Origin: Pseudanabaena sp. PCC 7367
Lineage (GTDB): Bacteria > Cyanobacteriota > Cyanobacteriia > Pseudanabaenales > Pseudanabaenaceae
Direction of reading: 5' to 3'
NCBI RefSeq assembly: GCF_000317065.1
Contig: NC_019701.1
Coordinates: 1,889,001-1,953,000, forward strand
DNA length: 64,000 nt
The notes below the pieces were generated by a model that was given only the letters and a program-made list of their open reading frames with translations, ran no database searches and was not told the origin of the DNA. Below are positions 1 through 64,000 of this stretch, one piece after another. Numbering within the stretch: position 1 is the stretch's first letter; each line of letters starts with the position of its first letter. A program made the translations under genes and the position numbers.

Positions 1-372
1 ATCTGGATACCGGTGGCGAAATGAGCCAATCATCCGAGGCATTAAATAGGTTCCAGTAGTTTGACTAGCACCAATAATTAATGTGCCCCCATGGAGATTT
101 TGCAGATCTTCGATGGCGCGGCGCGTCTCTTGACATAAGCTAAGGATCCGATCGCCATATGAAAGTAATAGTCTGCCTGCCTCAGTTAGCTGTGCCCGCC
201 TCCCGCCTCGATCGAAAAGAGGAATATCTAGCTGTCGCTCAAGATGTTGAACCTGCAAGCTAACCGCAGGTTGTGAGACATAAAGGCTATCCGCAGCACG
301 CTTAAAACTGCCTTCCGCCGCGATCGCCTTTAGAATTCTCAGTTGGTCCAGGGTAAAAGGAATATCGATCAT
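1..372 (-). CDS. rbcR: LysR-type transcriptional regulator RbcR (N-terminal 124 codons, cut by window edge)
   Basis: The reverse strand from 372 reads a LysR helix-turn-helix domain beginning [20 protein letters not shown], followed by [16 protein letters not shown] and the start of the effector-binding domain ([14 protein letters not shown]). I know this N-terminus as typical of RbcR, the cyanobacterial and plastid Ycf30-type activator linked to Rubisco and carbon-fixation genes. The gene runs off the left edge, so about 60 percent of the expected 300-plus residues is missing. Its start codon lies only 20 bases from the ATG of the divergent gene at 393, with a perfect 13-bp palindrome between them. 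Family assignment is firm. RbcR rather than the paralogues NdhR or CmpR is from remembered sequence. Confidence 0.88.
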
Positions 373-374
373 AA

Positions 375-387
375 GTTAATAATTAAC
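375..387. promoter_or_regulatory. 13-bp palindrome between divergent start codons, candidate LysR-type operator
   Basis: GTTAATAATTAAC at 375-387 is a perfect inverted repeat. It fills most of the 20-base gap between the rbcR start (372) and the ATG at 393. LysR proteins often bind imperfect dyads around their own start and repress themselves, so an autoregulatory site is plausible. AT-rich palindromes also arise by chance, so the role is inferred. Confidence 0.4.
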
Positions 388-392
388 AAAAT

Positions 393-1391
393 ATGAATCG
401 GGAGGTTATCCAAGATTTTTTAAATTTGCCAGGGATTGTGGGCGTTGCTCTTACCAATCGGCGGATGAGGCCGTATTTTCAAGGTCTTAACACCAATTTG
501 GATGAACGACAACAACAAGCTCTGGCACAGGGCATTTTGCAAGTATTAGAAAATATGCCCGAAGGTTTTGATGCCTTTGAATTTTATTTTGCTGGCAATC
601 TGGTATTCATTTACAGACTGTCTCATGGCTTGGTACTGCTGGTTTTAACCGACAAATATCTGGATATCAAAACCTATCGCTATGCGATCGCTAAGGTAAA
701 GCAGGCAGTTCATGCTGATGTTTATAATACCGTTGCTGCTTTTAAGCTGCTATTAGGCAGTAATTTTAATTCTCAAGCATCTGCAGCTTGGTCAGGCGGG
801 AACATAAGTCGTCCTAACCCTAGTCCTAGCCCTGAATTGGCAACAGATCACACCGCATTGCAGTCCTATGCCACCAGTATTCAAGTTAACGTTAACTCAC
901 CATCAGCCACCTCCGCCGATTCCCAAAAATATCCAACTAATCATCAACAGGCTAGGCGATCGCTTGGCCAGAGCAATAATCAATCAGCTCAACAGCAACC
1001 AGCTCAGTTAGCAGAAAGTGAACCAGCTACTAAGCCAGTATCCGCTAAAAGTAGCCCCCAGACATATAAGTTAGATGAACTTTTGGCCGCGATGAATGAT
1101 GTGAGCAAATTTACTACTCAATATCTGGGCAAGGTGGTAGTTAAAAATTACTGGCGTTCCTGTCGGCCTAAATCGATCGCCTGGTTACAGGAGTTTGAAC
1201 TCGATCGCCAGGGCAAAATATCCCATCCGCAGGTAGCGACGTTATTGTGTGATCAAGAGCAACGATCGCATTTGCAAATCTGGTTAGCCGCTTATATTAA
1301 GCGCTGCAAATTGGTGATTCGTAATTTTGACCAGATGCTCATGCAGGATTGCCTGAGTGCAGATCAAGCTAGGATTTTATTTGGCAGATAA
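393..1391 (+). CDS. conserved cyanobacterial protein of unknown function, 332 aa
   Basis: I do not recognise a named family. The protein has three parts. Residues 1-125 form a compact alpha/beta domain with an early LPGIVGVALTNRRMRPYF and a FEFYFAGNLVFIYRL strand pair, reminiscent of Roadblock/LC7-type domains. Residues 130-225 are a low-complexity linker rich in Ser, Gln, Asn and Pro. Residues 226-332 are a helical C-terminal domain starting YKLDELLAAMNDVSKFTTQY. There is no signal peptide or membrane segment, so it is probably cytosolic. It is divergent from rbcR with a 20-base gap, so the two share control DNA. The Roadblock-like suggestion would imply a scaffold or regulator of small GTPases or kinases, but I hold it weakly. 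Confidence 0.75.
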   Translation: MNREVIQDFLNLPGIVGVALTNRRMRPYFQGLNTNLDERQQQALAQGILQVLENMPEGFDAFEFYFAGNLVFIYRLSHGLVLLVLTDKYLDIKTYRYAIAKVKQAVHADVYNTVAAFKLLLGSNFNSQASAAWSGGNISRPNPSPSPELATDHTALQSYATSIQVNVNSPSATSADSQKYPTNHQQARRSLGQSNNQSAQQQPAQLAESEPATKPVSAKSSPQTYKLDELLAAMNDVSKFTTQYLGKVVVKNYWRSCRPKSIAWLQEFELDRQGKISHPQVATLLCDQEQRSHLQIWLAAYIKRCKLVIRNFDQMLMQDCLSADQARILFGR

Positions 1392-1426
1392 TTGAACCCA
1401 GCCAAAGAATTGTTAGCTAGTTTTTA

Positions 1427-2236
1427 CTAGTTTTTGATTGTTGGCAGCAAAGCTGCATAGGCATATTCTGCTGCTACCTGTTGCGCCGCCTTAATACTGC
1501 TGCCCTCACCATACCCCCAGCATTTGTCTTGAAACCAAACCTCCGCTGCAAATAGTTCTTTTTGGGGCTTCTTGCTATTTTGCCTAGCTCCATCAACATT
1601 GGCATTAGCCGTATGATTAGGCCGAACCGCAACCGATCGATATTCGGGCAACATCTTCCAGTGGGCTTGAGTCAGCTCCTGCAATGCGGCCTTATAATTA
1701 CCCATGCTGGGTTGTTGCAAAAGCTGTTGGGCAATGCGATGTAAATGTAAGTCGAGCCAGGGACTAATTAAACTCAGGTCATTGGTGCTCAGATATAGCG
1801 CCCCTAAAATCGCCTCTGTGGCATCTGCTAAACGCGATCGCTTTGCCTTGGGATCATCGCGCAACGAACTACTCATCACCAGAAACCGATCGAGACCGTA
1901 GCGATCGGCAATTTCTGCCAGAGCTTCATCACTGACCAGATACGATCGTAACGCGGCTAAATCTCCCAATGGGCGATCGTGGTAATGCTGCCGCAAAAAC
2001 AAAGCTACTGCTAAACGCAACACACTATCCCCAAAAAACTCTAGCTTTTCATAGTTATGCTCACGATCGAAGGTGGCATGAATCAGCGCTTGATCCAAAA
2101 GCAGCCAGTTAATCGGCGATCGCTTGCTATGTTTGGTTTCACCTTTGGTGGCTATGCCCAATCGGGCAATCAGGCTATCCAAGTCTCGTTGACGACTGGG
2201 AGCAAGGGCAAAGCGATCGGAACTGGGGCTAGTCAT
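1427..2236 (-). CDS. rnc: ribonuclease III
   Basis: Double-strand-specific endonuclease that processes rRNA precursors and structured RNAs. The RNase III signature is NYEKLEFFGDSVLRL at residues 61-75, giving the metal ligands Glu66 and Asp70. The second catalytic pair is Asp138 and Glu141 in ADATEAILGALYL. A C-terminal double-stranded-RNA-binding domain covers about residues 180-265 and ends AAQQVAAEYAYAALL. At 269 residues it is somewhat longer than usual because of a basic insert near residues 205-225 inside the dsRBD. All catalytic residues are intact. Cyanobacteria often have several RNase III homologues, including Mini-III. The presence of a dsRBD makes this a full-length type. ATG start at 2236. 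Confidence 0.93.
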   Translation of the reverse strand: MTSPSSDRFALAPSRQRDLDSLIARLGIATKGETKHSKRSPINWLLLDQALIHATFDREHNYEKLEFFGDSVLRLAVALFLRQHYHDRPLGDLAALRSYLVSDEALAEIADRYGLDRFLVMSSSLRDDPKAKRSRLADATEAILGALYLSTNDLSLISPWLDLHLHRIAQQLLQQPSMGNYKAALQELTQAHWKMLPEYRSVAVRPNHTANANVDGARQNSKKPQKELFAAEVWFQDKCWGYGEGSSIKAAQQVAAEYAYAALLPTIKN

Positions 2237-2676
2237 ATGTCCAAATAGTGATATTAAAATTAAATATTAAAGGTATGGTGGTTACTTATATAAATTGTAG
2301 TGAATCTACACTGATCGGCTAGATGCTTGATCTGGATTGCGATCGTAATCATTACCATCGCTTAACAAAATTCAGTTCTGCTCGGTCATCCAGATATTCA
2401 TCCAGATGTAATCTAATCCAGTCGGGATCTATGGTTTGGCCACAAACTAGCGAATCCCTGTACTGGCGATCGCTGAGGCAAACAGTTGCAAGATATGCGC
2501 AAATATGTGATAACCAATTAACAAGACCAAGACCCAAGACATTGAATAGCTTTACTTAATTGATACTTGATACTTAATCGATTTTAGAATGCAGGTTTCC
2601 ACTCCTTTCGATCGCACCTTAAGTATTAAAGCAGTATTAAAGCAGTGTTAAAGCAAACAGGGAGGGCAGGCAACAC
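2237..2676. other. gene-poor gap between rnc and a small membrane ORF
   Basis: No convincing gene. A reverse-strand frame at 2352-2555 ends in a protein-like stretch (TIDPDWIRLHLDEYLDDRAE) but has only TTG as a possible start and no ribosome-binding site. It may be the tail of a decayed gene. At 2623-2656 an 11-bp unit (GTATTAAAGCA) is repeated about three times. Confidence 0.5.
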
Positions 2677-2820
2677 TTAACCTTGAAAATCGTCCAGCCT
2701 GTTGATTAAAATAATCAAGATTAAGTTAATCCCCCCAATTCCCAGCAACGCACAACTAATTTGTTGATTGCCGATTCCAAATCGCCTAAGAGCCTCAGCA
2801 TAATCTTCAATATCTAGCAT
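2677..2820 (-). CDS. possible small single-pass membrane protein, 47 aa
   Basis: An ATG-initiated reverse-strand frame encodes 47 residues. They comprise an amphipathic N-terminus (MLDIEDYAEALRRFGIGNQQ), one hydrophobic helix at about residues 22-40 (LLGIGGINLILIILI) and a short polar tail ending LDDFQG. The composition, acidic-helix-then-membrane layout and position close to a divergent gene (34 bases from the ATG at 2855) look like the small membrane proteins common in cyanobacteria. I cannot match it to a known photosystem or cytochrome subunit. No clear Shine-Dalgarno sequence precedes it, so it remains a candidate. Confidence 0.45.
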   Translation of the reverse strand: MLDIEDYAEALRRFGIGNQQISCALLGIGGINLILIILINRLDDFQG

Positions 2821-2854
2821 ATTTAAGCAATTTAAGAACTAGCAAGAACCAGAA

Positions 2855-4174
2855 ATGAACAAACGCTCCATCACCAAGTTTTCTACCTCGATTCTCGCCT
2901 TGGCCACTTGCATTTCAGTCGTGGCTTGCCAGAATCAGACCACACCAACCAGTGATGCCCCCGCCACCGATAGCACCGCACCTGCCACTGATAGTAGTAG
3001 TGATGGTGGTGAACTAAAAATGGGTGTGCTGTTGCCCGCAACTGGCGATCTCTCTGCGATCGGTGCGCCGATGGTAAATGGCATCGATCTGCTAGTGGAA
3101 ACCGTGAATAGCTGCGGTGGTGTGCTGGATCAACCAATCAATCTAATCAAGGAAGATACCCGCACCCAACCCTCGGCCGGCGCAGAAGCCATGACCAAGC
3201 TGGCTCAAGTCGATCAAGTCGGTGCTGTGGTTGGTGCCTTTGGCAGCAGTATCTCCACGGCGGCGATCGCGGTGGCAGCGCCAGCAGAAGTGCTGATGAT
3301 CTCGCCTGGTAGCACCAGCCCCGTATTTACGGAACGCGCCCAAAATGGTGATTTTAATGGCTATTGGTATCGCACTGCCCCGCCCGACACCTATCAGGCC
3401 GCAGCGCTGGCTAAACTGGCCTATGAACAAGGACATCGCCGCGTAGCCACCCTGGTGATTAATAACGACTATGGCGTAGGCTTTGAACAGGTATTCGTCG
3501 AATCATTCAAGGCTTTAGGTGGCGAGATTATTAACGAAAATAACCCCACCCGCTACGATCCTCAGGCTACTACCTTTGAAGCGGAAGCCAGAGGTGCGTT
3601 TGGCGATGCCCCGGATGCGGTTGCCGCTGTGCTCTATCCGGAAACCGGAGCGCCATTGCTAAAGGCTGCCTATGAGCAAGGTTTGTTAGATGATGTGCAA
3701 GTGCTGCTTACCGATGGGGTGCAAACCGAAGACTTTATTGCTGCCACTGGTCAAACCCCTGATGGCCAGATGATCTTGGCTGGCGCATTGGGGACAGTGC
3801 CGGGAGCTGATGGCGATTCCCTCGCCGAATTTAGTGCCACGTTCAAAGAGAAAAAACAACAGAATGTGGGTGCATTTGTAGCTCATTCCTATGATGCCGC
3901 AGCGTTAGTGGCTCTGGCCGCCCAAGCTGCTAATAGTGGTTCTGGCCCTGCGATCAAAGCAAAGATCCGTGAAGTGGCTAATGCTCCTGGTGAAGAAGTA
4001 AGTGATGTTTGTGCTGCCCTAGAAATGCTTAAGGCTGGGACAGAGATTAACTACCAGGGGGCAAGCGGCAATGTTGATCTCGATGAATATGGCGATGTTA
4101 AGGGCAGTTATGATGTATGGAGTGTTACATCAGAGGGCAAAATAGAAGTGATTGACAAGGTTTCTGTTGATTAG
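2855..4174 (+). CDS. ABC transporter substrate-binding lipoprotein, branched-chain amino acid (LivK) type
   Basis: Periplasmic receptor for an ABC importer of the type I LivK/amide-binding family. The N-terminus is a lipoprotein signal with lipobox V-V-A-C, giving lipidated Cys25. A Thr/Ser/Asp/Ala-rich tether (residues 26-50) follows, then the two-lobed domain from KMGVLLPATGDLSAIGAPM. The family's usual motif region GAFGSSISTAAIAVAAPAEV is present. At 439 residues it is a full-length family member. No permease or ATPase gene is next to it, so the partner subunits must be encoded elsewhere. The ligand (amino acid, urea, short amide) cannot be read from sequence. Confidence 0.9.
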   Translation: MNKRSITKFSTSILALATCISVVACQNQTTPTSDAPATDSTAPATDSSSDGGELKMGVLLPATGDLSAIGAPMVNGIDLLVETVNSCGGVLDQPINLIKEDTRTQPSAGAEAMTKLAQVDQVGAVVGAFGSSISTAAIAVAAPAEVLMISPGSTSPVFTERAQNGDFNGYWYRTAPPDTYQAAALAKLAYEQGHRRVATLVINNDYGVGFEQVFVESFKALGGEIINENNPTRYDPQATTFEAEARGAFGDAPDAVAAVLYPETGAPLLKAAYEQGLLDDVQVLLTDGVQTEDFIAATGQTPDGQMILAGALGTVPGADGDSLAEFSATFKEKKQQNVGAFVAHSYDAAALVALAAQAANSGSGPAIKAKIREVANAPGEEVSDVCAALEMLKAGTEINYQGASGNVDLDEYGDVKGSYDVWSVTSEGKIEVIDKVSVD

Positions 4175-4207
4175 TGCCCAAACTTTGACTACTTCATTTG
4201 TGTTGTT

Positions 4208-4600
4208 ATGACCTTAGAATTAAAAGCTGCTGCCACTCAAGATGTGGCGATCTTTGCGCCCTATTACCGCGAGCCTAGCAAAAAGTCTACGCTGCCCTAT
4301 GCGATTACCCTGTATCGATCGGGTGAGGTAATGGGTGAACGGGCGATCGAAGGTGGTACGCCAATCCCGTTTGAAGCCAAGTGGCGGATTTCTAATTTGC
4401 CATCGGATTTAACCCTGTGTCGGGTGATGTTCGATGACGATGAAGAGTTGAGCTATGAAGTGATGATGGAAAACTCTGAATTTGTTGATTACCTCATTGA
4501 TCTGATTATCAACATGCGCAACAATGAGGTGGTTGATTTTCCCCAGGCTTTCTATAGCAAACTATTCAGAATCCAATTGACAACACCCGACCTAGTCTAG
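4208..4600 (+). CDS. conserved hypothetical protein, 130 aa
   Basis: I do not recognise the family. It is soluble, acidic and without a signal peptide. It has an early beta-rich part (DVAIFAPYYREP, PYAITLYRSGEVMGERAIEG), an acidic turn (MFDDDEELSYEVMMEN) and a helical end (VDYLIDLIINMRNNEVVDFP). It starts with ATG 33 bases after the LivK-type gene on the same strand and may be co-transcribed with it. Good codon use and even composition support a real gene. Confidence 0.7.
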   Translation: MTLELKAAATQDVAIFAPYYREPSKKSTLPYAITLYRSGEVMGERAIEGGTPIPFEAKWRISNLPSDLTLCRVMFDDDEELSYEVMMENSEFVDYLIDLIINMRNNEVVDFPQAFYSKLFRIQLTTPDLV

Positions 4601-4830
4601 CTAACTCTAACTAAATATTCCTGGTAAGTGTGTCTTACGCTTTTTCTGGCTTAGTTCAGTAGCACTTTGTATTAACTTTTACTAATCAAAATCCAATTTA
4701 GCTTGTATTTTTGTGATGCATGTTATTCTGCTCATGCTTTAAGGCTTGCATAAATTAGACTGAACGATTAAAGTCCTAGAGGCTATGAAGGTCTATGGAA
4801 TCAAAATTTTAACGGTGTGAGGAAAAAGCT

Positions 4831-5088
4831 GTGTCTTATGCAACGCAAGGATTAGAATATGCTAGTGGTATTGAAGCTCAGAGTGTGAAAATCGATCCAT
4901 TGGTGATCAGGGCTGCTAAGCAGATCTATCGGTTTTATGTAGACTCCTATGCATCTCAATTGCCTAGGCCGCTTGGGGTGGCCGTAAACCGAATTGATAT
5001 GAGTGGCAAGTTAGTTTATTCCCAGTTGATTTTGCTACCACAGGAAAGTTTTGTGCCGATCGAACAAATCGAATCGGACTTCCATTAG
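4831..5088 (+). CDS. small conserved hypothetical protein, 85 aa
   Basis: Starts at GTG 4831 behind a good ribosome-binding site (GAGGA, 8 bases upstream). The product is soluble with a helical first half (DPLVIRAAKQIYRFYVDSYA) and a beta-like second half (VAVNRIDMSGKLVYSQLILL). I do not recognise a family. A 230-base AT-rich leader without other genes precedes it and it stands alone. Confidence 0.65.
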   Translation: MSYATQGLEYASGIEAQSVKIDPLVIRAAKQIYRFYVDSYASQLPRPLGVAVNRIDMSGKLVYSQLILLPQESFVPIEQIESDFH

Positions 5089-5440
5089 ATTGCTAATTTG
5101 AGTTTGAATAAATAGGCTCGCCCTAAGTCGGTGCAACCAAGATTTAGTTCCTGACTTGCTAACACAGCAAAATATTCTTTCGTCTGGTAATTTCTGATTG
5201 ATATTATTGATATTAAAGATACGATCGCTAGATCGCTAATGAACCAACAGGCTCTCAGACAATCATGTGGCAATGTAAGAGGTTGCTAGGGGCTACCAAG
5301 ATACTAAGACTTAAGACTTTTGGCGAATTCAGTCAGGTTGTTGTAAGCCGCCAAAACAAGCTCAAAATCGTTTGCTGCAATGATTGATAATCTTGGGGCT
5401 TGGCTAAATTCAGGCAAAATACAAAATATGTGGCGGTGAG
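5089..5440. other. gap without recognisable gene
   Basis: No supported gene. A reverse-strand 62-codon frame at 5085-5273 has implausible composition. I see no strong terminator or repeat. Confidence 0.5.
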
Positions 5441-5821
5441 TTATGCGATCGCCTCAATTACATTTAAAAGCCTTTCTGTGCTTTCAGCTTTCTCGCAGTA
5501 TGCATCAATTATGGCACCGTCAGCAGCAATTTGTTCCTTGCCACCTTCCACCGAAGAATAGGCCACAATTTTAGTACCTGGATACTTTTGCTTGGCATGA
5601 CGCGAAAAAGTCCAGCCATCCATGACCGGCATATTCAAATCCAGCACAACCAGGTCAGGGCGATATTTTTTCATCTGGCGTAACGCTTCCATGCCATTGC
5701 TAGCCATACCTACCACTTCAATATGCGATTGTCGCTTGAGAGCTAATTTCAAGGTAAAGCGAGTTAGCTCGTGGTCATCAACAACCAAAACACGGACGTA
5801 GGATGTAGTTTGTGGCATCAT
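5441..5821 (-). CDS. single-domain response regulator (CheY-like receiver)
   Basis: A stand-alone phosphoreceiver domain of 126 residues. The acidic pair is Asp15-Asp16 (VLVVDDHELTR), the phosphoacceptor is Asp61 in LVVLDLNMPVMDGW, and the conserved Lys is in YCEKAES near residue 112. The sequence is closest in feel to NarL/FixJ-class receivers, but no output domain follows: the frame ends in the last receiver helix (LLNVIEAIA). It must therefore act through protein contacts, as CheY-like relays do. No histidine kinase is nearby, so the partner is unknown. Two ATG codons in tandem mark the start. Confidence 0.9.
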   Translation of the reverse strand: MMPQTTSYVRVLVVDDHELTRFTLKLALKRQSHIEVVGMASNGMEALRQMKKYRPDLVVLDLNMPVMDGWTFSRHAKQKYPGTKIVAYSSVEGGKEQIAADGAIIDAYCEKAESTERLLNVIEAIA

Positions 5822-6008
5822 GGCTAGTATTTTTCCTATGGTGTGCGGCGATCACACATATTTATATTGTTATGAAATATACTTTTTTTGCAACCTGTTT
5901 AGCTTCTACCGCAGGTAATACCATGATCCCCTCGCAGGTCTGAAATTGCTCTCTAGGGGCTATTTTCACTAAACTTAACATTGCCTTAAGCATTCATAGC
6001 TGCCAGCC

Positions 6009-6116
6009 AATCGAATTATTTATCTTGGTTGGGAGGTGGTGCTGGATGATGGCCAGGTAATGACTGCCCACCTCACCCGCGATCGCTACCATGACCTAAA
6101 TCTGCAACCATGTTAA
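6009..6116 (+). pseudogene. relic of a CysA-like ABC ATPase C-terminal (TOBE) domain
   Basis: An open stretch on the plus strand reads [20 protein letters not shown] and continues [13 protein letters not shown] before a stop at 6114-6116. It has no start codon. This matches, from memory, the last beta-strands of the TOBE domain of cyanobacterial sulfate-type ABC transporter ATPases (the GWEV and LTRDR motifs). The rest of such a gene is absent upstream, where the frame is closed. The relic ends exactly at the tail of the broken RHH-like gene on the other strand, which suggests a deletion junction. Confidence 0.5.
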
Positions 6117-6321
6117 ATGGCTTGTACAGCCTCACGGGGACTATTACCTTTCATTACCCCTGCCGATTCAAGTAATTTGGCTGTATCTCTGGGTAAAAAT
6201 TTAATTTCCAAAGCTTCCTTTACCAAAGCATAAGCATTTTCCTCTGGATGCTTGTCCAGATAATCTTGAATATACTTAGCTACTTAGCCATGTCATCAGG
6301 TATGTCGATCTCAATCTTCAT
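6113..6321 (-). pseudogene. RHH-like small protein gene broken by an 8-bp tandem duplication
   Basis: The frame starts MKIEIDIPDDMAK behind a good ribosome-binding site (AGGAG) and then hits a stop, TAG. The cause is visible: TACTTAGC at 6273-6280 is repeated exactly at 6281-6288. Removing one copy restores a 66-residue frame continuing YIQDYLDKHPEENAYALVKE, then ALEIKFLPRDTAKLLESAG, and ending at 6113. The restored protein is a clear paralogue of the intact gene at 6420-6638: the two share a beta-strand then two helices and the EALEIKFLP / EALEMKLLP core. The layout resembles ribbon-helix-helix antitoxin-like proteins. The rest of the frame is undamaged, so the break looks recent or reversible. 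Confidence 0.8.
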
Positions 6322-6419
6322 ATGACTTGCTCCTGAAATTATTAACCCTAATTCTATGCTAAGGGATTATGTCGGAGCAAATTGCCAGGAAGAACCAAAC
6401 CATTCATTCATAAAACTAA

Positions 6420-6638
6420 TTACTCCCCAAACATACTGCCCGATGAACTGAGATCAAAACTAAAATCCTTGTCAAGTCCCAGGCCAGCCATCTCCAGCAA
6501 AGAAGCCGTATCCTGCGGTAGTAGCTTCATTTCCAAAGCTTCTTTGATAAAGCTATTAAGATCCTCTTCTGGGTGTTCATCTAGATAACATTGAACTTTT
6601 TTTGCCAAATCCTCAGGCAAATCCATCTCTATTCGCAT
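6420..6638 (-). CDS. small ribbon-helix-helix-like protein, 72 aa
   Basis: Start chosen at ATG 6638 (MRIEMDLPEDLAKK) because GAGGGG lies 8 bases upstream and because the paralogue at 6113-6321 begins at the same residue. The frame stays open further upstream but that part overlaps tlyA. A beta-strand (RIEMDLP) is followed by two helices (AKKVQCYLDEHP, SFIKEALEMKLL) and a flexible Ser-rich tail. This resembles CopG/ParD-type ribbon-helix-helix proteins, which bind DNA as dimers and often pair with a toxin. No toxin-like gene adjoins it, so an antitoxin role is unproven. Confidence 0.65.
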   Translation of the reverse strand: MRIEMDLPEDLAKKVQCYLDEHPEEDLNSFIKEALEMKLLPQDTASLLEMAGLGLDKDFSFDLSSSGSMFGE

Positions 6639-6678
6639 CTGCTTTCCCCTCAGTAATAACTCAGTAGTAACGCCAGTC

Positions 6679-7479
6679 CTACTGTACGGAAGTGATTCGC
6701 TCAATTTCTGCTAGCTCAGGAGTTGATCTCATCTCCCCCTGCCCCTCTGCTAGCCAAAGTAAATATTCTTGATTTCCGGTGCGCCCTGCGATCGCTGCAG
6801 GTGTGATCCCCTTAAACTGCCAACCTATTTCCGTTGCTGCTTTGATCACCCGATCGATCGCCTCTGCCCTCACCTGCGGATCGCGGACAATCCCGTTTTT
6901 GCCTACCTGCGCTTTGCCAGCCTCAAATTGTGGTTTTACCAAGAGAACCGCCTCACGGGGCGATCGCAGCAACTGCCACAAATTCGGCAGCACCTTGGTT
7001 AGGGAAATAAACGATAAATCTAATACGGCCAGATCGGCAATTGGCTGATTGGCTTGATAAAGCTGATCGGCACTGAGATGGCGCAGGTTAGTTCGCTCTC
7101 TAATTACCACCCGTTCGTCGCTCTGGATCTTCCAAGCCACCTGACCATAGCCAACATCTACACCATAGACCCTGACAGCCCTATTTTGCAATAAACAATC
7201 GGTAAACCCGCCAGTAGAGATACCACCATCCAGACAAATTCGATCGCTTACCTTTATTTTAAACTCTTGCAAAGCTCCCGCCAATTTTTCACCGCCGCGC
7301 GACACATAAGGCGATCGCTGCTTAACCAGAATATCTGCATCCGTGGCGATCGCTGTACCCGGCTTATCGATTACAGTTTGATTCACCTGAACCCAACCCG
7401 CCCGAATATAGCGCTGGGCTTGCTCCCGCGAAGGTACAAGCTTTAGATCAACCAGTAGTACATCTAGGCGCTTTTTCAC
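6679..7479 (-). CDS. tlyA: TlyA-family S4/FtsJ-like rRNA methyltransferase (hemolysin A family)
   Basis: An S4 RNA-binding domain covers residues 1-60 (VKKRLDVLLVDLKLVPSREQ, then YIRAGWVQVNQ). It is followed by an FtsJ-like Rossmann methyltransferase with the S-adenosylmethionine loop LDGGISTGGFTDCLL and the KPQFEAGK motif. TlyA proteins 2'-O-methylate rRNA cytidines, and many members are still annotated as hemolysins. I chose the GTG at 7479 because it fits the usual N-terminus. The frame is open back to a TTG at 7527, but those extra 16 residues do not look conserved. It lies 40 bases upstream of the RHH-like gene on the same strand. Confidence 0.88.
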   Translation of the reverse strand: MKKRLDVLLVDLKLVPSREQAQRYIRAGWVQVNQTVIDKPGTAIATDADILVKQRSPYVSRGGEKLAGALQEFKIKVSDRICLDGGISTGGFTDCLLQNRAVRVYGVDVGYGQVAWKIQSDERVVIRERTNLRHLSADQLYQANQPIADLAVLDLSFISLTKVLPNLWQLLRSPREAVLLVKPQFEAGKAQVGKNGIVRDPQVRAEAIDRVIKAATEIGWQFKGITPAAIAGRTGNQEYLLWLAEGQGEMRSTPELAEIERITSVQ

Positions 7480-7590
7480 ATTTTTTAGGGCAATTTCTGT
7501 TAGGCGGTTTCGGCATAAACTATGCAAAAAGATCTCAGCAAAAAGAGCTAGCCGATCGCCCAGGACTATATCTTGATTATAAGCTGAATA

Positions 7591-9369
7591 TTAGCTAACC
7601 GCATTCATCATTTCAAGTTGATACAAACTAGCATACATACCATCTGCATTCATGAGCTGATCGTGGCTACCCATCTCCACCACCTCACCTTGCTTGAGTA
7701 CCAGAATCCGATCGACATTGCGGATCGTTGATAGGCGGTGGGCAATAATAATCGCGGTGCGCCCTTCTAATAATCGCTCCAGGGCTTGTTGAATTAGGTA
7801 TTCAGTCCCCACATCCAGCGAAGAAGTGGCTTCATCCAGTACCAGGATTTTGGGGCTGCGGATGGCAGCTCTAGCAAAGGCTAATAATTGTTTTTGGCCA
7901 CCGGACAAATTAGAACCCCGCTGACGCACCTGGGTTTCATAGCCCTGGGGCAGATCGCGGATAAATTCATCGATGTTCATCATTTTGGCAGCGGCGATCG
8001 CCTCGGCCTGAGAATAGTCTTCCCCCAAACTAATATTGGTTCTGACATCGCCAGAGAATAAAAACACATCCTGCAAAATTACGCCCAAATGTCGGCGCAG
8101 ATCCTGTTGAGCCAGATCTCTGATATCCACCCCGTCGATCAAAATGCGTCCCTGGTTTGGTTCATACAAACGGGATAGCAGCCTGATTACTGAGCTTTTG
8201 CCAGCGCCAGTGGGCCCAACCAGGGCAACTTTCTCACCAGGGGCGATCGCAAAATCTAGATCTTTTAGCACATAGTCACCGGGTTTATAGCCAAATGTGA
8301 CATGTTCAAACCGAATTTCACCTTGGCTGGTGGCTGGTAAATGCATTGGCTGGTCTGGATCACGCACCTCGATCGGTTGATCCATAATCCCATTGATCCG
8401 CTCGATCGCCGTAAAGCCCGATTGAATCACGGTGAACTTTTCCGCCAGTTGCCGCAGTGGGTTAAATAATTGCTGCGAGAACAAAATAAACGCCGATAGT
8501 TCGCCAAAGGTAAGGTTATTTTGTACCACCTGACCGCCCCCAATCCACAGCACACCCCCGATCGCCATGAAGGCAATCCATTCGAGCACCGCAGAAACAG
8601 CAGAATCATGGAAAATAGTCTTATTAACCTGGCGCAAGTAGCGATCGTTCACCTTCTGGTGTTGTTCAGAGTTCTTGCCCTGACGGCGGAATAACTGGAC
8701 AATGCCTACGCCGATAATATTTTCTTGCAGGATTGAATTTAATTCCGAAAGCCGTTCTCTGGCTTTGAAGTTAGCCTTGCGATATTCATACTGAAAATAG
8801 ACGATCAAGCCGGTGATCGGGAAAATCAACAGCACCAGCATCAAGGCCAGATCCCAGCGCATCAAAAACATGACTATGGCAATTACACCGATCGAAGCTA
8901 GATCACTGAAAATGCCCACTGCGCCAGTGGCAAATACATCTCCCAAGGCTTCAACATCACTGGTGAGGCGGGTGACAAGTCTGCCGACCGGAGTGCGATC
9001 GAAAAAGCTGGTGGAAAGCTGCGTAATGTGGTGAAACAAATCATTGCGAATATCAGCGGTGATCCGTTGGCCTACTTTCTGCACCAGAAAACCTTCCCAG
9101 GCCTGGAGCATTAATCTGGCTGCAACGGTTAGCAATAGCACCAGACAAAGCCAGCGTAAACCGATGATGTCATTGTTTTTAATCGGCCCATCGATCGCTT
9201 TTTGCACCAAAACCGGCTGGATTGCGTTAGCGATCGATAATGGTGCTAGCAAAGACAGCGCCACAATTAGATCAAGGCGGTAACGACTGGCATATGGTTT
9301 TAGTCGCCGCAGCAATCGCCAATCACTTTGATTAGCGCGATCATCTTTTTTTTCAATTAATGTAACCAT
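7591..9369 (-). CDS. ABC exporter half-transporter (MdlB/MsbA type), fused permease-ATPase
   Basis: A 592-residue half-transporter. The six-helix membrane domain is at about residues 25-320 and the nucleotide-binding domain at 350-590. Walker A is GPTGAGKSS, the Q-loop is VILQDVFLFSG, the signature is LSGGQKQLLAFARA, Walker B is ILVLDEATSSLD and the switch is IIAHRLS. It works as a dimer. The closest named relatives are MdlB/SmdB-like multidrug exporters or MsbA-type lipid exporters, and the substrate cannot be deduced. It starts with ATG at 9369. A terminator-like hairpin at 9489-9515 separates it from psbI upstream. Confidence 0.92.
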   Translation of the reverse strand: MVTLIEKKDDRANQSDWRLLRRLKPYASRYRLDLIVALSLLAPLSIANAIQPVLVQKAIDGPIKNNDIIGLRWLCLVLLLTVAARLMLQAWEGFLVQKVGQRITADIRNDLFHHITQLSTSFFDRTPVGRLVTRLTSDVEALGDVFATGAVGIFSDLASIGVIAIVMFLMRWDLALMLVLLIFPITGLIVYFQYEYRKANFKARERLSELNSILQENIIGVGIVQLFRRQGKNSEQHQKVNDRYLRQVNKTIFHDSAVSAVLEWIAFMAIGGVLWIGGGQVVQNNLTFGELSAFILFSQQLFNPLRQLAEKFTVIQSGFTAIERINGIMDQPIEVRDPDQPMHLPATSQGEIRFEHVTFGYKPGDYVLKDLDFAIAPGEKVALVGPTGAGKSSVIRLLSRLYEPNQGRILIDGVDIRDLAQQDLRRHLGVILQDVFLFSGDVRTNISLGEDYSQAEAIAAAKMMNIDEFIRDLPQGYETQVRQRGSNLSGGQKQLLAFARAAIRSPKILVLDEATSSLDVGTEYLIQQALERLLEGRTAIIIAHRLSTIRNVDRILVLKQGEVVEMGSHDQLMNADGMYASLYQLEMMNAVS

Positions 9370-9890
9370 TACGCCAGGGTAACAAATATTGTCAGTACGT
9401 AGGTTTTAGCATCGCGCATTAATACTTTTCTTGATAAGCTCCGGTCGGAGGATTATTGGCAAATCCTTACAAAAACTGCCAAAACAAGAGGGCAGCCTGA
9501 CGAAATTGCTGCCCTGAATCTAATATTTAAGCGATCATTCAGTTTTCAACTAAATGCAGCCACTGTTTTTATCGACTTTTTATTGACTTTCCATCGACTT
9601 TCCATCGATCGACTTCAATCTTAACAGGAGCGTGAATTATACCCAGGGCTTGCTTCAGGGATGCGATCGAATACGCGATCTAAACCTGAATCCCACCAAT
9701 TTATCTATTCTATCTATGAATATTAAAAGAAATTAAATTATATGGCTGAGCCCATTACCTGAGCAGCTTTTTTGTTGATCAGCCTAACTTAAACCTAATT
9801 TAGCTAATCGATTGCCTGCTAATAATCTAAGCCTAATAATACTTAGCTTCTAACAAGCAGCTCAACAGTAGCCATTATGGCAGAGTAAGT
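9370..9890. other. gap between the ABC exporter and psbI
   Basis: Holds the hairpin at 9489-9515 and, at about 9570-9615, short repeats of a TCGACTTT/CCATCGAC-type unit. No further gene is visible. It would be the 3' untranslated region of psbI plus the exporter promoter. Confidence 0.5.
9489..9515 (-). terminator. hairpin, probable terminator of the psbI transcript
   Basis: AGGGCAGC and GCTGCCCT form a perfect 8-bp stem around an 11-base loop. Reading on the minus strand, the stem is followed by CTTGTTTT and then more T-rich sequence. It lies about 380 bases after the end of psbI and 120 before the ABC exporter start, so it would separate the two. The T-tract is weak. Confidence 0.5.
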
Positions 9891-10007
9891 TTACTGATCA
9901 ACGTCTTTATTGGGGTTACGGTTGGGATCGCTGTTAAGGAAGCCGAATATGAATAAGGAAACAAAAAATATGACAGTTACGTAAACAACTATCTTGAGTG
10001 TGAGCAT
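9891..10007 (-). CDS. psbI: photosystem II reaction centre protein I (PsbI)
   Basis: A 38-residue frame beginning [20 protein letters not shown], followed by [15 protein letters not shown]. The N-terminal single transmembrane helix, the F-G-F-L turn and the SDPxRNP motif are diagnostic of PsbI, a thylakoid membrane subunit of the photosystem II core next to D1 and CP43. Length matches the family (36-38 residues). The Thr-for-Ile changes in the helix are mild. It sits alone, with more than 500 bases of non-coding DNA on each side. GGGAG about 12 bases upstream may be the ribosome-binding site. Confidence 0.97.
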
Positions 10008-11048
10008 GTTGATTTGAATCTCCCGATCGAAATAATAAAAGTAAAAGTGCGTTTTGCTTAACCGTCACATTTCATCTTATCCGAAAATAGCTCTTTCCTC
10101 CGATCGAAGTAGTCAAACTCCAAGCAGATGGGTCGTTGTTTCTGATTGGAGAAGACATTTTAATCGAGATGTTTCACTACTCAAATCCATATCAAACGGG
10201 AGCTTTAGCTTTTGGGGCAATTATGTTGAGTCAGATCCAAGGCTACAAATGCAAGACTTATAAATTTAAATATTTTTTTACACTTCCGATCTAAAATGTA
10301 GAAATTACATATTTATTGAACGGGAATTAGCTGTAAAAAGAGTCGTTATTGTAATTCAGCTAACCGATCGACCTGTGGATTCTTTACTAAAACCTGATGC
10401 CTGTTAATTAGGTGATAGGCAATGACAAAAAAATTGATTTTTGTTTATGTCTCAAGCGATACAGATAAAGCGATCGATCCTTATTAGGATACCTAACTGG
10501 TAGTAGAGATTCAGTATCCCAGTTATTTATTAAGTAAAGCTTTATTGCTAAGCAACTAGTGCCATTGCGGTGACTTGGTTGGCGATTCTGCAAGATAATC
10601 TTGTCTTGTGGACTCGCTTCATAGCAGTTACTACAAGCTGGCTCGATTACCTGAGAATTTGTGCGAGTTGTTTATTTCCGCATAACTAGTAATTAAAAAT
10701 TACCTAATCATCTTTTCTCTTCATCCTTAAAATTAAACTAGCTGCAAAATTAAACTAGCTGCCTAGAACCGTTTGATCTGTTTAGGCAGCTAAATTATTT
10801 AAAAAATAATATTTAGTTGTAGTTATTTATTTCACAATCGATCGGATTTAGTAAAGCAATTAATTCAAGAATATAGAGAAATTAATTGATTCTCCTCACT
10901 GAATGTGATTTTTTATTTGATATTGATCACCTTATGGTTTGGCTTGCAATAAGCTTTAGAGCTAATTTCTTGACACCTATTTGTTCTCTATCACCTTTAA
11001 TCTGAAAAACTAGGTTTTAGAAATCTAGAATCAAAAAATATCAAAAAA
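10008..11048. other. 1-kb gap upstream of psbI
   Basis: Contains the psbI promoter region but I see no gene in either strand. The 60-70-codon frames at 10054-10263 (plus) and 10408-10593 (minus) have unlikely composition. It holds a tandem 17-bp duplication (AAAATTAAACTAGCTGC) at 10729-10762 and a strong hairpin at 10757-10791. The rest is AT-rich. Confidence 0.5.
10757..10791 (-). terminator. hairpin with 9-bp perfect stem, possible terminator
   Basis: AGCTGCCTA and TAGGCAGCT form a 9-bp perfect stem around a 17-base loop. On the minus strand it is followed by AGTTTAATTTT. It lies about 260 bases downstream of the small gene at 11049-11285 and could end its transcript. The T-tract is interrupted. 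Confidence 0.4.
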
Positions 11049-11285
11049 CTAAGCGTTTACAGCAGAGCCTTTCTTACTTTCTTTACTCTTCTTCTTCCAG
11101 CTTCTGGGCATTCTGAGATCATCTGGATCAACATAATGACATGTTGCATCATCAAGACAGATCAAAGCCCATCCATTCTGGTTAACGTCAACTAATTTAT
11201 ATGTAGACTCTAAAACAAAAAATCCTTTGTGATTACGAGTATCAGGTCTTACGCGTACGCCGTCAACATTGGTCATGTTATCCAT
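11049..11285 (-). CDS. small conserved hypothetical protein, 78 aa
   Basis: The product is soluble and beta-rich in the middle (KGFFVLESTYKLVDVNQNGW, ALICLDDATCHYVDPDDL) with a strongly basic tail (WKKKSKESKKG). The core looks like a small SH3-like barrel that could bind nucleic acid, but I do not recognise a family. ATG start, with a possible second ATG at residue 4. It stands alone, 200 bases downstream of the TPR gene. Confidence 0.65.
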   Translation of the reverse strand: MDNMTNVDGVRVRPDTRNHKGFFVLESTYKLVDVNQNGWALICLDDATCHYVDPDDLRMPRSWKKKSKESKKGSAVNA

Positions 11286-11487
11286 TTTATCTATCTCCGT
11301 ATCACCAGTAATTACAGTTATTAAGTTTAATTTGGTAGTGAAATCTAGAGTAACATCACAAACTGAGATATTACGTTAACTTTTGATTAGCTTTACTATT
11401 GATTCAATTACGTTGAGTAAAGCTTTATATCGATATTTTAAAAAATCAAAAACTAGTTGAAGTGTAAAATTTTTAAACAGGTTAAGT

Positions 11488-11913
11488 CTAATTATCCAAA
11501 ACCCAGTTTTTGACTCTTTCTAGATTAGCCCAATTGGGGCGGCGACGCATCCCATCTTCAAAATTCTCAACAACTTCTGGTTTAAGATCCTCTAGGATCA
11601 TGAGCCAGTTTTGGGCGGCTTCGATGTGGGTGCGAACCCCTTTTTGGCCAGTTTCGAGCATGGCGATCGCTATATTAATCCTGGCTTGGGGGTCTTCTGG
11701 GTTGAGCTTTACTGCTTTCTGAGCGGCCTTATAGGCAAGGGTTGCTTTGCCATCTAATAGGTATAGCCACGATAGACAAGTCCAGCCACTGGCGATCTTG
11801 GGTTGGCGATCGCACACGGTTTTGAAGATGGGAATTATTTCGCTCAGCTCATCCCCTGCTTTATATCGGGTCAAGCCTTCCTCAAATAGTTCTTCGGCAG
11901 TTTTTACAGTCAT
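11488..11913 (-). CDS. tetratricopeptide repeat protein, 141 aa
   Basis: Helical repeats are visible at residues 40-75 (ASGWTCLSWLYLLDGKATLA, YKAAQKAVKLNPEDPQ) and 75-100, the classic TPR pattern ending in LNPEDPQARINIA. The C-terminal part (NWLMILEDLKPEVVENFEDG, RRPNWANLERVKNWVLDN) is a conserved non-repeat extension. TPRs mediate protein-protein contacts. The ATG overlaps the stop of lpxD by four bases (ATGA-type), so the two are translationally coupled. The TPR protein may therefore act in envelope lipid or outer-membrane assembly, but that is inference. Confidence 0.82.
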   Translation of the reverse strand: MTVKTAEELFEEGLTRYKAGDELSEIIPIFKTVCDRQPKIASGWTCLSWLYLLDGKATLAYKAAQKAVKLNPEDPQARINIAIAMLETGQKGVRTHIEAAQNWLMILEDLKPEVVENFEDGMRRRPNWANLERVKNWVLDN

Positions 11914-12968
11914 TTTGGTCGTGCTTTAATTTCTTCGAGATCCCGTTGGATTTGCTTAATCATTTTATAGATTTCTGGCCAGCGCCGAAAGAGGGCAGAA
12001 GCTTTTAACCATACTTTCTGGCTAAAGGCAGGTGTGCCCTGAATCTGGCTTCCTGCTGGTACATTCTGGGCGATCCCAGCCTGGGCTCCAGCAATGACGC
12101 GATCGCCAATTTGTAAATGATTAGTCACGCCCACTTGGCCAGCCAGGATTACATTCTTACCCAGTTTAACGCCACCGGCCAAACCAGCTTGCCCAGCCAA
12201 CAAACAATCATTGCCCATGGTGCAGCCATGACCTATTTGCACCAGATTATCAATTTTGGTGCCAGTGCCAATGTAGGTGTCACCGATCGCACCACGATCG
12301 ATCGCCGCATTGCATCCTACTTCGACCCGATCGGCCAGCACTGTGCGTCCCGCTTGGGGCATTTTGGTCCAGGTGCCCTGAGCCGTGGGCACAAAGCCAA
12401 ACCCCTCTGAGCCAATCGCCGCGCCGCTGTGGATTAAACAATCATTGCCAATTACGCTGCGCTCATGGATGACGGTATTGGCATGAATCACGGTGCGATC
12501 GCCAATTGTTACCCCCGCATAAATCACCACGTTGGCATGGAGATAAACCCCCGCACCAATTTGTACATTGGGATGAACTACCACATTAGGGCCAATGTAA
12601 ACATCCGTGCCGATCGCCACATTTGCCGCGATCGAGGCGGATGGATCAATCCCCGCCGGCGGTTGATAGGGCTGATAAAAAATATTCAGAGCTTGGGCAA
12701 ATAGCAACCTGGGTTGAGCTACTGCTGCGAACGGAATTTGCCGCGATTGCATCAGGGCGATCGCTTCAGCATTGTCAGGAACCAAAACTGCTCCCGCCTG
12801 GGTTTGGGACAACTGACTAAAAAAACGAATATTTTCAAAGAAAGCGAGCTGCTCTACCTGAGCCGATTCAAGGGTAGACAATCCCGTAATGTCCGGATCG
12901 CTGCCCAACTCAATTTTTGCCGCCGATTTACTAACGTCGAGTTGGTTTAGCAACTGACTAAATTTCAT
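11910..12968 (-). CDS. lpxD: UDP-3-O-(3-hydroxyacyl)glucosamine N-acyltransferase
   Basis: Lipid A pathway enzyme that adds the second hydroxyacyl chain to UDP-acylglucosamine. The N-terminal uridine-binding domain covers residues 1-105. A long left-handed beta-helix of hexapeptide repeats follows (VAIGTDVYIGPNVVVHPNVQ, and similar) with the catalytic-region motif IGSEGFGF. The C-terminal helix (ALFRRWPEIYKMIKQIQRDL) matches LpxD. At 352 residues it is full length. Cyanobacteria keep lpxA-D for their lipid A. It overlaps the TPR gene downstream by four bases. Confidence 0.93.
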   Translation of the reverse strand: MKFSQLLNQLDVSKSAAKIELGSDPDITGLSTLESAQVEQLAFFENIRFFSQLSQTQAGAVLVPDNAEAIALMQSRQIPFAAVAQPRLLFAQALNIFYQPYQPPAGIDPSASIAANVAIGTDVYIGPNVVVHPNVQIGAGVYLHANVVIYAGVTIGDRTVIHANTVIHERSVIGNDCLIHSGAAIGSEGFGFVPTAQGTWTKMPQAGRTVLADRVEVGCNAAIDRGAIGDTYIGTGTKIDNLVQIGHGCTMGNDCLLAGQAGLAGGVKLGKNVILAGQVGVTNHLQIGDRVIAGAQAGIAQNVPAGSQIQGTPAFSQKVWLKASALFRRWPEIYKMIKQIQRDLEEIKARPK

Positions 12969-13106
12969 TAATATCTATTCCCAAACTCGCTCCTGACTGG
13001 CTGACCAGTTTTGCTAGGTTTGCTAGTAATTAGTTGCAAAGCCTCAAAAGCTTAAAGTTTAAACCAGACTAAACTAACTAATAACTAAAACTAGAATAAC
13101 CACAAC

Positions 13107-15437
13107 TTAGTCACGTACAATCATACGCTCAATCAACCACTTATCATCCTCTCGCACCAGATCATATTCAACCTGGTAATTTGAGTCAGTTTTAGAAGCA
13201 GTGGGGTCAAGATTGCCACTACTAAAGAAATTGCGAGTTTCCAGAATTTCCGCAACTACCGTGGCGCGATCTTCGCCATCGGTCAATACTTCCTGCACTT
13301 CTACCGAGTTGGGAATATATTGCAAATAAGAGTCACGCCGTTCTAGTTGCTCAGCCCGATCGCGCCATTGACTCAGTTCGGGTTCCGTCAAAATTCCCGC
13401 CAGCGCATCAATGTCATATTCTTTTCCCAATGCCTTAGACTTAACCACTTGCCAGGATTCAATTAACTGGCTGGCTCGTTCGCTGTCGATCGGTCCTGGC
13501 GCAGCATCAATGCTATCGGTGGCCTGACTGACCGTATCGCTGAGCGGTAATAATGGGGTTTCTAGTTGGGCAAAGGAATTCTCGGCTGGTGGTGTAATTA
13601 GCGATCGCCAACCCCAGGCTGCTAAGGATACAATTACCGCCAGCATCCCCAAACTTGCCACCGCCAGAATTAAAAACCTACCGGTTTGGACATTTTTACG
13701 TCTTTTGCGAGCCGCCACTTTTTTGACTGCCGGTGAGGCAACCTCTTCAGTTAGGGGTGTTGGCTTGGTGCGGTTGGGATTACCTAGATTACCGCCAACA
13801 CCAGTAGCTCCATTTAGCGAGGAACGTTTGCCGTTGCGGGTTGCGCCAGATTGACGATTCGTTTTTGGTGACGTTGTCAAGCGCTGGTTTGTTGGGCTGT
13901 GGGAATTAGGGCTGCTAGATCGGCCATTACTACTACTGCGATTTGCGATCGAGCTACCATTGGTGCTATTTACACTAGCTGGCTTGGAGTTAGCTGGGCG
14001 GCGCGGTTGCACTTTATCAGGGGGGCTGGTTGGTCTACGTGCTGCGGTCGCATTATTGGCGTTACTGGGAAGATTAGAACTAGCTGGATCTCGCTGCCAG
14101 GGATTGGTTGCTGTGGTAGTGCTCGCAGAACTGGAAATCCCTTCCACAGTCCATTCTGAGCTAGTGCCTGCAGCTACTGCATTGGGTAGCTCTTCTAAAT
14201 AGGCCTGGACTTGCTCATCGGCGAAGTAGGACTTTAGGTAAACCTGGCGATCGATCAGGTCCTTAAAGTGTGGATATACCTCTTCCTGGAGCCATCTTTC
14301 TGTGTATAGGCAAAGCCCTGGCAAAAGATCCGGTGAGCCCTCTGAATTACGGCGAATAAAATCAATTTGGGCAGCTTCACCACTGAGTTCAATCACACTA
14401 CTGGCCTCTTCAGTTTGGCCGAGTAACAGGGCACAGACAGCCTGTTCAAGCTGCACATCCTGGCGACTACTGAGCCGCACCAATAGCCCTTTGGCTCTGC
14501 GAATCAAAGCCGGCTGGGATTGGGAAAATCCTCTGGCAATCAGGGCATAGACCGCCAGATAGCTGGCCACCAGCGAAGGCCGTTTTGCTTCTTCTTCAAA
14601 TAGAAGCTGTTGCTCCTCGGTGGTCATATAACCGCGCAATTGCTGAATAAAGCGCAGAAAATCGTCAATATTCAAGCCAGAGTAGTCATTGCCACTGCCA
14701 TCGATCCCCCGTCTGGCATCCAGCATTTCCTTGAGCAAAAGTAATCCTTGGCGATGATCGGCGGCATTTTTGCCCCCCGCCGCCAGTAGCTCTAAAATGC
14801 GATAGGGGCGCAAGCGGAATAAATCGGCCTGGATTTCACTACGGATCGTTAAAAATAATCCCTCCCGCAGAAGGAGTCCCTGAGATGATTCCAATGACTG
14901 TGCTGCTGCTTCATACTGGCCTTGCTTCCAGCTTTGGCGACCCAATTCTAGATCGGCAAGTGCCACGGTGAGAATTACATCCGGGTCATTGCTAGATTGA
15001 TCGGCCTGAAAATTACTCTTATCGAGATTGATATAGGGCTGGGCGATCGCCAAAATTTGTTCATATTCGCCCAACTCATATAGCAATAGTAGGGCTCCGG
15101 CAAAATCACGATCGTCTATTTCGAGCGTTGGTGGCGCAGTTACGACATTTGCAGATGAATCTAGCTCCGAACCAGCAGCACTATTTTCAGCGTCTGCGCT
15201 AGTAACTGCCTGGCTATTGGTTGGCCTAATTGTTTGAATATAAGCCTGGCGTTTTTCTGGATCGGTTAATACTCTGGCGGCCTTTTGAATCAGCCGATTC
15301 CTAGACTCAATCGCCGCATCAGAATATTCGCGGCGCGGCATCGAAGCTGTGCGATCGCGCTGCACCTTTTCCAGGTCAGAGGTTGAGGCTTCTGGGGGTA
15401 AGCCAAGGATACGATAGTAGTCTAGGGGTATTCGCAC
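13107..15437 (-). CDS. ftn2: ARC6/Ftn2 (ZipN)-type cell division protein
   Basis: Cyanobacterial homologue of plastid ARC6, which tethers FtsZ filaments to the membrane at the division site. The order is: a degenerate J-like domain at residues 1-70 (VRIPLDYYRILGLPPEAS, with no HPD visible), a helical repeat region to about residue 430, a 150-residue Ser/Asn/Thr-rich linker, one transmembrane helix near residue 590 after a basic RKRRKN stretch, and a C-terminal periplasmic IMS/DUF4101 domain (residues 640-776) with QVVKSKALGKEYDIDALAGI. I chose the GTG at 15437 because the conserved N-terminus begins there. An in-frame TTG two codons upstream is possible. Confidence 0.93.
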   Translation of the reverse strand: MRIPLDYYRILGLPPEASTSDLEKVQRDRTASMPRREYSDAAIESRNRLIQKAARVLTDPEKRQAYIQTIRPTNSQAVTSADAENSAAGSELDSSANVVTAPPTLEIDDRDFAGALLLLYELGEYEQILAIAQPYINLDKSNFQADQSSNDPDVILTVALADLELGRQSWKQGQYEAAAQSLESSQGLLLREGLFLTIRSEIQADLFRLRPYRILELLAAGGKNAADHRQGLLLLKEMLDARRGIDGSGNDYSGLNIDDFLRFIQQLRGYMTTEEQQLLFEEEAKRPSLVASYLAVYALIARGFSQSQPALIRRAKGLLVRLSSRQDVQLEQAVCALLLGQTEEASSVIELSGEAAQIDFIRRNSEGSPDLLPGLCLYTERWLQEEVYPHFKDLIDRQVYLKSYFADEQVQAYLEELPNAVAAGTSSEWTVEGISSSASTTTATNPWQRDPASSNLPSNANNATAARRPTSPPDKVQPRRPANSKPASVNSTNGSSIANRSSSNGRSSSPNSHSPTNQRLTTSPKTNRQSGATRNGKRSSLNGATGVGGNLGNPNRTKPTPLTEEVASPAVKKVAARKRRKNVQTGRFLILAVASLGMLAVIVSLAAWGWRSLITPPAENSFAQLETPLLPLSDTVSQATDSIDAAPGPIDSERASQLIESWQVVKSKALGKEYDIDALAGILTEPELSQWRDRAEQLERRDSYLQYIPNSVEVQEVLTDGEDRATVVAEILETRNFFSSGNLDPTASKTDSNYQVEYDLVREDDKWLIERMIVRD

Positions 15438-16327
15438 CTGCAACAGTCCTAATGAAACACTAAGCTACTCTAAAAAATTCAACAATACTCAAACAGCAAA
15501 GCAGGATTGACTTTGGCTAGAAGCTGAAAACTAAACTTTATATTTGACTGGGTTTAATTCTAGAAACCGTGATTATAAAGCAAGCTGATCAATATTGCTA
15601 GGGTGAGGAGGAAATCTAACGACCGCATTATACACCATGCCTTTAAGAAGGCTAGATGCAATTGGACGATAATTAAGCTTACTGAATTTTTAACAGGTTA
15701 GCAGCCTTACCTGGATATGGGAAGTAAACTAGCCTAAATATTCTTAAGTTTCTAATTTAAAGCGACTTTAAATTTTTTAAAGACATGGGGTGCCTGACTA
15801 AAATGCCGCAGCTATCTATTTGTGATCATGTTTAATATATTTAATATAAAAGTCAGAATTTGCAGGATGAAACTTTTACGCTAAAACTAGGCGCTTAGGA
15901 CTTAGGGCGCATATGTCTGAATACCAACATATCAGTCATATCAGTCATATCAGTCATATCAGTCTTTCTGAGCGGTATTGATCCAGAACTCCATCTATCC
16001 AGAATTTAGCCAGAACTGACTACAGGGCTTTTTAATTTAGTTGAGTCTAGGGCATTCAGCCTAATATAATCTGGCTAGTTGGTTGATTAAAAATCTCTCA
16101 GGGTGGCTAGCATTTAATATTTGTATATTCGATATTTGTATATTCGATCGGTGGCTTTGGTTGTACTCGATTGCATAGTAAATATTAAAACTTAACTATT
16201 AAGTATTAAGACTAAATTCAAATCGCGCCAGTAGCGCCAGGATAAAGTACCAGTAACAATCGATTAGACCCATAACCCATTAACCATTGGTGGTGCATGT
16301 GCCATCATTCGCAGCCATGAAAGATAC
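15438..16327. other. 890-bp gap between ftn2 and a divergent gene
   Basis: No gene seen. It contains two micro-repeat arrays: a 9-bp unit ATCAGTCAT about 3.8 times at 15931-15964, and a 15-bp unit ATATTTGTATATTCG twice at 16117-16146. It must hold both divergent promoters. Confidence 0.5.
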
Positions 16328-17296
16328 ATGAAAGATCCAAATCGGCTTCTTGAGCAAGCAAGACAGGGAAATGTCAAAGTGATCGCCGCACTGATGAATC
16401 GGCAGTTAAAATCCCAGGGCATGATGGCAGATATCCATCGTGATGCGGGTTGTCTGGATATTTTAATCGAGTCCGATCGCCCCTCGCTAACGGCTGACTA
16501 CAAGGTGCCGAATCAAGAAGCGCTGGTGACTATGATTGAAAAATGGCTCTTGGCGTTGGAAGTAAAATCGATCGCCAAGGCCAGAGTCTCCTGGCAGTTA
16601 TCGGGGCAGGAAAAACCAGCTTGGCGGAAGGAATTTTGGCTAGCTGAACCTGAAGCCCAAAATCTCGATCGTATATCTGAGGACAATGAGCCAGATTGGC
16701 AGCCAATTTATGGATCGCAAATGCCAGCAACCACAACAGAAACCACGCCGGAGGAACTCGAAGAGATTACCGCAATTGATGAAATGATTACTGGGATTAA
16801 TAATGCCAGTAGCGAGGATGAGCTTGAGTATAATGCTGAGTTGGCCAGAGATTTGGCGGAAATCCCCCCCCTTGATGCAGTGATGCCGCTGCCACAAAGT
16901 GACTCGACACAGGTGAATGGGCTGCTGGATAATTTTGGTGATTTTAATCAGCTAAGTGATCTTGATGCTGGTCAATATGATCAATCGAGCCGCAGTCAAG
17001 AGATCAGCGATATTAACGATAATTTAGAAAGTGCGATCGAAGCTGATCCAGCCATTGACAATTCAAGTAACCAGGCTGATACCTTAGCAAGTGGAGCGCA
17101 AACCAGCGATCGCCAGGGCAAAACCAGTACCAGTTCAGGCAGCCCCACCCTGGTGATGCAGGTTGCTCAGTTTACCGCTCTGTCGGTGGTGATAGTGTTA
17201 ATTATGATGGGGCTGAATGGTCTATTTGGTCAAAACAACCAAGCGCCGACCGAACAGAGCCAGCTTGAGCAAGTTTCGATCGCTGCTAGAACCTAA
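16328..17296 (+). CDS. conserved cyanobacterial protein with C-terminal membrane anchor, 322 aa
   Basis: I do not recognise a named family. Residues 1-115 form a folded domain (MKDPNRLLEQARQGNVKVIA and on to AKARVSWQLSGQEKPAWRKE) that looks like an alpha/beta ligand or protein-binding unit. Residues 120-270 are acidic and disordered, rich in Asp, Glu, Asn and Ser. A single hydrophobic helix (VAQFTALSVVIVLIMMGLNG, about residues 278-300) anchors the C-terminus. The start region is duplicated: ATGAAAGATAC precedes ATGAAAGATC, and the first ATG gives only a four-codon frame whose TGA overlaps the true ATG. That tiny upstream frame could influence translation. Confidence 0.75.
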   Translation: MKDPNRLLEQARQGNVKVIAALMNRQLKSQGMMADIHRDAGCLDILIESDRPSLTADYKVPNQEALVTMIEKWLLALEVKSIAKARVSWQLSGQEKPAWRKEFWLAEPEAQNLDRISEDNEPDWQPIYGSQMPATTTETTPEELEEITAIDEMITGINNASSEDELEYNAELARDLAEIPPLDAVMPLPQSDSTQVNGLLDNFGDFNQLSDLDAGQYDQSSRSQEISDINDNLESAIEADPAIDNSSNQADTLASGAQTSDRQGKTSTSSGSPTLVMQVAQFTALSVVIVLIMMGLNGLFGQNNQAPTEQSQLEQVSIAART

Positions 17297-17394
17297 TTTC
17301 GATCAACAACATTAACCCTGCCAAGCAAGCCAACCCAGCAAAACCTCGATATAACTTCGGCATAAACAAAGTATTTTTTGAGTATTAAACATTC

Positions 17395-18516
17395 GTGCAG
17401 CCCCACCCAATTCATGTATGTGTCGTTATGGGTACGCGCCCAGAAGCGATCAAACTAGCAACTGTGATCCAGGCTTTGCGCCAAAACTCGGCGGACTTCA
17501 ACGCAACTGTGGTTCTGACTGGTCAACATCGAGAGATGGTCTCGCAGGTGATGCAATTGTTTGAACTCACCGCCGATCATGACCTGGCAATCATGCAACC
17601 AAAGCAATCGCTGACCCAGATTACCTCCCTGGCGTTGGCTGGCCTAGAACAGCTTTTTCAGGAAATTCAACCAGATCTGGTGCTGGTGCAAGGTGATACT
17701 ACCACTGCCTTTGCTGCTGCATTGGCCGCTTTCTATCAAAAAATTCCGGTTGGGCATGTGGAAGCCGGTTTACGCACCGATGATTTATTCCAGCCCTATC
17801 CGGAAGAAGCCAATCGCCGCTTAATTTCTCAGATCGCCCAGCTCCATTTTGCCCCCACCGCTGGTGCGATGATCAATCTGGCTCGCTCTGGGATTACCAG
17901 GCATACCTATCAAACTGGCAATACTGTGATCGATGCGTTGTTGCATGTGTCTGGCCGATCGCCCCAGTGCGAGATTGCTGGCTTAGATTGGCAAAAACAG
18001 CCTGTGATTTTGGCGACCGTGCATCGGCGTGAAAATTGGGGTGAGCCCTTGCAGCAAATTTGCCATGCTTGGCTAGAAATCCTGGCTAAGTTCCCTGATC
18101 TAGCGCTGGTGCTGCCGGTACATCTCAATCCGATCGTGCGGGAGCCGATGCATAGCTTGCTGGGAAAACATCCACGTATTTTCCTGACCGATCCCCTCGA
18201 TTATGAACAATTGGTGGCGGTGATGCAGCGCTGCTATTTGGTGATGACTGATTCCGGTGGCCTCCAGGAAGAAGCACCCAGTTTGGGTAAGCCTGTCCTG
18301 GTGTTGCGCGAGACGACAGAGAGACAAGAGGCGATCGCGGCGGGTACGGCTAGGTTGGTGGGCACTGATACTAACCAGATTGTCGGGGCTGCTAGTGATC
18401 TACTTAGCGATCGGCAGCTCTATGAAACTATGGCTAATTGTGTGAATCCTTTTGGTGATGGCACTGCCAGCCAAAAAATCTTGCAAATTATTAAAACCTA
18501 TTTTACCCGTAGCTAG
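17395..18516 (+). CDS. wecB: UDP-N-acetylglucosamine 2-epimerase (non-hydrolysing)
   Basis: Interconverts UDP-GlcNAc and UDP-ManNAc for cell-surface polysaccharides. It has a GT-B fold with the diagnostic VVMGTRPEAIKLA at the N-terminus, VQGDTTTAFAAALAA, GHVEAGLRTDD, and in the second half LATVHRRENWGEPL and MTDSGGLQEEAPSLGKPVLV. All expected catalytic-region motifs are present and the length (373) is normal. Translation starts at GTG 17395. A run of other polysaccharide genes is not present here. Confidence 0.95.
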   Translation: MQPHPIHVCVVMGTRPEAIKLATVIQALRQNSADFNATVVLTGQHREMVSQVMQLFELTADHDLAIMQPKQSLTQITSLALAGLEQLFQEIQPDLVLVQGDTTTAFAAALAAFYQKIPVGHVEAGLRTDDLFQPYPEEANRRLISQIAQLHFAPTAGAMINLARSGITRHTYQTGNTVIDALLHVSGRSPQCEIAGLDWQKQPVILATVHRRENWGEPLQQICHAWLEILAKFPDLALVLPVHLNPIVREPMHSLLGKHPRIFLTDPLDYEQLVAVMQRCYLVMTDSGGLQEEAPSLGKPVLVLRETTERQEAIAAGTARLVGTDTNQIVGAASDLLSDRQLYETMANCVNPFGDGTASQKILQIIKTYFTRS

Positions 18517-18552
18517 CCTTGCATTAATTTAGGCTTTAACAATCAAAATTAA

Positions 18553-19437
18553 CTAAAACTTTAAATCTTTATTTGCCCAGGTAACCTGATTTTTGCCCTG
18601 CTGCTTAGCACAATAGAGGGCGCGATCGGCCTGGTGGTAGAGGCTTTCTGCACTCATGCTGGCATCAATTGTAGTGGCTCCAATGCTAGCACTAATCAGC
18701 GATCTATAGATTTTATGATCATGTTCAAATTCCATGTTTGCAATTGTATTTCTTAGTTGCTCAGCAATTACGATCGCCCTGGGTAATGGACATGCTGCAA
18801 GTAAGATGGCAAATTCATCACCACCTAGCCGCGCCACCAAATCACTGCTGCGAACCTGTTTACACATGAGTTTTGCCACCTGTTGCAAGAGCCGATCGCC
18901 AGCGGGATGCCCCAGACTGTCATTAACCTGCTTGAATCGATCCAGGTCTAACAACATCAAAATATAGCTAGTATTTCGATCGCATAGATCTACCAAGGCG
19001 CTGGCGATCGCCTCATTCAAGGCACGTCTGCTGGCCAATCCTGTTAAAGCATCAGTTCTCACTAATTGCTGGCTAATTTCTAGATCTTTCTGAGCACTGA
19101 ATAAAACCGGGATCATCTTGGTGAGTTGCATGACAGTATATGCACTAACCACTGCCGTAATTGCCTTGTTAATTCCTTCTATCCAGTAATTATCATGCCA
19201 GATATTCCAGACCTGGATTAGGTGACCAATGCCGCCGCTTATAATAAATGCTGCAAATAATATCAGCAGGGGCTTAGCGCCTGGAGTGATTAAACGTCGA
19301 TTAGCAAATATCAAAGCAGGGATCGAAAAGTAAGAAAAGGCGATTATTAAATCGGTGGATGAATGTAGTGCGGTTAGCGAAACATCCCAGAGGAAACAAG
19401 TCCCACGGGGCATCTGTGCAATCAATATGAAAAACAT
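18553..19437 (-). CDS. ethylene-receptor-like membrane domain fused to a GGDEF diguanylate cyclase
   Basis: Residues 1-110 contain three hydrophobic helices whose sequence follows the ethylene-binding domain of plant ETR1 and cyanobacterial Etr1: TDLIIAFSYFSIP at 28-40 gives Asp29, Tyr36, Ile39 and Pro40, and FAAFIISGGIGHLIQVW at 61-77 gives His72. The copper ligand Cys (Cys65 of ETR1) falls at Gly68 here. A short coiled linker leads to a GGDEF domain (residues 130-290) with intact GGDEF (ARLGGDEFAILL) and an inhibitory I-site RSSD five residues before it, so cyclic di-GMP synthesis is expected. The sensor domain probably no longer binds copper, and so probably not ethylene, unless another residue substitutes. 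Confidence 0.88.
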   Translation of the reverse strand: MFFILIAQMPRGTCFLWDVSLTALHSSTDLIIAFSYFSIPALIFANRRLITPGAKPLLILFAAFIISGGIGHLIQVWNIWHDNYWIEGINKAITAVVSAYTVMQLTKMIPVLFSAQKDLEISQQLVRTDALTGLASRRALNEAIASALVDLCDRNTSYILMLLDLDRFKQVNDSLGHPAGDRLLQQVAKLMCKQVRSSDLVARLGGDEFAILLAACPLPRAIVIAEQLRNTIANMEFEHDHKIYRSLISASIGATTIDASMSAESLYHQADRALYCAKQQGKNQVTWANKDLKF

Positions 19438-19617
19438 TTGGGTAATGCTGGATTAATAATGAATTAGCGCAGATACCACTATCTGAGCTTAACTTTAAGA
19501 GGCAACTATTACCAAGCTAGTTAACATTACCCCATATGAACCCAGGCATTCATCTACCCAATGTTGCCAATTTTACTGGGTGATCAGTGGCAGACTATTT
19601 GAATTAATCTTTTTAAA

Positions 19618-21447
19618 TTAATTTTTATCTTTGTCCTTAGCCGAGTCCTTAGCAGGTGGTGGTGTGGACTTAACATACAGCTCCTTAAGCTGAGCCTCAT
19701 CCACCGTGGCCGGAGCATCAGTGAGCAAGTCCCTGGCCTGTTGGGTTTTGGGAAAGGCGATCACGTCGCGGATTGAAGTTGCTCCCGCCAGCATCATCAC
19801 CAACCGATCGAGGCCAAAGGCAATCCCACCGTGGGGTGGTGCGCCATATTCAAAGGCTTCTAGCAAGAAACCAAATTTTTCCTTGGCCTGCTCATAACTA
19901 AGGCCGATCGCCGCAAATACTTTTTCCTGCATCTCGCGGCGATGAATCCGCACCGAGCCACCGCCCAGTTCCAGGCCATTGAGCACCAAATCATAGGCCA
20001 GCGATCGGGTAGTTTGGTCGATCGGTTGGTCAGGCTTAACATCCTCTGGGTTGGGTGAGGTAAATGGGTGATGCAAGGCTTCCAGGCGCTTTTCGTCTGC
20101 ATTCCATTCGAACATGGGAAAGTCAGTCACCCAGAGCAAATTTATCTTGTCGGGATCGATCAAGCCCAGTTCCTCGCCCAGCGCCAAACGTACCCGATTA
20201 AGTGATTCATTCACGATCGAACTATTACCTGCGCCAAACAGCAGCAATGTACCTGGTTCAGCCTTGGTGCGTGCCAGTAGGGTTTGTTTATCTGCTTCCG
20301 TAAGATTGTCTTTGATTGCGCCGATCGTTTCGATTTTGCCACCTTCCTTGACCCGAATATAAGCTAAGCCCTTCGCGCCATATTGGGCTGCCAGATTAGC
20401 CAGATCACCACCGGGCTTAATTCTGGTGTTGGAGATTGCGCCATCACCATTGGGAATTGGCAGCACCTTCACAATGCCACCGGATTTGATCGCCTGGGCA
20501 AATACCTTAAACCCAGAATCAGCAAACAAATCAGACACATTCACCAGCTCCATGCCAAAGCGGGTATCGGGGCGATCGCAACCATAGCGATCGATCGCCT
20601 CGGCATAGGTCATACGCGGAAACGTCGGCAAATCAATCCCTTTGACCGCCTTGAAAATATGCTTAATTAAGCCCTCATTCAGTTGCAGAATTTCTTCCTG
20701 GGACATGAAACTCATTTCCATATCCAGTTGGGTAAATTCGGGCTGGCGATCGGCACGTAGGTCTTCATCCCGAAAACAGCGCACAATTTGATAGTAGCGA
20801 TCGCAACCACCCACCATCAATAATTGCTTGAACAATTGGGGCGATTGGGGCAAGGCAAACCATTGACCAGGGTTAACCCGGCTGGGCACCAGATAATCTC
20901 TGGCTCCTTCTGGGGTAGAGCGGGTCAGGATGGGCGTTTCTACCTCCATAAACCCGCAACTGTCTTCTAAGTAGCGGCGGATTGCCTTGACCACCTCAAA
21001 GCGCAACTGCAAATAGCTGCGCAGCGGATCGGTGCGCATGTCCAGATAGCGATATTTCAGCCGCAGTTCTTCCTTGATGTTCTCGGTTGTTTCCGACACC
21101 AAAAAAGGTAGCGATTGACTGACTGAATTGAGAATTTCGATCGACTCGGCATAGATTTCAATCTCACCGGTGGCTAATTTCGGGTTCAGGGATTCATCGG
21201 GGCGTTTGCTCACCTGCCCGGTGATGCGTACCACATATTCACTGCGCACATCGCCAGCGATCCCATAGGAGTCGGGGGTGCGCTCAGGATCGCTAACAAT
21301 TTGCACCACGCCAGTGCGATCGCGCAAGTCCAGAAAAATTACGCCGCCATGATCGCGTCTACGATCAACCCAGCCGCACAAATTTACGGTTTTATCAATG
21401 TGCTCGGCCTGGACTTGACCACAATAGTGAGAACGCATGATCGACAT
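19618..21447 (-). CDS. aspS: aspartyl-tRNA synthetase
   Basis: Class II synthetase that charges tRNA-Asp. The N-terminal OB-fold anticodon domain covers residues 1-110 ([20 protein letters not shown]). The catalytic core has motif 2 [18 protein letters not shown] and motif 3 [13 protein letters not shown], with a bacterial GAD insertion between. I chose the ATG at 21447 ([11 protein letters not shown]) because AGGA lies six bases upstream. An ATG three codons later is possible and an in-frame TTG at 21465 is unlikely. The lysine-rich tail ([10 protein letters not shown]) is ordinary. Whether it also charges tRNA-Asn is not decided here. Confidence 0.97.
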
Positions 21448-21576
21448 TTTATTCCTAACTCGCAACTACCCTAATTATTTGAGCGAAAAGATCCTAAACC
21501 AATATGCCATGAGTTGCGACATAGGGGCTGAATAAATCTGATTAGCTAATTCTAAGCGGCTAATTAGGTCAAATAT

Positions 21577-21984
21577 CTAGAGATGGTATTGATTCTTCGT
21601 GCGCCAGACCACCTTATCCATCTTCACATCTTGCATCTTAGCCCCTTGCATCTTAGCCCCTTGTAAATAGGCCCAGCTTAGATCAGCGCCACGTAGATCG
21701 GTATCCCGCAGATCGGCATCTCGCAAATCCGCCTTGACCAAATTCGCCCGCCGCAGGTTTGCCCGGTGGAGGTCAGCGCCCCGCAAGTTAGCATTACTGA
21801 GATCGGCGCAGACCAAATTGGCACGACACAGCCTGGTACTACTGAGATTGGCCTTAATCAGGGTTGCCCAGCTCAGATTGATCTTATGCAGATCTTTCTG
21901 ACTGAGATCAACTTTACTAAGATCGCTTCTAGCAAAATCTTTTCTGCCTAGTTTATGTTGTGCAAGGAAATCATTGGCTTCCAT
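21577..21984 (-). CDS. pentapeptide-repeat protein, 135 aa
   Basis: Residues 20-125 are tandem A(D/N)LxX pentapeptides, about twenty in a row (for example LRGADLHRANLRRANLVKAD), which fold as a right-handed quadrilateral beta-helix. Such proteins are very common in cyanobacteria and mostly without known function. There is no signal peptide, so it is probably cytosolic. A short N-terminal helix (MEANDFLAQHKLGRKDFA) and a C-terminal cap (WRTKNQYHL) flank the repeat. It may be co-transcribed with nothing else. aspS starts after it in the same direction, about 110 bases away. Confidence 0.9.
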   Translation of the reverse strand: MEANDFLAQHKLGRKDFARSDLSKVDLSQKDLHKINLSWATLIKANLSSTRLCRANLVCADLSNANLRGADLHRANLRRANLVKADLRDADLRDTDLRGADLSWAYLQGAKMQGAKMQDVKMDKVVWRTKNQYHL

Positions 21985-22473
21985 CTTTCTTCCCCGATTG
22001 GTGCTGGCTAATCAATTATTTCTGCCTGGTCTCAGTTATTTCCTTATCTAAACCATATCTAAACCATTGTATGTTTTTTAGATGTTTTTAGGTCTGGATT
22101 GATGTAGCCAAAGCCCAATAAATTAGCCTAATCCAGTATAAAAACCCAGTATAAAAACATTGAGTTTGGTCTAAATTGCTTACCTCTATAGGAGGTTAAA
22201 AGGAGGCTAAACCAACCAAATTCATAAACCAACTTAATGATTATTGGCCGATCGAAATTTGACCATTGAATATTGGCGATCGCAACCTTAACTCAATCCG
22301 GATGACGGACATAAACGGATGTAGACAGATGTAGACAGATATCTAAGTCAGCCCAATCATTCAAACTCAATGCAATTACCAGGGTTGCATTAGTTACCCT
22401 TAATTCACTTGCACAATTAACCAAACATGCTGACTAGCTAGCTAATGGCTAATTTCGTACTAGTCGATCGCAA
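21985..22473. other. gap without recognisable gene
   Basis: No gene seen. It contains a short direct repeat (ATGTAGACAG twice near 22320) and a twice-repeated CCAGTATAAAAAC near 22133-22160. Confidence 0.45.
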
Positions 22474-22905
22474 CTATTCTTGCTCAGAGGTTGGCTTCCG
22501 GCCAATATTATCAATGTCCCAGATATCTAAATCCATTGCTGCCGAGCCACCTTTTTCTAATTCTACTAATAGCTTACCCAGTTGCCGCCACACAAACCAA
22601 GATGAGCCAGCGGTTAGCAACCCAGCAAAGGGATAGGCTAGGCTGCGGGGCAGGCCAAAAATTTCCAGGCCAGCGGACAGAAACACCGCGATCGAAATGG
22701 TAATCCCAGCATATGGAACCTGGATGCTCAACCCACTCAGGTTTAAAAAGTTCTCTTTGGTGCGGTTTTGTTGCCATTCTTTGACCAATGTTTTGAGCGT
22801 GGCTTCAAAGGCCGTACCGCAGGCAATACCCGCAGCTAGGGCAAAAGCACAGAGGAGATAGGGGGGAGCGCTAGGAAAATAATAATAGGGGATCGCAGAT
22901 TCCAT
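22474..22905 (-). CDS. conserved membrane protein of unknown function, 143 aa
   Basis: Three hydrophobic segments: residues 15-35 (YLLCAFALAAGIACGTAFEA), 68-84 (ITISIAVFLSAGLEIFG) and 90-107 (YPFAGLLTAGSSWFVWRQLG). The C-terminal tail is acidic and ends DIWDIDNIGRKPTSEQE. I do not recognise the family, though the clean composition and ATG start indicate a real gene of a cyanobacterial membrane protein. Confidence 0.75.
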   Translation of the reverse strand: MESAIPYYYFPSAPPYLLCAFALAAGIACGTAFEATLKTLVKEWQQNRTKENFLNLSGLSIQVPYAGITISIAVFLSAGLEIFGLPRSLAYPFAGLLTAGSSWFVWRQLGKLLVELEKGGSAAMDLDIWDIDNIGRKPTSEQE

Positions 22906-23535
22906 TATTTAATATCTAAATTTTGTATATGGGTTTACTAGTTAGGAATTCATAACCAAATTAACATTTCTTAGCACTTTTCGCCTAACCAGGACAAGGC
23001 GCGATCGATTTGTCAACTTTGCTACCTGATTCTTAAATTGCTTGATGCTGCGAGATTTCTGGTGGCCTTGAGACGAATTTACTTGGGCTCTGAAAATCAA
23101 AATACATCTAAAGATCGCCATAACTGCCAGATCGCTTGGCCAGCAGCTATCAATAGATCCAATCGATACCATTTGCTCTCCCTTAGTTTTCCTTGGTAAA
23201 CGATCAGTAAATGCGCCGATTGTTTAACTATTTAATGAAGATACTGAAGGCTCTGATCAAGGCTAGCGGGGATTTATGCCTTCAAACAATTCAAGTAAAA
23301 CTGCACACCGATAAGCCGCTACGATCGCATTATTAACCCCCAGCTATTAATTTTGCTTATTATTTGGGTTGGCAAAAACTGGCGATTAGCCCAACCATCG
23401 ACCATAACTCCAGTTAAGCTAAAAATAGGTGATCCGCACGTTAAGCCATCTATGCCAATGTTTAAGATGCCAATTTTGAAAATTCAACTGCACTTAGCGC
23501 GATCGCCCCAGCTATAGACCAACCCCAATTAACCT
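22906..23535. other. 630-bp gap between a membrane protein gene and glcF
   Basis: I see no supported gene. A reverse-strand 76-codon frame at 22942-23172 has poor composition. The region must hold two divergent promoters. Confidence 0.45.
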
Positions 23536-24927
23536 ATGCAAACCTCCGATCACTCCTCTCACTCCTCCTCAGCCCAAATAAATGACCAATCTGAAGCACA
23601 AATTCAACCTAGCTTCGATCGCCAGAACCCACCCGATCCCAAATTGATCGATGCCTGTGTGCATTGTGGCTTTTGTCTGGCAACTTGCCCTAGCTATCGC
23701 GTGATCGGCAAGGAGACCGACTCGCCCCGTGGCCGCATTTACCTGATGGATGCCCTGAATGAAGGTAAAATTCCCCTTTCCCCTGCCACCGTCGAACATT
23801 TTGATTCCTGTTTGGGGTGTTTGGCCTGTGTCACCACTTGCCCCAGTGGCGTGGAATACGATCAATTGATTGCGGCAACCCGCCCCCAGGTGAATCGCAA
23901 CCATCCAAGGTCGATCGGCGAAAAGTTATTACGTCAGTTAATTTTTAAGACCTTCCCCTATCCCGATCGGCTGCGGCTTTTGCTTGCACCCCTGAATCTT
24001 TATCAAAAATCGGGCTTACAAAAATTAGTTAGAAAAACTGGCCTACTTAACAAACTCCTACCCCAGCAATTGGCGGCGATGGAAGCGGTTTTACCACCAA
24101 TCCCATCTGGCGCATTTAGCGATCGACTACCGGAACTAGTGCCAGCCCAGGGTACACAGCGCGATCGGGTGGGGCTATTGCTGGGCTGCGTGCAGCGGGT
24201 ATTTTTGCCCCAGGTAAACGAGGCAACGGTTAGGGTTTTGGCCGCGAATGGGTTTGAAGTAGCGATGCCAAGGGATCAAGGCTGTTGTGCGGCGCTGTCC
24301 CACCATCAGGGTGAAGAAGAGCAGGCCAAAGAATTAGCCAAACAGACGATCGATACCTTTGAAGCCGCAAAGGTCAATTATGTTTTGATCAATGCATCGG
24401 GCTGTGGTCATACGCTCAAGGAATATGGCAATTTGCTTAAGGATGATCCTGAATATGCCGATCGGGCGGCGGTGTTTGCGAGCAAGGTGCGCGATGTGCA
24501 GGAGTTTCTTGATGAGGTGGGCTTGGTTACAGAACTTTCGCCATTGCAACCTGAGCCTCTAACGGCGGTCTATCAGGATGCTTGCCATATGCTGCATGGT
24601 CAAAAAATTAGTGTCCAACCCCGTCGCTTGATTAAGCAAATCCCGCAGATTCAGTTGCGTGAACCGATCGATGCGGCGCTTTGTTGCGGTAGTGCTGGTG
24701 TTTACAACATTTTGCAGCCAGAGGTAGCGGCTGAGCTGGGACAACAAAAGGTAGATAACCTGGTTAATACGGGCGCAAGTTTGATTGTGTCGGCCAATGT
24801 GGGCTGTACCTTGCAAATCCGACAGCATTTGCAGCTCAAGGGGATTGATTTGCCAGTGATGCATCCGATGGAGTTATTGGATCTGGCGATCGCCGGAACA
24901 AAATTAACATCAAACATCAACGGCTAA
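23536..24927 (+). CDS. glcF: glycolate oxidase iron-sulfur subunit
   Basis: Part of the photorespiratory glycolate dehydrogenase with GlcD and GlcE. Two ferredoxin-like 4Fe-4S motifs are present: CVHCGFCLATCP near residue 41 and CLGCLACVTTCP near residue 95. Two CCG-type domains follow, with GCCAALSHHQGEEEQ at about residue 252 and ALCCGSAGVYN at about residue 381, typical of heterodisulfide-reductase-like subunits. At 463 residues it is slightly longer than average because of a Ser/Gln-rich N-terminus. The GlcD partner is not in this window. It converges on trpA with a 13-base gap. Confidence 0.93.
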   Translation: MQTSDHSSHSSSAQINDQSEAQIQPSFDRQNPPDPKLIDACVHCGFCLATCPSYRVIGKETDSPRGRIYLMDALNEGKIPLSPATVEHFDSCLGCLACVTTCPSGVEYDQLIAATRPQVNRNHPRSIGEKLLRQLIFKTFPYPDRLRLLLAPLNLYQKSGLQKLVRKTGLLNKLLPQQLAAMEAVLPPIPSGAFSDRLPELVPAQGTQRDRVGLLLGCVQRVFLPQVNEATVRVLAANGFEVAMPRDQGCCAALSHHQGEEEQAKELAKQTIDTFEAAKVNYVLINASGCGHTLKEYGNLLKDDPEYADRAAVFASKVRDVQEFLDEVGLVTELSPLQPEPLTAVYQDACHMLHGQKISVQPRRLIKQIPQIQLREPIDAALCCGSAGVYNILQPEVAAELGQQKVDNLVNTGASLIVSANVGCTLQIRQHLQLKGIDLPVMHPMELLDLAIAGTKLTSNING

Positions 24928-24940
24928 AAATTAGTTGAGG

Positions 24941-25735
24941 CTAGCCAACATGGCCGATCGCCCGTTTTAAGCTGGCGCACAGTTCCGCCACCTCAATCAA
25001 GCCACCCTCGTGAGCCAACCGCTTCACGATCGCACTACCCACGATCGCCGCATCCGCATTCCATTCAATTACCTGCCGGGCATGTTCTGGCCGCGAAATA
25101 CCAAACCCCACACCGATCGGCTTATCGGTCAGAGTGCGCAAATTTTCGATCATCTCCTTTGCCCCCTTGGCCATTTGGTCACGCATCCCCGTTACCCCGG
25201 TGGTACTGACCACATAAATAAAGCCCTGGGATTTTTCGGCGATCGCTTTCATTCTTTCTGGTGGACTGGTGGGGGCGATCAGCAAAATCACTTCGATGCC
25301 AATTTCTGCGGCGGGTTGCAGCAAAACCTCCGATTCTTCGAGGGGCAGATCCGGCACTACTAAGCCCCTGGCTCCAGCATCATAAATGCTTTGCAAAAAC
25401 TTCTCGATCCCCATATTCAGGATTGGGTTGTAGTAGGTAAACAAAATCACTGGCGATCGCAGGTGGGGCGCAACTGAATGCAGCATAGACATCACTCTGG
25501 CAAAGGTGGTGCCTTGGTTCAGGGCTCTGGTGGCCGCCGCCTGGATTACTGGCCCATCTGCCAGAGGATCGGAATAGGGGATACCCAATTCGATTAAGTC
25601 CGCTCCATTTTGATCCAGCACGCTCAGCGCCTTTGCGGTGGTATCCAGGTCAGGATCGCCAGCGGTCAAAAATGGAATCAAGGCGGCTTGGCCTTTGGCG
25701 CGGAGCTGTTCAAATTGGGCAGATACAGAAATCAT
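24941..25735 (-). CDS. trpA: tryptophan synthase alpha chain
   Basis: Cleaves indole-3-glycerol phosphate to indole and glyceraldehyde 3-phosphate. Start chosen at ATG 25735 ([20 protein letters not shown]), which gives a standard 264-residue TIM barrel. Catalytic Glu is in [18 protein letters not shown], which also holds the catalytic Asp. The phosphate loop GFGISRPEH and VGSAIVK are present. The frame is open for another 37 codons upstream. That part is a hydrophobic AIAFIAIAF-type repeat encoded by three 15-bp repeats and is probably untranslated leader. Confidence 0.96.
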
Positions 25736-26264
25736 GATGTAGTTTTTAGGCGCTAAATAGTTAATATCTAGAATCGAGAAGGCAATAAATGCAATAGCAA
25801 TAAATGCAATAGCAATAAATGCAATATAAGAGAGCGATCGGCTCATATAACTCTATTTTGGCAGTTGCTCTAATTTAAAGGCCCTAATTTAAAGGCATTG
25901 TATCTTTTGGAGATGGTAACGTCAGGATAACCTATTTCAAATACAGGCAGGAACGATACTAGGATCAATATGTAGTTATTAGTAGCTCTAATTTCCTGTT
26001 ATTGCTGGGGCATAGAGTTTGCTAAGGTTGGGATGGTTGCGGTGCTTAGTAGTCAGGGTAATTAAGTTTTAAATAATTCCGTAATTTCAATTTCCTAGCC
26101 TGTGCCCTCGATCTTAACTAGTATCCTAATTACCCTATGCATTAATTTATTGATCTCTAAGTTTGATCTCTCCGTTTAATATCTGTTTAATATCTGTTTA
26201 ATAAAAGTTTGCCGATCGCAATGTCGCATTTAATATGTCGCATTTAATATAAGGTTGAGCTGGT
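25736..26264. other. divergent gap between trpA and dnaX with three micro-repeat arrays
   Basis: It holds three perfect copies of the 15-bp unit GCAATAAATGCAATA at 25782-25826, about 2.7 copies of the 11-bp unit GTTTAATATCT at 26174-26203, and two copies of the 14-bp unit ATGTCGCATTTAAT at 26221-26248 just before the dnaX ribosome-binding region. No gene seen. Confidence 0.6.
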
Positions 26265-28319
26265 ATGGCATACGAACCCCTCCATCATAAATATCGCCCC
26301 CAGACTTTTGCCGCCCTAATCGGTCAAGAAGCGATCGCCAGAACCCTGACCAATGCGATCAACCAAAGGCGGATCGCCCCTGCTTATCTATTCACTGGCT
26401 CCAGGGGCACGGGCAAAACCTCAACTGCTCGAATCATGGCCAAGTCCCTCAATTGCCTTAGCTATGATGCGCCTACCCCCACCCCTTGTGGCACCTGTGA
26501 CATGTGCCAGAGCATTGCCAAGGGGATTGCTTTGGATGTCACCGAGATCGATGCGGCTAGCAATACTGGCGTTGATAATATCCGGGAATTAATTGAGCGA
26601 TCGCAATTTGCCCCCGTCCAGGCGCGGTATAAGGTCTATGCGATCGATGAATGTCATATGCTCAGCACCGCCGCATTTAATGCCCTGCTCAAAACCCTGG
26701 AAGAACCACCGGAACATGTGGTGTTTATTCTGGCTACCACTGACCCACAACGAGTCTTATCCACAATTATTTCCCGTTGCCAGCGGTTTGACTTTCGCCG
26801 CATTCCGCTGGATGCGATGGTGGCGCATTTGCGCGAGATCGCCGACACGGAGCAAATTGAAATCACCCAAGAAGCGTTGATTTTAGTGGCGCAGATCGCC
26901 CAGGGTGGCCTACGCGATGCAGAAAGTTTGCTCGATCAACTCAGTTTGCTGGAGGGCGAAATCACGATCGAGGCGGTGTGGGATCTGGTTGGCTCTGTAC
27001 CAGAACGGGATTTATTAGATTTAATTGCCGCGATCGCCGCTGACAATTCCACCCAAATCCTGGAAAAGGTACGCCAGGTGATGGATCGAGGTCGTGAGCC
27101 CTTGATTGTGTTGCAAAACTTGGCCGGGTTATATCGAGATTTGCTGATTGCCCAGGCCGCCAGCGATCGTCATGATCTAGTCGCCCTCACCAGTTATGGT
27201 TGGGATCGCCTCAATCAACTAGCCCATAGCCTCTCCCGCGCCGTGATATTGAAGGGGCAACAGCATTTACGCGATGCCGAAGTGCAGATTAAAAACACCA
27301 CCCAACCGCGACTGTGGCTGGAAGTGACCTTGTTGGGGCTGCAACCTTCTGCCTTTACGATCGCAACAACCCCAGTTCCTAATCCAGCACTAAACATCGC
27401 ACCAGTACCCAACCCAATCCCAACCGCCACCCCATCGGTTCAACCATCGCCACCCTTATCTCAACCGCAGATTGACCCGGTTCCCAACCCGATCGCCGCC
27501 ATTTCCAGTAATCCCGAACCACCCAAGGTCGCAGAGTCAGCAGTTAATATTCCAGTATCTGTGCCCGAAACAGCAGGAGTACCGGAGCCAATTGAAGCGC
27601 TCCCACCAGTCCCCGCACCTGAAGCCTATGGCGTTGATCTCAGTGCGGCATGGCAAGAGTTAGTTAACAATCTTTCTCGGCCTACCAGAGCTTTGCTGTT
27701 AGAACATGGTCAATTCCTGGGGATCAATGGCTCACAGGTACGGATTGGGCTCAAAAACAAAACACTCAGGGATATTGCCGCCCGCAAGGAATCAGAAATC
27801 AATGAGGTTTGCGATCGCATTTTCCAGCGCCAGGTCAAGGTCAAGTTTGAGGTTGGCCGAATTAGTAGCAAAAGCAATTCACCCAACCCAAAATCTCAGC
27901 CGCAACCAACCATAAATCGATCGGCTCCCAGCAATGTAACCAGTACTCTAAATAGTGGCGATCACCCCAATCCAGCCATTCCGACTCATGATCCGCCGAG
28001 CGGTAATAGCAATGTTAGTAATACTAGCCAGCCGATCGCAGTGCAACCACCCCCACCTCCTAACCAGGCTAATAGCGCAAATCCTCCAAACAATGCCCCG
28101 CCTCAGGCCATCAGCCCAACTGCTGACAGTGACATAAATAATGATCTAAAACGATCGCCACAGCCCTCTGCCCCGGAGCGATCGGAAGATCGGTCTAACC
28201 CATCAACCACAGCAACCGCTGATATTCCAACCAAAATCCAGGAGTTTGCCAAGTTCTTCAAGGCTGAAATTGTTGCTCTTGACGATCTCGATACTCTTGA
28301 TGATGATGATTCCGAGTAA
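26265..28319 (+). CDS. dnaX: DNA polymerase III subunit gamma/tau
   Basis: Clamp-loader ATPase. Walker A is GSRGTGKTS at about residues 45-53. The zinc site has Cys in LNCLSYD and CGTCDMC. Walker B is IDECHMLS and sensor 1 runs to the SRC arginine-finger motif STIISRCQRFDF. Domain III ends near residue 360. A Pro-rich linker, a conserved tau-like domain (AWQELVNNLSRPTRALLLEH, residues 465-540) and a long low-complexity tail follow, ending in the acidic DDLDTLDDDDSE. There is no intein, although several cyanobacterial dnaX genes carry one. I see no frameshift heptamer for a short gamma form. Confidence 0.96.
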   Translation: MAYEPLHHKYRPQTFAALIGQEAIARTLTNAINQRRIAPAYLFTGSRGTGKTSTARIMAKSLNCLSYDAPTPTPCGTCDMCQSIAKGIALDVTEIDAASNTGVDNIRELIERSQFAPVQARYKVYAIDECHMLSTAAFNALLKTLEEPPEHVVFILATTDPQRVLSTIISRCQRFDFRRIPLDAMVAHLREIADTEQIEITQEALILVAQIAQGGLRDAESLLDQLSLLEGEITIEAVWDLVGSVPERDLLDLIAAIAADNSTQILEKVRQVMDRGREPLIVLQNLAGLYRDLLIAQAASDRHDLVALTSYGWDRLNQLAHSLSRAVILKGQQHLRDAEVQIKNTTQPRLWLEVTLLGLQPSAFTIATTPVPNPALNIAPVPNPIPTATPSVQPSPPLSQPQIDPVPNPIAAISSNPEPPKVAESAVNIPVSVPETAGVPEPIEALPPVPAPEAYGVDLSAAWQELVNNLSRPTRALLLEHGQFLGINGSQVRIGLKNKTLRDIAARKESEINEVCDRIFQRQVKVKFEVGRISSKSNSPNPKSQPQPTINRSAPSNVTSTLNSGDHPNPAIPTHDPPSGNSNVSNTSQPIAVQPPPPPNQANSANPPNNAPPQAISPTADSDINNDLKRSPQPSAPERSEDRSNPSTTATADIPTKIQEFAKFFKAEIVALDDLDTLDDDDSE

Positions 28320-28810
28320 TTCAGGGTATTCGGGGCTTGATCCGGCTTGGTAAGCATCTCAGATTGCGCATTCTCATACTCTTCGTGACTTACCAGACAG
28401 ACCTCTAGACAAGCGCTATAGCCACTTGTGACACTATTTAATCAGCAAATATAAGTGATGCTAATGATGATTTAAGCTGATCAAACATCACATTTTCTGC
28501 ATTTGGGGTTAGTGGTTTTGAGGTGTGCGATCGCTCTATGGCTGCTACTGAGTAAACGCGATCGATACTTTAAAAAACGTTAAAACCGACCAAATAAACT
28601 TATATACAAGCATTATTAATCATTAAAGAAATATATAAGCCTAGCTTATGCTCAGTCGTTACCCACATTCTCATCCTCAACAACCCACAAATTCCCACAA
28701 ATTCCCACTGCCTTAAACTGTTAAGTCAATTAATCTAATTACAACATCTAGTTTAAGTAAACCCAAGGTTACACTGGTTTGCTTTTTGGCTGTCACACAT
28801 ATGGTTCCCT

Positions 28811-28840
28811 GTCCCCGCCATCGGGGACTTCTTTTTTTTT
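28811..28840 (+). terminator. strong intrinsic terminator
   Basis: GTCCCC and GGGGAC form a perfect 6-bp stem around GCCATC, followed directly by TTCTTTTTTTTT. It is the strongest terminator in the window. Confidence 0.85.
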
Positions 28841-28902
28841 GTGGCACTTTTTTGATATGAGAATATTCCTAAACCATGACGTTTGGTTGATTTTGCTCCT
28901 TG

Positions 28903-28927
28903 ATGATCTATGCAGATCATTTTTTTT
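28903..28927 (+). terminator. second intrinsic terminator, 60 bases downstream
   Basis: ATGATCT and AGATCAT form a 7-bp stem around ATGC, followed by seven or more T. A transcript ending here but starting after 28840 would be under 90 bases long. Confidence 0.7.
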
Positions 28928-29162
28928 GTGATAGGTTTGATCCGTGTTGGGCAAAATAGCTTAACTAAAATGGCGGGTTTAATCCCTACGGGGTGATCGA
29001 AATTCCGATCGAGCTTTCTTTAATCGTGAACAATTGAAGCATTGAATGCCTGTTCGCCCTTGATTAGGTTTCAGGTAGTCTGCCAGGTAGGTAGGACTGA
29101 GGCGGGGGAAATGGGTCATTTGTAAGCCATTTCAAATAATTGTAGAAACGTTGAGACGCATT

Positions 29163-29912
29163 ATGACCAAATCTTTAACTAGAGCTTTGACTCTTACAAC
29201 TGCGGTAGCTGTTTTTGGTGCTGCTACGAGCGTATCAGTTACACCTGCTGAAGCAGCAACGGTTGTTATTGACAACTTTGAACCTGGTCAAAATAACGGC
29301 CCATTTGCACCTCCAAATACTATTGGGCCTGTTCCTGGTGTTGTTGGTGGATTCCGTACTATTACAAATGTAGTTGACCCGATTTTTACTGGTATAGGTG
29401 GCACTCCAGGTAACGGCGCTGCATTCTTTTTTGGCTTTGCTGGGTCACCTGGCTCATCTTCACTAGTATGGGATGGAAACGCTGGTATCCCAAGCGGTTT
29501 GGGCGGTGTAGATATTTCACCTGCTTTATTAGGTGCTAATCCCAGAATCCTTAGTACGGTATCTAATGCTGCTAACCTTAATGCTGGAAGCGATGCGATT
29601 TTAGAAGTTTTTGAGAACGGTACTGGCACAGTTTCAACAAATACTGTTGACTTAACTACGCTAACTACTGGTGATGAGATTGAGTTTAACTATGCTGACT
29701 TTGATACAGCAATAAACTTCGGTAATGTAGGCGCAATTAGGCTTACTGTGAACTTGATTCCAATTGGCGCAAGTCAGCCTTCCTTTGGTTTCAATACTGC
29801 ATTAGTAGCGATCCCATTTAACTTCCAATCCACCCTTGGCTTAGTGGCTCTTGGTGGTATGGCTGGTGCTTATGCCTTGAGCAAAAAGCGTAAAAAAGCT
29901 TTGCAAGCCTAA
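29163..29912 (+). CDS. exported protein with CTERM-type C-terminal sorting tail, 249 aa
   Basis: ATG at 29163 begins a Sec signal peptide (hydrophobic TLTTAVAVFGAATSV, cleavage near AEA-AT). The mature protein is Gly/Pro/Asn/Thr-rich and predicted to be beta-structured. It has no Cys. The last 30 residues form the tripartite sorting tail: IPFNFQSTLG, a hydrophobic helix (LVALGGMAGAYAL) and a basic end SKKRKK. This matches the cyanobacterial PEP/PFE-CTERM style processed by exosortase-like enzymes. The body looks like a surface or extracellular-matrix protein of unknown role. A strong terminator at 30056-30089 ends the transcript. Confidence 0.8.
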   Translation: MTKSLTRALTLTTAVAVFGAATSVSVTPAEAATVVIDNFEPGQNNGPFAPPNTIGPVPGVVGGFRTITNVVDPIFTGIGGTPGNGAAFFFGFAGSPGSSSLVWDGNAGIPSGLGGVDISPALLGANPRILSTVSNAANLNAGSDAILEVFENGTGTVSTNTVDLTTLTTGDEIEFNYADFDTAINFGNVGAIRLTVNLIPIGASQPSFGFNTALVAIPFNFQSTLGLVALGGMAGAYALSKKRKKALQA

Positions 29913-30055
29913 TTTCATTCCCCCTCAAAGACTAAGCTTAAAGCTGATCTTGGGACTGATTAGAGTAGGGATTGGTCAAACATTCAGACTTATCTACTAA
30001 TTGCAGATAAATAGTTTTGAGACGCTAGATGAGTAGTGATAAAAGCTCATCTAAT

Positions 30056-30089
30056 CGGGATAGTAATAATACTGTCCCGGTATTTTTTT
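30056..30089 (+). terminator. intrinsic terminator after the CTERM protein gene
   Basis: A 10-bp stem (CGGGATAGTA with TACTGTCCCG, one G-T wobble) around loop ATAA, followed by GTATTTTTTTA. Confidence 0.88.
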
Positions 30090-30192
30090 ATGCCCTTTTT
30101 GACCTCCTCGATCCAGGCTGGATCTGCTATCCTGACATAGGTTTATGATTTGCCTAGACATAAGCTAGAAATAAGGCAAACCTACAATATTC

Positions 30193-31968
30193 ATGTCGTT
30201 TGAGCGCGATCGAGGTGCGATGAAAAAAAGACATAGTTTCATTGGTCAGATTTTGATCGGTGCTTTTTGTGTAATTGGTTTATCCGGCGATCGCCTGGAT
30301 GCAGCTCAAAATAATAACCCGATTCTGCACATTGGCATCGAACAAAGGTTTGGCGAAAACCCCCAGGATAAACTGGTGATCGAAGCCACCTCCGGCGATC
30401 AACTCAGGTTGAATTTTGTCGCTAATGATGGCACCACCAGGCAAAATCTGAATACGAATAAGATCGAAGTAGCCCTAGCCAGAGCGCCCCTTACCCAACC
30501 CGTACTCGATGAAAAGCTGGTACTGAGTCACCACCGCAGCTATGAGAATGCGGCAGCCAGTGCCTATCGTTGGCAAGCACAGGGCATCGAAACAGAAATT
30601 GTGCAGCCCCGCCGTTGGCAAGTATGGGCTAAGCGTAGCACCTATGACACCAGACTGCTGCGGCATTTGTTGCTATATAACTTGCATGCTCAGGGGCATA
30701 CGGTGGCCAGCGTTAATGGCAAGATTTTACGCGATCGCCCCATGCTTTCCTGGGTGGTGGGCAACTATCGCTACAACCGCAATACCCTGGACATTAGCAC
30801 TGGTAAAGGTTTAATTAAAGTAAATAACAAGCTTTTTGCGGGTACTTTGCGCCTGCAACAGAATGTGCACAACAGCTATACCCTGGTTAACCATGTACCC
30901 TTGGAAACCTATCTGCGCGGTGTAGTGCCCCACGAAATCGGTTATGGCGCTCCCTATGAAGCGGTCAAAGCCCAGGCAGTGTTGGCACGTACCTATGTGT
31001 TAGCGAGTCGGCATCGGTTTGTAGTAGATGGCTATCACCTATGCGCCGATACCCAATGCCAGGTTTATCGTGGTCTAGAGGGAACTAGCAACACTGCTGA
31101 TAATGCGATCGCGGCTACCAGAGGACAAGTTCTGATCTATGACGGCAGGGTAGTAGATGCGCTTTATTCTTCTACTACTGGTGGTGTCACCGCTGACTAT
31201 AACGATCTCTGGGATGGGCAAGATCGCCCCTACCTGGAATCGGTGATCGATTCGGTTAATAATGCTGGCAATCTCAGCAAATTTAACCTTTCGCAGGAGC
31301 AAGACTTCCGTACCTTCCTGGCGCAGCGAGAGACCGTTTTTAATGAAAAAGGCTGGCATACATTTCGCTGGGAAAAGGAAAGCAACCTGAGCGAAATTAA
31401 AACGACCCTGCAAAAGTTCTTGCGTCAGGCTGGCGATACCCAAACCCGATTTAATACGATTAAGGATTTGCAGGTGATCGATCGGGCGGCTTCGGGTCGA
31501 GTGCTCAAGGTGGGCGTTCAAACCGACAAGGGCACGATCGTGCTAGAGAAAGATGAAATCATGGATGCGCTATATGCGCCAAATAGCACTTTGTTCTATG
31601 TCGATCCGGTGTTTGATCCCAACTTCAAGACCGCTGAGGGTGAAAAGGTAGTCAAAGGCTATAAGTTCACTGGTGGTGGTTTGGGACATGGGGTGGGAAT
31701 GAGCCAGACTGGTTCCTATCACCTCGGCGATCTGGGCTGGTCCTACGATCGCATCCTCAATTTCTATTACACTAATGTGCAATTGCAACCACTGCGCCCA
31801 GAATATCTGGCGGATGTGGATTTAAAGCTGTTGGAGTTTAATCCTACTCAGGGTTTAACCACCTTGAATCCTGATTTAGCTAAGCCAATTCCAGAACTCG
31901 CCAACCATGCCCAAGAGCAGCTTAGTTTGCTAGAGCCATCACCAGCTTCAGTTTCTCCGCGCGATTGA
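30193..31968 (+). CDS. SpoIID/LytB-domain protein
   Basis: A 591-residue exported protein with an N-terminal signal (HSFIGQILIGAFCVIGLSG). The SpoIID/LytB domain spans about residues 210-400: YLRGVVPHEIGYGAPYEAVK, AQAVLARTYVLAS, CQVYRGLEG, and ALYSSTTGG. A second conserved block (FTGGGLGHGVGMSQTGSYHL) near residue 500 is also family-typical. In Bacillus SpoIID is a lytic transglycosylase. In cyanobacteria these proteins are thought to act on peptidoglycan, but the substrate is not established. ATG at 30193 is used; an internal ATG at 30220 (MKKRHSF) would give a more standard signal peptide. Confidence 0.88.
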   Translation: MSFERDRGAMKKRHSFIGQILIGAFCVIGLSGDRLDAAQNNNPILHIGIEQRFGENPQDKLVIEATSGDQLRLNFVANDGTTRQNLNTNKIEVALARAPLTQPVLDEKLVLSHHRSYENAAASAYRWQAQGIETEIVQPRRWQVWAKRSTYDTRLLRHLLLYNLHAQGHTVASVNGKILRDRPMLSWVVGNYRYNRNTLDISTGKGLIKVNNKLFAGTLRLQQNVHNSYTLVNHVPLETYLRGVVPHEIGYGAPYEAVKAQAVLARTYVLASRHRFVVDGYHLCADTQCQVYRGLEGTSNTADNAIAATRGQVLIYDGRVVDALYSSTTGGVTADYNDLWDGQDRPYLESVIDSVNNAGNLSKFNLSQEQDFRTFLAQRETVFNEKGWHTFRWEKESNLSEIKTTLQKFLRQAGDTQTRFNTIKDLQVIDRAASGRVLKVGVQTDKGTIVLEKDEIMDALYAPNSTLFYVDPVFDPNFKTAEGEKVVKGYKFTGGGLGHGVGMSQTGSYHLGDLGWSYDRILNFYYTNVQLQPLRPEYLADVDLKLLEFNPTQGLTTLNPDLAKPIPELANHAQEQLSLLEPSPASVSPRD

Positions 31969-32156
31969 CTCCTGAATTCTCAATAATTCTCAATAATTCT
32001 CAATTGTCATTAATTGTAAATACTTGGAATTTAAACCTGGCGATCGGTGCAGACTAGATTATGTTGGGCATAATTGACAGATATGCAATTAAAATTTCAA
32101 ATTATGCCAGTAAGTTTTGGCTAGCTACTACTACCAAGCCATAAAGCCATAAGTAA

Positions 32157-33692
32157 ATGCTCCGAACCAATCGCGTCGCAATCAATGATAAATTTTGCCA
32201 GCTTCAAACCCAGTTACGCGATCGCTGGCAGAGTATGGAGCAATTCGACAATAGTGACTACGATCTGCTGGTGATTCCTTCGCTCAGCTTTGATCCACGT
32301 GAACTACGCAAAATTCCTGGTGCAAACCACTACGAGGAGCGATTATTATTCTCGCTGGTGCGGCTCCGCAATCCCCACACCAGATTGGTTTATGTCACTT
32401 CGCAGCCATTACCTTCAATTATTATTGAGTATTACTTACAACTGCTGCCGGGGATTCCTTTCTCCCAGGCGCGGGAGCGCTTAATTTTGCTATCCGCCTA
32501 TGATGCTTCCGTTGATAAACCGCTCACCCAGAAGATTCTAGAGCGACCCAGATTGATTGAGCGAATCAAAAAATCCCTCCGGCTCGATCGGGCGATTATG
32601 ACCTGTTTTAATTCCACCCCTTGGGAGCAGGCCTTGTCGGTGGAATTGGGCATCCCGCTGTGGGGACTAGATCCTAATTTGCTTTACTGGGGCACCAAAA
32701 GCGGCAGCCGTGAGATTTTTGCCGAAGCCAAAATTCCCTTCCCCGATGGCAGTGAATTGGTTTGGACAAAGGAAGACCTAGCCCGGATGGTGTTGGAGTT
32801 ATGGCAGCGCCAGCCCGATCTCAGGCGGATTGTAATCAAGCTAAATGAAGGCTTTTCGGGAGAAGGAAATGCGCTTTTAGATCTGCAAAACTTGAAGACC
32901 GCTATGGCAGAGCAAGATGAGCCAGAAAAGCTGGCCGCGATCGAAAAAAGTTTTAAATTCCTGCGCTTTCAAACCAAGGCCGAAACCTGGGAAAGTTATT
33001 CCAGCCAGATTCCCAAACTAGGCGCGATCGCCGAAGAATTCATTGAAGGTAAACGCAAATTTTCCCCCAGTTTCCAGGGTCGGATTGCCCCCACTGGCGA
33101 AGTGGAGGTGCTTTCTACCCATGACCAGATTCTGGGCGGCCCCGATGGCCAGGTTTATCTGGGTTGCAGTTTTCCGGCCTCCGCTGATTATCGTCTGCGC
33201 TTGCAGGTGATGGGTCTAGAAATTGGCCGCTGCCTGGCGGCTAAAGGAGCCCTGGAGCGCTATGGGGTGGACTTTCTGGCGGTGCAGCAAGACTCCGGGC
33301 GTTGGGATCTACAAGCGATCGAAATTAATCTGCGGAAAGGCGGCACTACCCACCCATTCATGGCGCTGAGATATTTAACTAATGGTAGATTTGACGATCG
33401 CAGCGGTCTGTTTTTCTCCCAGCAAGGGCGCGAGAAATATTACGTTGCCAGCGATAACCTGGTTAAAGATCGCTATCATGGCTTGTTACCCCACGACCTG
33501 ATGGAAATTATTGCCCACCATCGCTTGCATTTCGATAGCAGCCGCGAAACTGGCACTCTGTTTCATCTGATTGGCTGTTTGTCTGAATATGGTAAGTTGG
33601 GTCTCACCAGTATTGGTAATTCGCTCCAGCAGGCTAGGGATACCTATAATCACATCATGCGGGTGCTGGATGTGGAAACCAAGCCCGATTAA
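32157..33692 (+). CDS. ATP-grasp peptide-ligase-like protein (PGM1-related)
   Basis: A 511-residue protein with an N-terminal Rossmann-like part (DYDLLVIPSLSFDPREL, then TRLVYVTSQPLP) and a C-terminal ATP-grasp region (RRIVIKLNEGFSGEGNALLD; EEFIEGKRKFSPSFQGRI; DFLAVQQDSG; AIEINLRKGGTTHPFM). I relate it to the PGM1-type carboxylate-amine ligases, which make peptide bonds in pheganomycin-like pathways. That link is from memory of domain style, not a match. The substrate is unknown. A GIY-YIG gene follows after 26 bases on the same strand. Confidence 0.78.
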   Translation: MLRTNRVAINDKFCQLQTQLRDRWQSMEQFDNSDYDLLVIPSLSFDPRELRKIPGANHYEERLLFSLVRLRNPHTRLVYVTSQPLPSIIIEYYLQLLPGIPFSQARERLILLSAYDASVDKPLTQKILERPRLIERIKKSLRLDRAIMTCFNSTPWEQALSVELGIPLWGLDPNLLYWGTKSGSREIFAEAKIPFPDGSELVWTKEDLARMVLELWQRQPDLRRIVIKLNEGFSGEGNALLDLQNLKTAMAEQDEPEKLAAIEKSFKFLRFQTKAETWESYSSQIPKLGAIAEEFIEGKRKFSPSFQGRIAPTGEVEVLSTHDQILGGPDGQVYLGCSFPASADYRLRLQVMGLEIGRCLAAKGALERYGVDFLAVQQDSGRWDLQAIEINLRKGGTTHPFMALRYLTNGRFDDRSGLFFSQQGREKYYVASDNLVKDRYHGLLPHDLMEIIAHHRLHFDSSRETGTLFHLIGCLSEYGKLGLTSIGNSLQQARDTYNHIMRVLDVETKPD

Positions 33693-33718
33693 TTTTGCCT
33701 CATCTTTCTTTGATTAAC

Positions 33719-34309
33719 ATGCCATATTCCCAGGAACCACAACAGGGTAGCTTGTTCTCCCTCAAAGAATTTGACAGCCCTGTCTATAAAGTCGAATCTA
33801 CGCCCTATGAGATGGGTGCAACGGAGCTAGGGCGGTGGAAAGATAAGATTATTAATTATCAACAACAGCTCAGGGCAGCGCGATCGCCCCAAGCCCAAAC
33901 CAATCTGCTGGAGCTTGTGCCCAATCATTGTGATCCCGATGCGATCGATCCTTTTGGGTTGGAACCTCGCCCTCTCTCATTTTGGCGCTATCCCGAGCAT
34001 GGTGCCAGTGCCGCTTGCATTTATTTTGTGATCGATCATGCCTGTGGTTTGCTGTTGTATGTGGGCGAAACCTGCCGATCGAGTACGCGCTGGAAAGGAG
34101 CCCACGATTGCAAGCGCTATGCGGATAATTATGTCTATTTGCACGGCAGCCATAACTTAACTCGACAATTGGGCATTAGCTTCTGGTGGGATGCACCGAT
34201 CGCTACCAGGCCACGCCAGCAACTGGAATCAAACTTGATCGCCAAGTGGAAACCGCCTTTTAATAGGGAAAACTGGCAACTCTGGCATACACCTTTTGTG
34301 GGTGATTAG
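33719..34309 (+). CDS. GIY-YIG-type nuclease-like protein, 196 aa
   Basis: Start taken at ATG 33719 (MPYSQEPQQGSLF); an in-frame TTG lies eight codons earlier. The core is a degenerate GIY-YIG domain: CIYFVIDHACGLLLYVGET for the two signature strands, an Arg in TRWKG, and the C-terminal ESNLIAKWKPPFN carrying the conserved Glu and Asn. It has an unusual N-terminal 80 residues. Cyanobacteria often carry such proteins next to the ATP-grasp gene upstream, but I recall no function. Nuclease activity is possible, not shown. Confidence 0.7.
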   Translation: MPYSQEPQQGSLFSLKEFDSPVYKVESTPYEMGATELGRWKDKIINYQQQLRAARSPQAQTNLLELVPNHCDPDAIDPFGLEPRPLSFWRYPEHGASAACIYFVIDHACGLLLYVGETCRSSTRWKGAHDCKRYADNYVYLHGSHNLTRQLGISFWWDAPIATRPRQQLESNLIAKWKPPFNRENWQLWHTPFVGD

Positions 34310-34391
34310 TTTGTTTTGCATCCCATGCTCTTGTGAGCGTTTAAAGGAATATTTATGATTGGCGTAGCCTAAAGATATCATACTGGCTGGT

Positions 34392-35237
34392 TTAGAGAAT
34401 AAACTCGGCGATCGCCGCCGCCACGCCATCCTCTGCCACATCAGGCGCAATCCAATCAGCTACCTCTTGCAAGCCCTCTGGTGCATTGCCCATCGCCACG
34501 CCCACACCGGCATACTCGATCATTTCCAGGTCATTAAAATTATCACCCACGGCCATCACTTCATCTTGTTTAAAACCCAGAATGTTTTCCGCTAGGTGCT
34601 TCACTGCGGTGCCCTTGTTGGCGATCGGGTTGGTGGCTTCAAAAAAGGTGGCCACTGACTTAGTTAAATAGAGCTGTCCTGGTGTGTAGCGTTGTTTGAG
34701 GGTGCGCAGTAGTTCAGTGGTTAATTCTGGATCATCGCTTAAGGCCAATACTTTAGTGGGCAGAGTTTGGTGCGATTCTGAGGCTTTGGCTTGCAAGAAC
34801 TCCTTGAGATCGCCCACAATTAATGCATCTACGCCGGCTCGCACCTCATAGGCAGCGGTCTGGGGTGACATCTTTTTGACATAGAGATTGTCATCGAGAT
34901 ACACATGCACCGATAGGCGATCGCTGGCCACCAGATCCGCAAAGTCATCGATCAAAGACAATGCATATTCCAGATCTACGGGCCAATGCCCCACCACTTC
35001 CTGGGAGCGCGGATCTTTGATATATGCCCCCTGATAGGAAACGATCGGCAAGTCCGCATTCACTGCCTCGTGGAATCGCAACGCCGATCGATACATCCGC
35101 CCGGTGGCGATCGCAATTTTCACGCCCTGATCCTGAGCCGCCTTGATCGCCCGTTTAACTGGCTCATTCACCTGGTTATTATTGCCGTTGATTGTGCCGT
35201 CAATATCAAAGACTGCCAGTTTAATCTTTTGACCCAT
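34392..35237 (-). CDS. Cof-type HAD-IIB family sugar-phosphate phosphatase
   Basis: HAD motif I is AVFDIDGTING with nucleophile Asp at residue 10. Motif II is IAIATGRMYRS. The C2B cap lies between residues 85 and 190. Motif III Lys lies in NKGTAVKHLAE and motif IV is MAVGDNFNDLEMIEYAG. Length (281) is normal. Cof-type enzymes dephosphorylate sugar phosphates or cofactors such as pyridoxal phosphate. The exact substrate is not predictable. Convergent with the GIY-YIG gene, ATG start. Confidence 0.9.
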   Translation of the reverse strand: MGQKIKLAVFDIDGTINGNNNQVNEPVKRAIKAAQDQGVKIAIATGRMYRSALRFHEAVNADLPIVSYQGAYIKDPRSQEVVGHWPVDLEYALSLIDDFADLVASDRLSVHVYLDDNLYVKKMSPQTAAYEVRAGVDALIVGDLKEFLQAKASESHQTLPTKVLALSDDPELTTELLRTLKQRYTPGQLYLTKSVATFFEATNPIANKGTAVKHLAENILGFKQDEVMAVGDNFNDLEMIEYAGVGVAMGNAPEGLQEVADWIAPDVAEDGVAAAIAEFIL

Positions 35238-35941
35238 ATGTTTGATTTAAAGTTTAGATGTAATGCTTGGGTGGGGTTTACTCCCACAGTTTAGCAGCGT
35301 TATTAAATTAATTTTTTAAGGGCAGCTTAAGCATATATACGGCTAGATATGCATATTACAGGCGGTGGGATCAGTACCGAATATAACTATTTGATCTGAT
35401 CCAAGGCGCTATAAAGAAAGCTAGGTATGATCGGCTGTATTAATTACCTGTAAGCCCGAAAGATCTATTTCCAACAAATGATGCAACTCTGGCATCGATT
35501 GCGATGGCTAAATTCTTACCGTCAATTTAACCATAAAACAAAGATAATTGTTGTTGAATACATAACTCCCTCGCTGTGATTAATGTCTTTCAGTAAGTGT
35601 TATAGGAGTTATAGGGATTGCATTCGTTAATCTAGCGATCGCTATAGATCTTGGTTTATTGTTATTAAATACAGGTTATTGCTCAACTAAACATTGCCGT
35701 AACGACTATAGCAAGTGAAGCAGATTTGATCTTTGATTTAAATAATTTAAATAGATGAATGAAGAGAAATATTTAGCTACGCTGACATAAGCTGGTATTG
35801 ATTAGTTATTTAATCGATAATTGCCAAAATTCCTGGATTAACTGGGGTGAATCGGTACTTATAACCTTAGTTATTGATATTTAAAGAATTTGATCGATAG
35901 AATCGATAGATAGGTGATAAATAGGTAATAGTGTGGAGAGT
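35238..35941. other. 700-bp leader region upstream of the BMP-family gene
   Basis: No gene. It contains an 8-bp perfect inverted repeat, ATAACTCC at 35562-35569 and GGAGTTAT at 35605-35612, which could fold a long hairpin about 330 bases before the start codon, plus AT-rich sequence. I do not recognise a known riboswitch. Confidence 0.5.
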
Positions 35942-37222
35942 ATGCAAAAGAATTTATTTGATCGTGTTAGACGCGGTGGTCAGTTGTTGGCGATCGCCTT
36001 TCTTTTCTCATCTTTAGCGGCCTGCGGTGGAAATGTACCCACTACGCCCGATCCAACCGCTGATGTACCTGAGCCAGATCAAAATACAGAAACAGTCAGC
36101 CCCAGCGATCAGGATGAATTCAAAGTTGGCATGGTGATTGTGGGGCCCAAAAACGATGCGGGCTGGAACCAATCCCATGTGGAAGCTTCGGAATATGTGA
36201 TGGAAAACTTACCTGGGGTGGCCTTTGACTATGTGGACAAAGTGAATCCGGGCGATCGACCGAATGTGCAGGGATCGCAGGTGGCCGACGACCTGATCGC
36301 CAATGGGGCGCAGATGGTAATTTTTAACTCCGATGACTTTAAGGATGATGCCCTGTTCACCGCCCAAAAGCACCCAGATGTGGCGGTGATTCATGTGTCT
36401 GGTGATTATGCCTGGCCAGAGGGCAAAAATTATCAAGAGCAGGCCAATTTGTCTAACGTGATGCTGCAAATGTATTATGGCCGCTTGATTGCTGGTTGTG
36501 CGGCAGCATTGGAAACTAAAACGGGCAAAATTGGTTACCTGGGGCCATTAATTAATGACGAAACCAGGCGTTTGTCCAGTGCGGCGTTTTTGGGAGCGCA
36601 ACATTGTTGGCAAAACTACCGCGATCGGGATGCGGCGGAGCTGGAGTTCAAGGTTACCTGGATTGGTTTTTGGTTTAATATTCCTGGCGTGACCCTGGAC
36701 CCTACCAAGGTGGCGGATGATTTTTATAATGGTGGTTATGATGTGGTGATGACTGGGATCGATACGCCGGAGGCAGCAGTCCAGGGCAAGAAGGCGGCTG
36801 AAGCAGGTAAAGATGTGAAGTTTTTGCACTACACCTTGCGATCGGGTTGTTCGCTGGCTCCCGAAATTTGCATTGGCGTGCCTTTCTATAACTGGGGCCC
36901 AACTTATCAAGCCCAGATCGAAGCAGCTAAGGCTGGTGAATTTGAAAGTGCGTTTGTGTGGTCTGCGCCCGATTGGCAAGATATTAATAATGCTGATACT
37001 TCGGCGGTGGGTTTTGCCAGGGGTGAGGCATTGAGCGAGGAAAATGGCGAAATCCTGGATCAATTTATTCAAGGGTTGGGTGACGATACGATCAATCTAT
37101 ATACCGGCGCGCTCAATTTCCAGGATGGGACTACATATCTGGCCGAGGATGAGATCGCCACGCCTCAGCAAATCTGGTATATGACCCAATTGCTGGAGGG
37201 GATGGATGGAGCCAGTGAGTAA
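35942..37222 (+). CDS. BMP-family ABC transporter substrate-binding lipoprotein
   Basis: Periplasmic binding protein of the basic membrane protein (PnrA/Med) family, whose known members bind nucleosides. The lipobox is L-A-A-C in FLFSSLAACGGN. The mature domain starts KVGMVIVGPKNDAGWNQSHV and contains GAQMVIFNSDDF and VAVIHVSGDY. I used ATG 35942. A GTG three codons earlier keeps the frame open and cannot be excluded. Permease and ATPase genes are not nearby, so this is the second orphan ABC receptor in the window. Many cyanobacteria keep such a gene beside urea or guanidine transport, but nothing here points to a ligand. Confidence 0.88.
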   Translation: MQKNLFDRVRRGGQLLAIAFLFSSLAACGGNVPTTPDPTADVPEPDQNTETVSPSDQDEFKVGMVIVGPKNDAGWNQSHVEASEYVMENLPGVAFDYVDKVNPGDRPNVQGSQVADDLIANGAQMVIFNSDDFKDDALFTAQKHPDVAVIHVSGDYAWPEGKNYQEQANLSNVMLQMYYGRLIAGCAAALETKTGKIGYLGPLINDETRRLSSAAFLGAQHCWQNYRDRDAAELEFKVTWIGFWFNIPGVTLDPTKVADDFYNGGYDVVMTGIDTPEAAVQGKKAAEAGKDVKFLHYTLRSGCSLAPEICIGVPFYNWGPTYQAQIEAAKAGEFESAFVWSAPDWQDINNADTSAVGFARGEALSEENGEILDQFIQGLGDDTINLYTGALNFQDGTTYLAEDEIATPQQIWYMTQLLEGMDGASE

Positions 37223-37502
37223 AGTGAGTGTAAATGAGCACCCGGTTGCTTGGTTTAATTAACCCGATCGTAGCTAGTTGCTTTTAGCTTCGGGAGTTAA
37301 AGTATATTGCCGATCGAGTCCTTATCTAAACCCCTATCTAAATCCATGCCTAATGGCTCAGGCTGTTACCCTGGGATGCAACATTGGTTTTAAGTTGTTT
37401 TGAGTTGATAGCTAACCATCCAATCATCCTATTCACCCGTAGATTGAATATATTCAATATTAAATAGAATGCTAATTCTTCAGTAAGAACAATATAAGCA
37501 CA

Positions 37503-37889
37503 ATGCCAAAAAAACTCACCCAAGCGATCGCGGTTGCTGTCTTGTCCACAATGGCCTATGGCTTAGCTGGTATGCTGAGTATAACCAGCCAGCCTGAGAT
37601 CTTCGCGGCTGAACACAATCATCAGAATGAACAGCTAGATGGAGAGAGGATCAGTGGGGAACAAATAGTAAATGCCTGTGTCAATAATCAAGCGGAGCAA
37701 CTCCCCCATGCTTTCATTGATGTACCCAGCGATCATTGGGCGTTCAAAGCAGTGCAAACTATGTACTACTGCGGTGCCTATCGCCAAGCTACGCCAATTA
37801 AGCTGCAAGAGGAGCTAAAACAGCGATCGCTCCCGCAACCAGCTCTACCAGGTCAAGAATTCAACTCCGGTGCAGATTTACCTGGATAG
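37503..37889 (+). CDS. small exported protein with an SLH-like motif, 128 aa
   Basis: It has a signal peptide (AIAVAVLSTMAYGLAGMLSI) and a short mature domain. FIDVPSDHWAFKAVQTMYYC at residues 76-95 resembles the first half of an S-layer homology motif (D-V-P-x-x-H-W-A). Only one incomplete SLH unit is present, so the protein cannot hold a standard three-repeat cell-wall anchor. Three Cys residues lie in the mature part. The tail is Pro/Gln-rich. Followed at 37898-37927 by a 10-bp unit repeated three times (AAAGGCAATT). Confidence 0.72.
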   Translation: MPKKLTQAIAVAVLSTMAYGLAGMLSITSQPEIFAAEHNHQNEQLDGERISGEQIVNACVNNQAEQLPHAFIDVPSDHWAFKAVQTMYYCGAYRQATPIKLQEELKQRSLPQPALPGQEFNSGADLPG

Positions 37890-38089
37890 AGTTGATTAAA
37901 GGCAATTAAAGGCAATTAAAGGCAATCACCAAAATATTAAGCAGGATTTAAATATTTAACAAATTAGACCCGATCGCCAGAAATAAGCGCATACTAATAG
38001 TCATTGCCATAGATCGCTGAGTATTAATACTGTCTGAGTTAAGTGAATTTAAGCCTGGTAAATCTGAATCTAGTAAATTAAGCATACGC

Positions 38090-38554
38090 ATGATTGATAT
38101 TACAACCCACGCCTATCCGATCGCCCATTTAACCCATGCGGTAACCGTTTCCTCGGCTAGCTGGTTTAATGCCATCGGTGATTTCTCGCGTAATAACTGT
38201 GTGGGCATCTGTGCGTTTCTAGTGCCTGCAAATATGATCGCCACCACCCAAACAATGGTGTTTACTGGCATTGATATTGTTTCTCGTCGATTGCGCCTGA
38301 TGATGATTGCCGCGATCGCCTATTCAATGATCATGGTGTTGCATGTGTTTACCTGGTTTAGCGTGGGAGTGGTGGCCGCGCCAACCTTTATTTTGCTCTT
38401 TCTGGGAACTGTGTGTCTGGCGATTAATTTATGGGCGATCGCCAAACCTCAGGTTATGGCCAAATTATTGCGGATCGGCTACTTCTGGGTGATCGATCGC
38501 TTCAAGCCGATGACTGGTAAGCCAAAGCAGAGCTATCTAGGTGAATGTCGTTAG
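38090..38554 (+). CDS. integral membrane protein of unknown function, 154 aa
   Basis: Three to four hydrophobic segments, notably CVGICAFLVPANMIATTQTM, LMMIAAIAYSMIMVLHVFTW and GVVAAPTFILLFLGTVCLAI. The ends are soluble, with a basic C-terminus (RFKPMTGKPKQS). I do not recognise a family. ATG start, isolated gene. Confidence 0.7.
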   Translation: MIDITTHAYPIAHLTHAVTVSSASWFNAIGDFSRNNCVGICAFLVPANMIATTQTMVFTGIDIVSRRLRLMMIAAIAYSMIMVLHVFTWFSVGVVAAPTFILLFLGTVCLAINLWAIAKPQVMAKLLRIGYFWVIDRFKPMTGKPKQSYLGECR

Positions 38555-38625
38555 TTACTCGATCGCCCCCAGCTAGCTGATATTCTTCCTGCCCATTGAT
38601 CCTGTACTTATAAAGCATTGCCAAG

Positions 38626-39435
38626 CTATTTATCTAGCTTCTTTTTAGCCCGTTGCCAGATCTCTTCTAACTCCTCGATCGTACAGTCAGCAAAAGGTCG
38701 ATCGCTAATTTTTTCCATCATTGCAATGCGCTGAATAAACCGCTTATTTGTGCCTTGTAAAGCTGCAAAGGGATCAAGACCTTGCCAACGGGCAATGTTA
38801 ATAATGGTAAAGAGGAGATCGCCTAATTCTGCTTCTTGAGCGGCTGGATCTTCATGCTTGAGCGCATATTCAAATTCACCCAGTTCTTCATGGAACTTAT
38901 CCCACACCTGCGCGATGTTTTCCCATTCAAACCCAGATTTGGCTGCCTTCTGGGAAATCTTCATCCCCGCCAGCAGGGGCGGCAAACTGCGGGCATAGCG
39001 ACTTAGTTTGCGGCTGAGCTTTTGGGCAGTGGCTGGGTCTTCGCCCTTCTCGGCGGCTTTGATCTGCTCCCAATTCCGGCTAATCTCTTCGGTATTCGCA
39101 ACTTCCAGATCGCCAAATACATGGGGATGGCGGCGAATTAGTTTCTCGGCAATGCCTTCGGCTACTTCTGCGATCGAAAACTGGCCATAGTCCTGGGCAA
39201 CTTGCGCTTGTAGCACCACCTGCAACAGCAGATCGCCAAGTTCTTCTTGGATCGCCGCCGTGTCCTGGGAGCGAATTGCATCAACTACCTCATAGGCTTC
39301 TTCGATCACGTAGGGAATTAGGGTCTCTGGGGTTTGCGCCAGATCCCAGGGACAACCCCCATCGGGCGATCGCAATTTTGCCACCACGTCTAGTAAATGT
39401 TGAAGTGCTGGCAAAGAATGAGAGGACATAGGCAT
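38626..39435 (-). CDS. mazG: nucleoside triphosphate pyrophosphohydrolase MazG
   Basis: Two tandem MazG domains. The first (residues 15-120) has GGCPWDLAQTPETLIPYVIE, EEAYEVVDAI and EELGDLLLQVVLQA with the EExxE and ExxD metal residues. The second (residues 180-255) has FDKFHEEL-like helices and AELGDLLFTIINIARW. It hydrolyses aberrant or all NTPs to NMP and pyrophosphate as house-cleaning. Length 269 is standard for the double-domain form. It may sit in a house-cleaning pair with maf, which is divergent 158 bases away. Confidence 0.95.
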   Translation of the reverse strand: MPMSSHSLPALQHLLDVVAKLRSPDGGCPWDLAQTPETLIPYVIEEAYEVVDAIRSQDTAAIQEELGDLLLQVVLQAQVAQDYGQFSIAEVAEGIAEKLIRRHPHVFGDLEVANTEEISRNWEQIKAAEKGEDPATAQKLSRKLSRYARSLPPLLAGMKISQKAAKSGFEWENIAQVWDKFHEELGEFEYALKHEDPAAQEAELGDLLFTIINIARWQGLDPFAALQGTNKRFIQRIAMMEKISDRPFADCTIEELEEIWQRAKKKLDK

Positions 39436-39593
39436 ATAGATAAATAGGGCTTAATTCGGCGATCGCATAGTAAAACTGCATCTTTAGCCAATCCAAAGCT
39501 AATTTCAAGCTTAAGTATCAGCCCAAATGACAAACTTGGTGGCTATTCTAAACTAGGACAACCAGACTTTACCAGTATGTTGTTATTACCAGT

Positions 39594-40226
39594 ATGGACG
39601 CTACCCAACCTCAATTTATTCTTGCTTCTGCCTCAACGGCACGGCGATCGATTTTGCAAAATGCTGGCATTGAGCCAATTGTGAGCATTAGCAATTTTAA
39701 TGAAGATTTGATCCATAGCGATGATCCGGCTAAGTTGGTGCAAATGCTGGCTAAAGGCAAAGCGGCAGCAGTGGTGCCACGCTTTTCTCACCATAATGCG
39801 CTGGTGCTGGGCTGTGATTCGGTGTTGGCGATCAATGGCAGGATTCATGGCAAGCCGGATAATGCGGAAGTGGCGATCGCCCGCTGGCAGCAAATGCGCG
39901 GGAATGTGGGGCAGCTCTACACGGGGCATAGCTTAATTGATATTCAACACGATCGCACCGTGACTAAATATGGTCTAACCCTGGTGCATTTTAGTGATGC
40001 CACTGATGTAGAGATAAATAGTTATATTGGCACAGGGGAGCCACTTAATTGTGCTGGCTGTTTCACGCTTGAGGGAATGGGCGGATTGTTAGTCAATAAG
40101 ATCGAAGGCTGTCACACTAATGTGATCGGCCTCAGCTTGCCACTGCTCCGACAAATGATTATTTCGCTTGGTTACACAATTACCTTCACGGCACAGCGCA
40201 CTAATATTATCCCCACGTTGAATTAG
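39594..40226 (+). CDS. maf: Maf-family nucleotide pyrophosphatase
   Basis: N-terminal signature [14 protein letters not shown] (S-R-R loop), followed by [18 protein letters not shown] and the C-terminal [31 protein letters not shown]. These match Maf-like house-cleaning pyrophosphatases that remove modified or non-canonical nucleotides. The catalytic Asp of the family is in the GCDSVL block. Length (210) is normal. Convergent with hflX. Confidence 0.92.
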
Positions 40227-40260
40227 CACATTGAACTAATCAGTTGAGATAGTGGCTTGC

Positions 40261-42027
40261 TTAAAACTTACCCACCGCATAGCTAACCAATTTGATTAAG
40301 CCCTGTTGCAAGTCCTCGAAGCCTTTGCGTTTGGTGGCGGAAATCAAAACCGCATTCACATTCTCAGTACGAATAAAATCTTGAATCGCGCCAAAGTCTT
40401 CCATCCGATCGCACTTATTAAATGCCAGCAACACCGGCCCCACCGCGATCGGCATTTCTGCCAAAATTTGATTCACCGATCGCACCTGATCCAACCAGGC
40501 CGGATGGGAAGCATCCACCACATGCAACAATGCATCTGCCTCGGTTACTTCTTCGAGGGTGGCGCGGAAAGCATCAACCAACGGTGGCGGTAGCTCATGG
40601 ATGAACCCCACCGTATCGGTGAGCAAAATTGGTTCATGGCCAGCGATATTCAAGCGGCGGGTGGTCGGGTCGAGGGTGGCAAATAGCTGATCGGCAGCAT
40701 AGGCCGTAGATTTGGTCAGGCTATTTAACAGGGTTGACTTACCCGCATTGGTATAACCCACGATCGCCACGGTGGGAATTTCCTGCTTAACCCGCCGCTG
40801 CCGCATTCGATCGCGTTGGGCTTGCAGTTGATTTACCTGTCTTTGCAAATGAGAGATCCGCTTTTGGATGGTGCGGCGATCGCTTTCTAGCTTTGTTTCG
40901 CCGGGGCCTCTGGTGCCAATCCCACCTCCTAACCGAGACAGGGCTTGCCCTCTGCCAGACAATCGCGGCAGGCGATATTCCAATTGCGCCAGTTCTACTT
41001 GCAATTTCCCGGCGGCGGATTGGGCGCGTTGGGCAAATATATCTAGAATCACCTCGGTGCGATCGCTGACTCGAATCCCTAATAATCTTTCTAGGTTACG
41101 GGTTTGGGCAGGGGAAAGCTCTTGATTAAACACGATCAAATTCGCTCGTTGCGCCTGGGCGGCCAGGGCAATTTCTTCCACCTTACCCTGACCAATTACG
41201 GTTTGCGGGTGGGGGCGATCGCGTTTTTGGGCAATCAAGTCTAAAACTTGGCCACCAGCACTCTCAACCAGTTGTTGCATCTCCAGCAAACTGGTGTGCG
41301 GATCGATCGGCTCTTGGCGATCAGAGCGATCAGCGCGATCGGAGTGATTGGAGCGATCGGCATACTTATGCTTGCCTTTTTGTCGATTCTGATGGCGATT
41401 CTGATGGCGATTTTTATGGCGATCGGAAATCAACCCGACAATGATCGCCAGATCCTGCTCAATCTCTACTGCTTGGGCAGTGAACTCGCGGCTAAATTCG
41501 GCCTCTAGATTAAAGACCAGCTCTAAAAAATCCTGCTTCGAGATCGCATCCAGGCTTTGGGGCGGTAAAACTGTCCAGGTGGTTGATTCATGCTCAGCCG
41601 CCGTGTTTGGCACTAAATGCGCCACATAACCGCGATCGACATAGCCAGACTTATTCAACGTCAGAGCCACAAATGCATCCAGGCGCTGCATTGCCATTGC
41701 ACTGAGATCGGCGGTGCTGGGGGGGGCTGATTTTAATTTCGTGCCGATGCAACGCAACCCTGACAGGCGCTCGTCGCCATAGCGTGGCAATTCCGCTGGC
41801 GGGATTTTGGTTTGTTGCAAAGTACCCACGCCCACGCGCACCACATGACCACGGCGATCGATAAATATACATAGTGGCGCTTTGATCTCGGCACTAATAT
41901 TAGCAAGACGTTGGGCAAATTCCGGCGTGATGAAGGTAGGCGCGGGAACTCGGCGGCGATAGAGGCGCTGAATCTGTTTGAGTTGGCTGGGTTTTAAGCC
42001 TTGAGTGTGACCGTAGATTGTACTAAT
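40261..42027 (-). CDS. hflX: ribosome-associated GTPase HflX with no canonical start codon
   Basis: GTPase that binds and splits ribosomes under stress. The G motifs are GYTNAGKSTLLNSL, TLDPTTRRL, DTVGFIHELP and FNKCD, in the second half. The HflX N-terminal domain includes the basic region with HRDKN-type low-complexity insert near residue 225. The conserved family start (IYGHTQGLKPSQLKQIQRLY, then APTFITPEFAQRL) is in frame upstream of the first GTG at 41844. There is no ATG, GTG or TTG between that GTG and the upstream stop near 42072. The likely start is ATC 42018 or ATT 42027, since TAAGG lies just before. Translation from 41844 would lose about 58 conserved residues. Confidence 0.88.
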   Translation of the reverse strand: MSTIYGHTQGLKPSQLKQIQRLYRRRVPAPTFITPEFAQRLANISAEIKAPLCIFIDRRGHVVRVGVGTLQQTKIPPAELPRYGDERLSGLRCIGTKLKSAPPSTADLSAMAMQRLDAFVALTLNKSGYVDRGYVAHLVPNTAAEHESTTWTVLPPQSLDAISKQDFLELVFNLEAEFSREFTAQAVEIEQDLAIIVGLISDRHKNRHQNRHQNRQKGKHKYADRSNHSDRADRSDRQEPIDPHTSLLEMQQLVESAGGQVLDLIAQKRDRPHPQTVIGQGKVEEIALAAQAQRANLIVFNQELSPAQTRNLERLLGIRVSDRTEVILDIFAQRAQSAAGKLQVELAQLEYRLPRLSGRGQALSRLGGGIGTRGPGETKLESDRRTIQKRISHLQRQVNQLQAQRDRMRQRRVKQEIPTVAIVGYTNAGKSTLLNSLTKSTAYAADQLFATLDPTTRRLNIAGHEPILLTDTVGFIHELPPPLVDAFRATLEEVTEADALLHVVDASHPAWLDQVRSVNQILAEMPIAVGPVLLAFNKCDRMEDFGAIQDFIRTENVNAVLISATKRKGFEDLQQGLIKLVSYAVGKF

Positions 42028-42211
42028 AAGCCTTAGGGTTTGATTTAAGCTTTAGGGGTAGATATTTAAGTCAATTAGTTAAATTAATGCCTGAGGGCGA
42101 TCGTGCTTGACAGTTAAGCTCGGCAAGATATAAGCAATTTTAAGCAATTTTGCCTTTACAACTTACCTTTACAACTTACCTTTACGACTTGCATTTACGA
42201 CAATGAATCAC

Positions 42212-42574
42212 TTAAGCAGCTTTGAGCCAATCCAAGGCTTCCTGCTTTTGCTCCATTTTAAACATTTTAAGTTGGATATTCAAAAACGGTGATATAGCTC
42301 TTGCAAATGGGCCAATCCAGCCTGAATCAGTGACGACAGCACAGTGACTGAAGTCTTTTAAGTGGTCGATGTCAAATTTAATCGCTTTACCAAGCATTGA
42401 CAATTCAAAACCACTAAAATCCTTCACAATCTCGATCATTTTGACTGTGCCCTGCTGAGCGATGAATTTTTCCATCTGGGGTAAGATGCTATTGATATCT
42501 GCATTGGTAACTTTGCCATCTACCAATACTTCAACCATTTTGAGATCTGGGTATTCTCGATATTCAGTTGTCAT
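42212..42574 (-). CDS. STAS/SEC14-like (SpoIIAA-like) protein, 120 aa
   Basis: Start at ATG 42574 because GGAGG sits five bases upstream; a second ATG 12 bases earlier gives four extra residues. The fold pattern (TEYREYPDLKMVEVLVDGKV, then GTVKMIEIVKDFSGFELSML, HCAVVTDSGWIGPFARAISP) matches the SpoIIAA-like family (DUF3478), small cytosolic proteins of unknown role. It is alone on its strand in this segment, about 60 bases downstream of the GPP34-like gene. Preceded on the 3' side by a slippage-prone CTTTACAACTTAC repeat near 42150-42200. Confidence 0.75.
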   Translation of the reverse strand: MTTEYREYPDLKMVEVLVDGKVTNADINSILPQMEKFIAQQGTVKMIEIVKDFSGFELSMLGKAIKFDIDHLKDFSHCAVVTDSGWIGPFARAISPFLNIQLKMFKMEQKQEALDWLKAA

Positions 42575-42634
42575 TTTAGCCTCCATTGCTTAGTTACAAT
42601 ATCTGGCAATTCTAGAGGTCAACTTTGCCTATTT

Positions 42635-43288
42635 CTATTGTACTGAAGCTGCCGCTGTGATCGCTGCCAGGGTAGATTCATCAATACAATTGACCACATC
42701 TGTAACTGACTTGCCAGCAAAGCCAGCATTAATAATTTCAGGGATGCGCCGATCGCACAGGGGCAATTCTGTCTCGCTGAACACTTCCCCCACCAGCTTG
42801 CAAGCCTTGACCAGGGAAATAAGCGCAGTGGTACGGGGATCGGGTTGCTTGCCTTCCAGAACTGCGGCACGGATGCGATCGCGGCTTTCCGATTCCGAAC
42901 TGCTATCCTGCATTGGGTAATGGGGCGAAGAAATTACCCACAACACCTTATGTTCTTCTCGGCGCAAAATGCCCTGCTCGATCAATCGCTCCAGGAGGCG
43001 ATCGCGTAACTGCTCTGATGCCGCGCTCAGGCTGGCAATCCATTTTGACGGAGCCTGCAAAGGTGCTTCAGCAATTTGGGTTAGCACCGAGTCGAGAATA
43101 TCATCGCCGGTTGCGGCATTTTTTTTCACGACTAGATTGCCTAATTCTAGCTTGAGTCGATCTTGCAAAATTAGATCGCTTAACACTGCTCCCACCAAGC
43201 CATAGTCCAGGATCGCATCGCAGGTCAGCACCACACCGCGATCGTCATCAAAGGCAATGAGCAATAGTTCTTCGGCTAGGCTGAGCAT
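42635..43288 (-). CDS. GPP34 (GOLPH3/Vps74)-family protein, 217 aa
   Basis: The N-terminus MLSLAEELLLIAFDDDRGVV and the helical repeats after it (LVGAVLSDLILQDRLKLELG, LLERLIEQGILRREEH) match the GPP34 family, eukaryotic Golgi phosphoinositide-binding proteins with bacterial members. I chose ATG 43288; the GTG two codons earlier is in frame. In cyanobacteria the role is unknown and phosphoinositides are absent, so membrane-surface binding is only a guess. ADP-ribosyl or RHS neighbours are lacking. Confidence 0.75.
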   Translation of the reverse strand: MLSLAEELLLIAFDDDRGVVLTCDAILDYGLVGAVLSDLILQDRLKLELGNLVVKKNAATGDDILDSVLTQIAEAPLQAPSKWIASLSAASEQLRDRLLERLIEQGILRREEHKVLWVISSPHYPMQDSSSESESRDRIRAAVLEGKQPDPRTTALISLVKACKLVGEVFSETELPLCDRRIPEIINAGFAGKSVTDVVNCIDESTLAAITAAASVQ

Positions 43289-43518
43289 ATGCACCTCGAA
43301 TGATGATTGTTGTTTGACTATATGTTTAGGATGTTTAGGGGGTGGCTCTTGGCGATCGTAGGCGATCGCAAGTGATCACCAGCAAAACAAGCTTTAGGCT
43401 GGATTATACAAACTCTGGCTGGCATGTCACAACAAAACGCAGCAAAGCTAAATATTACTAATATCTTTTACCGCTGAAAATGCTGAAGCTAATTGAATGA
43501 TCGAGATCGCCAGATTAA

Positions 43519-43803
43519 TCAGACAGATTGATTTGAGTCTAACTTCTGCATCAAAAGAGTTTGTGCAGAACTTTTGAATTGTGCCATTAAGCTATCAATT
43601 TCTTCATCGGAGAAACAATGGCTCAATGCTTCTTTGGCTGACGCTGCTACTTTGTCAAAATCTAGAGCATCCCCATTTTGAACAGAAGCATAAAACTTAC
43701 CAACATTACTACCTAAATCATAGCCAGCACTAATATCGCAGTTACATTCCTCTTCTATGCGTACCGCTTCCATTAGCCAGGTTTCATCATAACTAAAACT
43801 CAT
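43519..43803 (-). CDS. small conserved hypothetical protein, 94 aa
   Basis: Acidic, mostly helical, with two Cys near residue 19 (EEECNCDISAGYDLGSNVGK) and a C-terminal helix pair. I do not recognise a family. The composition and ATG start support a real gene. It stands alone between two gaps of about 220-260 bases without other features. Confidence 0.65.
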   Translation of the reverse strand: MSFSYDETWLMEAVRIEEECNCDISAGYDLGSNVGKFYASVQNGDALDFDKVAASAKEALSHCFSDEEIDSLMAQFKSSAQTLLMQKLDSNQSV

Positions 43804-44064
43804 TTTTCTGCCTAAACAATAAGCTAAACAATAAGTATGGTACTAATGATTTGATTATGAATTAATAGTTGCGCATTATCCACATCACTTCAACATCAGC
43901 AATATGCTTTGATGAAAGTTCAACGATTGTCGCATCAACAATCTGGCGATCTGCAAACCTGAATAGCTTTATCTGTTGTGTCAAAACAGTTGCATTACCA
44001 AAAACACAATAATTTCTAGCTATTGTAAGCTTTTGACTGGTTATTAAAATATAAATATTTTTGG

Positions 44065-44457
44065 CTAGGCAAAGCTAAACATCACCAAAGGGGCAACAGT
44101 GAGCCAAAGCAAAAACAGCGGCCAGACTCGACCACGCCGTAAATTATAGTCGGCCAAAAGTTTAGTCCAGGGGTGCTGCATCACATAATGACCAAAGCCA
44201 AACTCAAACGCGATCGTCATCAGCAACCAGATCACGCCGATCGCCAATGCCTGGGTTGCAAACTGCAATGGCAAAAAATACATCAATGTCCAGATATAAA
44301 TGCCGATCGCCACCGAGCCAGTCAGCGTAGAGATCTGATGTGCTTTTAATTCGCCCATAAATTTACGATAGACGGCTTCGCGGATCACGCCGTTGAGAAT
44401 TGCGATCGCTGCCATGCCCAACCAGGCCAGGATATATAGAACATAAGTAAAAAACAT
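44065..44457 (-). CDS. small integral membrane protein, 130 aa
   Basis: Start taken at ATG 44457 since GGAGG lies 8 bases upstream; an ATG two codons earlier is only 2 bases from it. Four hydrophobic segments (YILAWLGMAAIAILN, GSVAIGIYIWTLMYFLP, LAIGVIWLLMTIAFEFGF and LFLLWLTVAPLVMFSF). The motif FGHYVMQHPWTKLLADYNL between helices three and four looks conserved. I do not recognise a family. Confidence 0.7.
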   Translation of the reverse strand: MFFTYVLYILAWLGMAAIAILNGVIREAVYRKFMGELKAHQISTLTGSVAIGIYIWTLMYFLPLQFATQALAIGVIWLLMTIAFEFGFGHYVMQHPWTKLLADYNLRRGRVWPLFLLWLTVAPLVMFSFA

Positions 44458-44693
44458 GATCATGTCCTCCACTTGCCTATCTCTATTTTAGCTGTAGCGC
44501 CTATTGGTAGTGGGTTTTCACCGTAAATGTAACAGTGCGTAATCGGTATTAACGTCAGCTTGATGCAATTCGAGCAAAACGATCGCTAGGGTTGGGAAAG
44601 GAGATACAGGCGATCGCCAATAGCATTAGAGATTGTCAAGATCTGCCGAACTCAGGTTGTAGTAATAACGGTCGCATTATCAGCCTAGCAACT

Positions 44694-45728
44694 TCAAGGA
44701 CAAGCGGCAGGCTGCACCCTTGCCCAAATCCCCTTAAATTCTTCCTGGTTTAGCTGTGTAGATTCAGGATTGGGAGCAGGAGTAGATTGATTGGCTTGCT
44801 CAGATGGATTAGCCTGAGCTTGATCAATAGCACCACCGCCACCGCCCGTGGGAGCCTGTGCTTCATTAGTTAACGGCCGCTCGGTAATCCCTTTAACTTC
44901 AACACATGCGCCTGTTTTCAAAATTTGCACCACCTCGGTATTAATGGTGCTGGCATCACTGCGCAGATTCACATTTGTGTCGGCCTGTAGGATCTCGCCA
45001 ATTACCCGATCGGGCTTAAAGATAATACCTGAGGCCAGTTTATTTTCGATCGGTACGACGGTGAGCAAGCCATCACCAATTTTGTTTTGATCATTCATCC
45101 TGGTTAAGTACATCCACAGCGGTTCAGCGATCGGTGTGGGGTTTGGCGCGATATCCTGGGTGTCCTGGGAAAGTTCATAGGCCTGGACGGCAATATCTGG
45201 CAAGCCGGACTTTTGATCATCATTTTCGGCGATCGCGGCATCAACCCCTTCCTTGGCATCTTCAAGTTGATCGCGGCGATCTGCTACTAATTCATCACAA
45301 ATATCTTTTTTTTGTTGGGGTAGGCGATCGCAAACCTCAAAGAAATTACGCAATAGATCAGGACGAGTTTTGGAAGCAGCCAGCACAAACCCAAACAGAA
45401 TTTCCATCTCCTCAGTTTCATCGGGGATGGTGGCGAGGGCAAACATAGCCAGATCGGCATTTTCTTTCTTTTCAATGAACTGAATCGAATTGAACAGGGC
45501 ATTGGTAAAGCGTTTTTCTTCTTCCAGGCGATTGTTGAGATAGCTGACCTGAAAGCTTTGCACCACGGTCAAAACACCAACCACCAAACCACCCAACGCC
45601 ACCAGATTAGTAATGCGAGTATTACCATCAAGCTTATCGGTGATCTGGCCAAGCTCTTTGCTGATCTGTTCTTGATTGTCGCGTTCCCGTTGATTGGGGT
45701 TATTATCCTGGTTCTTATCACTGGTCAT
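44694..45728 (-). CDS. membrane-anchored protein with C-terminal SH3-like domain, 344 aa
   Basis: The N-terminus is charged (NPNQRERDNQEQ), followed by one transmembrane helix (NLVALGGLVVGVLTVVQSFQ) and a coiled coil. The middle is helical. A bacterial SH3 domain (ILQADTNVNLRSDASTINTE, VVQILKTGACVEVKG, GIWARVQPAAC) ends the protein after a Pro/Gly/Gln linker. Such SH3b units often bind peptidoglycan. The start overlaps the end of the symporter gene by 11 bases, so the two genes are probably one operon. Confidence 0.75.
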   Translation of the reverse strand: MTSDKNQDNNPNQRERDNQEQISKELGQITDKLDGNTRITNLVALGGLVVGVLTVVQSFQVSYLNNRLEEEKRFTNALFNSIQFIEKKENADLAMFALATIPDETEEMEILFGFVLAASKTRPDLLRNFFEVCDRLPQQKKDICDELVADRRDQLEDAKEGVDAAIAENDDQKSGLPDIAVQAYELSQDTQDIAPNPTPIAEPLWMYLTRMNDQNKIGDGLLTVVPIENKLASGIIFKPDRVIGEILQADTNVNLRSDASTINTEVVQILKTGACVEVKGITERPLTNEAQAPTGGGGGAIDQAQANPSEQANQSTPAPNPESTQLNQEEFKGIWARVQPAACP

Positions 45729-47613
45729 GATCTGGCTCCTCTGGTTCTCCGGCTCTGCTTGGTAATAGATTACCAGTAAGATTCAGGCGGCGTAACCATA
45801 GAAAGCTCAGCACCGCGATCGCCAACATCAACCAGCCCGTAACTTGCTGATGGAGCAAGAATCCGCCGATCGTGAACATGCTGCTAAATAACACCAAAGT
45901 TGCTGCCACCACCCGCAACAGGTCTTTACCTAAATTTTGGGCTGGTTCCAGGCCAGTACGCTGGCGTTGCTTCTGCCAACCGGGGCCACCGGGGCGTACC
46001 CGCATATAGAAAGCATCCAGGGTTTGATTAGTTTCTGGCGCAGTTAGCAACATCGTCACAATCCAGATGATTGCAGTAATCGAAGTGGTTACCAATAAGC
46101 GCATACCAAAATCACTAATGTCTACGATCGCTATCATCGACTCCAATAAACTTTTGAGGCCACCAGAGGGCATGTCTTGAGTAAGTTGGGGCAACACGCT
46201 GGTCAGCAAACCAATCACAAAACCGCCCAGCATCGCTGCCAATTCCGCTGCTGCATTGATCCGCCACCAGAACCAGCGCAAAATCAAAACCAAGCCAGGG
46301 CCAGTGCCGATCGCAATGATCAATCTAAAAATTGTGGCCACATCTTTAATATAAAAAGCGGCGGTTGCACCCAATGCGGTAATTACTACCGACGCAATTC
46401 GACCCGCCAAAACTAATTCTGCACCACTCGCGTCCGGACGCATAAACCGATAGTAGAGATCGTTGGTGAGGTAAGAAGCGCCCCAATTAATTAGCGTCGA
46501 GACTGTACTCATGAATGCGGCCACCAGGGAAGCTACTACCAAGCCCAGAAGCACAGGGGGCAAAAATTCCAGCATCAAGCGGGGATAGCCCTGCTCTGGA
46601 TCTTCCATATTGGGATAGAGGGCGATCGCCGCCAGCGAAACTACAATCCAGGGCCAGGTACGAATTACATAGTGCAAAATATTAAACCACCAGGCCGCCT
46701 TTTCTGCCTCTGCCTCGTCCTTGGCCGCCAGCAAACGTTGAATAAACTCACCACCACCATCACTGCGCCGGAATGACCACCATTGCAAAAATATATAGGC
46801 CAGGAAAGTGCTAGCAGAGATGCCTGCTGCCTCTTGCCATTGGATTAATGTGCCATTTTGACCAATGCTCAGCGGTGTGAAAGAAAGCACATCCAGATCG
46901 GTTGCCTGTTGCACCTGCTCCAGCAAATTAGCCATGCCGCCAAAATGAGCCACCGCAAAGATCGCCACCAGGATCGCCCCCACCAGCGCCAGCATAAATT
47001 GCAAAAAGTCCGTGGCAACCACGCCCCACAAGCCCGAAAAGCCAGCATAGACCAGCACCAGCAAGCCCACACCAATTACAATGCATAACTTCAGGCCTGA
47101 TTCCGGCAAGTTAGCCAAGCCCAGGGGCAAACCAGCTAAAAAACTGGGTGAAATCAGTTGTAACGCATCTACCACCTTCACCATCGCCAGCATCGCATAG
47201 CCGATCCCAATGCAATTGATCGGCACCGCAAATAAAAAAGCTTTGGTGGCGCGTAGTATTTTTGCTGCCCTGCCGCCATACCGTAATTCGATTATTTCCG
47301 CGTCGGTAAGCACCTCAGAGCGTCGCCACATCTTGGCAAAAATATAGATCATCACCACATGGGCAATGCCAAAACTCCACCACTCCCAGTTGCCAGCGAT
47401 CCCCCGGCTAGCTACTACTCCGGCCACATACAACGGTGTATCGATCGAAAACGTAGTTGCGGCCATACTGGTGCCTGCTAGCCACCAACTGAGCGATCGC
47501 CCCGACACAAAGAAATCCAGCATACTTTTGGCCGCGCGACGGGATAAATAGATCCCCAGCGCCATGCTTAGCCCTAAATAGGCCACCACCACAATCCAAT
47601 CGATCGTTTGCAC
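45718..47613 (-). CDS. sodium:solute symporter family protein, 631 aa
   Basis: A long membrane protein with about 14 helices, beginning TIDWIVVVAYLGLSMALGIY. It has the sodium:solute symporter pattern SGRSLSWWLAGTSMAATTFS (residues 37-56) and FSGLWGVVATDFLQFMLAL. Members import sugars, amino acids or vitamins with Na+. The specific solute is not deducible. It starts at GTG 47613 and precedes the SH3-type gene in one operon. Confidence 0.85.
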   Translation of the reverse strand: MQTIDWIVVVAYLGLSMALGIYLSRRAAKSMLDFFVSGRSLSWWLAGTSMAATTFSIDTPLYVAGVVASRGIAGNWEWWSFGIAHVVMIYIFAKMWRRSEVLTDAEIIELRYGGRAAKILRATKAFLFAVPINCIGIGYAMLAMVKVVDALQLISPSFLAGLPLGLANLPESGLKLCIVIGVGLLVLVYAGFSGLWGVVATDFLQFMLALVGAILVAIFAVAHFGGMANLLEQVQQATDLDVLSFTPLSIGQNGTLIQWQEAAGISASTFLAYIFLQWWSFRRSDGGGEFIQRLLAAKDEAEAEKAAWWFNILHYVIRTWPWIVVSLAAIALYPNMEDPEQGYPRLMLEFLPPVLLGLVVASLVAAFMSTVSTLINWGASYLTNDLYYRFMRPDASGAELVLAGRIASVVITALGATAAFYIKDVATIFRLIIAIGTGPGLVLILRWFWWRINAAAELAAMLGGFVIGLLTSVLPQLTQDMPSGGLKSLLESMIAIVDISDFGMRLLVTTSITAIIWIVTMLLTAPETNQTLDAFYMRVRPGGPGWQKQRQRTGLEPAQNLGKDLLRVVAATLVLFSSMFTIGGFLLHQQVTGWLMLAIAVLSFLWLRRLNLTGNLLPSRAGEPEEPDHDQ

Positions 47614-47896
47614 AATGAAATGCCGCCCTTGCCAGATTAAAAAGAATAATTAAACTAAGAAAAATATTTAGTAGACTATTTGCCGCCATGTCAAACTTGA
47701 ATTGCGCTACCAACCAGTAACAGGATTTGACTTGATTGCCGTTATCCTCCTGCCAATTACCTAAGCACTAAACTTGTTTAAGATTTATTTAATAAATGTG
47801 ATCCCGCGATAACTAATCAACCCTTCTGCCGAAAAAATTGATATCGATCGCCTTGAACCTAAGCATAAACCTGTAGATTGGATTACAATAGAGGTC

Positions 47897-47970
47897 AAGA
47901 CAATATTCAAACCGAATATTGTTCACTCCTCACACCACATTCCGCCTGGATCCGTCTAGGCGGTTTCTTA
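47897..47970 (+). ncRNA. yfr1: small regulatory RNA Yfr1
   Basis: The diagnostic unpaired motif ACTCCTCACAC lies at 47925-47935. On its 5' side is a perfect 8-bp hairpin (CAATATTC, loop AAACC, GAATATTG, 47901-47921). On its 3' side is a terminator hairpin (CCGCCT at 47942 pairing with AGGCGG at 47958-47963), followed by TTTCTTATT. This order is the known Yfr1 structure. A TACAAT -10 box at 47884-47889 sets the start near 47897. Yfr1 is found in nearly all cyanobacteria, commonly just upstream of trxA, as here, and it base-pairs with outer-membrane protein mRNAs. Confidence 0.95.
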
Positions 47971-48226
47971 TTGCTGGCCTGTTTATGGATTTTTAGCAAA
48001 TAAGTTTTGAGTCATTCTCATACCGAATCGCGGCCATCGGCCATACCTCTAAAACCTGCCCTGCGCTATCTTGCTGCATGTTGTTGTCAATCTAGAGACA
48101 TAAGATGTGGTGATTTCTGCTTAACAGTTTCAAAGATCGCTGACATTTTTGCTGCCTGTTATACTATTCTAGTAAGGCAACAGTGAATTACATTACATTT
48201 AGGATTGATTTAGGAGTTAGTTGAGC

Positions 48227-48556
48227 ATGTCATCAGCCATTGCGGTAACAGATGCTAGTTTTGAAACAGATGTGCTGGCGAGTGACGTTCCTGTACTAGT
48301 TGATTTTTGGGCACCCTGGTGTGGCCCTTGCCGAATGGTTGCTCCCGTCGTTGATGAAGTCGCCGAGCAATACGATGGCAAGATTAAGGTTGTTAAGTTA
48401 AATACTGACGAAAACCCTAATGTCGCTAGCCAGTATGGTATCCGCAGCATTCCTACCCTGATGTTATTTAAGGGTGGTCAGCGTGTGGATGTGGTTGTGG
48501 GTGCGGTCCCAAAAACAACTCTAGCCAACACGATCGAAAAGCACCTTGATAGTTGA
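48227..48556 (+). CDS. trxA: thioredoxin
   Basis: The 109-residue product has the redox motif WCGPC in [20 protein letters not shown]. The frame begins at ATG 48227 ([13 protein letters not shown]) with TAGGAG upstream; an in-frame TTG two codons before is not needed. The Pro-containing loop [13 protein letters not shown] is intact. It reduces disulfides in the light-linked redox network. The Yfr1 gene lies 250 bases upstream. Confidence 0.97.
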
Positions 48557-48569
48557 GATGCGTCTTTAG

Positions 48570-49112
48570 GTGAACAACCAGCAAATCATCGAAATCCTGT
48601 CTGCCGAGGAATTAAGGCGTACAGTGAATCGATTGGCTTCGCAGATAGTTGAACATAGCCCAGAACTATCTGAGCTGGTATTTTTAGGCATTCGCACAAG
48701 GGGGGTTCCCCTCAGCGAAATGATCGCTAATCAAGTCACAGCCCTCGAAGGTATTAACGTACCATTGGGGGCTGTTGATATTACATTCTATCGTGATGAT
48801 CTCGATCGCATTGGTCTGCGTGCCCCTAGCCAAACGGAAATCCCAGCGGATATTAATGGCAAGCTGGTGGTGCTGATGGATGATGTGATTTATAGTGGCC
48901 GCACGATCGGCGCAGCCCTGAATGCGATCCATGATTACGGTAGACCCAAGGCGGTGCGCTTGGCCGTACTGGTCGATCGTGGCCACCGAGAGCTACCGAT
49001 CCACGCTGATTATGTTGGTAAGGTGTTACCTACCTCCAAAGATGAACAGGTGCAGGTTTTGTTGCAGCATACCGATGGCCGCGATGCGGTTGAATTGATC
49101 AAAAGTGCTTAA
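48570..49112 (+). CDS. pyrR: bifunctional pyrimidine operon regulator / uracil phosphoribosyltransferase
   Basis: Phosphoribosyltransferase of the PyrR family. The PRPP loop is [20 protein letters not shown] and the N-terminal [12 protein letters not shown] motif is typical. The product is 180 residues. In Bacillus PyrR attenuates the pyr operon; in many cyanobacteria it stays as a stand-alone gene. GTG start 13 bases after trxA, in the same direction, suggests co-transcription. A 7-bp hairpin (CAGTAGA/TCTACTG, 49164-49187) follows but has no T-run. Confidence 0.93.
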
Positions 49113-49295
49113 ATATTTCGATCAAAAGTAATTGTGAACTAAACAATAGAATTTCCAGACAATCAGTAGAGGTTTGAATATCTACTGAATCCAGACGATA
49201 CGGGGCTTATGCTGATCAGTAATATTTAAACTAAGCGATCGATATACTTGCCCCAAAGACCGCTTTAGTAATAACTCTACTGAATCTAAGCCTTG

Positions 49296-52208
49296 TTATT
49301 TAAGAATGAACGTGACGATCGCCCCGGCCAAAGCCAACACCACACCCACGCTTAGCCCCAACAACCAGGTGCGATGTTGACTCTGCGTTTGGATCATGCT
49401 TTTGAGCTTTTGTTTCATTTCCCGCTGTAAGGCATCCTTCTCCGATCGAATTTGAGCGGTCATGCCTGCCAATTGGGTACTGAGTTGCTCCAGAGAAACT
49501 CCAGCCGTAGCTGGCGCTGGTGCAGCTTGGGGCTCAGGTGTAAATGCGATCTCCATATCTGCTGGTGATTCATCTTCAAAATTGTATGCTGGCTCTGCTG
49601 ATTCAGATCGCTGGGTGTTAGCCTGACTAGCTGGCGATCGCCGAATATCAGCGCTTATTGAGATTGCCTGTTGTAATAGCTCAGCCTGGGCGTTGGCAAT
49701 TACATCATTGATTTCATTAAGCCGTTGCTGGGTCTGGTGTAAACGACTGTCAATTCTGGTTTCCGATTGTGCGGTCTCTTCTTGCAGTTGTTGTAAATAT
49801 TCAGCATTCTGCTGGAAGTTAGTGATCGCGGTTAAAACCGATTGATGCTCTTGATAAAGGTTGCTGAGTGCTTCCAGGCCGCCGATTTCGTTTGCCACCG
49901 CCTGCACGCCTTGGTGCAAGTTGCTTAGCTCTGACTGGAGTGCCACCATATCACCATAGCGCTGCTCGGTTTGGGTGGCTAGCTGCGAAACTAACTCGGA
50001 TTTTTCTTCGATCTCCGCCAACGAATCTTCTAGACGATTGGCCCAGGATTGGAATTGCTCTTCTAAGTCTGTCACTCGCCCAGATAATCCCTGGACTGCG
50101 GCAGGTTCTATTGCAGGACTTTGGTCTTCTTGATTGAAAGAATCCATAGCTTGGCTAGCGACCCCGGCGATACCCAATGCACCAACCCCGATCGTACCGA
50201 CCGTGCCCAAGTCAATGCCGCTGCGATCGTCTGGTTCAGGTTCGATCGATTGCTCAAACTCTGCTGTTTCTTCAATTTCCGCAATTTCATCAACCTCTTC
50301 AAATTCAACAATTTCCGGTTCTGTGGCGCTTGCTGCTAGCTCCTGTTCCTCTTCTAGCTCCTCTACCAAAGGATCAAATTCATCCAGCTCGGCCTCAATT
50401 TCTGAAGCAAGTTCAAACTGTTCTTCCGGCTGCTCAAAATCTTCTAACGGCTCAGCCTCAGCGTCAGCGAACCGATCAAAGGCGGCAGCTTGTTCCATTT
50501 GATCGGCTTCATCAGCAAACGGGCTGTCTAAATCAACTTCCTCGGTTTCAGCCGATCGCCCAAATTCGTCGATTTGATCGAATTGCTCTAGGTCAGTGGT
50601 TTCAGCCAATTCATCATCTGGCTCTGGCGCGATCGCTTCTGCTAAATCTGGCTGATCCAAATCAAAGGGATCAGCGGACTCAGCGTCAGCTAATTCGTCC
50701 AGCGCGGCCATCTCGATTTGCTCTGGTTCATCTGCCGCAGGATCAGTTTCCACCTCAGCAAAGGGATCATCACTACCCAGCCCTGGTTCGGCCGCAACAT
50801 CTTCAAGGGCATCAAGGTCATCAATTGCTGCGATCGGCTCTAGCTCATTCTCCTCATCTTCATTACCTAGCTCAAAGGGAAATTGCCCCTCTGATTCAGA
50901 GGCAAACGGCTCATCGGCATCAAAGGCAAATGGGTCGGGCACATCGCCAGGGGGCTCGCTGACAAATTCCGCTTCCCCTGGATCACTTTCCACATCAGTA
51001 GTGGCATCAAACATTGCGCCAAAACCAGCATCAAAATCCGCCTCATCAATGCCAGCCTCATCGTCCTCACTATCCCAAGGACTAAGTGCATCAACTTCAA
51101 ATTCTGGTTCTTCCGTGGTTGGGTCTGCTTCATTTCCGGCCGAATCACCAGCAGCGGCGTAATCAAGCTGGAGATTAGTTGCTACATCATTAACCGACTC
51201 ATCCAGTTCAATGCCAAATTCATCTGTTTCTTCACTATCTTCAGTCAATTCTGATAATTCTGATAATTCAGCTAGTTCCGACAACTCACTGGTATCAATG
51301 CCAGGATTGGTGTCCGCCAGGATTGATTCAAAGGCATCGTTAATACTGCTTTCTTCATCGGCTAAATCAAGATCTGAGCCAAGATCGCTTTCCGGTTGTT
51401 CTGCCTCGGTTTCGCCACTGCGGAAGGAAAAATCTGCCTCAGTGTCAGCGACTGGATCATTCTCTTGCTCAGCTTTTGCCAAAATTGACTCAAAGGCATC
51501 ATCCATATTTTCGCTGCTCAATTCTTCCGCAACAGCCTCGCCAGATTCTGGCTCGATCGCCCCGGCCATTTCAAGGTCTGTGGCAGCGAGCTGATCAACC
51601 TCCTCCTCAATTTCATCCGCAAAGAGAGCCGCAAAATCATCTTCCAATCCTTCATCTTGATCTTCTTGATCTGGTGCAAATGGATCAAGTGCGGCCGGAC
51701 TACTCTCCTCCACATCGCCCGTGTCGTTATCCTCTGCCTCTCCAAACACATCCTCAAAGGCGCTTTCTGAATCACCGGGGTCAGTTGGATCTGCAACGAT
51801 CGCCGCATCCAACTCCGACATTTCGGTCGAGAAGGAATCATCTAGCTCGCTATCACTACTCAGTTCTGCATCTGGCACTGTTTCCCCACCAGCAGGATTA
51901 TCTTCTTCTTGCTGTTCTTGTTGTTCTTCCTGGGCAAAGAGAGCGTCAAAGGCACTATCAATTTCAGCTTCGCTACTGGCTTCTAAGATCGCATCAAAAT
52001 CATCATCTTCAGTCTGATTCTGATCTTGGGGCGGTTGCTCAGCTTCTGGTGATGGCTTGTCCTCATCAAAGAGAGCATCAAAAGCGCTGTCAACCTGATC
52101 ATCCTGGCGATCGTCATCTTCATCCAGAAAAATATCATTGAGATCATCAAGAATACTCTTTTCTGAATCTGGTTGCTCGGGTACTTCCGGATTAATGTTG
52201 TCTGTCAC
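49296..52208 (-). CDS. 970-aa highly acidic tail-anchored protein with repeated DAF-type motifs
   Basis: An unusually acidic protein (Asp and Glu dominate residues 1-680). Its first half repeats a short motif of the form D-x-AF-D/E-x-I/L/V-F/L, for example DSAFDALF, ESAFEDVF, DDAFESIL and NDAFESIL. A hydrophobic stretch occurs near residue 695 (GTIGVGALGIAGVASQA). Coiled-coil segments (AIEEKSELVSQLATQTEQRY region) follow, and a C-terminal hydrophobic helix (LLGLSVGVVLALAGAIVTFI) anchors it to a membrane. GTG start with GGGAG upstream. I do not recognise a family. The repeated motifs look like short linear docking peptides spaced along a disordered acidic chain. Long antisense frames on the plus strand are shadows of this composition. 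Confidence 0.7.
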   Translation of the reverse strand: MTDNINPEVPEQPDSEKSILDDLNDIFLDEDDDRQDDQVDSAFDALFDEDKPSPEAEQPPQDQNQTEDDDFDAILEASSEAEIDSAFDALFAQEEQQEQQEEDNPAGGETVPDAELSSDSELDDSFSTEMSELDAAIVADPTDPGDSESAFEDVFGEAEDNDTGDVEESSPAALDPFAPDQEDQDEGLEDDFAALFADEIEEEVDQLAATDLEMAGAIEPESGEAVAEELSSENMDDAFESILAKAEQENDPVADTEADFSFRSGETEAEQPESDLGSDLDLADEESSINDAFESILADTNPGIDTSELSELAELSELSELTEDSEETDEFGIELDESVNDVATNLQLDYAAAGDSAGNEADPTTEEPEFEVDALSPWDSEDDEAGIDEADFDAGFGAMFDATTDVESDPGEAEFVSEPPGDVPDPFAFDADEPFASESEGQFPFELGNEDEENELEPIAAIDDLDALEDVAAEPGLGSDDPFAEVETDPAADEPEQIEMAALDELADAESADPFDLDQPDLAEAIAPEPDDELAETTDLEQFDQIDEFGRSAETEEVDLDSPFADEADQMEQAAAFDRFADAEAEPLEDFEQPEEQFELASEIEAELDEFDPLVEELEEEQELAASATEPEIVEFEEVDEIAEIEETAEFEQSIEPEPDDRSGIDLGTVGTIGVGALGIAGVASQAMDSFNQEDQSPAIEPAAVQGLSGRVTDLEEQFQSWANRLEDSLAEIEEKSELVSQLATQTEQRYGDMVALQSELSNLHQGVQAVANEIGGLEALSNLYQEHQSVLTAITNFQQNAEYLQQLQEETAQSETRIDSRLHQTQQRLNEINDVIANAQAELLQQAISISADIRRSPASQANTQRSESAEPAYNFEDESPADMEIAFTPEPQAAPAPATAGVSLEQLSTQLAGMTAQIRSEKDALQREMKQKLKSMIQTQSQHRTWLLGLSVGVVLALAGAIVTFILK

Positions 52209-53094
52209 GCTTCGCTCTCCCTCTGGTAACTCAGTAACTCAGCAAACTTGTTGGTACTTTGACTCGATTGATTTCGGCTAAACTCAATTAAATTGGCTAG
52301 ATTTGCTTAATTTGGCAAAAGATAATTAATAAATTAAATTAATAAAACTAAATGCTGACTAATTAGGCGATCGCAAGACAACCTGATTAACTCAAATAGT
52401 GGCAATAACTTTAATCAATAAACTTGATTTAAACAACTTAATTTTGATCTAATTTGATCTAATTTGATCTAATTTGAGTAGTGTTGAGTTTTAATTACGT
52501 GATTGCGATCGAATGGCAATTTACCTGCTAATGTGTGTGGCCACCCATTACCCCTGCTAGTTGCAATCAAAATCCCACCCAAGATTTGCCCAAACCAAAG
52601 TAAACCTATGCCTCCAGGCGATTGCTATATTAGCAATGATCTAATCGAATATAGAATGATCTAATTGAATATAGAATGATGCAGTTGAATATAGAGGTTA
52701 ATCTAAAACTGTTGATTGCCATAATCAGTTAAAAACTCTTTGATGCCAATTTATGTTAATGCGCCATACTTGCTTTAACAGCTTTAAAAGCTTTTAGAAT
52801 GTGCTAGTTAACTTGTTGCCACCTTTAAAAATACAATCTTGCACATTTAGGAAGTGATTAGTAGCAAACATTAAATCACTGATGTCACCGATGCACCTGA
52901 TTAAAGGGTTGTCGATTCCTATTTATTGATTGATTAATGCTTATAACTTAATCATAATGGCTGAGTTTTGATCTCTCCTTTAAAACAGTGGGTAATGGCG
53001 GAATTGATTTCCGCGGATTTTTGGAAAATAGTACATTACCCTAACCAGATTGCCAAATATTTACTTAACAAATTCTGCTGTAGCCTTAAGTTTT
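52209..53094. other. 886-bp gap with two tandem-repeat arrays before folB
   Basis: No gene. A 10-bp unit (AATTTGATCT) is repeated about 3.7 times at 52441-52477. A 20-bp unit ending GAATATAGA is repeated three times at 52636-52695. A hairpin GCGGAA/TTCCGC with T5 lies at 52998-53022 just before folB. Confidence 0.6.
52998..53022 (+). terminator. terminator-like hairpin ahead of folB
   Basis: GCGGAA and TTCCGC pair around TTGAT. GGATTTTTGG follows on the plus strand. It lies 73 bases before the folB ATG, so it could act as an attenuator or end an upstream non-coding transcript. The T-run is short. Confidence 0.4.
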
Positions 53095-53604
53095 ATGACT
53101 AACCCAACCACAAATACCAAAGTATACATCAATGGCATTAGGGCATTTGGCTATATTGGCCTGCTCCCGGAAGAAAAAATTTTAGGGCAATGGTTTGAAG
53201 TCGATCTTACTTGTTGGTTTGATTTTGAGGCGGCGGCGGGAAATGACAATATCAATGACACCTTGGATTATCGATCGGTGATTGCGATCGTAGAGAAATT
53301 AATCCAGACGACCAAATATGATTTGATTGAACGCTTAGCTGGGGCGATCGCCGATCGTGTTCTCGTAGATACTCGAATCCAACAGGTGCGGGTACTGGTG
53401 AAGAAAAACCCACCAATCCCCAATTTCTTGGGATCGGTGGCGGTGGAACTGGAACGCTCCCAGCCTGCGATCGCCTTAGAGCAAGATCCAGAGCAGCTAG
53501 CTCAATCGCAGAACGGTGCCGCAATCAAGGAGCAAGAAACCGTTAATGGCAAATCTACTAAAACTGCTACCAAAAGTAAGAAAGGCTCAAAAAAAAAGTC
53601 GTAA
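53095..53604 (+). CDS. folB: dihydroneopterin aldolase (FolB) with long lysine-rich tail
   Basis: Folate pathway enzyme that splits 7,8-dihydroneopterin. ATG at 53095 ([20 protein letters not shown]) is the best start; a TTG 15 codons earlier is in frame. Conserved Glu is in [17 protein letters not shown] and the catalytic Lys is in [20 protein letters not shown]. The FolB domain ends near residue 120. The last 48 residues are a Gln/Lys-rich linker ending SKKGSKKKS. The final codons TCA AAA AAA AAG TCG TAA (A9 followed by G) form a -1 slippery sequence that leads into the rnhA frame. Confidence 0.9.
53589..53598 (+). promoter_or_regulatory. slippery A9-G site, probable -1 frameshift or transcript slippage signal
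   Basis: Nine A followed by G at 53589-53598 lie in the folB frame as TCA AAA AAA AAG, containing the heptamer A AAA AAG. That is the classic -1 slippery heptamer used in E. coli dnaX. A -1 slip moves reading to GTC at 53598-53600, the rnhA frame. Adding one A by transcript slippage has the same effect. A weak SD-like AAAGG lies just upstream and short pairings lie downstream. Confidence 0.6.
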
Positions 53605-54140
53605 CTGAGGCAGATCAGCTCACTTTAGAAAATTCGGAGCCAGTAAATACCCCCGATCAACCAGCTAGCTCAGCACCAGAGATCGCCAGCATCTATACCG
53701 ATGGCGCATGCTCTAAGAATCCTGGACCAGGTGGTTGGGGTGTGGTAATTAATTTTAGCGACAACAGCGTTAAGGAACTGGGTGGTGGTCAAGCAACAAC
53801 CACTAATAACCAGATGGAATTGCAAGCGGCGATCGCGGCTCTGGAATTTGCCAATGATTACCAGAACGGGAATCGCAAACCGATCGACCTCTACACCGAT
53901 AGTAAATATGTAATTGACGGGATCACCAGTTGGATCAAAGGCTGGAAGCGCAATGGTTGGCAAACTAAATCCAAACAGCCAATTAAAAACCAGGAGTTAT
54001 GGCAAACCCTCGATCGCCTCAACTCAGCATTAGTAAACTGGCGTTGGGTAAAAGGGCATTCTGGCGACACCAACAACGATCGCTGCGATCTGATCGCCAG
54101 GTCGTTTGCCACGGGTCAAGAACCAAACTTGAGACAATAA
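53598..54140 (+). CDS. rnhA: ribonuclease HI, apparently made as a frameshift extension of FolB
   Basis: Cleaves the RNA strand of RNA-DNA hybrids. All catalytic residues are present: Asp in [18 protein letters not shown], Glu in [12 protein letters not shown], Asp in [12 protein letters not shown], and His and Asp in [14 protein letters not shown]. The first canonical start codon in frame is GTG 53742, which is after the catalytic Asp. Upstream the frame is open only back to a stop at 53577-53579, with no ATG, GTG or TTG. From the slip point at 53598 the frame reads a 30-residue Asp/Glu/Pro/Ser linker ([20 protein letters not shown]) before the domain. The natural product is therefore likely a 348-residue FolB-RNase HI fusion. 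Confidence 0.85.
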
Positions 54141-54561
54141 TCCAATCTTTGATCTGATCCAAATAACCAATTCATACACAGTAGGCGAAATACGATCGAC
54201 TGGGGAATCTACCAGAACCAGCCAGAATGGTGATTTAAACCTGGTCAGGTCGGGTTACCATGTTAGGTGGCTTATATATATTTTGGTGAACATGCCAAAT
54301 GCGATTAAGCCTAATAAAAATAAATAGATAATTAGGTAGCATTTGATTTTGATTGGATTCGATCGCATGGCGTAGCTCAGCAGCTTCAATCACGATCGCA
54401 ATGTATCTATTAATTTTGAATTTGTAGCAAGTTTAAAAAGATTCATGGAAAGCGACCCATCTGGTCATAGTACATAACTCCCGCCGCCCTATAGCTTGAT
54501 AGCTAGTGCATTAAATGCATTCCCGGCGCGTGGGAGGCAATAAGCACAGGAGGCACTGCCG
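54141..54561. other. 420-bp gap leading into mgtE with a structured leader
   Basis: No gene. The last 85 bases contain a three-way-junction fold (see 54478-54536) and the mgtE ribosome-binding site AGGAGG at 54548-54553. Confidence 0.5.
54478..54536 (+). promoter_or_regulatory. three-way-junction RNA fold in the mgtE leader, candidate riboswitch or thermosensor
   Basis: Closing stem: CTCCC (54478-54482) pairs with GGGAG (54532-54536), and GCCG (54483-54486) with CGGC (54524-54527), leaving GCGT unpaired. Inside are two hairpins, TAGCT/AGCTA (54492-54505) around TGAT and TGCAT/ATGCA (54507-54519) around TAA. AGTGC at 54505-54509 could alternatively pair with GCACT (54553-54557) at the Shine-Dalgarno site, a possible on/off switch. 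It does not look like the Bacillus M-box. Confidence 0.5.
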
Positions 54562-55920
54562 ATGATTCTTCAAGCAGATCGAGTTCTGTTAGAGGGCATT
54601 ACTGACTTAAATCAGCTCAAAACTGAGCTAAATGATCTCCCGCCGATCGATGTGGGGGATTATATTGCCGAATTGGACAATGAGCCCAGGGCGATCGCCT
54701 TTCGGCTGCTGCAAAAGGACAAAGCCACCGAAGTATTTGAATATTTGCCCAAGCAGGTACGCGAAGAGCTAATCGCTTCTTTGCAAAGTGAGCAGCTATT
54801 TCAAATTGTGGACACCATGAGCCCAGACGATCGGGCTAAGTTATTTGATGAGCTGCCCGCCAAGGTAGTCAAAAAATTAATTGCCCAACTCTCGCCCCAA
54901 GAACGCCAGGCCACTTCGATGATTTTGGGTTATCCCGAAGAAACCGCTGGCCGGGTGATGACGACAGAATATGTGCGATTGCGCCAGGGCTTAACCGTGG
55001 GCGAGGCGATCCAGAAAATCAAACAAAGCGACCAGGACAAAGAGACAATCTACTATGCCTATGTCACCGATGATAATCGCAAGCTGGTGCAGGTGGTTTC
55101 GCTCAGGCAATTATTATTTTCGATCCCCGATGCCCTGATTGGCGATATTGCTAGCGATCGGGTGATTAAAGCCCATACCCATATGCCCCAAGAAGATGTG
55201 GCACTGTTGATGCAGCGTTATGATTTGCTAGCGTTGCCAGTGGCCGATCGGGAAAATCGTCTGGTTGGCATCGTCACGATCGATGATGTGGTAGATATTC
55301 TGGCGGAAGAGGCCACCGAAGATCTGCAAAAGTTTGCCGGTGGTGGTGGCGATGAGTCGGTGTTATCCACGCCCCAGATAGCGATCCTGAAGCGGCTGCC
55401 CTGGTTAATGGGTAATATTGCGCTGTACTTGGGGGCGGCCAGTGCGATCGCGCCGTTTCAAAGTACGATCTCGCTGGTGCCTGTCCTGGCGGTAATTATG
55501 CCGATTTTGTCGAATACCAGTGGCAATGTGGGGATTCAATCGCTTTCGGTGACGGTGCGCGGCCTGGGAATTGGCGAAGTTTCACCCCGTGACACCCTCA
55601 AAATAGTCAGCAAAGAGGTATTAGCAGGCTTGGGTATGTCGATCGTGCTGGGACTAACCCTGGCTGGACTATCGCTGATCTGGTCTTCGCAAGAGGAAAA
55701 CTGGGTGGCACTGGTGGCAGGCTCAGTAATGGCGGTGAATGTGGTGGTGGCGGCGGCGTTGGGGGCATTGTTGCCAATGGGGTTGAAAAAGCTAAACTTA
55801 GATCCAGCTTTAATCAGTGGCCCTTTGTTAACCACAATCCTGGATGCAGTGGGTTTTTTGACGTTTTTAACGCTAATCTCCACCGCGATCAAGGTTTTGG
55901 GGATGTCTACGCCCGCTTAG
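54562..55920 (+). CDS. mgtE: magnesium transporter MgtE
   Basis: Mg2+-selective channel. The N-terminal helical domain (residues 1-130, DVGDYIAELDNEPRAIAFRL, FDELPAKVVKKLIAQLSP) is followed by tandem CBS domains (130-255, including DRENRLVGIVTIDDVVDI). The membrane domain has five helices from residue 275, with the pore-region motifs SNTSGNVGIQSLSVTVRGLG and ISGPLLTTILDAVGF. The product is 452 residues, full length. The family binds Mg2+ in the cytosolic part to close the gate. Very strong ribosome-binding site (AGGAGG). RNA structure in its leader may add translational control. Confidence 0.95.
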   Translation: MILQADRVLLEGITDLNQLKTELNDLPPIDVGDYIAELDNEPRAIAFRLLQKDKATEVFEYLPKQVREELIASLQSEQLFQIVDTMSPDDRAKLFDELPAKVVKKLIAQLSPQERQATSMILGYPEETAGRVMTTEYVRLRQGLTVGEAIQKIKQSDQDKETIYYAYVTDDNRKLVQVVSLRQLLFSIPDALIGDIASDRVIKAHTHMPQEDVALLMQRYDLLALPVADRENRLVGIVTIDDVVDILAEEATEDLQKFAGGGGDESVLSTPQIAILKRLPWLMGNIALYLGAASAIAPFQSTISLVPVLAVIMPILSNTSGNVGIQSLSVTVRGLGIGEVSPRDTLKIVSKEVLAGLGMSIVLGLTLAGLSLIWSSQEENWVALVAGSVMAVNVVVAAALGALLPMGLKKLNLDPALISGPLLTTILDAVGFLTFLTLISTAIKVLGMSTPA

Positions 55921-56045
55921 ATTAGTGATATTTGAGCCCCCAAAACCTGAAATAAAAACATATACGAACCATAAATGCTCGAGAATTGAATGCTATAGTT
56001 GACGTTAATAGAGTCCACATTGTTATAAACTTGCTTCTCAGGCAT

Positions 56046-56930
56046 ATGTCAGAACCCAAAAAATTGTTAGCTAAATCTGTTAATACAGTCATTAATGATG
56101 ATTGCAGAAATGTCTTAGCAAAGTTACCTCAAGACTCTATTGACCTAGTCTTTACATCTCCCCCTTATGCTGATCGGCGCGGCAAGACTTATGGAGGTGT
56201 AAAAGCCAATGAATATGTAGAATGGTTCCTGCCTATATCTGAGCAAATTATGCAGGTGTTAAAGCCCTCTGGCTCATTTGTATTGAATATTAAAGAACCA
56301 GTTATTAACGGGGAGAGACATACTTTCGTACTTGAATTAATTATAGAGATGCGAAAGCAGGGTTGGCTCTGGACTGAGGAATATTGCTGGCATAAGAAGA
56401 ATAGTTATCCTGGGAAATGGCCAAATCGTTTCCGCGATTCATGGGAGCGATGTTTACACTTTACGATCGAAAAGAAATTTGCTATGTATCAAGAAAAAGT
56501 GATGGTTCCGATGGGAGATTGGAAGAATAAGCGTTTAGGTAAACTTAGTAAAACTGATAAAAATAGAGATAATTCAAAAGTTGGTAGTGGATTTGGCAAG
56601 AATGTTTCTAATTGGGTTGGGCGAGAAATGGCTTATCCAACAAATGTGTTACACCTAGCAACAGAATGCAGTAATCGAGGGCATAGTGCTGCTTTCCCGG
56701 TTGAATTGCCAAAGTGGTTTATTAAACTTTTCACTCAATCAGGAGATATTGTACTAGACCCATTTCTTGGCTCTGGTACAACTGCAGTTGCTTGTCAGGA
56801 ACTTAGTCGCAATTTTATTGGAATTGAGATAAATTCTGAATATTGCAATATTGCTTTAGAACGTTTAGGAAGTGGTATGCAACTAGCTTTATTTGAGAAA
56901 CAATCTAGTTATGTCGTTAATCAATCCTGA
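56046..56930 (+). CDS. type II DNA methyltransferase, probably N4-cytosine class (beta)
   Basis: The catalytic motif IV, DLVFTSPPYADRRGK, comes before the S-adenosylmethionine motif I, LDPFLGSGTTAVA, so the order is that of class beta methylases. SPPY is typical of N4-cytosine enzymes. Start at ATG 56046 (MSEPKKLLAKSVNTV). The frame is open to a TTG at 55986 but that part is not conserved-looking. The gene is AT-richer than its neighbours and lacks GCGATCGC sites, which fits recent arrival. It overlaps the restriction gene by 20 bases. Confidence 0.9.
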   Translation: MSEPKKLLAKSVNTVINDDCRNVLAKLPQDSIDLVFTSPPYADRRGKTYGGVKANEYVEWFLPISEQIMQVLKPSGSFVLNIKEPVINGERHTFVLELIIEMRKQGWLWTEEYCWHKKNSYPGKWPNRFRDSWERCLHFTIEKKFAMYQEKVMVPMGDWKNKRLGKLSKTDKNRDNSKVGSGFGKNVSNWVGREMAYPTNVLHLATECSNRGHSAAFPVELPKWFIKLFTQSGDIVLDPFLGSGTTAVACQELSRNFIGIEINSEYCNIALERLGSGMQLALFEKQSSYVVNQS

Positions 56931-57687
56931 AGAGCTTGAAAAACTAATTAGAGAAAAGCTGGATTTATTTTATACCCGACGGATTCAAACGCTTGACGGA
57001 TTGGACCTATGGAAAACCCTCAAGCGGAAAAATCCATATTTGTTCAGAGCTTTTGGAGTGATTGAACCTAGTGAAATTGTCAAAGAACTTTTGCAAGCGT
57101 ATGTATCCTCATCAGACGAAGGTATCTTTGGAGGTACATTCTTTGAGCCCATTGTTCATGCTGTTAGTGGTGGAGTTGCTGCGGATATAGTAGGAATAGA
57201 CGCAATTGTAGAGACTGCTACTACTTATACTGTTATCCAAGTTAAATCTGGACCTAATTGGGGAAATGCCGATCAAAAAAGGAAATTAAAGGATAATTTC
57301 CAAGCTGCTCGTTCTAACTTTCTAACCAAGAATATAAAAAAAGAATTTAGAGCCTTACTCGGTCAGTGTTATGGACGCACCGCTAGTAATGCAAGTGATA
57401 AGCGCCCGTATATAACTCAATCTGGACAAGCATTTTGGCAAGAGCTAACCGGCGATCCTGATTTTTACCTAAAGCTAATTCGGCTTATGAAAGATTATCC
57501 TCTAAGACATCGTCCTGACTACCAAGAAGCTTTCAGTAGAGCAGTTACAAAACTTACCCACGAATTCATAGAATACTTTACAACTTCAGATTATTCTGTT
57601 GATTGGGATAAAATTGTCAGACTCAATAGCGGCAGAGAACAAATAAAGAAACCTGTTAAGAAAAAAACAAAACGTAGAAAGACTTAA
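56911..57687 (+). CDS. type II restriction endonuclease (PmeII-like)
   Basis: Start chosen at ATG 56911 (MSLINPEELEKLIREKLDLF), overlapping the methylase; a TTG at 56893 is also in frame. The likely PD-(D/E)xK core is GIDAIVETATTYTVIQVKSG, with Asp and the QxK active-site pair near residues 99-114. SSSDEGIFGGTFFEPIVHAV precedes it and QAFWQELTGDPDFYLKLIRL follows, both matching the PmeII-type family as I remember it. The tail is very basic (KKPVKKKTKRRKT). The target sequence of the pair cannot be read. AT-rich like its methylase. Confidence 0.82.
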   Translation: MSLINPEELEKLIREKLDLFYTRRIQTLDGLDLWKTLKRKNPYLFRAFGVIEPSEIVKELLQAYVSSSDEGIFGGTFFEPIVHAVSGGVAADIVGIDAIVETATTYTVIQVKSGPNWGNADQKRKLKDNFQAARSNFLTKNIKKEFRALLGQCYGRTASNASDKRPYITQSGQAFWQELTGDPDFYLKLIRLMKDYPLRHRPDYQEAFSRAVTKLTHEFIEYFTTSDYSVDWDKIVRLNSGREQIKKPVKKKTKRRKT

Positions 57688-57693
57688 TCGATA

Positions 57694-58824
57694 ATGGCGA
57701 TCGTCTCTTCCCACTCCGCCGACAACGGCAAAAATCGCAAATCCAAACCTAACCGCGAACCTAGCCCCAAAGCTAATCAAGCGCAGCAAAGTCTAGAGTT
57801 AGTCCAGGCAAACGCGAATCCAGAAGAGAAAATCGCCGAAGTTGCCCGATCACCCCAAGACGTAAGCATCCGTCCCCAAAACCTGGCTGAATACATTGGT
57901 CAGAAGGACTTAAAAGAACTTTTAAACATCTCGATCGCCGCTGCCAAATCTCGATCGTCGGTGCTCGATCACCTATTGCTATACGGCTCAGCGGGTCTAG
58001 GCAAGACCTCATTGGCATTAATTATGGCGCAGGAAATGGGGGTGGAATGTAAGATCACCTCTGCCCCAGCGTTGGAGCGTCCCCGTGATGTGGCTGGGTT
58101 ATTGGTGAATTTGCAGCCAGGTGATATCTTGTTCATTGATGAAATCCACCGCCTGCCCAATGTGACCGAAGAAATCTTGTATCCAGCGATGGAGGATTTT
58201 CGGCTCGATATTACGATCGGCAAGGGGCGATCGGCCAGGATTCGCAGCGTTAATTTAAATCGATTTACGCTAATTGGCGCTACCACCAGGATTGGCGCAT
58301 TGTCCTCACCACTGCGCGATCGGTTTGGGTTTGTGCAACACCTGCGTTTTTATGAGGTAGATGAGCTGGCGCAAATTGTGTTGCGGAGTGCGCAAATTCT
58401 AGGCACACCGATCGATCCGGCTGGGGCAATGGCGATCGCGGAACGAGCCAGGGGCACCCCCAGAATTGCCAATCGGTTACTGCGGCGGGTGCGGGACTAT
58501 GCCGAGGTGAAGGCAAATGGATCGATAAATGCCACGATCGCAGCGGCGGCACTGGAGCTATTCAATGTCGATCCGCGCGGGTTGGACTGGATCGATCGTA
58601 AATTGCTCAGCATCATGATTGAAAACTTCAATGGCGGGCCGGTGGGCTTGGACACGATGGCGGCGGCGACGGGCGAAGACACCCAGACGATCGAAGAAGT
58701 CTATGAGCCTTACCTGTTGCAAATTGGCTACCTCAATCGCACGCCACGGGGCAGAGTGGTTACGGCGGCAGCCTATAAGCATCTGGGTTACCCCTCTCAG
58801 GGCGAGTTTAAGTTAGAAGGTTAG
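57694..58824 (+). CDS. ruvB: Holliday junction branch migration helicase RuvB
   Basis: AAA+ motor of the RuvABC complex. The first 60 residues are a variable linker, then [20 protein letters not shown]. Walker A is [12 protein letters not shown], where the usual GPPGLGKT is changed in its first three residues. Walker B is [12 protein letters not shown]. Sensor 1 is [20 protein letters not shown]. The C-terminal winged helix includes [20 protein letters not shown]. At 376 residues it is complete. It starts 6 bases after the restriction gene, so the R-M pair was inserted close to its promoter and may read into it. Confidence 0.95.
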
Positions 58825-58832
58825 GGCTAGAG

Positions 58833-59348
58833 CTAAGGTAAAATCTCAAACTCCACCCCATAGGTCTCGACTAGGTCACAGGTGTGGTGATCGGTAATGT
58901 TGGTATCGCTCAACTCTAGGTTATAAAAATCCACCGCCTCACTTTCAAAAAATGGCCCCGCGTGCCAGGTGCCCACATTTAGCTTAATGAAGCAATCGCC
59001 GGGAATCTGAAACACCATAATTCCATCCAGTTCCGGCTTGGCGATCGGGTCAAGAAAATTACCCGGTGCGGCCACCCCCATAAACCATTCTTTGCCATTG
59101 AGAGAGCCTAAGCACTGGGTACATTTGAGATGACGGGTAATCCGATCGAAATTGAGGCCGCGATTTTCTAGATGCATGATATAAAAACGCGGAATGCCAT
59201 CCTGGAGCAAAAGCTGTGCATCGTTATGATCGTAGGGTTTGCCATCCTCACGCGGGAAAATCACCTGACCATAATAGTGAAATCCTTCGGTGGTAATTCT
59301 TTGAGCTTTAACGCGTTTGGTCGCGCGGGACAGTGATTCTTCTTTCAT
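58833..59348 (-). CDS. ureidoglycolate lyase-like protein
   Basis: A 171-residue cupin-type protein. GIPRFYIMHLENRGLNFDRI, TRHLKCTQCLGSLNGKEWFM and FIKLNVGTWHAGPFFESEAV hold the metal-binding His residues expected of the AllA family, which releases urea from ureidoglycolate. The last step of purine or allantoin use is thus suggested, though the full pathway is not present here. Convergent with ruvB by 9 bases. ATG start. Confidence 0.8.
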   Translation of the reverse strand: MKEESLSRATKRVKAQRITTEGFHYYGQVIFPREDGKPYDHNDAQLLLQDGIPRFYIMHLENRGLNFDRITRHLKCTQCLGSLNGKEWFMGVAAPGNFLDPIAKPELDGIMVFQIPGDCFIKLNVGTWHAGPFFESEAVDFYNLELSDTNITDHHTCDLVETYGVEFEILP

Positions 59349-59545
59349 TGCTTCCTATGCTGAGGGGGAGGCAGGGACTGGGAAATAATTTAAGCAAAAC
59401 AATCAATACAAGCGCTTAGCCGATCGCAATTTGCAAACTGCTCTAGCCGATGAATTTATGCAAGCAAGTGTACCGCTAGAACCGTTATTTCCCGCGATTG
59501 CTTAATTATTAGTTAGTTTTGACCGCTAGTTTTAACCACGCATGA

Positions 59546-60790
59546 TTATTTATAACCGAATCGATCGATCGAAAGCTGATCAATTACATCATCGCTAGTG
59601 GCACCACTCAACACAAAAGCCGCATAACGCTTTGCCAGAGTTGGCACATAAACCATCGGCGCGGTGAAGCTGGTAAATAAATGCACATTGCTATAGGCAG
59701 GCAGCTTACCTACGATCGGCAGGGCATCATGGCTGAAGGCCACCAGGCAATGCTGCCATTGACCGGGTAAGTTGGCTAATTGGGGCAAGACATTAGCAAC
59801 TTTATGGCGAATTTGAGCCTCACTGGCGATCGCATCAACTTTTGCATTAGCGGTAGTTTGAATCCGGCTGAGTTGCCCCAGGCGAATACTGCGATCGTTA
59901 AACTGCACGGCTCCAGCATCTACCATTGGTGGCACCAGTTGCAAATTGGGCTGATCCCATTGTGGATCTTTCTCCTTGGTACTAGCGGCAAATTCCAGTT
60001 GCAGCCGATTCATGTCCGAAGGCATCACCAGCGATCGCAACGCCACGCCACGGGCATCCGCCACATCAATTAACTCGGCGTGGGTAAAGTAGAGAAAACT
60101 AGTGGGCAAGCCGGAAACCCGCAACAACTCACGACTAAAGCCACCCGCACAAATGACAATGTTTTCTGCCTGGAAATTGCCTTGACTGGTTGCAATGGAA
60201 GTGATGCGCTTATTAACTTCACGATCTTGAAGATCCTGCTTATTTTGATCAAGATCAGACAATACAAGATCAGACAATAATTGCTCGACCTCGGCGATCA
60301 GAATCTGACCACCTAAATTTTGCAAAGCCGATCGATAGGCTGTAGCCAGGCTCTTGGCTCTGACCTGGGCATGTTGGAATAACAATGCACCATTAATATT
60401 ATTAGGATCTAGGTAAGGCTCAATTTCCTGGGCTTCCGCCACACTGATGCGTTGGGGTGGTAATTCTACATTGTCATAGGCCGCCGCCATTACGTCTGGG
60501 TCTTCGTCTTTGGCGATCGTGAGCAATAGTGGCAAGTTACGGAACTCAGTATCAAAGCCCAATTCACTGGACAAGTTGCGTTGGATCTCGATCCCCTCAT
60601 GGCTGAGTTGCTGGGTTAGGGGGGTGCTCCCTGCCCAATAAAAAATGCCACCATAACTAAACCGAGTCGCATTGGCAAAATCAGCACTACGATCGATCGC
60701 CAGCACTGAAGCCCCTCCCTTGGCTAACTCATATGCCAGTGCCGCACCAGTAATGCCAGCCCCAATTACAATCCAATCGTAGGTTTTCAT
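59546..60790 (-). CDS. FAD-dependent oxidoreductase of the D-amino acid oxidase (DAO) family
   Basis: N-terminal dinucleotide-binding motif VIGAGITGAALAYELAKGGA and the second FAD contact in the DRSADFANATRFSYGG region. The C-terminal part carries HDALPIVGKLPAY, as in DAO/glycine oxidase enzymes. Length 414 is usual. The substrate could be glycine, sarcosine or another amine, and nothing here settles which. It follows the lyase-like gene on the same strand with a 197-base gap and may be a separate unit. Confidence 0.85.
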   Translation of the reverse strand: MKTYDWIVIGAGITGAALAYELAKGGASVLAIDRSADFANATRFSYGGIFYWAGSTPLTQQLSHEGIEIQRNLSSELGFDTEFRNLPLLLTIAKDEDPDVMAAAYDNVELPPQRISVAEAQEIEPYLDPNNINGALLFQHAQVRAKSLATAYRSALQNLGGQILIAEVEQLLSDLVLSDLDQNKQDLQDREVNKRITSIATSQGNFQAENIVICAGGFSRELLRVSGLPTSFLYFTHAELIDVADARGVALRSLVMPSDMNRLQLEFAASTKEKDPQWDQPNLQLVPPMVDAGAVQFNDRSIRLGQLSRIQTTANAKVDAIASEAQIRHKVANVLPQLANLPGQWQHCLVAFSHDALPIVGKLPAYSNVHLFTSFTAPMVYVPTLAKRYAAFVLSGATSDDVIDQLSIDRFGYK

Positions 60791-60840
60791 CCCAGCCCAA
60801 ATATCTAACTAACCTACTTAAATCTATCCTTGCAGCGATT

Positions 60841-61041
60841 TTATTCTTCCATCGATGCTCTGGCTAGTTTGACCGCATTGAGAAAACAAAAAACGCCGAT
60901 CGGTAGACTCAATGCCAAAATTGCCCAGGTGGCAGTAGCACCCCAATCTGGAGCACCAGAAGACAGCTCAAAAATGCAGCCGACAAAGGCAATGCCAGCG
61001 ATGATCGATCCCACCAGAAGTAGTTGTGCTTTAGCGTACAT
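60841..61041 (-). CDS. small two-helix membrane protein, 66 aa
   Basis: Two hydrophobic helices, AQLLLVGSIIAGIAFVGCIF and TWAILALSLPIGVFCFLNAV, with a short polar loop. The clear membrane topology and ATG start support a real gene, but I do not recognise a family. It is divergent from nothing close: the next gene is 350 bases away. Confidence 0.6.
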   Translation of the reverse strand: MYAKAQLLLVGSIIAGIAFVGCIFELSSGAPDWGATATWAILALSLPIGVFCFLNAVKLARASMEE

Positions 61042-61395
61042 ATAGTTTTGATGTATATTAATTTATTTTGATTAATTTGAAATTTGTGAATCAACTTATA
61101 TAAATCACGTTGCTAAGATCAAATCCGATTAAATATTTTAAATATCAAATCAATAAGTATCAAAGTGATCGTACTCTTTACCGCTATTACCAATATAGTT
61201 ATGCTCACAAAAACGGAGCTAATATCAGCCTACATCAAGACTAACTGAATTGATTTGGTTAAGACTCTGCCCTTAATTAGGCTTATTAGATACTTATTAA
61301 GCTTCAGAGTTTTAGATGTTAGATGGGGTTTGCCTTAGCGATCGATACTCGTAAACTTAGTAAGCTCTCCCATCGACCCGGCTGACCACAGTTAA
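61042..61395. other. gap without recognisable gene
   Basis: AT-rich, no gene or strong structure seen. Presumably holds the promoter of the 66-aa membrane protein. Confidence 0.4.
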
Positions 61396-61905
61396 TCACA
61401 TCGTTTCTGAATAACCTTGCAGACTTTCTGGATTAAACCCACTAATCAAACTGGAGGCGCGGCGGGTCATCGCTTCTTCGCCTTTGACAATGATTAAATA
61501 TTTTCCCTCAGTGAGGCGATTGCGGTAGGGCAAGGCATCACCTGCACCAGAAGTCAGACCCACACCACCACCAACAAAAAAGCTACCCATACTGCCGGCG
61601 ATCGCCCCTAGTAGCCCACCGATCAAATGATTGCCGATCGCACCTGCCCAGGCAAAGGTATTTAATTGGGTCGTCAAACTAAAGCCAACCCCAGCCAAAA
61701 AACCAAAGGGAATCAACCAATAGGACATCAGGGTCGCTTGTTTCTTGGCCGATTGCTTGGGATCGATGAGGCCAAACTCATCTGCGGTCTTATAACCTCG
61801 ACCCAGAATTGAAATGCTCCGCATCGGAAATTCGGCTGATTCTAGTGCTGAATATACTTCCTCAGCCTGAATCCGATCGCTTAATACGGCAACCACATAT
61901 TTCAT
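61396..61905 (-). CDS. conserved protein with glycine-rich membrane hairpin, 169 aa
   Basis: Start at ATG 61905 (MKYVVAVLSDRIQAEEVYSA), behind GAGGG; a TTG 18 bases earlier is in frame. The N-terminal domain has a ferredoxin-like pattern (AVLSDRIQAEEVYSALESAE). Two Gly-rich helices (residues 70-125) follow, for example LIGGLLGAIAGSMGSFFVGG, and a C-terminal soluble stretch (YLIIVKGEEAMTRRASSLIS). The Gly-zipper layout resembles general-stress proteins of the GsiB/DUF1269 kind, but I hold that weakly. Confidence 0.7.
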   Translation of the reverse strand: MKYVVAVLSDRIQAEEVYSALESAEFPMRSISILGRGYKTADEFGLIDPKQSAKKQATLMSYWLIPFGFLAGVGFSLTTQLNTFAWAGAIGNHLIGGLLGAIAGSMGSFFVGGGVGLTSGAGDALPYRNRLTEGKYLIIVKGEEAMTRRASSLISGFNPESLQGYSETM

Positions 61906-62288
61906 CGTGTCCCTCGTTACCAACTATGTCGCTCTCTTGCTAAGCCCCAAATTACGCTATTGCCATATGCAGCGATCGCTTTGGGGTTTATACAAAGAAT
62001 CTGATCATTAGTCTAGCGAAAAGCCGACCATTCCAAACCTGTCGATCGCTAGAATTATTGGTTTCTGATGGAGAGAATTAATCCATGACTAGTGCTTTTT
62101 CGTACCAGGTGTTAGGCAGGCTTGATATTTAGGAAGCAATATTTATGTCTTTGAGATCGATATTCTGTCTAAATTCTGTTCAAATTCTGTTCAAGAAGGG
62201 CGATCGCCTCTGGCATAGGAATTGGTGCTGTTCGATCGCGCCAGACTATGCCGCCTAACCGATCGAGAATCACAAACAATTAATTTAA
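61906..62288. other. gap with short slippage repeat
   Basis: No gene. An AAATTCTGTTC-type unit is repeated about three times near 62165-62200. Confidence 0.4.
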
Positions 62289-63377
62289 TCAAGTCCCTTG
62301 GATCACCTGTTTGAATTGATAGAAAGCTGCCCACAACCGATCGAGGCTGGTTATTTGGAGCACATCACCATTGGCGCGATCGCTAATTCTAATCATTGCG
62401 GTGGTGTGATTAAAGGTTGATTGGTTTGCTTCTTTCATTTCACCTAAATCAGTTGATGAATCAGATAGTGGTGGAGTTGATTCTAAACTTTCTAACACCG
62501 CTAATAAACTTTGGTCGCTATGGTAATGATTCACAGGCCGATCGGCAGGATTAACTTTCTGGCCTGGCTGATCTGGCGATCGCTCTGCTCCCTCAAAATC
62601 TTGACCAAGAAAAGGCAGCAAATCACTTAAATTAGTTGCCATTAATTCCAGTTGAAAGCGTTGATGCTGGAAAAAGTCCCGCACAAAATTATTCTGGGGC
62701 GTAAATAATAACTCCTGAGGCGTACCGATCTGTTGCACCTGACCGCGATCCATCAGGCAAATGCGATCGCCCAGGGTTACGGCTTCCGCGATGTCATGGG
62801 TGACCAGCACCATTGTTTTATGAAGCAAGGCTTCTAGCTGTTTGAACTCCCGCTGGATCTGCTGACGCGTGATCTGGTCAAGTGCGCCAAAGGGTTCGTC
62901 CAGCAATACGATCGGCGGATTGGCGGCCAAAGCCCTGGCAATCCCAACCCGTTGCTGTTGGCCACCACTGAGTTGATCGGGGTAGCGATGTTTAAATTCA
63001 ATCCCAGGCAAGCCGACTAATTCGAGTAAGGTTTCTACCCGATCGGCGATCGCGGGCTTACTCCATCCCAACAATCTTGGCACTACGGCAATATTTTCCG
63101 CCACGGTGTAATGGGGAAACAGCCCCACATTTTGAATCACATAGCCAATCCCCTGACGCAGCTTTTCGGGTGGGAGCTGGCGGATGTCGTTGCCGTTGAT
63201 CAAAATTTGGCCGGAACTGGGTTCAACCAGGCGATTGAGCATTTTCAAAGTGGTGGTTTTGCCGCAACCACTAGTACCGATCAAGGCCAGGGTTTCGCCT
63301 GCTGCCACGCTGAAGGAGATGTTTTCTACGGCGGTTTGGGCTTGATAGGTTTTGCTGAGGTTAATCGTCTCGATCAA
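62289..63377 (-). CDS. ABC transporter ATP-binding protein, osmoprotectant (OpuCA/ProV) type
   Basis: Importer ATPase for betaine, choline or related solutes. Walker A is GTSGCGKTTTL, the signature is LSGGQQQRVGIARAL, Walker B is IVLLDEPFGALDQ and the switch is LVTHDIAEAV. A C-terminal extension of about 110 residues includes an insert and then a region (TAMIRISDRANGDVLQITSL) that may be a truncated CBS-like domain. TTG is the only start at 63377. No permease or binding-protein gene adjoins it, so it is an orphan subunit in this window. Confidence 0.85.
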   Translation of the reverse strand: MIETINLSKTYQAQTAVENISFSVAAGETLALIGTSGCGKTTTLKMLNRLVEPSSGQILINGNDIRQLPPEKLRQGIGYVIQNVGLFPHYTVAENIAVVPRLLGWSKPAIADRVETLLELVGLPGIEFKHRYPDQLSGGQQQRVGIARALAANPPIVLLDEPFGALDQITRQQIQREFKQLEALLHKTMVLVTHDIAEAVTLGDRICLMDRGQVQQIGTPQELLFTPQNNFVRDFFQHQRFQLELMATNLSDLLPFLGQDFEGAERSPDQPGQKVNPADRPVNHYHSDQSLLAVLESLESTPPLSDSSTDLGEMKEANQSTFNHTTAMIRISDRANGDVLQITSLDRLWAAFYQFKQVIQGT

Positions 63378-63496
63378 AGTTTATTTAATGCTGAAAATCT
63401 CATATCTGAGTAGATGTATTGGCGCAAAAAACATGTATTTGTTGTGTTAATATTTGTCAAAAGATGCACCAAATCTTAGTCTATTTATCTGTCTGT

Positions 63497-63691
63497 TTAA
63501 AGCTTAGGCTTTGTCCATGACAACCAACCCTCATGGGTAACAGACCAAGCTTCGCTGGGTTTAGCAGCCTGAGGTTCTTTAGGGGCAGCTTTTGTCCCTT
63601 TTTTAGGCTCAGATTTTGAAACCTTAAACAATTTACTTGCTAGTGCTTGGAAATTATCAAATTGTTCATTTTTCTGCTGACTCTCGCCCAT
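63497..63691 (-). CDS. small hypothetical protein, 64 aa
   Basis: ATG start. An N-terminal helix (NEQFDNFQALASKLFKVSKS) and a basic Lys/Ala/Pro linker (KKGTKAAPKEPQAAKPSE) are followed by a Trp-rich tail (AWSVTHEGWLSWTKPKL). The composition is credible for a small DNA- or membrane-surface protein. I do not recognise a family. Confidence 0.5.
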   Translation of the reverse strand: MGESQQKNEQFDNFQALASKLFKVSKSEPKKGTKAAPKEPQAAKPSEAWSVTHEGWLSWTKPKL

Positions 63692-63756
63692 AATTAATTC
63701 CTGTATTTAGCGTTTAAATGATTGCTACATCTTCTGGTATACGCTATTCTGTATTA

Positions 63757-63796
63757 TCGCAGCAAAAAGCGACTAAGCTTTTGCTTAGCGCTTCTG
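63757..63796 (+). ncRNA. first of three RNA folds at the right edge: long imperfect hairpin
   Basis: Three short helices stack: GCAG/CTGC, AGCG/CGCT and AAGC/GCTT, closing on a TTTT loop with small internal loops. It directly precedes the folds at 63810-63870 and 63876-63948. Confidence 0.45.
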
Positions 63797-63809
63797 CTAT
63801 ATTTCGCTT

Positions 63810-63870
63810 GTTGACAACGCTGAATAACTGCTGAGTATTGGAGTACAGCGCAGTTATTAGGTTTGTCAAC
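63810..63870 (+). ncRNA. second RNA fold: two-step hairpin
   Basis: GTTGACAA (63810-63817) pairs perfectly with TTGTCAAC (63863-63870). AATAACTGC (63823-63831) pairs with GCAGTTATT (63850-63858). The 18-base loop can form a minor internal pairing. Two perfect helices of 8 and 9 bp in 61 bases are far beyond what AT-rich DNA gives by chance. Confidence 0.65.
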
Positions 63871-63875
63871 TCATT

Positions 63876-63948
63876 GGGGAGAGTGTACCTGGAGGTACTG
63901 CACGAATTCCTACTCGGCGCATCTGGGGTTCGATTCCCCCTCTCTCCA
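63876..63948 (+). tRNA. degenerate tRNA-like domain, 73 nt, possibly derived from tRNA-Ser
   Basis: GGGGAGAG at 63876 pairs with CTCTCTCC ending at 63947, one G-T wobble, followed by discriminator A. A T-arm GGGG-TTCGATT-CCCC puts TTCGATT exactly at tRNA positions 54-60. The 41 nt between hold a small hairpin (GTACC/GGTAC around TGGA) and a weak helix around CGAATTCCTACTCG, with T at position 33 and CCT at 34-36, but no proper D-arm or clean anticodon arm. The CATCT-GGGG-TTCGATT-CCCC 3' part resembles tRNA-Ser. I think it is a decayed or repurposed tRNA, or an att-type 3' remnant, not a working tRNA. Confidence 0.5.
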
Positions 63949-64000
63949 CAACAAATGCACTCATATATAAGCGCATATGCTATTAACTAATTTAAAGGAC

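Follow-up and report, generated by a model that had tools for sequence, protein, structure and literature searches.

Bacterial RNA polymerase slips efficiently on runs of nine A or T (PMC5009743), and among the closest described systems is the dnaX gene of Thermus thermophilus, where the presence of two lysine tRNAs was suggested as the reason for the use of transcriptional slippage (PMC5009743). The high shiftiness of the Escherichia coli dnaX site was, in turn, attributed to the sole tRNA-Lys of that organism (PMC5009743). For IS elements, among them those of Nostoc PCC 7120, slippage at A9 has been inferred as well (PMC1088944). The folB and rnhA genes of Pseudanabaena sp. PCC 7367, located in the 64,000-nucleotide stretch of DNA analysed here (the window), resemble Thermus dnaX in their nine sense-strand A, the two lysine tRNAs of the organism, products with a common N-terminus, and the dispensability of a structural stimulator. 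In Thermus, it is the short product that arises by slippage, the long one being in frame, whereas here slippage would give the long product, extended by a separate enzyme. With Shigella mxiE and the A9 IS elements of Nostoc and Deinococcus, the locus shares overlapping open reading frames and an arrangement in which a nucleotide inserted at a homopolymer leads to a longer protein; mxiE encodes a regulator and the IS cases are transposases, whereas the partners here, a folate enzyme and a nuclease, both have housekeeping roles. Compared with stand-alone bacterial FolB and RNase HI, both domains are likewise ordinary members with catalytic residues, but they would reside on one polypeptide connected by a flexible linker, an architecture found in Pseudanabaenaceae and once independently outside this family. 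Based on comparative sequence analysis, we consider it probable that folB and rnhA constitute a single recoded gene, in which RNA-polymerase slippage at the A9 run yields the only RNase HI of the cell as a fusion protein.

The folB-rnhA locus of Pseudanabaena sp. PCC 7367

The following features of the locus were used (positions refer to the window):

53095..53604, + strand: folB (dihydroneopterin aldolase), the zero-frame product; 169 aa, C-terminal tail rich in Lys and Gln
53577..53579, + strand: TAA closing the rnhA frame upstream; blocks further 5' extension of this frame
53589..53597, + strand: A9 run, proposed slippage site; G at 53598; rare in the genome; recurs in two other species
53598..54140, + strand: portion of the trans-frame product encoded by rnhA; linker of 34 residues followed by the RNase HI domain; without a start of its own
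53602..53604, + strand: folB zero-frame stop TAA; one codon beyond the A9-G codon
53700..53702, + strand: codon for the first catalytic Asp (IYTDG) of RNase HI, placed by sequence and structure alignment

The folB gene starts with ATG at 53095 and its 3' codons read TCA AAA AAA AAG TCG TAA, while the rnhA frame, at −1 with respect to folB, stays open between 53580 and a TAA ending at 54140. The two frames overlap at the A9-G run, which consists of exactly nine A, and one inserted base joins them. Coordinates, frames, and translation were rechecked, and the −1 overlap as well as the 348-aa FolB-linker-RNase HI product predicted in the initial annotation were found to be correct; the identical protein results from a ribosomal −1 shift or from one extra transcribed A. 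The statement that rnhA has no start ahead of its first catalytic Asp was borne out by a codon scan from the stop at 53577-53579 to the Asp codon at 53700-53702, in which none of ATG, GTG, TTG, CTG, ATT, or ATA occurred in the rnhA frame. The earliest usable start is a GTG at 53742, i.e., within the RNase HI domain.

Across the 4.89 Mb genome, A9 has 38 matches on both strands (about one per ~130 kb), and the number expected by chance in the 230-nt folB-rnhA linker is about 0.0008. The length of the run in the window derives from one assembly, and the genome is the sole member of its genus in the comparison. The window contains just one further A9 run (28832-28840, − strand), which appears intergenic and lies beside a terminator-like inverted repeat.

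Catalytic roles of FolB and RNase HI residues are textbook knowledge, and both domains were checked against profile models and solved structures. The FolB domain is complete (PF02152, E-value 6e-33; TIGR00525, 94.4 bits against a cut-off of 72.15) and keeps its catalytic positions when aligned to 5f3m. The RNase HI domain scored 182.7 bits with NF001236 (cut-off 160), and alignment to 2e4l confirmed that the catalytic Asp/Glu/Asp/His/Asp set is kept in full, as had been noted from the sequence. A second RNase HI that would make the folB-linked copy dispensable was rejected as none over the cut-off was found in the genome, the other PF00075 match falling below it. The fusion frame is the genome's only RNase HI over the cut-off; RNase HII is encoded in the same genome.

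Fused and off-frame arrangements in relatives

The locus was compared across 38 genomes of Pseudanabaenaceae (Pseudanabaena and relatives), in which the arrangement of the two genes varies among genera between in-frame, adjacent, split, and off-frame. The tandem-domain homologues whose search the initial annotation had proposed were recovered in abundance: most of the 38 genomes encode the two domains as a single continuous frame of about 290-340 aa, with in-frame FolB-RNase HI fusions in three genera (g2, g4, and g5). RNase HI was present once per genome. Because most family genomes carry it, the FolB-RNase HI fusion is, judging by this recurrence, real and not a lone sequencing error. Many of the in-frame linkers contain no ATG, GTG, or TTG before the catalytic Asp, and hence RNase HI is tied to FolB in these relatives, too. 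An AlphaFold2 model of the in-frame fusion of Pseudanabaena cinerea FACHB-1277 consists of two largely confident domains connected by a low-confidence linker (residues 119-175), which is probably disordered.

Outside the family, a fusion was detected in one of about 300 genomes surveyed (G054:C18:506860-507837). This genome, which belongs to another cyanobacterial family, encodes the in-frame fusion and additionally a stand-alone RNase HI. In gene trees, its FolB and RnhA cluster with non-family sequences; horizontal transfer was therefore rejected as its source, and the fusion arose separately. No relatives were found among viral contigs.

Two metagenome-assembled genomes of another genus of the family, G006 (MAG UBA999) and G012 (MAG SM2_2_1), likewise have rnhA offset by −1 at an A9 run and lacking a start; the conservation of overlap and run, which the initial annotation had proposed to check, was thus found in two further species. 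At their seam, the folB frame reads GCT AAA AAA AAA TCC and the rnhA frame TAA AAA AAA ATC CAA. The distance from A9 to the catalytic Asp is 34 residues in the window and 6 residues in G006 and G012. The folB stop of these two genomes is located downstream of the catalytic Asp codon, which excludes termination-reinitiation there; with no start being available in the window either, re-initiation after folB was rejected as a route to RNase HI. One other off-frame arrangement (G007) consists of adjacent genes with a stop between them, a normal ATG for rnhA, and no A run.

Between G006 and G012, the rnhA region 3' of A9 differs at 70 of 146 third codon positions, and the run length is nine in both. 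Substitution rates (dN 0.128, dS 1.50, the latter near saturation) result in a dN/dS of about 0.085, which points to selection for protein; by this measure, strong purifying selection acts on the start-less rnhA frame of the two genomes. A9 is found in each of the three off-frame loci that lack a start, as opposed to none of 31 in-frame linkers (30 from the family plus that of G054; longest A run eight), a distribution reached by random labels in 1 of 5984 cases.

Candidate mechanisms for joining the two frames

In the proposed mechanism, the bulk of the transcripts would be translated to FolB (169 aa). RNA polymerase would slip on A9, and mRNAs that have gained one A (or lost two) would bring rnhA into frame and give rise to the 348-aa FolB-linker-RNase HI protein, the only RNase HI of the cell. 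Ribosomal −1 slippage on A AAA AAA or A AAA AAG may contribute as well. We infer from the comparative data that slippage takes place, that its main form is transcriptional, and that the ratio of free FolB to FolB-RNase HI is set by it. Transcriptional slippage fits these data better than ribosomal slippage, which was ranked second, because of the two lysine tRNAs, the lack of a stimulatory RNA structure, and a transposase in the same genome whose frames are joined at A9 in the +1 direction. This IS630-like transposase is present in six identical copies (L082, L083, L084, L099, L100, and L105), each with an HTH ORF followed by a DDE_3 ORF. A +1 join is not possible by a −1 ribosomal slip, whereas transcriptional slippage can serve both directions; the copies may hence be taken as an independent indication of slippage at A9 runs in this organism.

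Programmed −1 ribosomal frameshifting as in E. coli dnaX would produce the same 348-aa protein from unedited mRNA. Ribosomes, too, can slip on A AAA AAG and A AAA AAA, both of which lie in the correct zero-frame phase, A AAA AAA is in phase in G006 and G012 as well, and A-rich heptamers are frequent in genes with predicted programmed frameshifts (PMC3711429). The dnaX heptamer emphasised in the initial annotation is indeed in phase in the window, as in E. coli, but is probably not the working element. E. coli relies on a sole tRNA-Lys (PMC5009743), whereas tRNA-Lys(UUU) and a separate tRNA-Lys(CUU), which should hold AAG, are both present in the window genome, G006, and G012. Moreover, the AAG is missing in G006 and G012, where TCC follows the A9 run without a G. 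Regions 3' of A9 in the window, G006, and G012 folded no better than shuffled sequences, so a stimulatory structure or stem-loop like that of E. coli dnaX was found in none of the three species. On inspection by eye for an upstream Shine-Dalgarno-like stimulator, the window showed only a weak AAAGG a short distance upstream, and G006 and G012 showed none. Furthermore, a heptamer alone would not need nine A. Ribosomal frameshifting as the principal mechanism is thus considered rather unlikely.

Alternatively, rnhA would be translated separately from a rare non-AUG start, e.g., an ATC shortly before the first beta strand, and ATC codons do occur shortly 5' of the catalytic Asp in all three species. 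Their positions differ among the species, however, and in G000 one of them encodes an Ile that is conserved in the first strand. Initiation at ATC is extremely weak, and its use would leave both the A9 run and the fusion in relatives unexplained, making this a quite improbable route.

The main rival named in the initial annotation, a homopolymer error in the assembly (true A10), was considered together with a real indel that broke an in-frame fusion and left a pseudogene. Homopolymers are error-prone and the relatives have in-frame fusions, but the same offset and run recur in two other species with independent assemblies, the start-less frame of G006 and G012 appears to be under purifying selection, and the catalytic residues are all intact with no second RNase HI in the genome. 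An error or disrupting indel is consequently very unlikely. Phase variation, in which A9 length would change in the DNA of the population and toggle the fusion on and off, could draw on the slipperiness of poly-A runs for DNA polymerase (PMC3711429) but is hardly credible, as the run is exactly nine in three species despite diverged flanks and RNase HI is neither a surface nor a contingency gene.

Evolutionary order and significance

In the gyrB tree, the window genome branches as the sister lineage of all other family members (SH-aLRT 97), G006 and G012 form a separate branch (99), and in-frame and split lineages are placed elsewhere. Given these branch positions, the recoded state is either ancestral or arose twice, and the A9-to-Asp distances of 34 versus 6 residues lean towards two origins or a large change of the linker. 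As a side observation, gyrB open frames of 860-1089 aa were found in G008, G010, G014, and G023, compared to about 650 aa elsewhere, and probably contain inteins.

FolB forms oligomeric rings. We tentatively suggest as one possible order of events that A9 recoding was ancestral in the family, with RNase HI dosed as a minority arm on the FolB oligomer, and that several lineages later fixed the in-frame fusion. Recoding by slippage would yield a mixture of free FolB and FolB-RNase HI, whereas the in-frame relatives make the fusion only, and the ratio of the two forms may matter to the cell. More simply, the fusion may have become the sole expression route of rnhA and be merely tolerated. The family offers a natural series (separate, adjacent, recoded, and in-frame) for a direct test of how recoded fusions evolve.

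Neither the FolB-RNase HI fusion nor its recoding was found to be described in the open-access literature, consistent with the initial annotation, and the main text of the GeneTack frame-transition survey (PMC3711429) contains neither folB nor rnhA. While slippage sites of this kind are known, the fusion itself and the use of slippage for a housekeeping fusion enzyme appear to be new. In at least three cyanobacterial species, the sole RNase HI appears to be made only upon slippage at A9. If true, homopolymer slippage would be the only route of expression for a housekeeping gene on the chromosome, a case beyond dnaX, prfB, and IS elements, and the fusion would constitute a previously undescribed link of folate synthesis with the removal of RNA-DNA hybrids. 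Standard annotation would label such an rnhA as start-less or as a pseudogene, and the sole RNase HI of the organism would be overlooked.

Elsewhere in the window, a Type II restriction-modification pair was identified at 55986-57687 (+ strand), comprising an N6_N4 methyltransferase and an EcoO109I-like endonuclease (PF14511, E-value 6e-73), directly 3' of an mgtE gene.
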